Below, in pieces: positions 1 through 42,861 of a stretch of 42,861 bases of DNA. Both the position numbers and the translations under genes were made by a program. Source of the DNA: an uncultured Desulfosporosinus sp. (GTDB lineage Bacteria > Bacillota > Desulfitobacteriia > Desulfitobacteriales > Desulfitobacteriaceae); assembly GCA_927405585.1 (NCBI GenBank), contig CAKMJS010000056.1:1-42861 (forward strand), in the 5' to 3' direction. The notes below the pieces were generated by a model. The model was given only the letters and a program-made list of their open reading frames with translations. It searched no databases and had not been told where the DNA came from. How positions within the stretch are numbered: the first letter of the stretch is position 1; each line of letters begins with the position of its first letter.

Positions 1-215
1 CTTGCTTCTTGATAAGCTTGAGCTTCGATCAAACAACGTACTATTCTATAATGTGCCTTTGCTGAATCGCGACTTAATAAACTCACCCAAGTAAGAATAG
101 CTTCATCTGTCTTTCCAAGGCGATGCTGCCATCCAGCTTGGAGAGAATTCCACAAATATGAACTCTTCTGAGATGGCTTACTTTGCTTAACATTCGAGGC
201 CAGAGGTAGATTCAT
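1..215 (-). CDS. TPR-like hypothetical protein, C-terminus cut by window edge
   Basis: A minus-strand reading frame opens with ATG at 213-215, behind a good ribosome binding site (AAGGGGTGAAGTT), and stays open to the window edge, giving about 71 residues. The protein begins MNLPLASNVKQ. It contains helical stretches with W, L, A and Y spacing typical of a tetratricopeptide helix pair (for example LQAGWQHRLGKTDEAILTW), so it is probably a short TPR-like protein. The function cannot be told. The reading frame is seen directly; the TPR assignment is by eye. Confidence 0.6.
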   Translation of the reverse strand, partial: MNLPLASNVKQSKPSQKSSYLWNSLQAGWQHRLGKTDEAILTWVSLLSRDSAKAHYRIVRCLIEAQAYQEA

Positions 216-440
216 AACTTCACCCCTTTATTTACTTATTTTACCATATATATCTTCTCCTTTCTCTCTGCCAATCCCTTCTCAATATTCCTAAAATATA
301 CCGTCAAATGCTTGATATATATGAGATAATTCGCAAATTTCAACTCTATATCCTTTCCACTCGTCAGCTTCCAGCAATAATATTTTAGGTTCATAATAAA
401 TTGTTATAAAATACTTGAATAACAAAAAAAAAGAGGCCTT
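216..440. other. AT-rich intergenic region
   Basis: This stretch lies between the TPR-like gene and the fur-type gene. It is AT-rich and holds the ribosome binding site of the left gene and the terminator of the right gene. I see no ORF with a ribosome binding site and no clear promoter. Confidence 0.4.
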
Positions 441-453
441 TTATAGCGCCTCT
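424..453 (-). terminator. Rho-independent terminator of the Fur-family gene
   Basis: On the minus strand an AGAGGC/GCCTCT stem is followed by nine T. The left arm of the hairpin lies in the last codons and the TAA lies in the loop, so translation end and transcription end nearly coincide. Confidence 0.8.
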
Positions 454-890
454 TCACATTTCTTGCAATAACCATAAAATTTCAAATCATGATCAATAAC
501 TTTGAACTGAGTTCGTTTGCTAATCACTGCTTCTAAGGACTCTAATAAATCGTCATCAAATTCTGAGACATTCCCACAATGTAAACAGATAAGGTGGTGG
601 TGGTGATGTTGTTCGTCCTTTCTACTAAATTCATACCTACTTCGACCATCTCCAAAATCATTTTTAAGCAACACACCAATTTCCGCTAATATGTCAAGTG
701 TACGGTAGACGGTAGCTAAGCCAATTTCAGGGTCTCGGTGTTTAACGAGCATATAGACCTCTTCAGCACTCAAATGACGATCGACATGTTCCATAAATGT
801 CTGGAGTATCGTCTGTCGCTGGTGGGTTACCTTGTAGGAATGATTACGCAATAGATTGCAAATACTTTCGAATGTTTTCGACTCCTGCAC
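441..890 (-). CDS. Fur-family metal or peroxide-responsive transcriptional regulator
   Basis: This is a DNA-binding repressor of the Fur/PerR/Zur family, about 149 residues, the usual length. The N-terminal half is a winged helix (YKVTHQRQTILQTF, then LATVYRTLDIL). The C-terminal half has the His-rich metal site (QHHHHHLICLHCG) and two CxxC pairs (CLHC and CKKC) that form the structural zinc site of the family. I start it at GTG 888-890 and not at the upstream ATG (906-908): GGAGGGG sits about 10 bases before the GTG, while the ATG has no ribosome binding site and lies almost at the predicted transcription start. It has its own promoter and terminator, so it is monocistronic. Whether it senses iron, zinc or peroxide cannot be decided from sequence. 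Confidence 0.88.
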   Translation of the reverse strand: MQESKTFESICNLLRNHSYKVTHQRQTILQTFMEHVDRHLSAEEVYMLVKHRDPEIGLATVYRTLDILAEIGVLLKNDFGDGRSRYEFSRKDEQHHHHHLICLHCGNVSEFDDDLLESLEAVISKRTQFKVIDHDLKFYGYCKKCEEAL

Positions 891-917
891 TCCTAATCCC
901 CCCTCCATATATTACCT

Positions 918-945
918 ATTATATGACAAAGAGACTCATTTGCAA
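918..945 (-). promoter_or_regulatory. SigmaA-type promoter of the Fur-family gene
   Basis: On the minus strand a perfect TATAAT (918-923) sits 16 bases from TTGCAA (940-945). The predicted transcript starts around 908-911, which supports the downstream GTG as the true start. Confidence 0.6.
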
Positions 946-960
946 AGAGCAATTATAGAA

Positions 961-2235
961 TTATCGTTCAAACACTTCATACATGGCAAACTTTAAATAG
1001 TCAGTTTCTTCGCTCCCAAGTAGCACGGGGTGGTCTAAACCCGCACGCCGAAATTCGATGAGTCGCAATACTTTTCGAGCATCGGAAGCAGCCTCTTGGA
1101 GCATATTCGAGAACCGAGTGGCACTTAAATGATAGGAGCAGGATGCCGTTACTAAAATTCCACCAGGACGCACTAACTTCATTCCCTGTAAATTAATCTC
1201 TTTATATCCCCGTATTGCGCCTTCGATAGATTGACGGTTTTTTGCAAATGCAGGAGGGTCTAGAATCACTACATCCCAGGTTTTCTTCTCTTTAACTTGT
1301 TCTCTTAAGAAATCAAACGCATTAGCTGCCACAAATTCTGTCCTATGCAGAAACCCATTCAGCAAAGCATTTGCTTTAGCCATCTCAATGGCTTTCTCAG
1401 AAATGTCTAAACAAGTCACTTTTTTTGCTCCATAAAGACAAGCGTGCAACATGAAAGAGCCCGTGTGAGAGAAACAATCAAGTACTTCCGCACCGTCCCA
1501 AAAAGGATTCTTGATTTCTTTGCCTAACGCATTCTTCGGTTGTCCATTCTCATCCACTTGAATTCCGCGGTTGAGACCCCACCCTGTCATTAGCGGCCTT
1601 AACGCAGCTCTATTCTCCCGTTGATCGAAGAAATACCCTGTTTTCTGTCCTTCAGCAACATCAACTAAGATACTAAGTCCATTCTCACCTACTGTTACAT
1701 GGGTATCAAAGGGCTCTTCAACAAAGCCCACCCTTTCTTCAAGTCCTTCGAGCCTCCTTACCGAAACGTCACTTCGTTCATAAATTCCACGCGGGTTGAA
1801 AATCTTCTTTAAAGCAGTATAAATCCATTGTCGCCGAACTTCCATCCCCAGCGCGAGAATTTGAACTACCAAAACATTTTCATATTTATCAATAACTATT
1901 CCTGGTAAAAAATCCGCTTCCCCATGCACAACTCGACATGAGGTAACACTCGGTAATAACCACTGCCTACGCCTCCACGCCTGTTCGATTTTATCATGAA
2001 ATAATTGTTCATCCACTATAACTTCAGAATAGGTTACAACTCGGATGATAAGTTGAGATAAAGGATTATAGAAACCTTGCGCTAAAAAATGTCCGGCATG
2101 GTTATGAATATTTATAACATCGCCACCCTGAGGGTTTCCCTCAATCCTTTCAATTTCACTTGGAAAAACCCATGAATGCCCTTGTTCAAGCCTCTTTTTA
2201 CGATTTTGTTTCAGAAATGCTCTTGAAATTATCAT
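961..2235 (-). CDS. Class I SAM-dependent rRNA large-subunit methyltransferase (RlmI/RlmK-like)
   Basis: This 424-residue protein has an N-terminal PUA RNA-binding domain (about residues 1-75), a linking domain, and a C-terminal Rossmann methyltransferase domain. VLDCFSHTGSF is the SAM-binding motif I and VILDPPAFAK holds the catalytic DPPxF motif of the family. It matches COG1092, whose E. coli members RlmI and RlmK methylate 23S rRNA; the exact target here is inferred. ATG at 2233-2235 follows GAGGAAAG with good spacing. It is not clearly in an operon: an upstream terminator and the downstream fur promoter isolate it. Confidence 0.85.
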   Translation of the reverse strand: MIISRAFLKQNRKKRLEQGHSWVFPSEIERIEGNPQGGDVINIHNHAGHFLAQGFYNPLSQLIIRVVTYSEVIVDEQLFHDKIEQAWRRRQWLLPSVTSCRVVHGEADFLPGIVIDKYENVLVVQILALGMEVRRQWIYTALKKIFNPRGIYERSDVSVRRLEGLEERVGFVEEPFDTHVTVGENGLSILVDVAEGQKTGYFFDQRENRAALRPLMTGWGLNRGIQVDENGQPKNALGKEIKNPFWDGAEVLDCFSHTGSFMLHACLYGAKKVTCLDISEKAIEMAKANALLNGFLHRTEFVAANAFDFLREQVKEKKTWDVVILDPPAFAKNRQSIEGAIRGYKEINLQGMKLVRPGGILVTASCSYHLSATRFSNMLQEAASDARKVLRLIEFRRAGLDHPVLLGSEETDYLKFAMYEVFER

Positions 2236-2308
2236 TTATTCTTTCCTCACTTTCCCAGTCTAACTATAATATGAGATAGACGTCTATCAAAATATACCGT
2301 GAAAGTCG

Positions 2309-2338
2309 AAGAAAAGGAAGCTTTCGCTTCCTTTTCTT
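2309..2338 (-). terminator. Strong hairpin terminator below the Pro/Tyr-rich small gene
   Basis: A perfect 13-bp stem (AAGAAAAGGAAGC and its complement) closes a GAAA loop on the minus strand. The T-rich 3' arm serves as the tract. It separates the small gene at 2365-2502 from the methyltransferase gene. Confidence 0.75.
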
Positions 2339-2364
2339 AATCTATAGATTTGTTCATGATTGGT

Positions 2365-2502
2365 TTAATACCAACTCCGATAAGGATACGGATAGGGTGC
2401 ATATGGGGCGTAGGGGGTATAAGCAGGATACGGAACATAGCGAGGTGCCGCTAATGTCCCTAATCCAAAACCTAGGGCAAAGGGAATAATACCAAAGAAC
2501 AT
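2365..2502 (-). CDS. Small Pro/Tyr-rich protein (45 aa), possible spore-coat or envelope peptide
   Basis: This small gene starts with ATG at 2500-2502, nine bases after GGAAGGAG, and stops at TAA 2365-2367. A hydrophobic N-terminus (MFFGIIPFALGFGLGTLAAP) is followed by a tail made almost wholly of Tyr, Pro and Ala in YPAYTPYAPYAPYPYPY order, ending RSWY. The gene has its own terminator, which supports expression. Such Tyr/Pro-rich tails occur in spore-coat and cell-surface peptides, but I do not recognise a family and the location is an inference. Tyrosines could be cross-linked. Confidence 0.7.
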   Translation of the reverse strand: MFFGIIPFALGFGLGTLAAPRYVPYPAYTPYAPYAPYPYPYRSWY

Positions 2503-2570
2503 AAGAACAACTCCTTCCAAAATGAAATAGACTTCATTTTAGTATATGGTATTTTATCCCTTTTTAGTGC

Positions 2571-2599
2571 AAAAAAACCGTCCTTTTCAAAAAGGACGG
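2571..2599 (-). terminator. Rho-independent terminator of the YkuS-like gene
   Basis: On the minus strand CCGTCCTTTT pairs with AAAAGGACGG and is followed by seven T. It lies 35 bases below the stop codon at 2634. Confidence 0.85.
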
Positions 2600-2633
2600 C
2601 ATCTAGGGTATGCTCATTAATATATAGAATGTC

Positions 2634-2873
2634 TTACGAGAGGCGATCCCGGAGAACATCGACAATTTCGTCAGCACTCCGTCCCGTTGCATTAATAACT
2701 GGCATTTTAACAGGCCATTCGTGAGCCAAAACATTAGTTCCATCACCTTTGACGACAGCGGCACGCACAGTCTTCAATGCTTGACCTTCAAGAGGAGTCG
2801 TTTTAAATCCCGCGTCATGTAGCGCTCTAGTTACATTTTCCAGTCCAGCTTCAACCGCAATCAGTTTATACAT
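2634..2873 (-). CDS. YkuS-like (UPF0180 family) protein
   Basis: A 79-residue soluble protein that resembles B. subtilis YkuS in length and layout. It starts with an xIAVExGLxxV-type segment (YKLIAVEAGLENVTRAL) and ends with VINATGRSADEIVDVLRDRL, like the ITANGLTVEEI end of YkuS. No biochemical role is known for the family. A longer TTG start exists at 2889-2891, but that TTG is part of the ribosome binding site (TTGAGGAGGG) for the ATG at 2871-2873, so the shorter start is chosen. Confidence 0.75.
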   Translation of the reverse strand: MYKLIAVEAGLENVTRALHDAGFKTTPLEGQALKTVRAAVVKGDGTNVLAHEWPVKMPVINATGRSADEIVDVLRDRLS

Positions 2874-2941
2874 ATATTTCACCCTCCTCAAGCTATCTTT
2901 ATTTTTCCCAGTTAACTTTAAACGTATGCAAAGGTTGTTTA

Positions 2942-5251
2942 CTAAAAGTTATAACTTTGCTTGAACTGAATTTGATACTCAACCGATAGTAGTTCATCAT
3001 GAATTTGTATCCGAGGTGACTGATCTGAATGGATGGCTTCTAGCGTACAGGTTATAATACCCTGGGTTTCAACAGCGAAATCAATTATTTTCTTATGAGG
3101 AGGCGTTCTCTGGAGTGATATTGTATAATTTCCAGAAGGCTGTTGAATTCCTTTTAAATCTATTTTTTTTGGAAGTTTAGACATGGGTAAAAATTGATCG
3201 GTTTTGATCTTAAAAGGTTGCGTGCTCTCAAATTTGAAACGGACTAAATATGGTTCACTAAGATATTTTAGCTTGAAAGAAATATCGAGTTCTCTCAGGG
3301 AATCGCTATTTCTTTCTAACACGGTAGTTTCCACACTTATTGGGGCCGTTTCATTAATAATCGGTACAAACAGGCTTTTCCCTTCTTGTCCACCCAGATC
3401 TTTCATAAGGTGGTTAGGCAGACGTTCTTGAGAGAAAAGATGAACCAATCCTTCACCATTTTCTGACCACTCTTCTCGAACTGTGACCGTCTGTGGGTAA
3501 TCTCGATTATAAATAGGGACTATCCCTAATAATAAAATCAATAGACAAGTGATCAACAGGGTTGGCTTTCGTGAATAGTTCAATAGTCTTTTTGTGAGTT
3601 GAGTGTTAGTGAATGCGACATGTAAGGTGGATAATAGAAAGGGGGTCAGGAGTAGACTATAAATTACTAAGAATATTATGAAATAATTGTGTAGAGCTTC
3701 GTAAAAGCTGATCCATTGCTGAGAATTTAGGAGTTCGAAATGAATTGTATAAATGAAGTATGGACCTATTAATGTCAGTATTATACTTGGCAAGAATAAC
3801 TGTAACTCCATACACAGTAGCCAAAATACAAAGGGAAAAGCAAGATCAATTCGTATTAGAGCTAATAATAAACTAACTGTAAAAAGTAGCAATACCCCAG
3901 TAAACCAATATAGTTCTGGGTCCTTATCCATCGGAAGCTTATGAAACCAACTAGCAATGATGATAAAAATCCCTATGGCAATACCGATACGAGCTAAGAC
4001 AAAGAGCATTGGGTGCGCGTGATACAATAACTGAACATCTTTTACCCAACTCCATAAGACTTCTCCGCATCCACTCAAACCAACCACAATCACGCTCAGC
4101 AATAAAGTAACTCCTAGAATCACCAATACTTTTTTCCAGATTAGTATCTGTTGATCGAACATCCTTCTATGGACCTTAATTAAGATTATTACCGACGCTA
4201 AAAAGGCAAAAAAGGTGAAGCAACGAAGTCCATTACTTGTCAAAATATATATATAATTTCCTACTTTAAACGGTAGATACAACTCATCCCACTCGCTTGG
4301 ACCTATCTTTTCCAACTTTACAGAGGTTAACAAACGATGGGTTAGTTCGCCGATCTTCTGCAATTCCCCGAGAGAAACTCGTTCCAAACGATCTTCTGGC
4401 CGATGAAAATATCCTGCTGGACGCCCGTAAATACCAAGGCCAAGGGCAGGAATGCCCTTATCCAAGAATGAACTAAAGTCACTTGCACCTCCGTGTGAAC
4501 TTTCACGAGTCATCATGATAAAATCCCGATTGAGCTTAAATGGGATACCACTATCACTTGCCAAAGCTGCAACTTGCTTAATTAGCTCTGGGGGCGTAGA
4601 CTTTATACCTGCGACATCTATTTCTAACGGGGTTCCGACCATGTCGACATTAAGCATCCATCGAACAGCAGACAAATCTGCTTGCGTCGTATAATATTGC
4701 GACCCAACCAACCCATACTCTTCCGCTCCAAAGAATATCAATTGATAGGTTTCTTGATGAGGTTCTTTACTTAGCACGCGTGCTAGCTCAAGCAATACCC
4801 CCACACCTGATGCATTATCGATTGCCCCGGGAGCATTTAGATTCGCAGAATCGTAATGAGCACCACCAACAATTGTGTCAGGTAGTGTTCCAGGTAATTC
4901 TGCAATAATGTTTTGGCTATTGATTAATTCGACCTCTTGTTCTTGTTTTAAGACCGAAGACTCTCTTATGACAACTTTACTAAAGGGCTGTTCACGCACC
5001 TTCCATCCATTTTGATTTAAGACATAACTAATGTACTGAGCTGCTGTCAACTCAGACTTACTCCCAGCTGGTCGTGGACCAATTTTTTGGGTGAGATATT
5101 TTACATGCTCATGAGCCAGCGTCGCAGAAAACTCAGAAGTATAATGGTTGCTTATCGGCGTCCTAATATGCGTCGAATAAACCAACCATGGAATTACAAT
5201 GAGACTTAAAACGGCTATAAGTATGATTACATTAGACTTAAGTAACTTCAT
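2942..5251 (-). CDS. Membrane-anchored M28 family zinc aminopeptidase
   Basis: A 769-residue protein with an N-terminal signal anchor (residues about 7-26), an M28 peptidase domain (about 40-300) and a C-terminal part with several membrane helices (about 330-560) followed by a beta-rich extracellular tail. The zinc and catalytic residues are present: H132 in AHYDS, D145 in AIDNASG, E177/E178 in FGAEEYG, D203 in NVDMVG and the His of YFHRPED. This layout resembles Fxna-like membrane M28 peptidases. It probably trims peptides on the outer face of the membrane; the substrate is unknown. The start is ATG 5249-5251 after GGAGAGG; a TTG six codons upstream is inside that site. It is divergent from the PLD-like gene. 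Confidence 0.85.
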   Translation of the reverse strand: MKLLKSNVIILIAVLSLIVIPWLVYSTHIRTPISNHYTSEFSATLAHEHVKYLTQKIGPRPAGSKSELTAAQYISYVLNQNGWKVREQPFSKVVIRESSVLKQEQEVELINSQNIIAELPGTLPDTIVGGAHYDSANLNAPGAIDNASGVGVLLELARVLSKEPHQETYQLIFFGAEEYGLVGSQYYTTQADLSAVRWMLNVDMVGTPLEIDVAGIKSTPPELIKQVAALASDSGIPFKLNRDFIMMTRESSHGGASDFSSFLDKGIPALGLGIYGRPAGYFHRPEDRLERVSLGELQKIGELTHRLLTSVKLEKIGPSEWDELYLPFKVGNYIYILTSNGLRCFTFFAFLASVIILIKVHRRMFDQQILIWKKVLVILGVTLLLSVIVVGLSGCGEVLWSWVKDVQLLYHAHPMLFVLARIGIAIGIFIIIASWFHKLPMDKDPELYWFTGVLLLFTVSLLLALIRIDLAFPFVFWLLCMELQLFLPSIILTLIGPYFIYTIHFELLNSQQWISFYEALHNYFIIFLVIYSLLLTPFLLSTLHVAFTNTQLTKRLLNYSRKPTLLITCLLILLLGIVPIYNRDYPQTVTVREEWSENGEGLVHLFSQERLPNHLMKDLGGQEGKSLFVPIINETAPISVETTVLERNSDSLRELDISFKLKYLSEPYLVRFKFESTQPFKIKTDQFLPMSKLPKKIDLKGIQQPSGNYTISLQRTPPHKKIIDFAVETQGIITCTLEAIHSDQSPRIQIHDELLSVEYQIQFKQSYNF

Positions 5252-5347
5252 AACTCTATGCCTCTCCAAATAATTAACTTACTTTGCGAATTTTATGAAA
5301 AACTTATATGAGTTATGCCTCGCAAAACTATTAACCGCTTGGACATA

Positions 5348-5358
5348 TATGGTATAAT
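5348..5358 (+). promoter_or_regulatory. Extended -10 promoter of the PLD-like lipoprotein gene
   Basis: TATGGTATAAT holds a TG-extended -10 element with a perfect TATAAT at 5353-5358, about 38 bases before the ATG. There is no good -35 hexamer at 17 bases, which fits an extended -10 promoter. Confidence 0.5.
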
Positions 5359-5395
5359 ATAGACAATATTTTTAACCTTGGGAGAATTAACTGCC

Positions 5396-6418
5396 ATGTC
5401 AAAACAGAAATTCGTTTTTTCTATCTTTTTTCTGCTCATATTCAGTATGTTATTATTAAGTGGCTGCTCACTTAAACTTCCAAAACTTTTTCCAGAACCC
5501 ATTAAAATTTCCGACCTGCCCGCTGAAGCGCTCTATATTGATAAAGATGCAATCTATAATCGAACGTTAGCACTAATCGAGTCTGCACAAAAATCAATTT
5601 ATGTTCAGCAGGCTGAGTTTGATGATCCTCACCTTATTCAGCTTCTCCTTACAAAATCTCGTTCAGGGATTGATGTCCGAATCCTCCTCGACCAATGGCA
5701 GAAAAAAAACTGGGCGACTCTAGATCTATTAAAGAGTCAAAATGTATCAATTCAGTATTATCCTGCTCAAAAGGGGCAAATCAACCATACCAAATACTTA
5801 ATAGTTGACCAAAATGTAGCCTTGATCTATGGGCCACCATGGACTGTTAATGGGTTGCTAGCCCATGATCTTGCTGTCGAGTTATCAGGGAAATCTGCTT
5901 GGAGAACCGCAACTTTGTTTTCAAAGGATTGGGAGTTTACCACAACTTTCGCCTTAGATGTACCCAAGACCTCCCCTCTACCGAATGAAAGCATTATATT
6001 AGCCACCAACGCCAATGTAAAACAACAGCTTGTCGAGCAAATATCAGCTAGTACAAATTCCATCTTGATAGAAATTCCTGAAATATCAGATCCGGATTTA
6101 GTACAAGCCCTCATTGAAGCTGCCGAGAAAGGGAGAGATGTTCGCCTTATCTTAGATCAATCAGCTAAGAGTAATACTCCGGTTACCATAGATACTCTAA
6201 CCGCCAATAATATTCCCATCCGATATTTCGCAAGTGAAACGTCGCTAGGGATGCACTTAGCCATTTTTGATAACTCGACCTTTCTTTTAAGCAGTTCAGA
6301 CTGGACGCGTTCTTCATTTGTCACTAATCATGAATTTTCCATTACTGTCCCCTCTCCTTTAGCTTCAGCAAAATTAGTCAATATGTTTGAACAAGACTGG
6401 GAAAAGAGTACTGAGTAA
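5396..6418 (+). CDS. Phospholipase D-like domain lipoprotein
   Basis: A 340-residue exported lipoprotein. The signal peptide ends in the lipobox LLSGC with the acylated Cys at residue 24. Two PLD-like repeats follow. The first has a full HxK(x)4D motif (NHTKYLIVD). At the matching place the second has GMHLAIFD, where the His and Lys of the motif are replaced, so the usual two-motif active site is incomplete. It may be a nuclease or phospholipase relative with altered or lost activity, or may work as a dimer through the first motif. The start is ATG 5396 after GGGAGAA; a TTG six codons upstream is part of that site. Confidence 0.82.
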   Translation: MSKQKFVFSIFFLLIFSMLLLSGCSLKLPKLFPEPIKISDLPAEALYIDKDAIYNRTLALIESAQKSIYVQQAEFDDPHLIQLLLTKSRSGIDVRILLDQWQKKNWATLDLLKSQNVSIQYYPAQKGQINHTKYLIVDQNVALIYGPPWTVNGLLAHDLAVELSGKSAWRTATLFSKDWEFTTTFALDVPKTSPLPNESIILATNANVKQQLVEQISASTNSILIEIPEISDPDLVQALIEAAEKGRDVRLILDQSAKSNTPVTIDTLTANNIPIRYFASETSLGMHLAIFDNSTFLLSSSDWTRSSFVTNHEFSITVPSPLASAKLVNMFEQDWEKSTE

Positions 6419-6444
6419 TGAATTTGATGCAGTAATCTGTAAGT

Positions 6445-6470
6445 TTTAAAGAAACTTGGCTCGCGCCAAG
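6445..6470 (-). terminator. Terminator-like hairpin, similar to one at 17526-17551
   Basis: On the minus strand CTTGGC-GCGA-GCCAAG is followed by TTTCTTT. The same stem and flank recur at 17526-17551. It lies behind the bidirectional terminator at 6506-6543 and may back it up. Confidence 0.5.
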
Positions 6471-6505
6471 TCTTAAACATCTGTTTATTCTTTCTAGTTA
6501 GTGCC

Positions 6506-6543
6506 AAAAAAGGCGTAAGGGACAATGTCCCTTACGCCTTTTT
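6506..6543. terminator. Bidirectional terminator between convergent genes
   Basis: A stem of about 18 bp (AAAAAGGCGTAAGGGAC and its complement, short loop) has A and T tracts on both sides. It serves the PLD-like gene (+) and the histidine phosphatase gene (-). Confidence 0.88.
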
Positions 6544-6584
6544 GCAGTCAATCGTTTAACTCACAAATTTTATCATGTTAATAC

Positions 6585-7211
6585 CTAGTTTAAATTTGAT
6601 TCGTCTAAATGCTTACAATCCCCAAGTAGCTTTGGTAGCCATTGATCGCCAACGACCTCAAAAATGTTCAAGGCCGTATTATGTTGCCACGGTGTTTTAG
6701 CCCACTCATGAACCTCAAAGCCAAGTGCTTTCGTAACTAACATCTTTAAGGTTAGCCCATGCGTTACAAGACAAACCGTCTCTTTAGGATGAAGGGCAAT
6801 GATTTGTTGTAAAAAGGTCCAAGCCCTTTCCATTACCAAACCCATGTTCTCGCCACCGGGTGTGGTGATAAGATGGGGTTCCGAATCCCAAATCTTAAAT
6901 ACCTCTGGATTGACTTCCCGTAAGTCTTGCCAGATCCTACCTTCCCATTCACCAAAGGCAAATTCGCGCAGCGCAGGATTTGTGGATAATGACTCAAGTC
7001 CCAGCTCGCAACGAATCTCTTCTGCGGTACCTATTGCCCGAAGGGAGTCGCTGGAATAAATATGTTCGATTCCTTCGTCCTTTAATCTAACTGCTAAGGA
7101 GCGGGCTTGAAGTATCCCCTTTTCTGTAAGAGGAGAATCTAAACTTCCTTGTACTCGTCCTTCAATATTCCATAAGGTCTGGCCATGACGCGTTAGTATG
7201 ATTCGAGTCAT
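6585..7211 (-). CDS. Histidine phosphatase family protein (phosphoglycerate mutase-like)
   Basis: A 208-residue enzyme of the histidine phosphatase superfamily. The catalytic RHG motif lies at the start (TRHGQTLWN), with LREFAFGEWEG (catalytic acid Glu region) in the middle and the second His in LVTHGLTLKML. The layout fits GpmB/CobC-type broad phosphatases. Alpha-ribazole phosphatase (CobC) is possible since a cobO lies elsewhere in the window, but nothing here decides the substrate. The start is ATG 7209-7211 after AAGGGG; a TTG eight codons upstream is rejected. Confidence 0.85.
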   Translation of the reverse strand: MTRIILTRHGQTLWNIEGRVQGSLDSPLTEKGILQARSLAVRLKDEGIEHIYSSDSLRAIGTAEEIRCELGLESLSTNPALREFAFGEWEGRIWQDLREVNPEVFKIWDSEPHLITTPGGENMGLVMERAWTFLQQIIALHPKETVCLVTHGLTLKMLVTKALGFEVHEWAKTPWQHNTALNIFEVVGDQWLPKLLGDCKHLDESNLN

Positions 7212-7224
7212 TAATACACCCCTT

Positions 7225-7398
7225 AAAAATAACAAGGGTAGGAAAAATCCCTACCCTTCCCCAACTTGCCGTAAGACTTCAGGTTTCTGACCCCGCTCTC
7301 GCAGGTGGGCACCTAGTTCAAACTTTCCAACTTCCCTTAGTAAGGGCCTGTTGTACTAGCGTAACATTTAGTTCCCTTGTCACATAATAGGATCAAAA
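7225..7398 (-). ncRNA. ssrS: Structured RNA, probable 6S RNA
   Basis: This gene-free stretch folds into a rod-like RNA on the minus strand. The end arms pair (AUCCUAU with GUA-G-GGAU). One domain stacks CUAGU/ACUAG, CAAC/GUUG and CCCUU/AAGGG. An apical domain has UGCC/GGCA closing CCUGC-GAGA-GCGGG. A hairpin at 7234-7258 (AAGGGTAGG arms) and a nearby T tract end it. The length (about 165 nt), the single rod and the recalled sequence style around GCGGGGTCAGAAACC and CTTACGGC suggest 6S RNA, the regulator that binds sigmaA RNA polymerase. The family call is from memory and not from a covariance search. Confidence 0.5.
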
Positions 7399-7482
7399 CC
7401 ATGATAATCTATACGCACAAGGCAGGATGTATTTGTATTATATCACTACAGTGTAAAAAAATCTCTAGCTAATGCTTGGAAA

Positions 7483-7947
7483 TTATCTCTTACGCATTTT
7501 GTCCTCAATCTCGGCCAAACGATCTTGAAGTAAAGCAATAGCCATTTCTTGATTACGCACACGTCTACGGAGATGATCGACAAGCTGGGTAAGCTCTGTG
7601 ACGTCTTCATTGATCGTTAACAAGCTTCCTGATTGAGGCTTATCCTCGTTATAGACATTCTCTAGATTTTGTGATTCTTTAAGTACTACTTCTGAGGATT
7701 GTTCTTCGCCCGACTTAATAGGCAGTAGATAATGAAAACGTGCATATCTCGAGTTGCGTCCCGGATGTACTTCAATAACACCGTCTTCTGCTAAGGACTG
7801 AATTGCACGTTTTAAGGTAACACTTGCCGCACCTGTTTCCCGTTGAATATCTGAATATGCTAATTCAAATTCGTTTCCATGATACATACTAGAGATCTTT
7901 TCAAAAAATTCGACAAATTTCCGATGAGTTTTTTCTTTTAATCTCAA
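7483..7947 (-). CDS. Winged-helix / coiled-coil protein of unknown function
   Basis: A 154-residue protein. Residues 1-70 look like a winged helix (FELAYSDIQRETGAASVTLK, then RAIQSLAEDGVIEVHPG). A polar linker follows, and residues about 110-152 form a predicted coiled coil (ELTQLVDHLRRRVRNQEMAI and on). This layout, DNA-binding head plus coiled tail, is seen in RacA-like and plasmid-segregation adaptor proteins, but I do not recognise the family. The start is TTG 7945-7947, about 11 bases after GAGAGG; an ATG upstream is blocked by a stop. Confidence 0.7.
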   Translation of the reverse strand: MRLKEKTHRKFVEFFEKISSMYHGNEFELAYSDIQRETGAASVTLKRAIQSLAEDGVIEVHPGRNSRYARFHYLLPIKSGEEQSSEVVLKESQNLENVYNEDKPQSGSLLTINEDVTELTQLVDHLRRRVRNQEMAIALLQDRLAEIEDKMRKR

Positions 7948-8075
7948 TGTTAGTCCATCCTCTCACTTTACCTTAATATTAAATTGAAAATTAATTACAT
8001 TATAGCAAATTTATAGATAAAAGCTATATGGAAAAAGTTTTATTTAGCATTAATGATCCTAATAGTTCGTTGTTT

Positions 8076-8909
8076 TCACTTATTCCCATAAAGTTTCTGA
8101 ATAACCTCGTCTGATAAGTCAAAGGTATGTTCCTCTGCTGGAAATTGACTTGATTTAACCTCTTGATGAAACGTTTGTATCGCTTGCACCGCTTTTTGTC
8201 CAAGTAGGGCATATTGCTTAACGAATTTAGGCTTAAAGCGTTCAAATAGTCCTAATATATCGTGAAACACTAGGACTTGCCCATCACAATCAAGTCCCGC
8301 ACCAATCCCAATCGTTGGTATTGTCAGCTCAGCAGAAATCTGCCTTGCCACTTGCCTTGGTATTGCCTCAAGTACAAGTAAAAAGGCACCCGCTTGTTCT
8401 AATTCTTGACCATCTTTAACTAACTGCTTTGCACTATCTAAGTCTCGTCCTTGAACCTTAAACCCCCCAAGCTGATTTGCTGTTTGAGGAGTTAGCCCAA
8501 TATGTCCAACAACAGGAATTCCCGCACGAGTAAGGGCTTGAACAATAGAAACTACATTCATACCCCCTTCGAGTTTTACTGCATCTGCTCCCCCTTCTTT
8601 GATAAGCCGACCGGCATTCATTAGGGCAAGATCGACCGAAGCGTAGCTCATAAACGGCATATCAGCAATTACGAATGTCTTTATTGCCCCCCTTCGTACC
8701 GCTTTGGTATGATGAAGGATTTCCTCCATTGTAACCGGCACCGTTGAATCATATCCTAAAACAACCATGCCTAATGAATCTCCGACAAGGATTGTATCAA
8801 TACCTGCAGCTTCCACTAACTGAGCAGAAGGATAATCATAAGCTGTTAACATACTAATCTTTTCACCAGTATTTTTCATTTTTTCAAAATCAGGGATCAT
8901 CTTTTTCAT
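8076..8909 (-). CDS. panB: 3-methyl-2-oxobutanoate hydroxymethyltransferase (pantothenate synthesis)
   Basis: PanB transfers a hydroxymethyl group from 5,10-methylene-THF to 2-oxoisovalerate to make ketopantoate, the first committed step to pantothenate and CoA. The 277-residue protein is full length and has the family blocks SMLTAYDYPSAQLVEAAGID, VGDSLGMVVLGYDSTVPVTM, the metal-binding Asp in this block, and VVGHIGLTPQ. The start ATG 8907-8909 follows GAGGAGGAACC. panC and panD, often next to it, are not in the window, so this is a stand-alone copy. Confidence 0.95.
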   Translation of the reverse strand: MKKMIPDFEKMKNTGEKISMLTAYDYPSAQLVEAAGIDTILVGDSLGMVVLGYDSTVPVTMEEILHHTKAVRRGAIKTFVIADMPFMSYASVDLALMNAGRLIKEGGADAVKLEGGMNVVSIVQALTRAGIPVVGHIGLTPQTANQLGGFKVQGRDLDSAKQLVKDGQELEQAGAFLLVLEAIPRQVARQISAELTIPTIGIGAGLDCDGQVLVFHDILGLFERFKPKFVKQYALLGQKAVQAIQTFHQEVKSSQFPAEEHTFDLSDEVIQKLYGNK

Positions 8910-9012
8910 TTCGGTTCCTCCTCGTTTCTTAAGAATTTGTTATTTATTGCGTTTACTTGTCATACTCCACTCAATTGAGGCATAGGTAGTTATCATCAAA
9001 GGAGGGATAATC

Positions 9013-9384
9013 ATGTCAAAATCCTTTCAGTTCAGCTTAATTCTAAAAGGGGTTCTCTTGGCATCAATCTTGGCAATGTTAATGTCCTTAGTATTTGGCG
9101 TCCTGCTCTCCTATACATCACTCCCTGAGTCTGAACTATCGATCAACATTATCTTTAGCACAAGTATTTTCATCGCATCATTTATCACGGCCTACCAAGC
9201 GGGCACAAGAGGATTGTACTATGGATTGGCTGTCGGAGTTGGATTTATTCTTCTGGTACTAATCCTATCTTCAGTTTTCTGGGCTGATACACCATCTTGG
9301 CTAAAACTAGGAGAGAAAACTATCCTGGCACTCGTATCGGGTGGTATTGGCGGAATCATCGGAGTGTTATTTCCTCAATCTTAA
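9013..9384 (+). CDS. TIGR04086-type small membrane protein (YrzE-like)
   Basis: A 123-residue integral membrane protein with four predicted helices (about residues 9-31, 44-60, 68-88 and 103-120) and the Gly-rich end GGIGGIIGVLF. The size, helix layout and family features match the TIGR04086/YrzE group of Firmicute membrane proteins, whose function is unknown. ATG follows AAAGGAGGGATAATC. It is divergent from panB. Confidence 0.7.
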   Translation: MSKSFQFSLILKGVLLASILAMLMSLVFGVLLSYTSLPESELSINIIFSTSIFIASFITAYQAGTRGLYYGLAVGVGFILLVLILSSVFWADTPSWLKLGEKTILALVSGGIGGIIGVLFPQS

Positions 9385-9593
9385 GCAAATAATAAAAGAG
9401 TCCTTGAGAAAAGAGGGTGATCGTTAAGGTTTCGCTCTTTTCTGTCTACTATATTTTCTGCATGTCATAAGAAAATCCTGCAAATTTATACTATATGTAA
9501 AATATATGAAATACTTACCATCCTCAATCAATATTCAAAGAATAAAGGATCACTCTTTTTTGGCCAATCTGAAAGTTATGGTGTTATAAGTAT

Positions 9594-9641
9594 AATAGTA
9601 AAGCATGAGAACTCTCGATAGAGTTCCCATGCTTTACTATT
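9594..9641 (-). terminator. Long hairpin terminator below lgt
   Basis: A stem of about 22 bp (AATAGTAAAGCATG...CATGCTTTACTATT, inner GAACTCT/AGAGTTC, one mismatch) ends 2 bases below the lgt stop. The T content in the arm and beyond makes it a likely terminator; it may also block readthrough from the plus-strand gene at 9013. Confidence 0.75.
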
Positions 9642-9642
9642 G

Positions 9643-10428
9643 TTAAACTACCTTGTGTTGCCGCTCCTTCCATACTCTCCAAGCCAGGAGCAACAGAGCA
9701 ATCCCAACAGCCGCCATACTACTCCATTGTGCAGCAGTCCAGTTGAATAAAAACCGTGGGCTATCCCCACGAAGACCCTCTAAAAATAATCTGGACAGGT
9801 TGTATAATACCATGTACAACAAGAAGATTACGCCTGATGGCCACTTTCTTAATTTCAGAATTACGAGAAGTGCAAAGATAAGCACATCCACTTGTCCTTC
9901 CCACACTTCTGCTGGCCACAGTGGTTGGTCCCCAAAGGTATCTCGAGCAATAGTACCAATAGGATAAAGAATCCCAAAGTCACCTCCTGTAGGCCCTCCA
10001 AATGCATCACCATTCATAAGATTTGCATTCCGACCGATCGATTGAGCGAGTATAAGCCCTGGGGCCATTAAATCTGCTAATTCCCAGAAAGGTAGCTTCT
10101 TTACCCAAACGTAAATTGCGCCTGCCAATAATGCGCCTACCACACCCCCTTGGATCGAAAGCCCCCCATGCCAGATGGCAATTATTTCGCCAGGATGCTG
10201 CTTATAAAAAGCCCAATCAAAAAAGAATACTTGCCAGAAACGAGCACCAAATAAACCAGATATTAGCAAAATAGGTGCTAAATCCATAATGGGTTCCATA
10301 TATTCCGGTCGCCCTTCAACTTTGGCGAAATATAGCGTGATACCTACTCCAACTATGAAGGCCAACGCGAATAGTGTCCCGTATGCCCGAATAGGAAAAT
10401 CTCCGATGAAAAACCAGTATTGATGCAT
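9643..10428 (-). CDS. lgt: Prolipoprotein diacylglyceryl transferase
   Basis: Lgt adds diacylglycerol from phosphatidylglycerol to the lipobox Cys of prolipoproteins at the membrane; in this window the PLD-like protein and OppA would be substrates. The 261-residue protein has about seven membrane helices, the HGGLSIQGG block with an essential His, and the Lgt signature region GRNANLMNGDAFGGPTG, in which Asp takes the place of the more common Glu. The start is ATG 10426-10428 after CGGAGGAATTAAA; the longer reading frame to 10488 lacks such a site. Confidence 0.93.
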   Translation of the reverse strand: MHQYWFFIGDFPIRAYGTLFALAFIVGVGITLYFAKVEGRPEYMEPIMDLAPILLISGLFGARFWQVFFFDWAFYKQHPGEIIAIWHGGLSIQGGVVGALLAGAIYVWVKKLPFWELADLMAPGLILAQSIGRNANLMNGDAFGGPTGGDFGILYPIGTIARDTFGDQPLWPAEVWEGQVDVLIFALLVILKLRKWPSGVIFLLYMVLYNLSRLFLEGLRGDSPRFLFNWTAAQWSSMAAVGIALLLLAWRVWKERQHKVV

Positions 10429-10499
10429 TTTAATTCCTCCGATGCTAGAATATCCAGGTTGATAGACTTCAATACACCCGTCTATCACTCGAACAGAAT

Positions 10500-10530
10500 A
10501 ACAGATCCGATGTCAATTATCGGATCTGTT
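10500..10530 (-). terminator. Hairpin terminator of the small membrane-protein gene
   Basis: AACAGATCCGAT pairs with ATCGGATCTGTT across a 7-base loop, 5 bases below the stop at 10535. The T tract is short, so it may be a weak terminator that lets some transcription reach lgt. Confidence 0.55.
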
Positions 10531-10534
10531 GAGA

Positions 10535-10735
10535 TTATAAGCTGTTCAATTTTGCATAGAAACCATCGTATTTACATTGCTTTGGTAACGCTGCCTCACG
10601 TTCCGCTTTCCCAGTTGGTTTTTGAACTGTTTTAAAGTAACTGGAATGCTTTTTCTTACCTGCTAACGTATCAGAGTATAGAGTCACAAACAATGTAGCA
10701 ATTACAATGAATACAACTAACCATTGAAATAACAT
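10535..10735 (-). CDS. Small single-span membrane protein, unknown function
   Basis: A 66-residue protein with one N-terminal membrane helix (LFQWLVVFIVIATLFVTLY) and a basic cytoplasmic or external tail rich in Lys. ATG 10733-10735 follows GGAGGTGTTATC, a strong site, so the gene is very likely real. No family is recognised. It lies between the FtsA-like gene and lgt and has its own hairpin terminator. Confidence 0.7.
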   Translation of the reverse strand: MLFQWLVVFIVIATLFVTLYSDTLAGKKKHSSYFKTVQKPTGKAEREAALPKQCKYDGFYAKLNSL

Positions 10736-10812
10736 GATAACACCTCCATTACTATTTTATGGCGTATTACGTAATTGTCAAGTAATTCTTAGAAACTTTC
10801 AAATTAAGCCGC

Positions 10813-12918
10813 TTAGTCAAAAATCGCAGATACGCGGTCACCAGGATGTAAAACAGTTGTAAATTCTGCCGGTGTTCCATTAACACTTAGTTTTAATGCA
10901 GCCCCTGGACGCACTTCCTCGGGAAATTTGACATAGGGTAAAAGATCTGAAAGAATCGGCATTCCCTTAAATCCTTCGACTTTCAGCTCCATTCCATCCT
11001 TTAGGGGTTGGTCCTCTAAGACAGGTCGTCCATGAAAGGATATGATCGTAACTTGAGGAGGATAATCAACTTTTAACCCATTGACTGTGAACGTGATTGG
11101 TTTGGGCTCTAACCTCAACTCACCGACCGTGATCTGTCTTGTACGAACCTCTATTGAATCTCCTTCATGGATAATATGACTGATGTCTACAGCACAACCA
11201 TTAACTAATAACTCTCGAGTTAAGTCAAAAGTGTGTGTTTCACCATTGATACGGATTTCGATCTCAGCTTTTTTTTGGGGGTTATAGCCCTTTTGTAGGC
11301 AAAGATTACTCAAATCATCGTTCGGGACGTAGGTAATTTTATAGCCATCGAAAATTATATCTGTTTCCTTGGCCAATCGATTGTTTACAAAAACTTGAGG
11401 AGAATAAGCTTCTCGTTGTCCATTCCAGACAATCCATTTAGGCTCAACAGTTGGTATCACATCTTTAAAATACACCTGAGCATCCTCACCCGGCTCTCCA
11501 GGGACAAAGACAATGTCATCACCGACTTTAAGTGCTTGATCTAATTTGCCGGATTTACCATTGATTGATAATTGTGCTGCACTTCCCATTGTCCCCTTAA
11601 TGACCCGCATTTCACCATTCCACTCGAAGGTCAATGCCGCTCCCGGCTTCCCAAAAAATGAACGTGGCAGGATTCCAGCTGCGAGTAAAGCTTCAGCTAC
11701 AGTCGCCAATTGTAATTCAAAGATTGAAACCCGCCTACTGTTCACTGTCACTGTGTAATACTGTAAGCCATTTCCTTCCAGCGCAGCAATTCCAATCCCG
11801 ATTGGGGTAATACTTTCCGGCCCCTTTATGCTCTTCTCTCCATAAATCTCCCCTAGCCGTTCTCTGACTTGAATACCCACTCGATTCTGAGGGATTCCCA
11901 AGGTCTCAGCCAGCAGTTCGGGAAGCATAGGAGTTAAACTTCCGCCACCAATAAGAATCACCGCTTGAGGGACGTCATTATTGAGTTTCAAAATCTCTTG
12001 TGATATAGCCTCTGCAACCTTCCCGACCACAGCTTGAATAACCCTTAAAACTTCACCTGTATTGGCAACGACTTTGGCTCCGAGAAAGTCCTTGAAATTT
12101 ACTTCTATTTTAGTATTCAATTCTCGTTTTACTTTTTCTCCGACCTTGAAATCAAGTAAATAATGTGAACAAATCTGCTCGGTGACAGCATCCCCAGCCA
12201 TTGGAACCATTCCATAAGCAAAGAAGGATCCATTCCTAGTTAAGGCGATGTCCGCGGTTCCAGCCCCAATATCAACTAGTGCTAGATTGAGGCGCCTCAT
12301 ATTCGGCGGAATTGCAGCCTGTCCTGCAGCTATTGGTTCTAGGGTTAGACTAGTCATTTCAAGACCAACTCGGCTTAAGACAGCCACCAAGCCATCTACT
12401 ACTGTCCGAGGTAAGAAGGTCGCAATAACTGAAACCTTAGCTACCTTCCCCCGTTGCCCGATTAAACTGGAGATCTCCTCTCCTTCATTCCAGCGAGCTA
12501 TTGGGTTGTATCCAACACAGTGATAGCTTTGCGAATCATCCTCCGTTGATGACTTCAGTTGATGGAGCGCTTGATGGACTGCTTCCATTTCTAAAGCTAT
12601 TACATCTTCCCGTTCCCACCGTACAGGAAGTAGTTCTTTATGTTCCGCAATAGCCACTTCGGTTCTCAAAGCACGACCTGCTGCTGCCACTGCAACCTGT
12701 TTTAAGGGTACATCGAGCTTCTTTTCGAGAATCTCTTTGACCTTAATGACGGCCCGAGCAACTTCTTCAACGTCATGAACCTGTCCATCGTACATAGCTC
12801 GCTGCCGATGTTCTGTTCGGGCACTAGCTAAAATTTCATATCCCTGATCGTTGTTCTTGATCATCACAAGTCCCATGACCATACGGGTTCCAATATCTAA
12901 CGCAAAAATAGGTTCCAC
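10813..12918 (-). CDS. FtsA/PilM-type actin-like ATPase with C-terminal beta-rich repeats
   Basis: A 701-residue protein. Residues about 1-385 form an FtsA-type actin fold with phosphate-1 (ALDIGTRMVMGLVM), an SHS2/1C-like insert (about 80-170), phosphate-2 (LVDIGAGTADIALTRNGSF) and the adenosine motif (ILIGGGSLTPMLPELL). FtsA proper is about 420 residues and ends in a membrane helix. Here the end is replaced by about 310 residues of repeated beta segments of the form V-N-G...hydrophobic...GD-x-V (for example LSVNGTPAEF...LHPGDRVSAIF). This is not the canonical divisome FtsA, which sits next to ftsZ. It may be a cytoskeletal scaffold for envelope or sporulation work; that is inference. It lies below pgi. 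Confidence 0.75.
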   Translation of the reverse strand: MEPIFALDIGTRMVMGLVMIKNNDQGYEILASARTEHRQRAMYDGQVHDVEEVARAVIKVKEILEKKLDVPLKQVAVAAAGRALRTEVAIAEHKELLPVRWEREDVIALEMEAVHQALHQLKSSTEDDSQSYHCVGYNPIARWNEGEEISSLIGQRGKVAKVSVIATFLPRTVVDGLVAVLSRVGLEMTSLTLEPIAAGQAAIPPNMRRLNLALVDIGAGTADIALTRNGSFFAYGMVPMAGDAVTEQICSHYLLDFKVGEKVKRELNTKIEVNFKDFLGAKVVANTGEVLRVIQAVVGKVAEAISQEILKLNNDVPQAVILIGGGSLTPMLPELLAETLGIPQNRVGIQVRERLGEIYGEKSIKGPESITPIGIGIAALEGNGLQYYTVTVNSRRVSIFELQLATVAEALLAAGILPRSFFGKPGAALTFEWNGEMRVIKGTMGSAAQLSINGKSGKLDQALKVGDDIVFVPGEPGEDAQVYFKDVIPTVEPKWIVWNGQREAYSPQVFVNNRLAKETDIIFDGYKITYVPNDDLSNLCLQKGYNPQKKAEIEIRINGETHTFDLTRELLVNGCAVDISHIIHEGDSIEVRTRQITVGELRLEPKPITFTVNGLKVDYPPQVTIISFHGRPVLEDQPLKDGMELKVEGFKGMPILSDLLPYVKFPEEVRPGAALKLSVNGTPAEFTTVLHPGDRVSAIFD

Positions 12919-12977
12919 TTATTTTCACCTCTCTTTGTGTAGATTCGACTCGTTAAACTAAAATCCTTCTGTTAGAG

Positions 12978-13000
12978 AAAAAACCTCCAACCATGGGAGG
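12978..13000 (-). terminator. Rho-independent terminator of the pfkA-pgi unit
   Basis: On the minus strand CCTCC-CATGGTT-GGAGG is followed by six T. It lies between pgi and the FtsA-like gene. Confidence 0.8.
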
Positions 13001-13045
13001 AAGTGGCTTACCATACGACAACTTTTTTGTTGTGGGGCCTCCTAT

Positions 13046-14473
13046 TTAGTCTCGTTTTTCATTTAAGATATATAACGTTTTCCCATACTCCTCAATATCA
13101 TGTTTCCTCGTTTCATAGCCCTTTCGTCCCATTAAAGCGTATGTCCCGTTTTTTCCTTCTTCAACTCCCGGTTGATCAAACGTATTAATATTTAATAGCT
13201 CGCCCATATAGGCCGTCTCCCACTCAAGAAGTAATAGTAATTGTCCGACGCTATACGCATCCAAGCTAGATAGAATAATTTTCTGATGTTGTCTCTTGGC
13301 TAAGGTTAGTGCGTATTCGGTTGCTTTTTGTTCTGCAAATAATAACTCTTCCAAGGTTCGTCCACCTAGGAATTGGATGTCCTCTGGTAAATCAAAATCC
13401 ACGGGGATTTCTCGTGTTGCTTTGAATTTCTCGACAGTTACAAAGGTGATAATCTTATCGTCTGGACCCTCAACATATAATTGAACTTGGGAGTGTTGAT
13501 CTGTTACCCCCAATGCTTTGACAGGGGTCTGTCCAACGTTCACAACTCGACCTTGTCGATCAAAGCGTTTCCCTAAGCTCTCCGCCCACATTTGAGCGTA
13601 CCAGTCCGCCATTGTTTTTAAGCCATCAGCGTAAGGCATGAACACCGAGATGTTCTTCCCTTTTTGATAGGATAAATAAGCTAGCGATGCCCGCAATTGC
13701 GCGGGGTTGGATAGTACCCCTTTCGAATCTCGAATCCATTGATCCATAGCTAAAGCGCCTTCAAGCAGTTGCTTAACGTCAATTCCACATATAGCAGCTG
13801 CTAACAATCCTACGGGTGTCAATTCTGAGAAGCGACCACCGATTCCGGCTGGAATCACGAAGCGCTGATACCCTTCTTGGAGAGCAATGGGAAGTAGATT
13901 TCCTTTTTCCTTATCCGTTGTGATGACAATATGCTTCGCGTAGCTGTCACCACATACTTGGCGTAAGGTATCACGAATAATCAGAAATTGGGCCATAGTT
14001 TCCGACGTATTACCCGATTTGGATATTACATTAAAAAGGGTTTTTCGTGGATCAAGCATTTGTAACAACTCATTAAACCGGACAGGATCAATGTTGTCCA
14101 TGACATAAAAGCGGGGGCGGTGACCGCGCTCAGCTGGAGGAAGATCGTTATAATAGTAATGGTTGAGAGCTTGGTGTACAGCCAGTGGGCCGAGTGCTGA
14201 GCCACCAATTCCCAGAACAACAAAGTTATCATAGTTAGGGGCGACAGCATTCGAATAATCGATGATCTCGTGAAGTTGTGCTTTCATAGACGTCAGAAGC
14301 TTGGAAAAATCGAGCTTCCCAGAATCCCGTTGGGACAGGATTGATATCTGAGCCTGCTCCAACAAGTTTTGAAGACCATGCAGTTCCTCCATTGCAAATC
14401 CGTTTGAATTTTGAGCTGAGATCATCATTCCCGTATAATCAAGAGTAATTATAGATCGCCCGTTGTCATTCAT
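13046..14473 (-). CDS. pgi: Glucose-6-phosphate isomerase
   Basis: Pgi interconverts glucose-6-phosphate and fructose-6-phosphate. The 475-residue protein has the phosphate-binding VLGIGGSALGPLA and SKSGNTSETM loops, the signature GGRFSELTPVG, and the active-site regions around DQHSQVQLYVEGP. ATG follows GTGAGGTTGAGGT. The length is near that of Firmicute Pgi (about 450). It lies 35 bases below pfkA on the same strand, so the two likely form one glycolytic unit. Confidence 0.95.
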   Translation of the reverse strand: MNDNGRSIITLDYTGMMISAQNSNGFAMEELHGLQNLLEQAQISILSQRDSGKLDFSKLLTSMKAQLHEIIDYSNAVAPNYDNFVVLGIGGSALGPLAVHQALNHYYYNDLPPAERGHRPRFYVMDNIDPVRFNELLQMLDPRKTLFNVISKSGNTSETMAQFLIIRDTLRQVCGDSYAKHIVITTDKEKGNLLPIALQEGYQRFVIPAGIGGRFSELTPVGLLAAAICGIDVKQLLEGALAMDQWIRDSKGVLSNPAQLRASLAYLSYQKGKNISVFMPYADGLKTMADWYAQMWAESLGKRFDRQGRVVNVGQTPVKALGVTDQHSQVQLYVEGPDDKIITFVTVEKFKATREIPVDFDLPEDIQFLGGRTLEELLFAEQKATEYALTLAKRQHQKIILSSLDAYSVGQLLLLLEWETAYMGELLNINTFDQPGVEEGKNGTYALMGRKGYETRKHDIEEYGKTLYILNEKRD

Positions 14474-14508
14474 ACCTCAACCTCACTCTTTCTTTAAGTT
14501 TCCTAAGG

Positions 14509-15480
14509 CTAAATTGAAAGCTCATTGGCTAAATCATATAGTTCTCTGTTGAATGGACGGCGTGTCCCATAGGCAGCATCTAGTGGGCTAGAAACGACAA
14601 CTTGATTAATGTAAGCAGTCATCCTGTTAGTGTCATTATCCAATAGAATATCTATCGCTTTTCCACCCATGGCCGCAGCCATCACAGCATCTAAAGCACT
14701 AGGGTTTCCTCCCCGTTGTAAATGGCCGAGTACCGTAATCCGCGTCTCAAAGCCTGAACGGGCCCATAATTCTTTGCCAATTTCATAAACGCTTCCGACG
14801 CCTTCCGACGCTATAATAATACTATGGTTTTTCCCACGTTGATGACCACGCTTTAATTTATCGCTAATTTCATCCAAATCGAACGGTATTTCCGGTACTA
14901 GAATTGATTCAGCTCCACAAGCTAAACCAGCTTGAAGGGCAATATTTCCGCAATCACGCCCCATAACTTCCACAAGGAAGGTTCGTTCATGGGATGAGGC
15001 TGTATCACGGATTTTGCTTACAGCATCCACCACAGTATTGGTGGCGGTATCAAAACCTATCGTCAAATCAGTCCCGGCTATGTCATTGTCTATGGTGCCT
15101 GGAATCCCCACTATTTGAATCCCTTGAGAGACTAGCGTTTGAGCCCCTCGAAAAGAGCCATCTCCACCGATTACTACTAAGGCGTCGAGTTGTCGCTTGT
15201 GTAACTGTCCTAAGGCCTTCTGTTGGCCGTCTACGGTTCGCATTTCTTCGGAACGTGCTGTCTTTAAGATGGTTCCGCCTCGAAGCACAATGTCCGCAAC
15301 AGACCCAATACTCATTTGTTGGATTTCTCCATGAATTAGCCCCTCATAACCACGACTAATGCCAAAAACGTCAAGCCCGTGGTAAATCCCTTTCCTGACC
15401 ACCGCACGAATAGCCGCATTCATTCCTGGAGCATCTCCTCCACTGGTGAGGACCCCAATCCGTTGTATTACACCTGACAT
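14509..15480 (-). CDS. pfkA: ATP-dependent 6-phosphofructokinase
   Basis: PfkA phosphorylates fructose-6-phosphate to fructose-1,6-bisphosphate. The 323-residue protein is a normal bacterial length. It has the nucleotide loop VLTSGGDAPGMNAAIRA, GGDGS (Gly after GGD marks ATP rather than pyrophosphate use), the catalytic PGTIDNDIAG, and VEVMGRDCGNIA. ATG follows GGGGTGAAGAT. pgi lies directly below it and the DnaA-like gene directly above. Confidence 0.96.
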   Translation of the reverse strand: MSGVIQRIGVLTSGGDAPGMNAAIRAVVRKGIYHGLDVFGISRGYEGLIHGEIQQMSIGSVADIVLRGGTILKTARSEEMRTVDGQQKALGQLHKRQLDALVVIGGDGSFRGAQTLVSQGIQIVGIPGTIDNDIAGTDLTIGFDTATNTVVDAVSKIRDTASSHERTFLVEVMGRDCGNIALQAGLACGAESILVPEIPFDLDEISDKLKRGHQRGKNHSIIIASEGVGSVYEIGKELWARSGFETRITVLGHLQRGGNPSALDAVMAAAMGGKAIDILLDNDTNRMTAYINQVVVSSPLDAAYGTRRPFNRELYDLANELSI

Positions 15481-15570
15481 ATCTTCACCCCTATCCTTAT
15501 CATGCTTTCCGACTAGTTAATTCTCGAATTATTACAGAACATTACGATTAGTTATTGGTATGGCATTGTA

Positions 15571-16530
15571 CTATGTGAAATTCTCCAATATATAATTGTA
15601 CTTCATGATTAACTCAGGGTTATTCACGAGCTTTGCTTGCATTTTCTTATAAGAGCTTATCATGGTCGAATGATTACGATTTAAATAACCCGCAATGGCC
15701 GGATAAGAAATCTGACAAAGTGTCCGTATCGTATAAATTGCTAATTCTCTTGCTTCGTTCACCCTTGGCTTTCTACTCGGTCCTACCAATTCAGCTACTG
15801 GAATCTCCATAGTCTCAGCAACTAGTTTAATGATGTTCATGGGTTCAGTCGCCATTTCTTTTTTTCTATTATTATCTTCCCAATATTTCTGGAAACATTG
15901 CAAACTCAATTCATCTTGTTGTAATTCTGCGAACTCAACGAATTGTTCAAGGGTCTTTAAAGCATCGGCCAAATTGTCTGTACTATTTGCGATAATTCCT
16001 AGAACCTCTGGGTCCATAAAGAGGTACTTGTGGTGAATATATTCATCCATAAAACGCTCAATTTCATTGAATGAAGGTAAATTGATAGGTATAACTACTC
16101 CACTCAAAAAGCGTGAGGCGAGCCTCTCTCCTAGAAATTCTAGTTGAGGGGAATCTGCTTCAAGGGTGATCACCATCTTCCCTCCATTTTCAATGATATA
16201 CTCATAGGTATAATAGAGTTCTTCGATAGTTTTTAGTTTACCCGCCAAGCAATGAATATCATCGATTAACAATAACTTTGTCGTACGGTAGCGTTGCCTA
16301 AATGGATTAAGATTGTTCATCTGTGCAGCGTAAGCATACTGACGAGCAAAAGCCATTGAATTTTCAAGTATTCCCCCCTCCTGTTGCCCTCTGAGTTGGT
16401 AAAGATAGCTTAACATGGACGTTTTACCAAGTCCTTTAAGTCCATAAATCAGAGTAACATCCGGAGCGTCCTTAAGTTTGTAATTCTTAATCAGACGCCA
16501 TGCTCGAATATTAAATTCACTTAAAAACAT
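15571..16530 (-). CDS. DnaA paralogue lacking domains I and II
   Basis: A 319-residue protein that covers only the AAA+ domain (III) and DNA-binding domain (IV) of DnaA, which is normally about 450 residues. Walker A is GLKGLGKT (30-37), Walker B is LLLIDDIHCL (about 90-99), and the arginine-finger region reads ERLASRFLSG. The region of the sensor II Arg (RELEGAL in DnaA) reads DNLADAL, so that Arg seems lost. The C-terminus keeps the helix-turn-helix and a variant signature (YLNRNHSTMISSYKKM in place of the DHTTV form). It may bind DnaA-box-like DNA or compete with DnaA, as Hda-type regulators do; this is inference. ATG 16528-16530 follows GGAGAGAAACACTTGA. Confidence 0.78.
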   Translation of the reverse strand: MFLSEFNIRAWRLIKNYKLKDAPDVTLIYGLKGLGKTSMLSYLYQLRGQQEGGILENSMAFARQYAYAAQMNNLNPFRQRYRTTKLLLIDDIHCLAGKLKTIEELYYTYEYIIENGGKMVITLEADSPQLEFLGERLASRFLSGVVIPINLPSFNEIERFMDEYIHHKYLFMDPEVLGIIANSTDNLADALKTLEQFVEFAELQQDELSLQCFQKYWEDNNRKKEMATEPMNIIKLVAETMEIPVAELVGPSRKPRVNEARELAIYTIRTLCQISYPAIAGYLNRNHSTMISSYKKMQAKLVNNPELIMKYNYILENFT

Positions 16531-16611
16531 TCAAGTGTTTCTCTCCTTTTTTCAATATTCAAACATGCTTAAATAAGAACGTGCATCTATATAAACTTTA
16601 CAATCCCGCCT

Positions 16612-17508
16612 CTATTTGACCCATGACCTTTGGTTCGCTAGATAGCGATAGAATTCATCCGCAATAGGTGTTAAAGGCTTATTACGACGGCTCAAAAGGT
16701 AAAAACCACGTTCAATATAGAAATCCTCGACGTTAGTCCATTCCAAACCCTGTTGATTACCTGATTCTAAGGCATGTTTTGACAGAAATGAATATCCAAT
16801 ACCAGCACGAACAGCATTTTTCACCGCTTCTGTACTCCCAGCTTCCAAGGCTATGTTGAAGTCATTAAGATCAAGGTTATGTTTTGCAAGGGCCTCCTCT
16901 AAGGCTCTTCGATGTCCGGATCCGATCTCGCGAACAATCATTGGATTTTCCTTGAGTGTATGTATATCAATTGTTTGTTTCGATCTAATGGTTGAGTCAC
17001 AAGACACTACAAAACCGAGTTCATCCTTCAACCAAAATTCAGAGGTTAGTTTTTCAGTATCAAATACCGCTCCAACAACTGCAAAATCAACTTCATGAGC
17101 AATTACTTTTTCTGCCATTTCAAGACTGTCTCCTATGGACAATTTAAATACAATCTCCGGATACAATTTTCGAAAAGCTGCTATATAAATTGGGAGCAGA
17201 TACTCTCCTGGAATGTGCGAAGCCCCAATATGTACTTTCCCATTCATGACATTTTCAGAACCACCAATTTCGCGGATTAGCTCTGTCCAGCCCTCGAGCA
17301 AGTACAAGGCATGTCGATAAACAGTTTCCCCCTCAGGGGTTAGGGCAAAACCCTTACCCTTGCGGTAAAGTAGTTTTACTCCTAGTTTCTCTTCAAGTGC
17401 TCGCATCTGATTGGAAACAGCAGGTTGGCTAATTCCCAACTTTCGTGCAACAACCGTAAAACTTTGTTCCTCTACAACTTGACCAAACAAACGCAGCAAA
17501 TCTAACAC
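16612..17508 (-). CDS. LysR-family transcriptional regulator
   Basis: A 298-residue LysR regulator: N-terminal winged helix (ARKLGISQPAVSNQMRALEE, residues about 20-45) and a type 2 periplasmic-binding-like effector domain (about 90-295). The sequence is of the CysL/CbbR/YeiE kind, with RIGASHIPGEYLLP-like text (HIGASHIPGEYLLPIYI). The target and ligand are unknown. The start is GTG 17506-17508 after TTAGGAGGTGCTTTT; an upstream TTG at 17548-17550 falls in the hairpin of the GC-rich element and is rejected. No divergent target gene lies beside it, unlike many LysR genes. Confidence 0.88.
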   Translation of the reverse strand: MLDLLRLFGQVVEEQSFTVVARKLGISQPAVSNQMRALEEKLGVKLLYRKGKGFALTPEGETVYRHALYLLEGWTELIREIGGSENVMNGKVHIGASHIPGEYLLPIYIAAFRKLYPEIVFKLSIGDSLEMAEKVIAHEVDFAVVGAVFDTEKLTSEFWLKDELGFVVSCDSTIRSKQTIDIHTLKENPMIVREIGSGHRRALEEALAKHNLDLNDFNIALEAGSTEAVKNAVRAGIGYSFLSKHALESGNQQGLEWTNVEDFYIERGFYLLSRRNKPLTPIADEFYRYLANQRSWVK

Positions 17509-17525
17509 AAAAGCACCTCCTAAAA

Positions 17526-17551
17526 TCAAAGAAAACTTGGCTGGCGCCAAG
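17526..17551 (-). terminator. Terminator-like hairpin at the end of the GC-rich element
   Basis: CTTGGC-GCCA-GCCAAG is followed by TTTTCTTT on the minus strand, 18 bases above the lysR start. The stem and T-tract match the hairpin at 6445-6470. Confidence 0.55.
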
Positions 17552-17690
17552 CTTCAGCGAAGGCGGCCGGTCGAATGCTAACGCCATCACGGCCTCTAGC
17601 CTTCATGGCGATGCTCTAGTCTCGAACATTCTGTTCAAGTCATGCCGGATTCGACACTAGACACGTCCTGTGTCATCGCCTTAGTTGCTT
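17526..17690. repeat. GC-rich folded intergenic element
   Basis: A GC-rich block in an AT-rich gap, with no ORF that has a ribosome binding site. It is built of inverted repeats: GGCGATG (17607-17613) with CATCGCC (17674-17680); inside it TCTAGTCTCGAA (17615-17626) with TTCGACACTAGA (17650-17661), 11 of 12 paired; GAAGGC (17559-17564) with GCCTTC (17599-17604); and a terminator-like hairpin at the left. It may be a dispersed REP-like repeat or an untranslated RNA gene. Copy number cannot be seen here, apart from the shared end hairpin at 6445-6470. Confidence 0.55.
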
Positions 17691-17704
17691 TGGTGATCCA
17701 TCAA

Positions 17705-17725
17705 TAAAAAGAGGGCTAGGCCCTC
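17705..17725 (-). terminator. Rho-independent terminator of the cyclophilin gene
   Basis: GAGGGC-CTA-GCCCTC is followed by TTTTTATT on the minus strand, about 40 bases below the stop at 17764. Confidence 0.8.
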
Positions 17726-17763
17726 CTCTTTCTGCGATGGATACATTTACACAAACAAAAAAA

Positions 17764-18276
17764 CTAAGGTTGAAGAACAACTTTTTTCATCCTCTGATCC
17801 TCTAGTGGTTTATCTCCACGATCCTTTGGAACACTGACAATTCGATTGACTTCTTCCATACCCTCGATCACTTTCCCAAAGCTAGCATACTGTCCATCTA
17901 AGTGGCTTGAGGCCTTGACTACAATGAAAAATTGAGAGCTAGCGGAATTAGGGGCAGACGTCCGAGCCATAGATACTACGCCAATATCGTGCGTTAAATC
18001 ATTTTTAAAACCGTTTGCAGAAAACTCGCCTGGGATTGTTTGCTTGCTGCCACCCATCCCAGTACCATTAGGGTCACCGCCTTGAATCATAAAGCCAGGG
18101 ATAACTCTATGGAAAATGAGACCATCATAAAATCCTTGTGAGACAAGAGCCACAAAATTCTTAACCGTTTCGGGTGCTATCGACGGATAAAGTTCAATTT
18201 TAATCATGTTGCCGTTTTCCATTTCAATTGTTACGATGGGGTTTTCCTTAAGTTCTTGTGCGCTTTCATTTGTCAC
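17764..18276 (-). CDS. Cyclophilin-type peptidyl-prolyl cis-trans isomerase
   Basis: A 170-residue cytosolic cyclophilin that speeds up Xaa-Pro isomerisation in folding proteins. The catalytic block FHRVIPGFMIQGGD holds the active-site Arg, with Phe and Gln; SSQFFIVV and ASFGKVIEGMEEV are the other family blocks. There is no signal peptide. GTG 18274-18276 lies 8 bases after GGAGG. It has its own terminator, and the DedA gene upstream ends about 100 bases away. Confidence 0.93.
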   Translation of the reverse strand: MTNESAQELKENPIVTIEMENGNMIKIELYPSIAPETVKNFVALVSQGFYDGLIFHRVIPGFMIQGGDPNGTGMGGSKQTIPGEFSANGFKNDLTHDIGVVSMARTSAPNSASSQFFIVVKASSHLDGQYASFGKVIEGMEEVNRIVSVPKDRGDKPLEDQRMKKVVLQP

Positions 18277-18374
18277 CTGAGTGACCTCCTTTATGTAGGT
18301 TTTATCCTGTATATTATATCACTACACTTAGAAATTCCCTAATGTTTGGAAGACTCATTGTGAGACCAAAATAT

Positions 18375-18989
18375 TTAGCGTTTTCTATGTTTGACCCTTT
18401 TCCTTACCGCATAAAGGACTACAAGCAATAATACCCCTCCGATTACTATGTCTGCCCGATGAAAATAAGGTTTCAGGGAATCCCAGTTTTCGCCTAATTT
18501 TTTCCCTATTAAGATAAGAAGTGCACACCAAATAAATGCACCAACTGCTGTAAAAGTAATCATTTTAAACGGGTTCATTCGTGCAATACCGGCAGGTAGT
18601 GAAATGAAAGTACGCACAATAGGTAACATACGGCCCACTAAAACTGTCATTTCTCCATGACGCTCAAATAAGCGTTCTGTCCATGCTAGTTCTTTTGCAT
18701 TGATAAAGAATAAATGCCCATACCGTTTAAGGAAAGGACGCCCCCCCCAAACACCGACATAATACGCTACTAGACCTCCAAAGAGGTTCCCTAGAGTAGC
18801 GATAACGGTTGCCTGCCAAAAATTGAAATGTCCTAAAAATACCATGTAGCCTGTAAAGGGTAAGATAATTTCACTGGGTAAAGGTATGCAGGCGCTCTCA
18901 ATAGCCATTGCAATAAATACTCCAAAATAACCAAATGATGAAATCAGGAATTCAACCAGCAGTCCCAGGAAAGTAATGATCGTTTCCAA
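18375..18989 (-). CDS. DedA family (VTT domain) membrane protein
   Basis: A 204-residue DedA protein with four to five membrane helices. It has the family marks ESACIPLPSEIILPFTGY near the start and GRMLPIVRTFISLPAGIARM with the conserved Arg residues in the middle. DedA proteins are linked to lipid-carrier recycling (undecaprenyl phosphate or phosphatidylethanolamine flipping) and proton-motive-force upkeep; the exact lipid here is unknown. The start is TTG 18987-18989, six bases after AAGGAGG; upstream ATGs lie before that site and are rejected. Confidence 0.9.
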   Translation of the reverse strand: METIITFLGLLVEFLISSFGYFGVFIAMAIESACIPLPSEIILPFTGYMVFLGHFNFWQATVIATLGNLFGGLVAYYVGVWGGRPFLKRYGHLFFINAKELAWTERLFERHGEMTVLVGRMLPIVRTFISLPAGIARMNPFKMITFTAVGAFIWCALLILIGKKLGENWDSLKPYFHRADIVIGGVLLLVVLYAVRKRVKHRKR

Positions 18990-19059
18990 AGTATACCTCC
19001 TTAATCCAATCATCAAAATAACATAAACTATATAGTCCCTGTTTTTTATTGGAGTCCTG

Positions 19060-19092
19060 AAAATAAGCAGACGCTATTACTAACATCTGCTT
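19060..19092 (-). terminator. Possible terminator of the prkA-yhbH-spoVR operon
   Basis: AAGCAGA pairs with TCTGCTT across a 14-base loop, followed by ATTTTC on the minus strand. The short stem and long loop make this a weak call. Confidence 0.4.
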
Positions 19093-19112
19093 CTACACTA
19101 AACAGCTGGATA

Positions 19113-20543
19113 TTACACCGTTTCTCCACCCGCTCTAGGCATCTGCCGACGACTCACTAGGCCATTGAACGACTCATATATGACCTTCTTTGTATCCACC
19201 ACTGTTTCGAGAACTACCGCTTTACCCCAGAGAAATTGAACAAGAGTCAGAGTTTTCTCAAGATAGACTACATCAAGATCAATGCCTTCATGGCGGTGTT
19301 TGAGATATAGTCCTCCCTTGCCTTCATAATCACCTTCAATTACGACTATTCGGGGATGTCCCCCATTTATAAGTTGTTGTACTAAGTTATCTCTCACTTT
19401 CTCCCACTCTGTTTCTGTTACCTGCCAGTGCGCTCCAACCTTGCGGTAATTGAATAAGTTAAGTTCTTCAACCAATTCTCGAGTAAGATGATTACGGATA
19501 AAGGAAAGATCGTTTTCTATCTCCCGAATTTCAAAAAGTTCGTCATCAGATTTAGCTTTTGCAAGCGACTCCCATATTTTCACACCCAAATAATATGGAT
19601 TCAGTCCCATTCGAGAAGGCTGGACGACCTGACTGTGCATAAGAGCAAATTCCAAGGATTCAGCATCTGTAAGATCAAGTTCATGCATGATTCTGGCATG
19701 CCAAAATGTTGCCCATCCTTCATTAATGATTTTAGTCTCAATTTGTGGATAGAAATACAACGATTCCTCACGAACTATACTTACGAGATCTCTTTGCCAA
19801 TCTTCGAGCCCGGGTGCGAACTTCATAATATAGTATAAAAGATCTTCATACTCAGGTTGTGGAAGGCATTTATATTCATCCTCCAATAGATCTCCCCATA
19901 AATCTTCATAGGGAAACGATGCCCTTTTGGTCCGTTTCTTCTTCTCGAGGTTTAGCTTGTTTTTTGTTTTTGCAGTACAAGTCCGATCACAAGAACGATT
20001 ATTACTAACATAAGGAACATTTTCCATTATTTCATTATCGCCAATATGGGCTCGATAATCCACATGCTCTTGAATGGACAGGACAGCATCCAAAGTTCGC
20101 TCAATCAATTCTCTTCCATACTGCAATTCATAGTCTCGAATTTTCTCGGCATGTGCACCCATACGCTCAACCATGTCCTTAGGCGTTCGTGAAAAATAGC
20201 GATTGTTCTTAAAGAAGTCGACATGTGCATATACATGGCCGATCACGAGCTTATTTTGGGTAATATGATTTCCTTCAAGCAAAAAAGCATATGCAGGATT
20301 AGTATTGATCACTAGTTCATATATCCGACTCAAGTTCAGATCATATTGAATCTTCATTTTATAAAAAGCTTTTCCGAAGCTCCAATGCGTGAATCGCACC
20401 GGCATTCCATAGGCTCCAAATGTATACAGTGTTTCGGCTGGAACAATTTCAAAATTGACAGGATAGAAATCAAGACCCATACCTCGGGCGACTTGAGCGA
20501 TCTCACGAGCAATGGTGTTTATGGTGCTTATTTCATAATCCAT
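19113..20543 (-). CDS. spoVR: SpoVR family protein
   Basis: A 476-residue SpoVR-family protein, linked in B. subtilis to spore cortex formation. Typical blocks are NFEIVPAETLYTFGAYGMP, RFTHWSFGKAFYKM near the start, YAHVDFFKNN, and NEGWATFWHARIMHEL in the middle. A basic stretch (KTKNKLNLEKKKRTKR) is an insert in a poorly conserved region. ATG follows GGGGGTAGTT. It is the last gene of the prkA-yhbH-spoVR set, with 25 bases to yhbH, the same order as in many spore-formers and in E. coli (yeaGH-ycgB). Confidence 0.93.
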   Translation of the reverse strand: MDYEISTINTIAREIAQVARGMGLDFYPVNFEIVPAETLYTFGAYGMPVRFTHWSFGKAFYKMKIQYDLNLSRIYELVINTNPAYAFLLEGNHITQNKLVIGHVYAHVDFFKNNRYFSRTPKDMVERMGAHAEKIRDYELQYGRELIERTLDAVLSIQEHVDYRAHIGDNEIMENVPYVSNNRSCDRTCTAKTKNKLNLEKKKRTKRASFPYEDLWGDLLEDEYKCLPQPEYEDLLYYIMKFAPGLEDWQRDLVSIVREESLYFYPQIETKIINEGWATFWHARIMHELDLTDAESLEFALMHSQVVQPSRMGLNPYYLGVKIWESLAKAKSDDELFEIREIENDLSFIRNHLTRELVEELNLFNYRKVGAHWQVTETEWEKVRDNLVQQLINGGHPRIVVIEGDYEGKGGLYLKHRHEGIDLDVVYLEKTLTLVQFLWGKAVVLETVVDTKKVIYESFNGLVSRRQMPRAGGETV

Positions 20544-20568
20544 AACTACCCCCTAATTTCCAATGTTA

Positions 20569-21705
20569 CTAGGAAAAAACCGTTTTAAGAGCAACGTAAA
20601 CCTCGCTCCGGTCTCTGATCGTCACCAATCGTAGTTTGGGATCGGTAATACGTTTCAAGGTAGACATTAATGTACTGGAATAATGGGTCCTTAAGATCTC
20701 TCCATAACCAACAACTTGACTCACTTCAACTAAATTCTTCATTAGAGACAACGCTCTGGAATTATCCGAGCCTATATTGTCACCATCTGTAAAATGAATT
20801 GGATAAATATTGTGATGGGCCGCTGGGTATTGTCTCTCAATTAATTCTAACGCGAATTTATACACCGATGAACAACGAGTACCTCCGCTCTCTCCACGCG
20901 TAAAAAATTCTTCCTCCGTTACTTCTTTAGCCTCCGTGTGATGTGCTAAAAATCGTATCTCTACATGCTCATATTTTAGGCGCAGGAATCGAACCATCCA
21001 AAAGAAAAATGTTCTAGCAATATATTTTTCGAATTGACCCATTGACCCTGAGGTGTCCATCATCGCTAAGATAACTGCATTCGTCTCAAAATTAGGTCGA
21101 GTCTCCCATGTCTTAAAGCGCAAGTCCTCAGGAGTAATTTTCAATCTAGCTTCATTGTTCTTTTTTGGCGAAAAGGCCTGCCTCTTAATACTTTCAAGCA
21201 AAGTTCGCTTTTTATCGACATTCGCCATGAGTCCTTTTTTTCGGACATCATTGAACTCAGGACAATCATGAGCAATGAGCGGCCTTTTTTTATCATCTAA
21301 ATTAGGTAATTTTAATTCTTCAAAGAGAATATTCGCTAAATCTTCATAGCTTACTTCTGCTTCATAGATGTCTTCACCAGGCTGTTCACCCGCTCCACTT
21401 CCTGTTGAACCCTTACCCTTGGCCTTTTCACGACCCATGATTTCACCAGGTACCATTTTTTTTGTTCCTTGACCAGTATGATTTCTTTTATTGAAATCAT
21501 ACCGGAAGCGAAATTCTTCAAGCGAACGCATGGGAATCTTTGTGTTTTTTTTACCGTCAGTCAAGATGATACTTTCATCGACGATTAAATCACCCAGTTG
21601 TTGCTTTATGACTTCTTCAACTTTTTCTTTGTGTCTCGTCTGATCAAGATACCCTTTGCGATGCAAGCTCCAGTCATCACGACTTACAATGATGCCATCA
21701 TCCAC
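20569..21705 (-). CDS. yhbH: YhbH/YeaH family protein (DUF444, von Willebrand A-like)
   Basis: A 378-residue DUF444 protein. The C-terminal half is VWA-like with the metal-site sequence MMDTSGSMGQFEKY, and a later TDGDNIGSD. The middle is charged and low complexity (KGKGSTGSGAGEQPGE). It works with PrkA in stress and sporulation; the biochemical role is not settled. GTG 21703-21705 follows AAGGGGGATAAGC. The gene lies 18 bases below prkA, so they are co-transcribed. Confidence 0.92.
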   Translation of the reverse strand: MDDGIIVSRDDWSLHRKGYLDQTRHKEKVEEVIKQQLGDLIVDESIILTDGKKNTKIPMRSLEEFRFRYDFNKRNHTGQGTKKMVPGEIMGREKAKGKGSTGSGAGEQPGEDIYEAEVSYEDLANILFEELKLPNLDDKKRPLIAHDCPEFNDVRKKGLMANVDKKRTLLESIKRQAFSPKKNNEARLKITPEDLRFKTWETRPNFETNAVILAMMDTSGSMGQFEKYIARTFFFWMVRFLRLKYEHVEIRFLAHHTEAKEVTEEEFFTRGESGGTRCSSVYKFALELIERQYPAAHHNIYPIHFTDGDNIGSDNSRALSLMKNLVEVSQVVGYGEILRTHYSSTLMSTLKRITDPKLRLVTIRDRSEVYVALKTVFS

Positions 21706-21723
21706 GCTTATCCCCCTTTCTAT

Positions 21724-23625
21724 TTAACGGTTAAGGAGGGCACCAACATACTTCACAATTTCATTGGCACAGATTGGGCAATAATTATGCTCATTTACAA
21801 GACGATCCATAACATTATTAATTTTTAATAATTGCTCTTGATCGGGATGATCGATCGAGGTTGTAATCTTTACAATATCTTTGAGATCCGCAAAGAGTTT
21901 CTTTTCAATGGCTTCTTTTAGCCGTTCATGTGAAGCATAGCTAAAGGTCTTCCCCTTACGAGCATACATCGAAATTCGAATCAGAATTTCCTCTCGGAAA
22001 GTTTTTTTAGCGTTTTCCGAAACCCCAATTTGTTCTTCAATACTGCGCATCAATTGTTCATCTGGGGCTAATTCCTCACTGGTGATGGGGTCAAATAGTT
22101 TAGTAGAATTGCAAAACGCCTCGACGTTATCCAAATAATTGTTCAAGAGAGACTTAGCAGATTCTTCATAGGAATAAACAAACGCTTTTTGAACTTCTTT
22201 CTTAGCCATTTCGTCATATTCTCGACGTGCAACAGCGATCAAATTGAGAAGATTTTCTTTTTCCGCTTTCATAATTGAGGTATGCTGAGACAATCCGTCT
22301 TTTAAGGCCCTCAAAATATCCAAAGCATTGATACACGCATGCTCATCTCGTATTAAGGCTGTAGAAATTCGATTGATAACATAACGAGGATCCACGCCAT
22401 CCATGCCTTCTCCTAATTCTTCCCCTTCTACCATTAGTTCCTTTATATCCTTTTGATTAAATCCCTCCACATCTTCTCCATCATAGATTCGCATCTTCTT
22501 GACAAGGTCCATCCCTTGTTTTTTCGATAGCTTTAATCGGGAGAGAACACTAAAAACTGAGGCGGTCCATAGACTATGTGGCGCAATATGCACATTGCGA
22601 ATATCACTTTGGCCAATCAGTTTATGATAGATTTTGATTTCATCACTCACTCTAAGATTATAAGGGATATGCATCACAATAATTCTTGATTGGAGTGCTT
22701 CATTTTTCTTATTTGCGATAAATGTTCGATATTCATTTTCATTTGTATGCGCGATCACGAGTTCATCAGCTGAAATCAATGCAAATCGTCCGGCTTTAAA
22801 ATTCCCTTCCTGAGAGAGACTTAGGAGATTCCAGAGGAATTTCTCATCCGATTTCAACATTTCCTGGAATTCCATCAAACCTCGATTAGCCTTATTAAGT
22901 TCTCCGTCAAAACGATAGGCTCGTGGATCTGATTCTGATCCGTACTCTGTAATTGAAGAAAAATCAATACTACCCGTTAAGTCCGCAATATCTTGCGACT
23001 TAGGATCGGATGGAGTAAATGTTCCCACCCCTACCCTTTGCTCCTCTGAAAATAAAATTCGTTTGACAGGAAAATGTTCTGCCCTGCCTTCGAATTCGTC
23101 ATCTAAACGCAATCGGCAAACTGGACAGAGATTCCCTTCAATCCGGATTCCATACAATTCCTCAAATTGAGGACGTAAAGAAACAGGCAACAGATGGAGA
23201 GGATCTTCATGCATCGGACACCCATCAATAGCATAAACTGCTCCTTCTTCTGTTCTAGTAAATTCTTCGAGCCCTCGTTTCAATAAGCTAACGATCGTTG
23301 ATTTTCCACCGCTAACAGGGCCCATTAAGAGTAATATGCGTTTGCGAACATCTAAGCGCTTGGCAGCACTATGAAAATACTCTTCGATCAGGCGTTCTAA
23401 AGTTTTGTCTAATCCAAATAGCTCTTTGTCAAAAAAGTTATATTTTTTCTGATCTCCAATAATTTCAACCCCGGCCGCTCTGATCATTGCATAAATTCGA
23501 GCATGAGCATGAAGTGCCAATTTAGGATTCTTAGTAACCATTTCTAAATAGTCTGCAAACGTTCCGCTCCAGGCTAGGGCAGCCTCTAATTCACGATATT
23601 CACGCAACCAATTTATGACTTCCAT
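21724..23625 (-). CDS. prkA: PrkA family AAA+ serine kinase/protease-like protein
   Basis: A 633-residue protein, the length of B. subtilis PrkA (631). The N-terminal AAA+ domain has Walker A in LMGPVSGGKSTIVSLLKRG, the family mark CPMHEDPLHLLP, and the SADELVIAHTNENEY block. The C-terminal PrkA domain carries CPICANEIVKYV close to its end. First described as a serine kinase, the family has more recently been reported to be Lon-like in its ATPase part. The start is ATG 23623-23625 after GGGAGGGCTACT; an upstream ATG at 23656-23658 is less well placed. It leads the operon with yhbH and spoVR. Confidence 0.93.
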   Translation of the reverse strand: MEVINWLREYRELEAALAWSGTFADYLEMVTKNPKLALHAHARIYAMIRAAGVEIIGDQKKYNFFDKELFGLDKTLERLIEEYFHSAAKRLDVRKRILLLMGPVSGGKSTIVSLLKRGLEEFTRTEEGAVYAIDGCPMHEDPLHLLPVSLRPQFEELYGIRIEGNLCPVCRLRLDDEFEGRAEHFPVKRILFSEEQRVGVGTFTPSDPKSQDIADLTGSIDFSSITEYGSESDPRAYRFDGELNKANRGLMEFQEMLKSDEKFLWNLLSLSQEGNFKAGRFALISADELVIAHTNENEYRTFIANKKNEALQSRIIVMHIPYNLRVSDEIKIYHKLIGQSDIRNVHIAPHSLWTASVFSVLSRLKLSKKQGMDLVKKMRIYDGEDVEGFNQKDIKELMVEGEELGEGMDGVDPRYVINRISTALIRDEHACINALDILRALKDGLSQHTSIMKAEKENLLNLIAVARREYDEMAKKEVQKAFVYSYEESAKSLLNNYLDNVEAFCNSTKLFDPITSEELAPDEQLMRSIEEQIGVSENAKKTFREEILIRISMYARKGKTFSYASHERLKEAIEKKLFADLKDIVKITTSIDHPDQEQLLKINNVMDRLVNEHNYCPICANEIVKYVGALLNR

Positions 23626-23676
23626 AGTAGCCCTCCCTTCTCCAATCTCAAGCGACATATGTCGGGTTATATATGA

Positions 23677-23710
23677 GTATATGCCTTAAAAATGAAGTTA
23701 AGGCATATAC
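23677..23710. promoter_or_regulatory. Inverted repeat upstream of prkA
   Basis: GTATATGCCTTAA (23677-23689) and TTAAGGCATATAC (23698-23710) form a perfect 13-bp inverted repeat about 50 bases above the prkA start. Neither side has a T tract like a normal terminator, so an operator or a leader hairpin is possible. Confidence 0.45.
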
Positions 23711-23725
23711 AAGCTCTTCTTTTAA

Positions 23726-23759
23726 AAATGAAAAGAACATCTCTAAAACAGAGATGTTC
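23726..23759 (-). terminator. Rho-independent terminator of the small CxxC-protein gene
   Basis: GAACATCTCT pairs with AGAGATGTTC across a 5-base loop, followed on the minus strand by TTTTCATTTTT. It is 20 bases below the stop at 23779, which supports that gene. Confidence 0.85.
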
Positions 23760-23778
23760 ATTATGTCAATGTATTCTA

Positions 23779-23991
23779 CTATTTAATTTTGATTAGATCC
23801 CAAGGGTCGTATGCAAATTCACCAGGTAGAATATCTAACCGAGCTACAATAAAGACTCCAATATCATCTCGATCAACCCTAACAACTGTACCAAGGCAAT
23901 GATTACATGTTTCAACGCGGTCACCGATTTGAAACTGTTGTTGGTGTCGAAGGGTAGAGCCCGTGTCAGATTCACGATTTATACCTAAAAT
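23779..23991 (-). CDS. Small CxxC protein, apparent ATT start
   Basis: A 70-residue frame with protein-like text: FQIGDRVETCNHCLGTVVRV, then DRDDIGVFIVARLDILPGEF and AYDPWDLIKIK. It has one CxxC (CNHC) and looks like a small SH3/KOW-like beta barrel, but no family is recognised. There is no ATG, GTG or TTG in frame before the conserved-looking part. Instead GGGAGGG lies 9 bases before an ATT (23989-23991), ideal spacing, so initiation at ATT, as in infC, is the best reading. A GTG frame in another phase (44 residues) looks much less protein-like. A strong terminator follows. Confidence 0.6.
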   Translation of the reverse strand: MLGINRESDTGSTLRHQQQFQIGDRVETCNHCLGTVVRVDRDDIGVFIVARLDILPGEFAYDPWDLIKIK

Positions 23992-24156
23992 AGTATTATA
24001 CCCTCCCTTACTCTTCTTCTTTTATTCATAATTTACAATAACATAGCCCGCACAGAAAATCTATAGTAAAGTCAGAAAATTCTTTGTTTATTCAATTTGT
24101 TATTAATTTAATTTAATCAGTAACTTTTTCAGCTGATAAACCTGGCTACTGAAAGC

Positions 24157-24198
24157 AAAAAGGGTGTAACAATATACTAAAGTTTGTTACGACCCTTT
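24157..24198 (-). terminator. Rho-independent terminator of glnA
   Basis: On the minus strand AAAGGGTCGTAACAA pairs with TTGTTACACCCTTT and is followed by five T in total. It lies directly below the glnA stop at 24203. Confidence 0.8.
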
Positions 24199-24202
24199 AT
24201 CA

Positions 24203-25531
24203 TTAATACATGTGCAAATATCGATCCAGTTCCCATTGTGTGACCGTGAGTCTAAAACTATTCCATTCCTCTGTTTTTGCCTCAAAAAAGCGATGATAGA
24301 TATGATTGCCTAGTGCCTCACGTATGACAGGGGCTTCACTAAGTGCATCCAATGCTTCTTTCAAAGTTCCTGGCAAAGAACCAATTCCCATTTTTTCCCG
24401 TTCTTCGACCGTCATAGCGTAAATATTTAAATCGACTGCTTGGGGCGGTGTGAGTTTATTGTTGATACCGTCAAGCCCTGCTTTAAGCTGGACAGCGAGA
24501 GCTAAATACGGGTTACAGGCAGGATCTGGGCTCCGTAATTCTATGCGGGTAGAAGAACCTCTCTTCGCTGGTATACGAATAAGTGGACTTCGATTACGAC
24601 CTGACCATGCAATATAACAAGGTGCTTCATACCCTGGGACTAGTCGTTTATAGGAGTTTACGGTTGGATTTGTGATGGACGTAAAGGAATGGGCATGTTT
24701 CATTAGTCCTGCAATATATTGATAGGCGATTTCGGATAGTTCCATAGGCCCATTAGGGTCATAAAATGCATTCTTACCCTCTTTAAAAAGTGACTGATTA
24801 CTATGCATACCAGATCCGTTGATCCCGAAAATCGGTTTAGGCATAAACGTGGCGTGCAACCCATGATGTTGAGCAATCGTACGAACAACAAAACGGAAGG
24901 TTGCTATTTTATCGGCAATATCCAAGGCATCAGAATATTTGAAGTCAATTTCATGTTGTCCGGGAGCTACTTCGTGGTGAGATGCTTCAATCTCATATCC
25001 CATTTGTTCTAGAGTTAATACCATATCGCGACGCGCATTCTCTCCAAGATCGACTGGGGTTAAGTCAAAATAGCCAGCTTTATCATGGGTAATAGTGGTC
25101 GGACGTCCCTCCGCATCGGTATGAAAAAGAAAAAACTCTAACTCTGGTCCAACATTTAAGGTGTACCCCATTTCAGAAGCCTCATGTAACACTCTTTTCA
25201 AAGCACTTCGGGGGCATCCTTCAAAAGATGATCCATCTGGGTTATACACATCACATATGAGTCGAGCGACTCCCCCTTCTTTGGGGCGCCAAGGAAAGAC
25301 TACGAAGGTATTAGGGTCTGGACGCAAATACATATCTGATTCTTCAATACGTGCAAATCCTTCAATAGAAGAACCGTCAAACATGAGCTCTCCATCTAAG
25401 GCTTTTTCCAACTGCTCAATGGTTATAGCGACATTCTTGAGAATCCCAAAGATATCTGTAAACTGTAGTCGAATAAATTTAACCCCTTTTTCATGAGCTT
25501 CTCTCAAGACATCTTCTTTGGTCATCATCAT
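24203..25531 (-). CDS. glnA: Glutamine synthetase, type I
   Basis: GlnA joins ammonia to glutamate using ATP, the main route of nitrogen assimilation. The protein is about 443 residues, the length of B. subtilis GlnA (GSI-alpha type). It has [20 protein letters not shown] near the start, metal-ligand region GPELEFFLF, the ATP region [15 protein letters not shown], and the active-site NRSPLIRIP. The first of three ATG codons (25529-25531) is used, after GGAAGGAGAGATACT; the next two are equally possible. A GTG frame to 25597 is rejected. The promoter overlaps a GlnR/TnrA-like site. Confidence 0.95.
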
Positions 25532-25621
25532 AGTATCTCTCCTTCCACTTAAACGAATCAAAAATGCCCATGCGTCACCACCTATATGGCTCTGCACGGA
25601 CTACTTTGTCCTACATAAATA

Positions 25622-25650
25622 AGTATATCCATTGTTATTTCAATATACAA
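25622..25650 (-). promoter_or_regulatory. glnA promoter with overlapping GlnR/TnrA-like operator
   Basis: On the minus strand TTGTAT (25645-25650) and TATACT (25622-25627) are 17 bases apart. The sequence at 25633-25649 reads TGTTATTTCAATATACA on the plus strand, which matches the GlnR/TnrA consensus TGTNAN7TNACA except for one base, and overlaps the -35 box, a place suited to repression. Confidence 0.55.
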
Positions 25651-25666
25651 TGGCTTGAATCGAGTT

Positions 25667-26200
25667 CTAATACTCAATTCCAAGACGAGCCATAATTCCC
25701 TTTTCAAAAGGATGTTTTATTAGAACCATTTCCGTCACGAGATCTGCTTTCTCGATAAGAGCCTGGGACACATTACGACCTGTGAGGACTAATTCTACAT
25801 GAGTTGGTTTTTGACTCAGTAATTCTAAAACTTCACTCTCCGGTATTAGTTCAAACCAGAGCGCGTTTAGAATCTCGTCGAGAATAATAATATCCCATTC
25901 ACCGGATAAAAGGATCTCGTTAGCTCTTATAAAGGCCTTTCGAACCTCTTGGATATGCTCCTCAATATTTTCACCTTTATGTACCCATCCTTGAGCTCCA
26001 AAGTGTTCAATTTGACATTCTGGTTGCAAGCGCTTCAAGCCTTCTAGTTCTCCGTATCCGCCCTTTCCTTTCATAAATTGAATAATATAAACTCTAAAAC
26101 CATGACCTACCGCTCGGATTGTCAAGCCTAAGGCGGCGGTTGTTTTCCCCTTGCCGTCTCCGGTATAAATTTGAATTAATCCTTTGGGAATATTCGTCAT
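25667..26200 (-). CDS. cobO: Cob(I)yrinic acid a,c-diamide adenosyltransferase
   Basis: CobO (BtuR/CobA type) moves the adenosyl group of ATP to cobalt in corrinoids, a step to coenzyme B12. The 177-residue protein has the P-loop variant YTGDGKGKTTAALGLTIRA, then IIQFMKGKGGYGE, and IILDEILNALWFELI as the metal-binding acidic region. ATG shares a base with the stop of the upstream gene (TAATG), so translation is coupled. No other B12 synthesis gene is in the window; it may serve salvage of corrinoids. Confidence 0.94.
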   Translation of the reverse strand: MTNIPKGLIQIYTGDGKGKTTAALGLTIRAVGHGFRVYIIQFMKGKGGYGELEGLKRLQPECQIEHFGAQGWVHKGENIEEHIQEVRKAFIRANEILLSGEWDIIILDEILNALWFELIPESEVLELLSQKPTHVELVLTGRNVSQALIEKADLVTEMVLIKHPFEKGIMARLGIEY

Positions 26201-26730
26201 TATCGCTCACCCTTCATCCAAGTTTCTAGCTGTGGATGGATATATACAACATTTGGGGACGTTCTTATTTCAGGAAACCGTTCTAATGATTGTCTATTAA
26301 ATGGAATAGAAAAAAACAATTTGATTGCTGACTTTTCGTCCTTAGCTCTTAACTCTACCTTATCAGGATAAAGGTAATAGGAATAATTCCCGTCGCGCCA
26401 TGTTACTTCAACTTCCCCAAGTTTAATGCGGATTATTCCGAATTCTTCAACCTTTACAGCTTCAACACCAGTAAAAGGTTGTCTAAGATACTCCGCTTCG
26501 AGGGCAACTTGTCCTACTCTAAATCGGGACTCTAAAAGTTGTTCAACAATTAGCCGCGCTGGAATAGAAATGTCCTCAAAAACCCGGCGCTCGCTACGTA
26601 ACTCATCCAGGATCTGCTCAAACTTCCGGACATGGATCGAACGAACTTTTTGAGCCTTCTTCAATGCTTTTTCAAAGGTATGATACACGTCCTCCAAGCA
26701 CTCAAGGAGTATAGCGTCTTCCTCACGCAT
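26200..26730 (-). CDS. Hypothetical protein coupled to cobO
   Basis: A 176-residue soluble protein of no family I recognise. The N-terminal half is helical and charged (ALKKAQKVRSIHVRKFEQIL and DELRSERRVFED, likely coiled coil). The C-terminal half is beta-rich (VEEFGIIRIKLGEVEVTW, GNYSYYLYPDKVELRAKD). Its stop overlaps the cobO start, so the two proteins are co-translated; a role with corrinoids is only suggested by that. The start is ATG 26728-26730 after GGTGGGGG; a TTG at 26749-26751 is less likely. Confidence 0.6.
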   Translation of the reverse strand: MREEDAILLECLEDVYHTFEKALKKAQKVRSIHVRKFEQILDELRSERRVFEDISIPARLIVEQLLESRFRVGQVALEAEYLRQPFTGVEAVKVEEFGIIRIKLGEVEVTWRDGNYSYYLYPDKVELRAKDEKSAIKLFFSIPFNRQSLERFPEIRTSPNVVYIHPQLETWMKGER

Positions 26731-26844
26731 ATTGATTATCCCCCACCCCAATCTCTCCTTTTATTGGAGAGACTTTCTATAATGCTATTCTATCTGAATT
26801 GACAGGATTTATAAAGCTACTTTACAAATATTTTGGAAATCATT

Positions 26845-28113
26845 TCATTTAGAAGACTTTTTTCGACGAAAGCGTTTTGAAACTCGTTGAACTCTTGTTT
26901 CAATCCAATCGGTCTTCATCTCTGCATCCCGTCCCATTTCAAGAGCCTTCCAATAACATTCTAAAGCATCTCGAAAATTTCGTTGTTTTTCGTAAAGCTC
27001 TGCCAGACGAATTAATGCCTCTAGGGCATACTCTCCGTGTAATTGAGACTTGTCTTCTGGGATTCCATGAGAGTAATCTGACGCTGCCTTCTGTATTCGA
27101 ATTTCTTCAAGTGCAGCCAAAGCATCATATATTTCCACAATACGCCCATCGCCCATCGATTCAAAGAGACTCAAAGCCTTTAAATAATAAAGTTCCGACT
27201 TAGCTAAATCCATAGAAAGAAAAAATAATCCCGCTAAACTTTGATAGCGTAAGGCAAGATCCAAATCTTGGTCAGGATAAAACCGAATTGACAGTTCTAG
27301 GTAATATTTTGCTTCTTCAAAGTTTTCTAGAAATTGTTCTATTTTACTTAAGAAGTAACAGCTAATACTAAATATATTTTTTGTATCAAATTTTAAACTT
27401 AGGGCAACTGCTCTTTGTTGACATTCAAAGGCTAAACGCATTTCATTGTGTTCAAAGTATACTAAAGCCAAATACTGAAGTGTATTCGACAAAGCGACTC
27501 CATCATTTATTTGAGCATAAATCTGACAAGCATCCTTTAAGTAGCTCAAAGCCTCTACTTTTCTATCCTTTCTAAAGTTTAATTCACCTAACAGAACATC
27601 CAACTCTGCTTCACCTTTGGGAAATCCATTGGTGCGACAAATTTCGTGGGCCTGTGTGTATGCCCTATTGGCACGAGACCAGTCTTCAAGAGTAGTATAT
27701 ACTTGACCAAGGTCAGCATAAAGCATACCTAGTCTTAAAGGGGGGGATGAGCTTGGGTACACAGCAATTGCTTGTTCGTACTCCTTGCCCGCTTCTCGAA
27801 GCATTCCCTTTTTAACTGAGACACTTGCTAAGCCTGCCCATGCTTCAGCCATTCCTTTTGCATTCTGGATTTCTTGACATATCCCTAAGGCTTCTTTAAA
27901 CCCTTCTTCTGCAAGCTCCAAATCTCCTAAACGTACTCTCACTGTCGCTAACAATCGTAATGTAAATGCTATGATTTCTGGTACTGTTAATTGATATGCC
28001 ATTATAAGTCCTTGCGAAAAATGCTTTTCGGCTTTAATGTAATCTTCTTCTCCAAGACACTGTGTTCCATGCTCCATTAGGTTCCGCCAAACAGATAACT
28101 CCCCATCGTACAT
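26845..28113 (-). CDS. Tetratricopeptide repeat protein
   Basis: A 422-residue soluble protein made almost wholly of TPR helix pairs, about eight to nine repeats. Clear ones include GDLELAEEGFKEALGICQEI, KGMLREAGKEYEQAIAVYPS, LAKSELYYLKALSLFESMGD and RNFRDALECYWKALEMG, the last one close to the end. It ends in a very basic tail (RVSKRFRRKKSS). There is no signal peptide. It likely scaffolds a protein complex; partners are unknown. ATG follows ACGGAGGCGATAAT. It stands alone as a minus-strand gene. Confidence 0.82.
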   Translation of the reverse strand: MYDGELSVWRNLMEHGTQCLGEEDYIKAEKHFSQGLIMAYQLTVPEIIAFTLRLLATVRVRLGDLELAEEGFKEALGICQEIQNAKGMAEAWAGLASVSVKKGMLREAGKEYEQAIAVYPSSSPPLRLGMLYADLGQVYTTLEDWSRANRAYTQAHEICRTNGFPKGEAELDVLLGELNFRKDRKVEALSYLKDACQIYAQINDGVALSNTLQYLALVYFEHNEMRLAFECQQRAVALSLKFDTKNIFSISCYFLSKIEQFLENFEEAKYYLELSIRFYPDQDLDLALRYQSLAGLFFLSMDLAKSELYYLKALSLFESMGDGRIVEIYDALAALEEIRIQKAASDYSHGIPEDKSQLHGEYALEALIRLAELYEKQRNFRDALECYWKALEMGRDAEMKTDWIETRVQRVSKRFRRKKSSK

Positions 28114-28291
28114 ATTATCGCCTCCGTGTCTGCTCCATCTTATGCACGAAACGATTTATAGGGAATAACATACAGAAAAATTTACAATAGTACATAAAGA
28201 TGAACTAGCTTGTAATCTAGACATAAAAGTCGAAATATGATAATCTAAATTCAGTGAACGGGATATCACTTTCACTTGTAGAAGGGGGAGT

Positions 28292-28327
28292 ATGACGATG
28301 GATGAAGGGAGTGTTATTACGTTATGA
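28292..28327 (+). CDS. Possible 11-residue leader peptide
   Basis: ATG 28292, right after GGGGGAG, opens an 11-residue frame (MTMDEGSVITL; a second ATG at 28298 is better spaced) whose TGA overlaps the next ATG as ATGA. This would couple translation to the small membrane protein, whose own ribosome binding site is 12 bases away, longer than normal. Confidence 0.35.
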   Translation: MTMDEGSVITL

Positions 28328-28581
28328 ACACATATCGTCCAAGCCAATCTTCAAATTATTGGATTGTTGCACTCAAACTTCTCTTACTCATTCTAAGTCT
28401 TTATGTTTCTGCCATAGTATTAGGTAAACTTTTCACGTGGGTTTTTGCTATTACCTTCTTTCTAATACGTTTCATTGTTTTATTAGCTGTCTCCTTTTTT
28501 GTCCTTCATTTTTTTCTTAAGTTATTGTTTAAACTAGATTTATTCCAGTTTGTGATGGGTAAACGATTTACTTTACGCTAA
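28324..28581 (+). CDS. Small membrane protein, unknown function
   Basis: An 85-residue protein with two to three close membrane helices (residues about 13-34, 36-56 and 57-70), a polar N-terminus (MNTYRPSQSSNYW) and a basic end. No family is recognised. The start overlaps the stop of a possible 11-residue leader frame. A strong terminator follows, so the gene is monocistronic or ends a two-ORF unit. It is divergent from the TPR gene at 26845. Confidence 0.65.
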   Translation: MNTYRPSQSSNYWIVALKLLLLILSLYVSAIVLGKLFTWVFAITFFLIRFIVLLAVSFFVLHFFLKLLFKLDLFQFVMGKRFTLR

Positions 28582-28633
28582 GTACCACCTATCTTTTTGG
28601 TAATTTTTCTCTAAATAAACCTGACATTAAATA

Positions 28634-28657
28634 AAACGCCTTTAAAGGCGTTTTTTT
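28634..28657 (+). terminator. Rho-independent terminator of the small membrane-protein gene
   Basis: AAAACGCCTTTAAAGGCGTTTT is a self-complementary stem followed by a T tract on the plus strand. Confidence 0.88.
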
Positions 28658-28718
28658 GTTTTTTACTTCATGAACTGGCTTTCAAACGAATATCCTTTAA
28701 TCGAAGGAGGAATGCCAA

Positions 28719-29546
28719 ATGCGGATTATTATTTTCAAACGTCCCTCGTGGCGTAATATTATTCTTTGGGGGGTCTTATTGTTCGTCTTAATCGCTTACC
28801 GTGAGAATGCCACCTCAGTATTTTCCGGAAAATTAAAGCCCATATACTCAGCAACTGTCACCACGCCCACAATCGGACTGACTTTTGATATTAGTTGGGG
28901 GGAAAAAACAGCAGAACCAATCCTAGATATTCTTAAACATGAAGACATACGTGCTACGTTTTTCCTCTCCAGTCCTTGGGCAGATAAACATCAAAATTTG
29001 GTTCAGAGAATGGTGCTTGAAGGGCATGAAATCGGTTCGCATGGTAATCGTCATATTGATCTTAATACTTTGGGAGTTATGGAAATTGAGAATGAGATTA
29101 CCACTTCCCAACAAGTCCTTGAAAGAATTACTGGTCGATCAGTCCGTTTAATTCGCACTCCGAACGGGGCTTATAATAACAAAGTCATTGCAACCGCTCA
29201 TAAGTTAGGATACCGAGTGATTCAATGGAGTGTGGACTCCCTAGATTGGAAACGACCCGGCCCAAGTGCTGTGATCAATAACGTACTTAATGGAATAGGA
29301 TCAAGAAGTGGGGCTAAAGCCGGAGACATAATATTGTTTCATGCCTCAGACTCTGCACCAGATACTATCGAAGCCTTACCAACGGTCATTCAGCGCCTAA
29401 AAGGCAAAGGGTACAGTTTAATACCGATCGGTCAGTTACTTGATCAGGCAAGTAGTACTTGGCCACCTGAAAGTAATTTAAAGGAAGAACCTATCTCAGC
29501 CACGTCTAACCTACAATTATCTATTTTCAACGACAATCGAATTTAA
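28719..29546 (+). CDS. pdaB: Polysaccharide deacetylase, PdaB-like (sporulation)
   Basis: A 275-residue NodB-type deacetylase with an N-terminal membrane anchor (residues about 12-26). Motif 1 reads LTFDISWGE, as in PdaB-type spore enzymes, not the usual TFDDG; motif 2 is SHGNRHIDL with both metal His residues; RTPNGAYNN, SVDSLDW and ILFHASD are the further NodB motifs. PdaB is needed to keep spores stable in Bacillus. ATG follows GAAGGAGGAATGCCAA. Its last 30 bases overlap the 3' end of the convergent gene at 29517. Confidence 0.8.
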   Translation: MRIIIFKRPSWRNIILWGVLLFVLIAYRENATSVFSGKLKPIYSATVTTPTIGLTFDISWGEKTAEPILDILKHEDIRATFFLSSPWADKHQNLVQRMVLEGHEIGSHGNRHIDLNTLGVMEIENEITTSQQVLERITGRSVRLIRTPNGAYNNKVIATAHKLGYRVIQWSVDSLDWKRPGPSAVINNVLNGIGSRSGAKAGDIILFHASDSAPDTIEALPTVIQRLKGKGYSLIPIGQLLDQASSTWPPESNLKEEPISATSNLQLSIFNDNRI

Positions 29547-30521
29547 GCTTCGTTCCGCATTTTGTCGCGCTATTACTTGGTCAAGCGATTTTTGAGCATC
29601 CGATTCCAGCCCACCTTCAAGCCCACTTTTAAGTGCCTGTTCAAGTAAGGACCTACCTTCTTGCAACTGTCCTTTACTTAAAGCGTAAACCCCCTTCACA
29701 TAGTTGATGGAAGCATCCCCTCGAGGAAGCTCTGCAAGGACGAAAAAGCTATTAGACAACTCCAGGAGATTGTTTTCATGAATAGCCAGTAAAGCTTTTT
29801 TCGTCTCAAACAATGTATTTTTAGGTCGCCAAGTTTGAGCCACTATTTCAAGGCTAAGTTCTTGCGCTTTTGTCCATTGCCCTTCCTCTAGGGCTATATC
29901 GAAAGCCAAAGAGAGGCAAAGCGGATTATTGGGGTCTAAACGCAATGCCGAGTCGAGTTCTGTCTGGGTTAGTTGATGGTCACCCATGATCATTCCTGCT
30001 TGGGCTAGGGTCAAGTGCCTTAAAGCTTGCGCTTGTTTGGGCATGGTTTTCCATTCCAGTTCTGTATCTCCTAATAATTGACTAGACTCCTCCACATCCC
30101 CTTTTGCCATCAACATTAAACCATTCCCCAATTTACCCATCAGTGTCTTATCCATTACGTTTAAGACATTCTGAGCTTCGTTCATCTTCCCATTTTGTAA
30201 GTTTAACAAAAACAACCAGAATTGATGCTTTTCATCTTGATACTCGGCCAATTTAACCTCTAAGTTATCTCCACCGATATTAAGATCATACCAAAATGAG
30301 ACTTCTCGGATCATTTTTAGTTTATTTAAAAAGCCCCCATGCATTTCCCACCATTGTAATTCTTCTTGCACCTTTTGAATGTCGTAGGAATTTTCAGCTC
30401 GTTTTAATCGATCCATTCGCCATACAAAAGGCGAGATTGTAATCATTATAATAATTAATATTAATGCCAAAAACGTGGTCTGTCGACGTCTCCTTAGACT
30501 GCGTTTGCGTTGATTATACAA
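29517..30521 (-). CDS. Membrane-anchored TPR protein
   Basis: A 334-residue protein with a very basic N-terminus (RKRSLRRRRQ), one membrane helix (residues about 15-34) and an outer domain of TPR-like repeats (for example TQTELDSALRLDPNNPLCLS and GQLQEGRSLLEQALKSGLEG). No family is recognised. The TTG start (30519-30521) is behind GAGGGATTAC. Its end overlaps pdaB by 30 bases on the other strand. It lies 29 bases below the yitT-like gene and could be co-transcribed with it. Confidence 0.75.
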   Translation of the reverse strand: MYNQRKRSLRRRRQTTFLALILIIIMITISPFVWRMDRLKRAENSYDIQKVQEELQWWEMHGGFLNKLKMIREVSFWYDLNIGGDNLEVKLAEYQDEKHQFWLFLLNLQNGKMNEAQNVLNVMDKTLMGKLGNGLMLMAKGDVEESSQLLGDTELEWKTMPKQAQALRHLTLAQAGMIMGDHQLTQTELDSALRLDPNNPLCLSLAFDIALEEGQWTKAQELSLEIVAQTWRPKNTLFETKKALLAIHENNLLELSNSFFVLAELPRGDASINYVKGVYALSKGQLQEGRSLLEQALKSGLEGGLESDAQKSLDQVIARQNAERSLNSIVVENR

Positions 30522-30550
30522 AGTAATCCCTCGTTCCTAAATGGTCAATT

Positions 30551-31420
30551 TTAATGTCCTCTCCATGAGGAGAAGCCTTCTCCGACTACTTCTGGCACTT
30601 CAGTAATCGTCATAAAAGCCTGTGGATCTTGCTCACGTACGATTTCTTTTATTTGGGACAACTCTGTGCGGTTAATAACGCAATAGACTACCTGCTTGGC
30701 TTGTCCTGAAAATGCCCCGCTTGCTAGAAAAAGAGTAACTCCACGACCAAGTTTCGCCATGATTTCATCTGCAATTTTTTGAGGGTTGGATGTAACCACT
30801 AGTACCGATTTGGAGTGACTTAAACCTTCCTGAACAAGATCAACGACTCGGGTCGCAATAAACATATAGATCATCGCATACATTGCCATCTCTGGACTAA
30901 ATAAGATAGCTACCCCGATAAAAATGACCGCATCAATTGCCAGTATTATTTGGCCCACACTAAAGGGGGTTGTTCGAGCAAACAAGACCGCTAAAATGTC
31001 CGTTCCACCCAGTGAACCTCTCGATCGAAATATTATACCCATGCCGATTCCCGTAAGGACTCCACCGAACATTGCTGCAAGCAGAACATCATCAGTCAAT
31101 ACTGGAAGTTGTGTAGTCATGAAAAGCGTGGAAGAGAGTACAGCAACACCTACAATACTAAAAATCAAGAAATTTCGCCCAACCATCCGTAGGCCTAGAA
31201 TAAAAAGTGGGAGATTCAGTAAAAAAACCGCCCAACTCACCGGCCAATCGAATAGATAATGCAAGATAATGGCAATTCCCGTGAGCCCACCGTCGGCAAT
31301 ATGATTGGGAATAATCAGAGTATTGAGGCTCACACTAACGATAGTTGCACCTATTATGATCCCAATCAGGTGTTTCAAGAGTCGCAACGTAAAATTTTCG
31401 CGAACACGTTTCCAGAGCAC
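30551..31420 (-). CDS. YitT family membrane protein (DUF161 + DUF2179)
   Basis: A 289-residue protein with five to six membrane helices in the first 200 residues (family mark IPNHIADGGLTGIAIILHYL and GSLGGTDILAV) and a soluble DUF2179 C-terminal domain (residues about 210-285; GVTLFLASGAFSGQ). YitT proteins are common in Firmicutes in several copies; transport of an unknown solute is suggested. GTG 31418-31420 lies 8 bases after GGGGG. Confidence 0.88.
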   Translation of the reverse strand: MLWKRVRENFTLRLLKHLIGIIIGATIVSVSLNTLIIPNHIADGGLTGIAIILHYLFDWPVSWAVFLLNLPLFILGLRMVGRNFLIFSIVGVAVLSSTLFMTTQLPVLTDDVLLAAMFGGVLTGIGMGIIFRSRGSLGGTDILAVLFARTTPFSVGQIILAIDAVIFIGVAILFSPEMAMYAMIYMFIATRVVDLVQEGLSHSKSVLVVTSNPQKIADEIMAKLGRGVTLFLASGAFSGQAKQVVYCVINRTELSQIKEIVREQDPQAFMTITEVPEVVGEGFSSWRGH

Positions 31421-31619
31421 ACTAGAATCCCCCGTTCATGCTTTGCTACAAAAAGTAGTTGTTATCCTTGTTGAATTATACTTCAGAGTATCCAAAGAGA
31501 CAACTTTTCAAACGATTCATACCTTTCTATGCTTTTCCTTGTATCACACTTGTAAATTACTTGACTTAAAATCCTGAAGAAGACTTCCTGATTCTAGTGC
31601 AACGTATCATTGCTAATAC

Positions 31620-31648
31620 TTGACAAAATACTCATTTTTGAGTAAAGT
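31620..31648 (+). promoter_or_regulatory. tRNA-Arg promoter
   Basis: A perfect TTGACA (31620-31625) and TAAAGT (31643-31648) are 17 bases apart, and the predicted start is about 13 bases above the tRNA. Confidence 0.65.
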
Positions 31649-31667
31649 AATGAAGTGTCTTCAGCAA

Positions 31668-31743
31668 GCGCTCGTAGCTCAGTGGATAGAGTGACGGTTT
31701 CCGAAGCCGGAGGTCGCAGGTTCAAATCCCGCCGGGCGCACCA
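31668..31743 (+). tRNA. tRNA-Arg (anticodon CCG)
   Basis: A 76-base cloverleaf: acceptor GCGCTCG with CGGGCGC, D arm GCTCAGTGGATAGAGT, anticodon loop TTCCGAA (CCG, reads CGG), T arm GCAGG-TTCAAAT-CCCGC, discriminator A and an encoded CCA. The outermost anticodon-stem pair (A with G) and a U-G pair in the acceptor stem are slightly weak. It is a single gene with its own promoter and terminator. Confidence 0.95.
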
Positions 31744-31755
31744 TTAAGATATTTA

Positions 31756-31789
31756 AAACCACAACTTAATCGTTGTGGTTTGTTTTTTA
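31756..31789 (+). terminator. Terminator of the tRNA-Arg gene
   Basis: AACCACAAC pairs with GTTGTGGTT across TTAATC, followed by TGTTTTTTAT. It sits between the tRNA and the convergent tmk gene. Confidence 0.85.
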
Positions 31790-31792
31790 TTG

Positions 31793-32479
31793 CTAAGAAC
31801 CTATGCTTGCTAACTCGACGATGACAAGCTTGTATACCTCTTCATGGATTTCCTCGATCGTTTTCAAGGAACTGTTACTTATACACCTTACTTTATGCCA
31901 GTTATATTTACCCGCAATCCGATTTGCGTTGTTATACGATTTTATAAGATACTGTTCATCCGCTTCATGAATATCTTGTCGTACATCGGATGCCTTACTC
32001 GCTCTCTTTGAGAGAAGTCCTAAACTAAATAGTGGGGGCATGTCCAAGAACACGACATAATCTGGAATAGGGAGGCCGAAAATATTATATTCAAAATCAT
32101 ATAACCAATCCAGAAATTTATCTCGCTCTGAGTCTTTATCAATTTTTGCAGCTTGATGAACCATATTAGAAGTAGTATAACGGTCGGCCAAGATAATGCC
32201 ACCCTCTTGATAGAACGTTTCCCATTCTTTCTTAAATGAAGCATAGCGATCGACTGCATAAAAAGAGGATGCAACATATGGACTTATCGAGTCAGGGTCT
32301 GTCCCAAACTCTCCATTAAGATACATCTTAACTAATGCTGAAGATTCACTGGCATAATTCGGGAATTCAATTTTCTTAACCTTGAATTTTTCAAGCAATA
32401 GTCGTTGAAATAGTTTCTCAGTCTGAGTTGCCTTCCCGCTACCATCGCTCGCCTCGATAATAATAAGTTTTCCTTTCAT
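31793..32479 (-). CDS. tmk: Thymidylate kinase (dTMP kinase)
   Basis: Tmk phosphorylates dTMP to dTDP for DNA synthesis. The 228-residue protein has the P-loop EASDGSGKATQTEKL, KIEFPNYAS, and ILADRYTTSNMVHQAAK with the DRY motif of the family. It is a little longer than typical bacterial Tmk (about 210) and belongs to a divergent clade; other deoxynucleotide monophosphate substrates are possible. The start is ATG 32477-32479, 6 bases after GAGGAAG. It is not linked to holB or dnaX, where a housekeeping Tmk often lies. Confidence 0.88.
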   Translation of the reverse strand: MKGKLIIIEASDGSGKATQTEKLFQRLLLEKFKVKKIEFPNYASESSALVKMYLNGEFGTDPDSISPYVASSFYAVDRYASFKKEWETFYQEGGIILADRYTTSNMVHQAAKIDKDSERDKFLDWLYDFEYNIFGLPIPDYVVFLDMPPLFSLGLLSKRASKASDVRQDIHEADEQYLIKSYNNANRIAGKYNWHKVRCISNSSLKTIEEIHEEVYKLVIVELASIGS

Positions 32480-32558
32480 CGCTATCTTCCTCATCTCAAA
32501 CTATCATTATATTTAAACCAGTATAAGCAATATTTCCGACGAAACAATTGTAACATTT

Positions 32559-32645
32559 CTATGAATTATAGTCATCCTCTGGACCTAATAAGTATTGCAG
32601 ATCAACCTCATACAGAGAAGCCAGATCAGATTCGAGGTTAAAACT
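32559..32645 (-). pseudogene. Possible remnant of an XRE-type regulator
   Basis: A short frame that ends at TAG 32559-32561 reads SFNLESDLASLYEVDLQYLL, then GPEDDYNS. This looks like the last helix of Cro/XRE repressors (LxxLYxVxxxYLLG-x-ED). It has no start: upstream lies the opp terminator and a stop codon. It may be a gene scrap or a chance match. Confidence 0.3.
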
Positions 32646-32672
32646 AAGAAGTCGGGATAATCCCGACTTCTT
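32646..32672 (-). terminator. Terminator of the opp operon
   Basis: AAGAAGTCGGGA pairs with TCCCGACTTCTT across a 3-base loop, followed by AGTTTTAA on the minus strand, 30 bases below oppF. Confidence 0.75.
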
Positions 32673-32700
32673 AAATAACATTTGCATACTAAGGCTCAAC

Positions 32701-33687
32701 CTAGAGCAGATGACATGCTGCAACATGATTGGCCCCAAGATCTTTTAATGAAGGAACTTGTTCTGCACACACAGCTTTTGCATGGGGGCACCTTGTTCGG
32801 AAGTAACACCCTGAAGGTGGATTAATGGGGCTAGGCACAGTCCCTTGGACAACAATTCTCTTTCGAGTCGCTTCTACCCTTGGATCTGGAATCGGTATAG
32901 CAGATAAAAGAGCTTTGGTATAAGGGTGCTGAGGATTCTTATATAATTCAAAACTATCAGCCAGTTCTACGATTCTTCCAAGATACATAACTGCAATTCT
33001 GTGCGATATATGTTTAACCATGGACAGATCATGGGCAATGAACAAATATGTCAAACCCATTTTCTCTTGTAATTCTTCCAGCATATTCACGATTTGAGCC
33101 TGAATTGATACATCAAGGGCAGAAATCGGTTCATCACAGATAATTAGACGTGGATTGACCGACAACGCTCTGGCAATCCCGATTCGTTGCCGCTGTCCTC
33201 CAGAAAACTCATGAGGAAAGCGGTTGGCGTGCTCTGGGTTCATTCCAATAACCTCTAGGAGTTCGTAAATGCGATCCGTTCTAGCCTGCCCAGAGGCTAA
33301 CTTATGAATATCCAGCCCTTCCCCGACAATGTCTCCCACTGTCATTCTAGGGTTAAGCGAAGCATAAGGATCCTGGAAGATCATTTGCATTTTGCGCCGC
33401 AGGTTTAGTAAATCATTTCCAGCTGACTTTGTGACGTCTTGTCCTTCAAAGATTATTTGTCCACTAGTGGGCTCGTAAAGGCGAATAATGGTCCGCCCTG
33501 CCGTGGACTTACCACACCCACTTTCGCCCACAATACCAAGGGTCTCCCCTTTCTTGACTTTGAAGCTGATGCCGTTAACCGCATGAACGACTTGTTGGTT
33601 CTGACCAAAGAAACCTCCACCCATCGGGAAATGCTTAACTAGATCTTTGACTTCTAGAATAACTTCTTCCTTTACTTCTACTTCCAC
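32701..33687 (-). CDS. oppF: Oligopeptide ABC importer ATP-binding protein (OppF-type)
   Basis: A 328-residue ATPase of the OppF/DppF kind: Walker [13 protein letters not shown], signature FSGGQRQRIGIARAL, Walker B LIICDEPISALDVSIQAQ, and a C-terminal oligopeptide-transporter domain with a Cys cluster (CYFRTRCPHAKAVC). It pairs with OppD to drive import. GTG 33685-33687; its ribosome binding site (GGGAGGG) lies in the last codons of oppD, and the two genes are 3 bases apart, so they are coupled. Last gene of the operon. Confidence 0.93.
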   Translation of the reverse strand: MEVEVKEEVILEVKDLVKHFPMGGGFFGQNQQVVHAVNGISFKVKKGETLGIVGESGCGKSTAGRTIIRLYEPTSGQIIFEGQDVTKSAGNDLLNLRRKMQMIFQDPYASLNPRMTVGDIVGEGLDIHKLASGQARTDRIYELLEVIGMNPEHANRFPHEFSGGQRQRIGIARALSVNPRLIICDEPISALDVSIQAQIVNMLEELQEKMGLTYLFIAHDLSMVKHISHRIAVMYLGRIVELADSFELYKNPQHPYTKALLSAIPIPDPRVEATRKRIVVQGTVPSPINPPSGCYFRTRCPHAKAVCAEQVPSLKDLGANHVAACHLL

Positions 33688-33690
33688 TGA

Positions 33691-34695
33691 CTATTCCCTC
33701 CCTTCGAAGGCAACTTTAGGAGCTTGAGGATGCTGAAGCCAACAGGCAACGTAATGTCCATCAGTAATCTTACTATCCTCTGGCATTTGCTCTGTACACA
33801 CTTGCATGCAATGTTCACAGCGCGGAGCAAATCTACACCCTTTTGGGGGATTGAGCAGATCAGGAGGAGTACCCGGAATAGGAATTAACCGGCCCTTTTT
33901 AGTAGCATCTAAACGAGGAATAGACTTTAGTAAGCCCCAAGTATAGGGATGTTTTGGATGATAATAAATATCATCAATACTACCGCTTTCTACGATCTTA
34001 CCAGCGTACATTACAATTACTCTACTACACAGGTCAGCAACAATGCCTAGGTCATGCGTAATCAAAATAATCGATGTGTTTATCTTATTCTTAAGATCGC
34101 GCATTAGTTGAAGAATTTGGGCTTGTATCGTCACGTCAAGTGCAGTAGTGGGCTCGTCCGCAATTAATAGTTTTGGGCTACAAGTCAGGGCCATGGCAAT
34201 CATGACCCTTTGTCTCATTCCACCTGAGAACTGATGAGGATACTGCTTGAGTCTGCTTTCGGGGTTCGAAATTCCAACCAAATCAAGTAACTCTACAGCT
34301 CGCTTGTTAGCTGCTTGCCCGGATAAACCTTCGTGTCTCTTTAACACCTCAGTTAATTGTAAGCCCACGGTTAGCACCGGATTAAGAGAAGTCATGGGAT
34401 CTTGAAAAATCATACCCATTTCCTTGCCTCTAATCGATTGCATACCTTTTTCGCTCTTATTCACGATATCCGTGCCTAAAAAATTTATACTTCCCCCTAC
34501 AATCTTACCAGGAGGTGTAGGAATTAGACGCATAACAGTTTGAACAGTAACACTTTTTCCACAGCCAGATTCCCCAACTATGCCGATTGCTTCTCCCTGG
34601 TCAACATGAAAACTCACTCCGTCTACCGCTTTTACTTCGCCAGCATAGGTAAAGAAGGATGTTCGTAAGTCTTTCACTTCAAGTAACCGTTCCAT
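33691..34695 (-). CDS. oppD: Oligopeptide ABC importer ATP-binding protein (OppD-type)
   Basis: A 335-residue ATPase: Walker [13 protein letters not shown], signature [15 protein letters not shown], Walker [19 protein letters not shown], and a C-terminal Cys cluster ([14 protein letters not shown]) that in some OppD/DppD proteins binds an iron-sulfur cluster. The start is ATG 34693-34695 after GGAGGAGGACTAAAT; a longer frame to 34740 overlaps oppC and lacks a site. It works as a heterodimer with OppF. Confidence 0.93.
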
Positions 34696-34711
34696 ATTTA
34701 GTCCTCCTCCT

Positions 34712-35626
34712 TTACTTTCGCATTTTGGGATCGAATGCATCCCTCAAGCCGTCACCAACAAAGTTAAACGCCAACATGGTTATTGCAATTGCTGCAGCAG
34801 GGAAAAATAAGGCATAAGGATATGACGGAATGTTGAGCCTACCCTCTGCAGCCAGAGACCCCCAACTGGCAAAAGGAGGTTGAATACCAATTCCGATAAA
34901 GCTCAAAAAGGCTTCCATGAAAATTGCTGAAGGAATAGCCAAGGCAGAAGTGATAATTATCGGACCCAGCGCATTAGGGATTAAGTGTTTTAGCATAAGA
35001 CGCCTTGTGTTAGCACCTAAAGTACGAGCAGCTAAAACGTACTCCTGCTCCCTTAATGCCAAGATCTGTCCACGTACAATTCTAGCCATCCCCATCCAGT
35101 TAACAATTCCCAGTACTATCATTATGTTTAGCAAACCGCCCTTACCTATGACTACCATAAGCAAAATGACATACAACAATTCTGGAACACTGTAGATAAT
35201 ATCGATTATACGCATCATAAGATTATCGATCCTACCACCAAAATATCCAGAAATTCCACCGTAAAATACACCCATACTCAGGTTAATTAAGACAGATACA
35301 AAACCAATGGCCAAAGAAACTCTTCCTCCGTACATTAATCTAGCCATAGTATCACGGCCAAGTGCGTCTGTCCCAAAGGGGTGAGTCCAGGATGGTTTAA
35401 GGTGTTGATTCATTAAGTCATTGTCCATGTAGTTGAAATCAATGAAATATGGACCCATAAAAGTGAAGAGAATAAGGCTCCCCAGAGTTATTAGACCAGC
35501 CATAGCCAGCTTATTTTGCTTAAAACGACGCCAGGCATCTTGCATCATCGTGGTACTGGGGCGGTTAATATGCTCGGCTGAGATCTGGGATATTGCGGGT
35601 TCAAATAAGTCTTGTGCCATCTTCAT
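34712..35626 (-). CDS. oppC: Oligopeptide ABC importer permease (OppC-type)
   Basis: A 304-residue inner-membrane permease with six helices and the N-terminal OppC domain (DAWRRFKQNKLAMAGL). The EAA loop that contacts the ATPase is around EQEYVLAARTLGANTRRLML. ATG 35624-35626 follows GGGGCGTAGTAAT. It lies 4 bases below oppB, as is usual in this operon type. Confidence 0.93.
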   Translation of the reverse strand: MKMAQDLFEPAISQISAEHINRPSTTMMQDAWRRFKQNKLAMAGLITLGSLILFTFMGPYFIDFNYMDNDLMNQHLKPSWTHPFGTDALGRDTMARLMYGGRVSLAIGFVSVLINLSMGVFYGGISGYFGGRIDNLMMRIIDIIYSVPELLYVILLMVVIGKGGLLNIMIVLGIVNWMGMARIVRGQILALREQEYVLAARTLGANTRRLMLKHLIPNALGPIIITSALAIPSAIFMEAFLSFIGIGIQPPFASWGSLAAEGRLNIPSYPYALFFPAAAIAITMLAFNFVGDGLRDAFDPKMRK

Positions 35627-35630
35627 ATTA

Positions 35631-36569
35631 CTACGCCCCTTTCTGACCTGTAAGTTTTATCCTGGGGTCAATAAATGTATATGCTATATCCACCAACAGG
35701 TTAAATACCACTAATAGACTGCAGAACAATACTGTCATGCCCATAATGGTAGAATAGTCACGGTTAGTAATCGAGGTAACAAAGAATTGTCCGATTCCTG
35801 GAATTCCGAAAACAAATTCTACGACAAAGTTTCCGGTAAGTATATACGCAAAAAACGGTCCCAAATAAGTAATGACTGGTAACAGGGCGTTGCGCATAGC
35901 ATGCCTTCCAATTATCACGTATCCAGGTAAGCCCTTTGACTTGGCAGTACGAATGTAATCCTGACTTAAAACATCTAACATGCTTGTCCGCATCAAGCGC
36001 GTAATTTGGGCGATTGGGAAAGCCCCCAACGCGAGTGCTGGCAAGACCAAATTTTTAAACGCTCCATTATTCCAACCAACGGGTGGAAACAAGCCAAGCT
36101 TGTACCCTAAATAATATTGCAAAAAAGTTGCCATAACGAAACTAGGAACAGATACACCAATCGTAGCAATAAAAGTTGCCACCGCGTCTGGGGTTTTGTT
36201 GTGCCAGAGTGCTGCAATGCTGCCCAGTATCAAGCCCCCACCAAGTGCAAAGATTGTTGCTAAAAAGCCTATGGTAGCTGTTTTTGGTAGTCCGTCCTTT
36301 ATCAGATCGTTAACCGTCCTCCCTTCATAACGGAAGGTTGGTCCGAGATCAAATTGAGCAACATTAATCATATAATCAACATACTGCTTTGATAGCGGGT
36401 CATTCATGTGATAACGTGCCTCAAGATTTTTCAGGATTGCTGGCGGGACTGCCTTTTCACGAGAAAAGGGACCACCGGGAATTGAGTGCATAAGCACAAA
36501 GGTAAGTGATACAACTATCCAAAGTACTAATAGCGCGGAAGCGATCCGCTTAAGCAGAAATTTTGCCAC
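35631..36569 (-). CDS. oppB: Oligopeptide ABC importer permease (OppB-type)
   Basis: A 312-residue permease with six helices. It starts with the typical FLLKRIASALLVLWIVVSLT segment; the EAA loop is in LSQDYIRTAKSKGLPGYVII. GTG 36567-36569 follows GGGGGGATAAAC. A hairpin between it and oppA (36727-36759) would lower transcription of the permease and ATPase genes compared with oppA. Confidence 0.93.
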   Translation of the reverse strand: MAKFLLKRIASALLVLWIVVSLTFVLMHSIPGGPFSREKAVPPAILKNLEARYHMNDPLSKQYVDYMINVAQFDLGPTFRYEGRTVNDLIKDGLPKTATIGFLATIFALGGGLILGSIAALWHNKTPDAVATFIATIGVSVPSFVMATFLQYYLGYKLGLFPPVGWNNGAFKNLVLPALALGAFPIAQITRLMRTSMLDVLSQDYIRTAKSKGLPGYVIIGRHAMRNALLPVITYLGPFFAYILTGNFVVEFVFGIPGIGQFFVTSITNRDYSTIMGMTVLFCSLLVVFNLLVDIAYTFIDPRIKLTGQKGA

Positions 36570-36726
36570 GTTTATCCCCCCTCTACAAGGATTACTTTAA
36601 GTCCTCATATTCCATGTCAATACGATCTAATCAAACAAATTCAATTATATACTGAATACAACGATTAAAGTAAGTGGATTATATTCCAATTTCTTCATTG
36701 ATTTACCAATTTATAGTGCAAATGAA

Positions 36727-36759
36727 GTAGAGGTGGGCTACTTTTCAGCCCACCTCTAC
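36727..36759 (-). terminator. Hairpin between oppA and oppB (partial terminator)
   Basis: GTAGAGGTGGGCT pairs with AGCCCACCTCTAC over a 7-base loop, followed by TTCATTT. The T tract is imperfect, which suits partial termination after oppA so that the binding protein is made in excess. Confidence 0.65.
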
Positions 36760-36784
36760 TATATAAGCTTTGGCCTAGGGAGTA

Positions 36785-38407
36785 CTACTCTACAGTTGCT
36801 AACTTGTAGTCGATCGGACCGAGGGATGAACGATACGTCCCTTTTACTTTATCCTTGATAACCCAAGGGTTCGTATAGAAATAGATAGGTAGTATTGGCA
36901 TATCAGTCATTAAAGCCTTTTCTGCAGCATGCATTGCGGGAACCCGAACTTTTTGATCGCCAGATTTATTGGCAATCTCTTTGATTTGTTTGTCATACTC
37001 AGCATTGGACCAACCTGTTTGGTTGTTACCGCCACCAGTAACAAACATATCCATGAAGGTCATGGCGTCAGCATAGTCACCAATCCAGCCAGCACGGGAA
37101 ATATTGTAGTTGAGTGTTTTTTGGGACTCAAGATAGACAGCCCATTCTTCGTTACGTAGCTTAACATCAATACCCAGATTAGTTTTCCACATATTTTGAA
37201 TAGCTTCAGCAATCAACTTATGGTTGGATGAAGTGTTATAAAGGATGGTTACATCTGCTGGCCAGTTTTTGCCCTCAGGAAAACCAGCTTCAGCTAAGAG
37301 TGCCTTAGCTGCAGCAACATCTTCTTTGAAAAAGTCTCCGCCAACCTTGCGGAAATCTTTACCAGCTTCGACATCAACCATTCCCGGAGGAGTAAATGCA
37401 TAAGCAGGTTGTTGTCCACCTTTAGTAACCTTTTCAACGATCAATTTACGGTCAATCGCCATTGTCAAAGCTTTACGAACCTTAACATCGTCAAATGGCT
37501 TCTTGGTTACGTTAAAGCGATAATAATAGGTACCAATATATGGATCAATTTTTAAGACCTTAGCAGTCTTGAGGCGTTCGATGTCCTCAGTTGGGATATT
37601 TTCAGTTGCATCTAACTCACCGCTTTCAAAGGCTGTAAGCGCTGCTTTGTTATCCTCAATCAACCTGAAGGTGATTTCAGATAGCTTAACGTTCTTGGCA
37701 TCCCAATAGTTTTCATTTTTAACCACAATGACTTGATCATTGTGTTTCCACTCTTTCATTTTGAATGGGCCGTTAGCAATGAAAGTCTCGGCAGTAAGGG
37801 ACCATTTCTCGTTTGCATCAACATTCTTTTTATTAACAGGGTAAAGAGTATGGAATGCAGTCAAGGCAACAAAGTAAGGAGTCGGAGCTGCCAACGTTAC
37901 TTCCAACGTTTTAGGATCTACAACTTTAATACCAACAGCATCAGCAGTACCTTTATCGGAGTTGTAGGCTTCAGCACCTTTGATGTAGTAAAGTTGGTAG
38001 GAATACTCAGAAGCTAATGCTGGGGAAAGTGCACGTAACCAGGAATATTTGAAGTCTTCGGCAGTGATTGCATCGCCGTTACTCCATTTGGCATCGCGTA
38101 ATTTAAAAGTTACTACAGTACCATCAGCACTTGTTGTCCAGCTTTCGGCGATACCCGGCATTACTTTTTCACCTTCGCCAATGCGAGTCAGTCCTTCAAA
38201 TAAGGCTGTTTGGATATGGGACTCCGGAACACCTGTTGATAGGGCTGGATCAAGGGTTTTGGGTTCTGCACCTGCGTTAAAACTAGTTTTCATTTCCTTT
38301 GCTGGGGCGGCTGGTTGATTACTAGAGCAGCCTGTCAGTAAAACACTGACTGAAAGCACCATAGCAATTGCTACCGCTAGGCTTTTTTTCTTTCGAATTT
38401 TAAACAC
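36785..38407 (-). CDS. oppA: Oligopeptide-binding lipoprotein (OppA-type, SBP family 5)
   Basis: A 540-residue extracellular lipoprotein that captures peptides for the Opp importer. The signal peptide (basic start RKKKSLAVA) ends in the lipobox LLTGCSS with Cys 27. Family 5 blocks follow: AEPKTLDPALSTGVPESHI, LRDAKWSNGDAITAEDFKYS, VRKALTMAIDRKLIVEKVTK and PILPIYFY near the end. In Bacillus, Opp imports sporulation and competence signals; with spo0A next door that is possible here. GTG at 38405-38407 is used, but it is only one base from its GAGGAG, so an ATT three codons on (38396-38398), at 10 bases, may be used instead. Confidence 0.92.
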   Translation of the reverse strand: MFKIRKKKSLAVAIAMVLSVSVLLTGCSSNQPAAPAKEMKTSFNAGAEPKTLDPALSTGVPESHIQTALFEGLTRIGEGEKVMPGIAESWTTSADGTVVTFKLRDAKWSNGDAITAEDFKYSWLRALSPALASEYSYQLYYIKGAEAYNSDKGTADAVGIKVVDPKTLEVTLAAPTPYFVALTAFHTLYPVNKKNVDANEKWSLTAETFIANGPFKMKEWKHNDQVIVVKNENYWDAKNVKLSEITFRLIEDNKAALTAFESGELDATENIPTEDIERLKTAKVLKIDPYIGTYYYRFNVTKKPFDDVKVRKALTMAIDRKLIVEKVTKGGQQPAYAFTPPGMVDVEAGKDFRKVGGDFFKEDVAAAKALLAEAGFPEGKNWPADVTILYNTSSNHKLIAEAIQNMWKTNLGIDVKLRNEEWAVYLESQKTLNYNISRAGWIGDYADAMTFMDMFVTGGGNNQTGWSNAEYDKQIKEIANKSGDQKVRVPAMHAAEKALMTDMPILPIYFYTNPWVIKDKVKGTYRSSLGPIDYKLATVE

Positions 38408-38615
38408 TCTCCTCTTTCTTAATCCCTGTTTCGTTGGATGTAATGGGATCCCTCATGTTTTATCGCCTTCTTTAAAGCAATACAAACAATCGCCCATACT
38501 ACCCAACATTACTGTATTCTTTATACACAAGCGAATATCCTGCTTTTTAGTTAATGATAGCTAAATATTTTTCAATATATCACAGAAAGTAAAAACAGTA
38601 TCAACCCAACTCACC

Positions 38616-39413
38616 TTAACTCACCTTACTCATGACCCTTAATTTATCAGCTAGGAGTGCTATAAATTCTGAATTCGTGGGTTTTTGGCGCTCAATATTC
38701 ATAGAATACCCGAAAATTCGTTTTAGTGTATCTGTATGTCCACGTTCCCAAGCAAGTTCAATTGCATGACGAATTCCACGTTCTACTCTACTGGGTGCAG
38801 TATCAAACTTTTTCGCAATTCCTGGATAAAGCTCCTTAGTTACCGCTCCTAACAAGGAGACATCTTCTACAACCATTAAAATTGCATCTCTAATATACTG
38901 ATACCCTTTCACATGCGCCGGAATTCCTATTTGATGCATCATTGTAGTCACTTCTACGCAAAGATTAAGCCCATTTCCCACCGTTGTCACGATTGGTGAA
39001 GTTGACGAAAACTGAACTGGTGAAGAAGAAGGGATATCCTGCATTAATGATCGGATCCGCTTTCCTAGAATATCTAAATCAAATGGTTTTAGAATAAAGT
39101 AATCCACGCCGAGTATCATAGCTTGATGAGTGAGCGATTCTTGTCCGAATGCAGTTAGCATAATAACCTTTGGACGAATCATGGTTGTCCGAGCATTAAT
39201 TCTTTCAAGTACCCCTAAACCATCTAAATTAGGCATAACCAAATCTAGAATTATCAAATCTGGTTCTTGAGTTTGAATAAGCTCCCAAGCTTCTAAACCA
39301 TTATTAGCGATTCCGACAATGATTAAATCTTCTTGAGCTTGGATAAAGTTTTGTAGCATTTGACATAAATTGCGATTATCATCCGCGACAATTATTTTTA
39401 TTTTCTTCCCCAT
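38616..39413 (-). CDS. spo0A: Sporulation master regulator Spo0A
   Basis: A 265-residue response regulator. The receiver (1-125) has the acidic pocket ADDN, the phosphorylated Asp in IILDLVMPNLDG, and the conserved Lys in LKPFD. The C-terminal DNA-binding domain keeps the recognition helix SRVERGIRHAIELAWERG and KPTNSEFIALLADKLR, close to B. subtilis Spo0A. Phosphorylated Spo0A starts sporulation. spoIVB, its usual upstream neighbour, is absent; instead there is a 440-base gap with a 0A box. A second Spo0A paralogue may exist elsewhere. ATG follows GGGAAGATGGCAGA. Confidence 0.95.
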   Translation of the reverse strand: MGKKIKIIVADDNRNLCQMLQNFIQAQEDLIIVGIANNGLEAWELIQTQEPDLIILDLVMPNLDGLGVLERINARTTMIRPKVIMLTAFGQESLTHQAMILGVDYFILKPFDLDILGKRIRSLMQDIPSSSPVQFSSTSPIVTTVGNGLNLCVEVTTMMHQIGIPAHVKGYQYIRDAILMVVEDVSLLGAVTKELYPGIAKKFDTAPSRVERGIRHAIELAWERGHTDTLKRIFGYSMNIERQKPTNSEFIALLADKLRVMSKVS

Positions 39414-39854
39414 TCTGCCATCTTCCCATCTTAACAGTATTCCGGTTCATTTTTATGCTTCAAAACCTTCTGTTCTTTCCGGTGCTCTTATTATACTTTA
39501 GTACTCATGTCGAAATCGTAAATAATTAGGGAACTGTTATAAGTTGTTTATAAATCACAAATGGCTTATTCTCTAGAGATAGATGGTTAATATTGGAAAT
39601 TAATTTAACTCAAAATCTTCTAATTTATTTTGTATTATCTAGTAACACAAATATTTACACGAATTGTTGTGAACTATATCGAGCTTAATCGCATCATAGA
39701 CTCATAACGCTATAGCTGTAACATTGACTCATTGTTGTTTAGAACTAACTAAACTATTCAATGAAGTCCCTTTATGATAAACTTATTATATTAAAGTATA
39801 GGCTGCTTTGACTAGGGTAGAATAATACCTAGATCAGTTTAAAGGAGGTACATA
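39414..39854. other. 440-base gene-free region between spo0A and ferredoxin
   Basis: This AT-rich region between divergent genes holds the spo0A promoter candidate and 0A box on the left and the ferredoxin ribosome binding site on the right. No ORF with a ribosome binding site and no strong hairpin was seen in the middle; a plus-strand promoter for ferredoxin could not be pinned down. Confidence 0.5.
39490..39514 (-). promoter_or_regulatory. spo0A promoter candidate with Spo0A box
   Basis: A perfect TATAAT (39490-39495, minus strand) lies about 80 bases above spo0A. TGTCGAA, the consensus 0A box, sits at 39508-39514 where the -35 element would be, and no good -35 hexamer is seen. This fits Spo0A-activated sigmaA promoters such as spoIIG. 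Confidence 0.5.
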
Positions 39855-40046
39855 ATGTTTGCTACAGTAGACAAAGATGCCTGCATTGGATGTGGAGCTT
39901 GCCCAGACATCTGTCCTGAAATCTTCAAGATGGAGGATGACGGGTTAGCGGAAGCTTACAAAAACCCGGTTCCCAGTGAGCTTGAAGCGTCAGCAAATGA
40001 AGCTGCTGAGGGTTGCCCAACTGAAGCAATACACCTTGAAGAGTAA
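39855..40046 (+). CDS. Ferredoxin, single 4Fe-4S type
   Basis: A 63-residue electron carrier. C10, C13, C16 and C54 (CxxCxxC...CP) bind one 4Fe-4S cluster; C20 is an extra Cys that sits where a second cluster or a disulfide is found in relatives. The protein is acidic. ATG follows AAAGGAGGTACATA. It could feed the siroheme enzyme encoded next to it on the other strand, but no direct link is shown. Confidence 0.95.
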   Translation: MFATVDKDACIGCGACPDICPEIFKMEDDGLAEAYKNPVPSELEASANEAAEGCPTEAIHLEE

Positions 40047-40065
40047 GAACACATTCCACAAATAA

Positions 40066-40110
40066 GAAGGCAGTAAAGTGCGGTTGACTGACACCGCTTT
40101 TACTGCCTTC
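40066..40110. terminator. Bidirectional terminator, ferredoxin / siroheme gene
   Basis: GAAGGCAGTAAA...TTTACTGCCTTC with an inner GCGGT/ACCGC forms a long stem between the two convergent genes. Confidence 0.75.
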
Positions 40111-40128
40111 AGGCATTGTTGGCTAAAC

Positions 40129-41010
40129 TTAATGCATCGCCTTTTCTGCAAATTCATGTAGTCCTTCCATGCCTATTCGGTCTATTAGACGTCCAATCCG
40201 TTCTTGGGGCTTTGCATTTTCTTTATAGTACGCAATAACTGCGTCCACCACTGGCATTATTTGCTCCTTCTGCAGGTTTTCAAGGAGGATACTCCCCTGC
40301 CTCGGCTTGACTCCACCATTTCCTCCAACATAAAGATGATAACCTTTACTTGTACCCATAAGCCCAAGGTCCACAGAGGCAGAGTCAGCACATTTATTTG
40401 GACAACCCGATACCCCCATTTTGAATTTCGAAGGTAAAGTCATTCCATGATAATGCTTGTCAATTTCCATGCCCAAAGCTAGCGTTTCTTGAAGTCCTCG
40501 CTTACAAAACGTATTGCCTGGACAAACTTTGACACTCCGCACACATAATCCTATCGCATGCCCAGGATCCATACCAAGGTCCTTCCAAACCTTTGGCACA
40601 TCTTCAGGGAGTAACCCAACAATAGCTATACGCTGTGCTGAGGTCACCTTGATTGCTTGGGCATGGTATTTTTCCGACACGTCTGCAATTTTACGTAATA
40701 TTTCAGGGGTAACGACGCCTGCTGGAATATGTGGGGCGATAGAATAAGTCTTCTTATCCATCTGTAAGATGCCACCAGCTGGTTGAGCCTTAGCTGCGGC
40801 CTCTGCAGAAAGCTCCCCTTGTTCTGCAGAATTCACCTTTTCTAATAATACATTTGGATCAAGTTTATGCATTTGCGCAGCGTTGGCTAACGTTTCATTG
40901 ACTGAAAACGCACATCCAAGGCAATGTAACCCTAGCTCTTGCATTGCTTCAGCAGTCTTTGGATTGGCTTCCATAACATCTTTTAATTTCATATCCAGAG
41001 TAAAACGCAT
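40129..41010 (-). CDS. DUF1858 - siroheme sulfite/nitrite reductase-type fusion protein
   Basis: A 293-residue protein. Residues 1-65 are a DUF1858 domain (redox disulfide type, GLHCLGC with C30 and C33). Residues about 85-290 are a single siroheme/4Fe-4S reductase module: C163 and C169 (CPGNTFC) and C203 and C207 (CPNKC) are the cluster and siroheme ligands. The single module resembles low-molecular-weight assimilatory-type sulfite reductases of anaerobes. The reaction, sulfite or nitrite to sulfide or ammonia, is inferred. The ATG at 41008-41010 is used, 6 bases after TAGGAG; an ATG two codons upstream has no gap to that site. It is coupled to the small zinc-ribbon gene, 9 bases above. Confidence 0.85.
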   Translation of the reverse strand: MRFTLDMKLKDVMEANPKTAEAMQELGLHCLGCAFSVNETLANAAQMHKLDPNVLLEKVNSAEQGELSAEAAAKAQPAGGILQMDKKTYSIAPHIPAGVVTPEILRKIADVSEKYHAQAIKVTSAQRIAIVGLLPEDVPKVWKDLGMDPGHAIGLCVRSVKVCPGNTFCKRGLQETLALGMEIDKHYHGMTLPSKFKMGVSGCPNKCADSASVDLGLMGTSKGYHLYVGGNGGVKPRQGSILLENLQKEQIMPVVDAVIAYYKENAKPQERIGRLIDRIGMEGLHEFAEKAMH

Positions 41011-41019
41011 ACTCATCTC

Positions 41020-41166
41020 CTAACCATGTATAAGCATTGGCAAACAATGCGTACATACATGTTTTTCTTCACCTTGATGGACATAAGTCAACACTGGGGT
41101 TAGTTCACTGGTTGTTCCACAATGAGCACACTCCAGTTCGGGAGCTACTTTCTTTACTTCTGTCAT
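41020..41166 (-). CDS. Small zinc-ribbon-like protein (48 aa)
   Basis: A 48-residue protein with two CxxC pairs (CAHC and CTHC) spaced about 26 residues apart, as in zinc ribbons or rubredoxin-like metal sites. ATG 41164-41166 follows AAGGAGGTCATTTTAA, a strong site. It is 9 bases above the DUF1858-siroheme gene, so the two form an operon. Metal delivery, electron transfer or regulation of that enzyme are all possible; no family is recognised. Confidence 0.75.
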   Translation of the reverse strand: MTEVKKVAPELECAHCGTTSELTPVLTYVHQGEEKHVCTHCLPMLIHG

Positions 41167-41221
41167 TTAAAATGACCTCCTTCTCTATGTTCATTAATCT
41201 AACACTTTAGCCATCAATTTA

Positions 41222-41260
41222 GTGTGACTTCGCACACATTTTCCGTGTGTCTTTCGTCAC
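41222..41260. promoter_or_regulatory. Interrupted inverted repeat (Crp/Fnr-like) upstream of the zinc-ribbon/siroheme operon
   Basis: GTGAC...CACAC...GTGTG...GTCAC are nested complementary arms. Each half resembles a TGTGA-type Crp-family site (TGTGACTTCGCACA and GTGTGTCTTTCGTCAC). They lie about 60-95 bases above the zinc-ribbon start, so they may be operators or form a leader hairpin. Confidence 0.45.
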
Positions 41261-41396
41261 CTTGATTATGCTTGGCAACAAATCTAAACTAACTGACTAG
41301 TGAAAAGGTGCTATCAGCTCTCAGTTTAAACGTTTAACTTAGAAACTATACAATAGTAAATCAATATATTAATGGTTCCAAAACAAAGATCGAACA

Positions 41397-41429
41397 CGAT
41401 TACCCATCTCGGTTAAGCGTGTTCAAAAA
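41397..41429 (-). terminator. Possible terminator of the exported hypothetical gene
   Basis: GAACACG pairs with CGTGTTC, with inner TTACC/GGTTAA, about 40 bases below the stop at 41469. The T tract on the minus strand is broken, so this is a weak call. Confidence 0.4.
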
Positions 41430-41468
41430 CATAATAATTCAAATTACTCAGAAATAGTTCAAATTGGA

Positions 41469-41915
41469 TTACAAAACATTATCTATCTGCTTCATTCTTA
41501 CAATACGCCAACCTTTTTCTGATTGTCTTAAATTGATGGAAAACGTTACAAACTTAATATCCTCAATGGGTGAAGTCCAATAAATCCGTACCACTACTCC
41601 TTGTGATATTTCCGAATCTGAATTCATAAACTCTAATTTCTGCAAAGTCAATAAAGGGTCTTGATTCAACCTTGTTTCCCATTCTCTGAATTCTTTTTCG
41701 TCTAGAGGACCCTCTGGCATTAATAAATCTAGGGCGAGGTTTGTCTGACGATGATCCATAAGTTGCCAGAAGTGTTGAATAGTTTTTTGGGGTGAATCTC
41801 CATAATGAGGATCCGCCAAAGCTGATATCACTGTTTGGGGCGTTTTAAAGGCGACGATAGTGACTAGACAGAAAAGTGATAGACCAAGGAACCATACATA
41901 ACGACTATAACGCAT
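41469..41915 (-). CDS. Exported or membrane-anchored hypothetical protein
   Basis: A 148-residue protein with an N-terminal signal or anchor helix (YVWFLGLSLFCLVTIVAF) and an outer alpha+beta domain (QKTIQHFWQLMDHRQTNLAL, then VVVRIYWTSPIEDIKFVTFS, GWRIVRMKQI). The layout resembles small NTF2-like/DUF4878-type exported proteins, but I cannot place it with confidence. ATG 41913-41915 follows CAAGGAGGGAAATT. Confidence 0.7.
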   Translation of the reverse strand: MRYSRYVWFLGLSLFCLVTIVAFKTPQTVISALADPHYGDSPQKTIQHFWQLMDHRQTNLALDLLMPEGPLDEKEFREWETRLNQDPLLTLQKLEFMNSDSEISQGVVVRIYWTSPIEDIKFVTFSINLRQSEKGWRIVRMKQIDNVL

Positions 41916-41976
41916 AATTTCCCTCCTTGCTTGTCTCTACTATCATTCTAGGAGGGAACAGGTCCTTTCATACCAC

Positions 41977-42042
41977 TTAACCAAAAACTTTTCTTAAAAC
42001 ATTAAGTACAAATTCAGGCAACCGAACGTAATAGATTCTCAT
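41977..42042 (-). CDS. spoVM: Stage V sporulation protein SpoVM
   Basis: A 21-residue peptide encoded behind a strong ribosome binding site (AAGGAGGGCGG, then TAATACT, then ATG at 42040-42042). It starts MRIYYVRLPEF and ends VLRKVFG. This follows the SpoVM pattern M-[KR]-[IF]-Y-x-[IV]-[KR]-L-P-x-F, including Pro9, the residue that lets B. subtilis SpoVM (26 residues, MKFYTIKLPKF) sit on curved membrane. SpoVM is an amphipathic helix that marks the forespore surface and anchors SpoIVA for coat assembly. Ours is shorter at the C-terminus. Confidence 0.82.
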   Translation of the reverse strand: MRIYYVRLPEFVLNVLRKVFG

Positions 42043-42121
42043 AGTATTACCGCCCTCCTTCATCTCAGATTTATTATACTTCCCTGTGGTAATGTATGCA
42101 GCCAAAACCATAAATGCCCAT

Positions 42122-42475
42122 TTATACCGTCTGGTAATTCTTTACTGCTTCCTCCAGTTGTGCACAAAGTAGACGTTCCTCTTCAGTATTTGCTGTGAAA
42201 TACAGTCGGCCAATGATACCTGTAATCACCTTGAGAACATCTTCCAGAACTAATGATTCTTTCATTGCTAATTGGGCACTCGTCTCGATTAAGGCAACTC
42301 CGAATTGATGACCAACTCCCTCCTTCACCATACGTGTACAAGTTTTTCCTAATAAACGCATAACTAAAGAGGCTTCCTGAACATCTAATTGGCGAATCAC
42401 TTCAATCGTTGTCGTTAAACCTTGTACGATACGCAATCCCACACTATTCCAGCTTACTTGTTGTTGATCCATCAT
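42122..42475 (-). CDS. Hypothetical protein, mostly helical
   Basis: A 117-residue protein with no signal peptide and no membrane helix, predicted almost all alpha-helical (for example VGLRIVQGLTTTIEVIRQLD and EERLLCAQLEEAVKNYQTV). No family is recognised. ATG at 42473-42475 follows GGGGGAAGTAT; a second ATG one codon on is possible. It lies 80 bases above spoVM on the same strand, so a role in sporulation can be guessed but is not shown. Confidence 0.65.
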   Translation of the reverse strand: MMDQQQVSWNSVGLRIVQGLTTTIEVIRQLDVQEASLVMRLLGKTCTRMVKEGVGHQFGVALIETSAQLAMKESLVLEDVLKVITGIIGRLYFTANTEEERLLCAQLEEAVKNYQTV

Positions 42476-42536
42476 ATACTTCCCCCTTAGAGATCACTTC
42501 CGTGCCATACTATATGCATCCTCCGCACCAAGGGTG

Positions 42537-42577
42537 AAAAAACGAGCAGTGAAGGTAAAATTACCTACTCTGCTCGT
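42537..42577 (-). terminator. Rho-independent terminator of a minus-strand unit from the right
   Basis: ACGAGCAG...CTGCTCGT with inner GGTA/TACC, followed by six T on the minus strand. It must serve transcripts entering from beyond 42577, yet no gene is seen in the last 280 bases of the window. Confidence 0.75.
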
Positions 42578-42707
42578 CGTGATCGTGGTTTGGTTCGTAT
42601 TTCGTATTTCTAATTTTGATATTTTAAAACTTACCCTGTGTTTTCTTAACCATAGAGTTATAGCTTTAATTATGATTGCTTCTACAAGGCATTATCCAAC
42701 ACCGTCA

Positions 42708-42861
42708 GCATCCATTCTTTAATGAATGCAAGAAAGAACCGTCCCCTTTCCCGTCGAATGTGCCGTCTCCGGTTCTCCGTCACCCGTTCCGTTTCCGTGA
42801 CCCGAGATGGGACGCAGTGTCACACGAGCGCGACGTCTCTACGAAAGCAGAACAGCAAACT
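42708..42861. repeat. GC-rich repeat-like segment with REP-style hairpin
   Basis: A small hairpin (GCAT, one-base bulge, CATT/AATG, ATGC at 42708-42729) is followed by AAGAACCGTCCCC and then about 130 GC-rich bases with seven CCGT words in 65 bases. The GGGGACGGTTCTT word and hairpin resemble repeats that accompany REP-associated (RAYT) transposases in some Firmicutes, from memory. No transposase frame is visible before the window ends. Confidence 0.45.

Follow-up and report, generated by a model that had tools for sequence, protein, structure and literature searches.

SpoVM in spore-forming bacteria

SpoVM, which has fewer than 30 residues, is the textbook case of a peptide that senses membrane curvature on the micron scale, and it has mostly been studied as the 26-residue form of Bacillus. 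The gene is usually found beside rpmB, an arrangement that is common but not universal. The five-residue C-terminal tail of the Bacillus peptide is, to our knowledge, not known to be essential. Pro9 is the sole residue reported to be invariant in SpoVM, and roles have been described for the basic residue 2, for the hydrophobic residue 6, which contacts SpoIVA and at which a mutation disrupts the binding of SpoIVA in B. subtilis, and for the hydrophobic residue 15 (PMC5607322). Transcription of spoVM in C. difficile depends on sigma-E (PMC5607322). Galperin et al. added 70 unannotated spoVM genes in 2012, and the article raises distant versions of SpoVM as a question for clostridia in which none had been detected (PMC3533761). 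SpoVM itself and the under-annotation of spoVM in clostridia are already known. A literature search returned no paper that joins SpoVM with Desulfosporosinus; SpoVM and Desulfitobacterium occurred together only in PMC3533761.

A 21-codon open reading frame in Desulfosporosinus

We identified a very probable spoVM homologue on the minus strand (42042..41977) of the window, a 42,861-nucleotide stretch of DNA from an uncultured Desulfosporosinus sp. The ORF consists of 21 codons followed by TAA (ATG AGA ATC TAT TAC GTT CGG TTG CCT GAA TTT GTA CTT AAT GTT TTA AGA AAA GTT TTT GGT TAA) and encodes the peptide MRIYYVRLPEFVLNVLRKVFG. A preliminary description of the locus had placed a 21-residue peptide with Tyr4, Leu8, Pro9 and Phe11 at 41977-42042, behind a strong ribosome binding site. 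The ORF is indeed in this interval, but the strand had been left unstated; the plus strand is not open there, and the ORF is complete on the minus strand only. All four residues are present in the peptide, and a strong Shine-Dalgarno sequence, AAGGAGGG (42060..42053, minus strand), lies 10 nt before the ATG. Its AGGAGG is retained in nearly all members of the genus.

The window's own reading frame is open for 33 codons 5' of this ATG, so that translation could formally begin at an upstream ATG and give 44 residues. We rejected this longer reading and assign the start to the 21-codon ATG, because in-frame stops occur zero or one codon upstream of it in several relatives and the Shine-Dalgarno sequence is conserved.

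Similarity to SpoVM models

The sole NCBIfam match of the window peptide is SpoVM_broad (NF033436), aligned 1-21 on 1-21 with an E-value of 0.0024 and 17.8 bits, which is below the NCBI curated cut-off of 31 bits, an annotation threshold and not a biological feature. Similarly, the sole match in the PDB is SpoVM (2mvh), again 1-21 on 1-21 and ungapped, with an E-value of 1.2. A search of the peptide against Pfam PF08183 gave no match. Each of the two matches is weak alone, as any match of 21 residues must be, but both point to the same family. None of 200,000 shuffled window peptides scored as high as the real one against B. subtilis SpoVM under BLOSUM62, and when B. subtilis SpoVM was shuffled instead, 1-2 of 20,000 sequences reached the score of real SpoVM against the clade profiles.

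When ten more distant relatives were scanned, SpoVM models were the top match in nine, with up to 22.7 bits and always below the cut-off, and Pfam SpoV was found for three of the ten. Over 60 relatives the Pfam SpoV model returned noise only, with nothing over its cut-off, and a clade profile (A1) was used in its place. The hydrophobic moment of residues 10-21 is 0.58, compared with 0.51 in B. subtilis; 7% of shuffles are as high for either peptide.

Conservation of the peptide

The 4.48-Mb genome contains seven matches to the DNA pattern RTGNNNNNNTAYN9YTNCCNNNNTT and six to the same pattern read backwards, which served as a control. The bare MxxYxxxLP motif is therefore not above chance and proves nothing alone.

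A 117-residue gene upstream of the ORF, which we call u117, is present in 53 of 60 related genomes. In all 53 a syntenic ORF of 21-24 codons with the sequence MxxYYxxLP is found shortly downstream of u117, behind a Shine-Dalgarno-like sequence. Named genomes with this pattern are those of Desulfosporosinus hippei, lacus, metallidurans, acididurans, nitroreducens and fructosivorans, as well as Paradesulfitobacterium and metagenome-assembled genomes of Peptococcaceae. Among the 27 peptides from Desulfosporosinus, 26 share one sequence and the remaining one carries V19F, although the coding sequences come in 25 different versions. The variable sites in these 27 genus members number 5/0/17 at codon positions 1, 2 and 3, and those at first positions are mostly synonymous changes in arginine and leucine codons. 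Because the peptides are nearly identical despite differing coding sequences, and because variation is distributed in this way over the codon positions, purifying selection acts on the peptide.

Beyond the genus the sequence changes, but M1, Y4, Y5, L8 and P9 are invariant in the alignment of the order. P9 is present in every homologue read, and K/R2, V/I/F/L6 and V/I/L/F15 are common. The homologues are 21-24 residues long in relatives and 21 in the window. The preliminary description had proposed a search of relatives for a conserved MxxYxxxLPxF peptide at the same spot, and had taken a lack of conservation to speak against the gene; both the syntenic peptides and their near identity within the genus favor it.

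A candidate sigma-E promoter

A sigma-E-like -10 element, CATACATT (42098..42091, minus strand), precedes the window gene, and CATACANT, the sigma-E -10 of B. subtilis, is found at the same place in loci of the genus. It occurs 51-64 nt before the ATG (about -55) in 23 of 27 genus loci, where 0.16 would be expected from shuffles; the loci are related sequences and the 23 cases are not independent events. Two of the four loci without CATACANT keep CATANNNT. The -10 block is distinct from its poorly conserved surroundings in the genus loci. There is also a weak -35-like element, GGCATTT (42112..42118, minus strand), separated from the -10 by a 13-nt spacer, which presumably resembles the sigma-E -35 consensus and is partly conserved only. 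The spoVM homologue may be expressed under sigma-E control in the mother cell.

Copy number, distribution and co-occurrence with SpoIVA

A search of the window's genome with the clade profile gave one match at E<=1, the window peptide. No SpoVM was visible when the rpmB locus of this genome was inspected, and a second SpoVM at that place was rejected. The concern, voiced in the preliminary description, that a better SpoVM might exist elsewhere in the genome is thus not borne out by either search.

For the wider distribution we used a profile built from 18 clade peptides, with a threshold of E about 1e-3 or better. As read from the match table, 73 of the 82 genomes of the class have the peptide, as do 77 of the 398 in a phylum sample. 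SpoIVA is present in 76 of these 77, where 65 would be expected given that 336 of the 398 genomes carry it (P 9e-6, with relatedness ignored); the sole exception, G309, is 75% complete. Many SpoIVA-bearing genomes of the phylum sample give no peptide match, as expected because the profile is tuned to one clade. Three genomes of the order have SpoIVA and no peptide (G009, G016 and G029, 79-91% complete), and in G054, which has the peptide, SpoIVA was looked for and not found.

One genus of the order (g15, five genomes) is without spoVM, and u117 and SpoIVA are absent from it where tested, while Spo0A scores over its cut-off in four of the five genomes. It is possible that endospore formation has been lost in this genus.

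Gene neighborhood

The gene order in the window's family is pssA, u117, spoVM and d148, with a sulfite-reductase-like gene and spo0A nearby. The genes that precede spoVM in other classes are dinG, psd-pssA or a PlsY-like gene, and at five loci there spoVM is adjoined by a divergently oriented TIGR04086 membrane protein. With the rpmB of the window's genome as query, rpmB was found near spoVM in none of 20 loci examined.

Throughout the order spoVM is constantly accompanied by the upstream gene u117 (42122..42475, minus strand), which has 78% mean column identity over 27 sequences. Its predicted fold is a five-helix bundle (AlphaFold2 pLDDT 90) with no convincing structural match in the PDB, and the protein bears a faint resemblance to DAK2/DhaL. 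The downstream gene d148 (41469..41915, minus strand) encodes 148 residues with an N-terminal membrane anchor and an NTF2-like domain; it evolves fast and is kept at the same spot in most of the order. Both neighbors had been suggested to act in sporulation. For u117 such a role is plausible, because its presence and absence track those of spoVM across 60 relatives, although simple linkage could also explain the co-occurrence. Nothing among the evidence examined links d148, a fast-evolving, membrane-anchored protein, to sporulation.

The window's contig (C56) ends 386 bases upstream of u117 (42476-42861), and pssA is found at the start of another contig of the same genome (C135, 224-757), facing outward. 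The usual order of pssA and u117 would fit a contig break between the two, and the assembly is probably interrupted upstream of u117 by a repeat or an insertion. Other features of the window are a 17-nt inverted repeat at 42542-42577, a 295-residue protein in which a DUF1858 domain is fused to a nitrite/sulfite-reductase-like half protein (40129-41016, minus strand) and, beside the latter, a 48-residue CxxC zinc-ribbon-like ORF (41020-41166).

Identity and function

We consider it very probable that the ORF is spoVM, a real short homologue of 21-24 residues in a pssA-linked neighborhood, whose function we infer. This identification, which agrees with the first impression that the peptide fits SpoVM, is based on the ungapped 1-21 alignment, on SpoVM models ranking as the sole or the top family match, on the co-occurrence with SpoIVA and on the conserved sigma-E-like promoter. 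Counted against it are the score below the cut-off, the missing PF08183 match, identity at 7 of 21 residues, the absence of residues 22-26 and of the Gly13-Gly14 pair, the lack of rpmB adjacency, a hydrophobic moment of residues 10-21 that is not significant for a single sequence, and the G054 genome. Given a score below the curated cut-off, the gene should be named a SpoVM homologue until tested.

A genuine SpoVM orthologue could still be largely dispensable, as in C. difficile (PMC5607322; PMC9542656), with the pair of SipL and SpoIVA anchoring the coat. This is a sub-case of the spoVM reading and does not compete with it; we regard it as a serious possibility, though not as the expected case, and the near-absolute conservation of the peptide in the genus argues that its loss has a real cost. 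A less favored explanation is that the ORF encodes a conserved amphipathic sporulation micro-peptide with neither the descent nor the function of SpoVM, such as a small pssA regulator, whose resemblance to SpoVM is convergent. In several classes the gene is linked to pssA, psd or a PlsY-like gene, which would suit this explanation, as would a length of 21 and not 26 residues and a score below the curated SpoVM cut-off. However, the window peptide matches no other family, its distant relatives score higher on the SpoVM models than it does itself, the anchoring positions K/R2, Y4, L8 and P9 coincide without a gap, and the searches of the genome turned up no other SpoVM, so we think convergence improbable. 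That the ORF is a leader or intergenic stretch resembling SpoVM by chance can be dismissed, for although the motif alone is no rarer than chance in the genome, amino acids are conserved under synonymous drift in 27 species with no variable second codon position, and homologues occur across the class and beyond.

The gene is single-copy and coding, is under purifying selection, is homologous to spoVM, has a conserved sigma-E-like -10 and tracks SpoIVA. The spoVM reading can be set out along the model of SpoVM and SpoIVA given in reviews (PMC12004969, PMC9542656). The mother cell would produce the 21-residue amphipathic peptide under sigma-E control. Its N-terminus (MRIYYVRL) is basic and aromatic; after it and a kink at Pro9 would come a short amphipathic helix (residues 10-21), which would lie in the outer forespore membrane and prefer its convex surface. 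There the peptide would anchor the SpoIVA scaffold, with the hydrophobic residue 6 as the contact as in B. subtilis, and this anchoring would start coat assembly. Membrane binding, curvature preference, SpoIVA binding and timing are in this model drawn from work on B. subtilis and C. difficile. In this model 21 residues would suffice to sense curvature. As the reading frame naturally ends after residue 21, the window lineage seems able to do without the Bacillus tail, although the cognate SpoIVA may have co-adapted.

Automatic annotation probably misses this 21-codon gene. Since SpoVM models are the top match in nine of ten distant relatives and all scores are below the cut-off, curated models detect the family yet would not name it; a cut-off adjusted to the 26-residue form is the probable reason why annotation models overlook the clade. 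We lean towards the view, if only somewhat, that in a whole lineage of spore formers a tailless SpoVM of 21-24 residues, linked to pssA and not to rpmB and escaping annotation models, does the full job. If this is true, residues 1-21 are the minimum that nature uses to sense curvature and to anchor SpoIVA, while the tail of the Bacillus form is an add-on. A natural and strongly conserved 21-residue form is a ready-made test of which part of SpoVM is needed.

Comparison with known SpoVM peptides

The locus bears on the gap noted in 2012, when SpoVM had not been found in some clostridia and distant versions were suspected (PMC3533761); members of the window clade, or 21-residue forms, may already be among the clostridial SpoVM set of that study. 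The SpoVM of C. difficile is likewise a homologue in an anaerobe, with sigma-E transcription there and a sigma-E-like -10 in the window (PMC5607322). It is encoded near rpmB, whereas the order in the window clade is pssA, u117 and spoVM; this comparison is by published description (PMC5607322).

The closest comparison is with B. subtilis SpoVM (26 residues; PDB 2MVH; NF033436, NF011327, PF08183), also the product of a tiny sporulation-linked gene. The neighborhoods of the two genes differ, and the window peptide remains below the curated cut-offs. As the preliminary description had observed, the window peptide is the shorter; its stop codon follows residue 21, so that it is without residues 22-26 (SFRKD), and it does not have the Gly13-Gly14 pair. 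It has Tyr5 where B. subtilis SpoVM has Thr, and Glu10 where B. subtilis has Lys. Over the 21 residues, which align without a gap, only seven are identical. The positions in common are the start, the basic residue 2, Tyr4, a hydrophobic residue 6, which is conservatively hydrophobic in the window peptide, the basic residue 7, Leu8, Pro9 and Phe11, together with hydrophobic residues at 12, 15, 16, 19 and 20, the basic residue 17 and Gly21.
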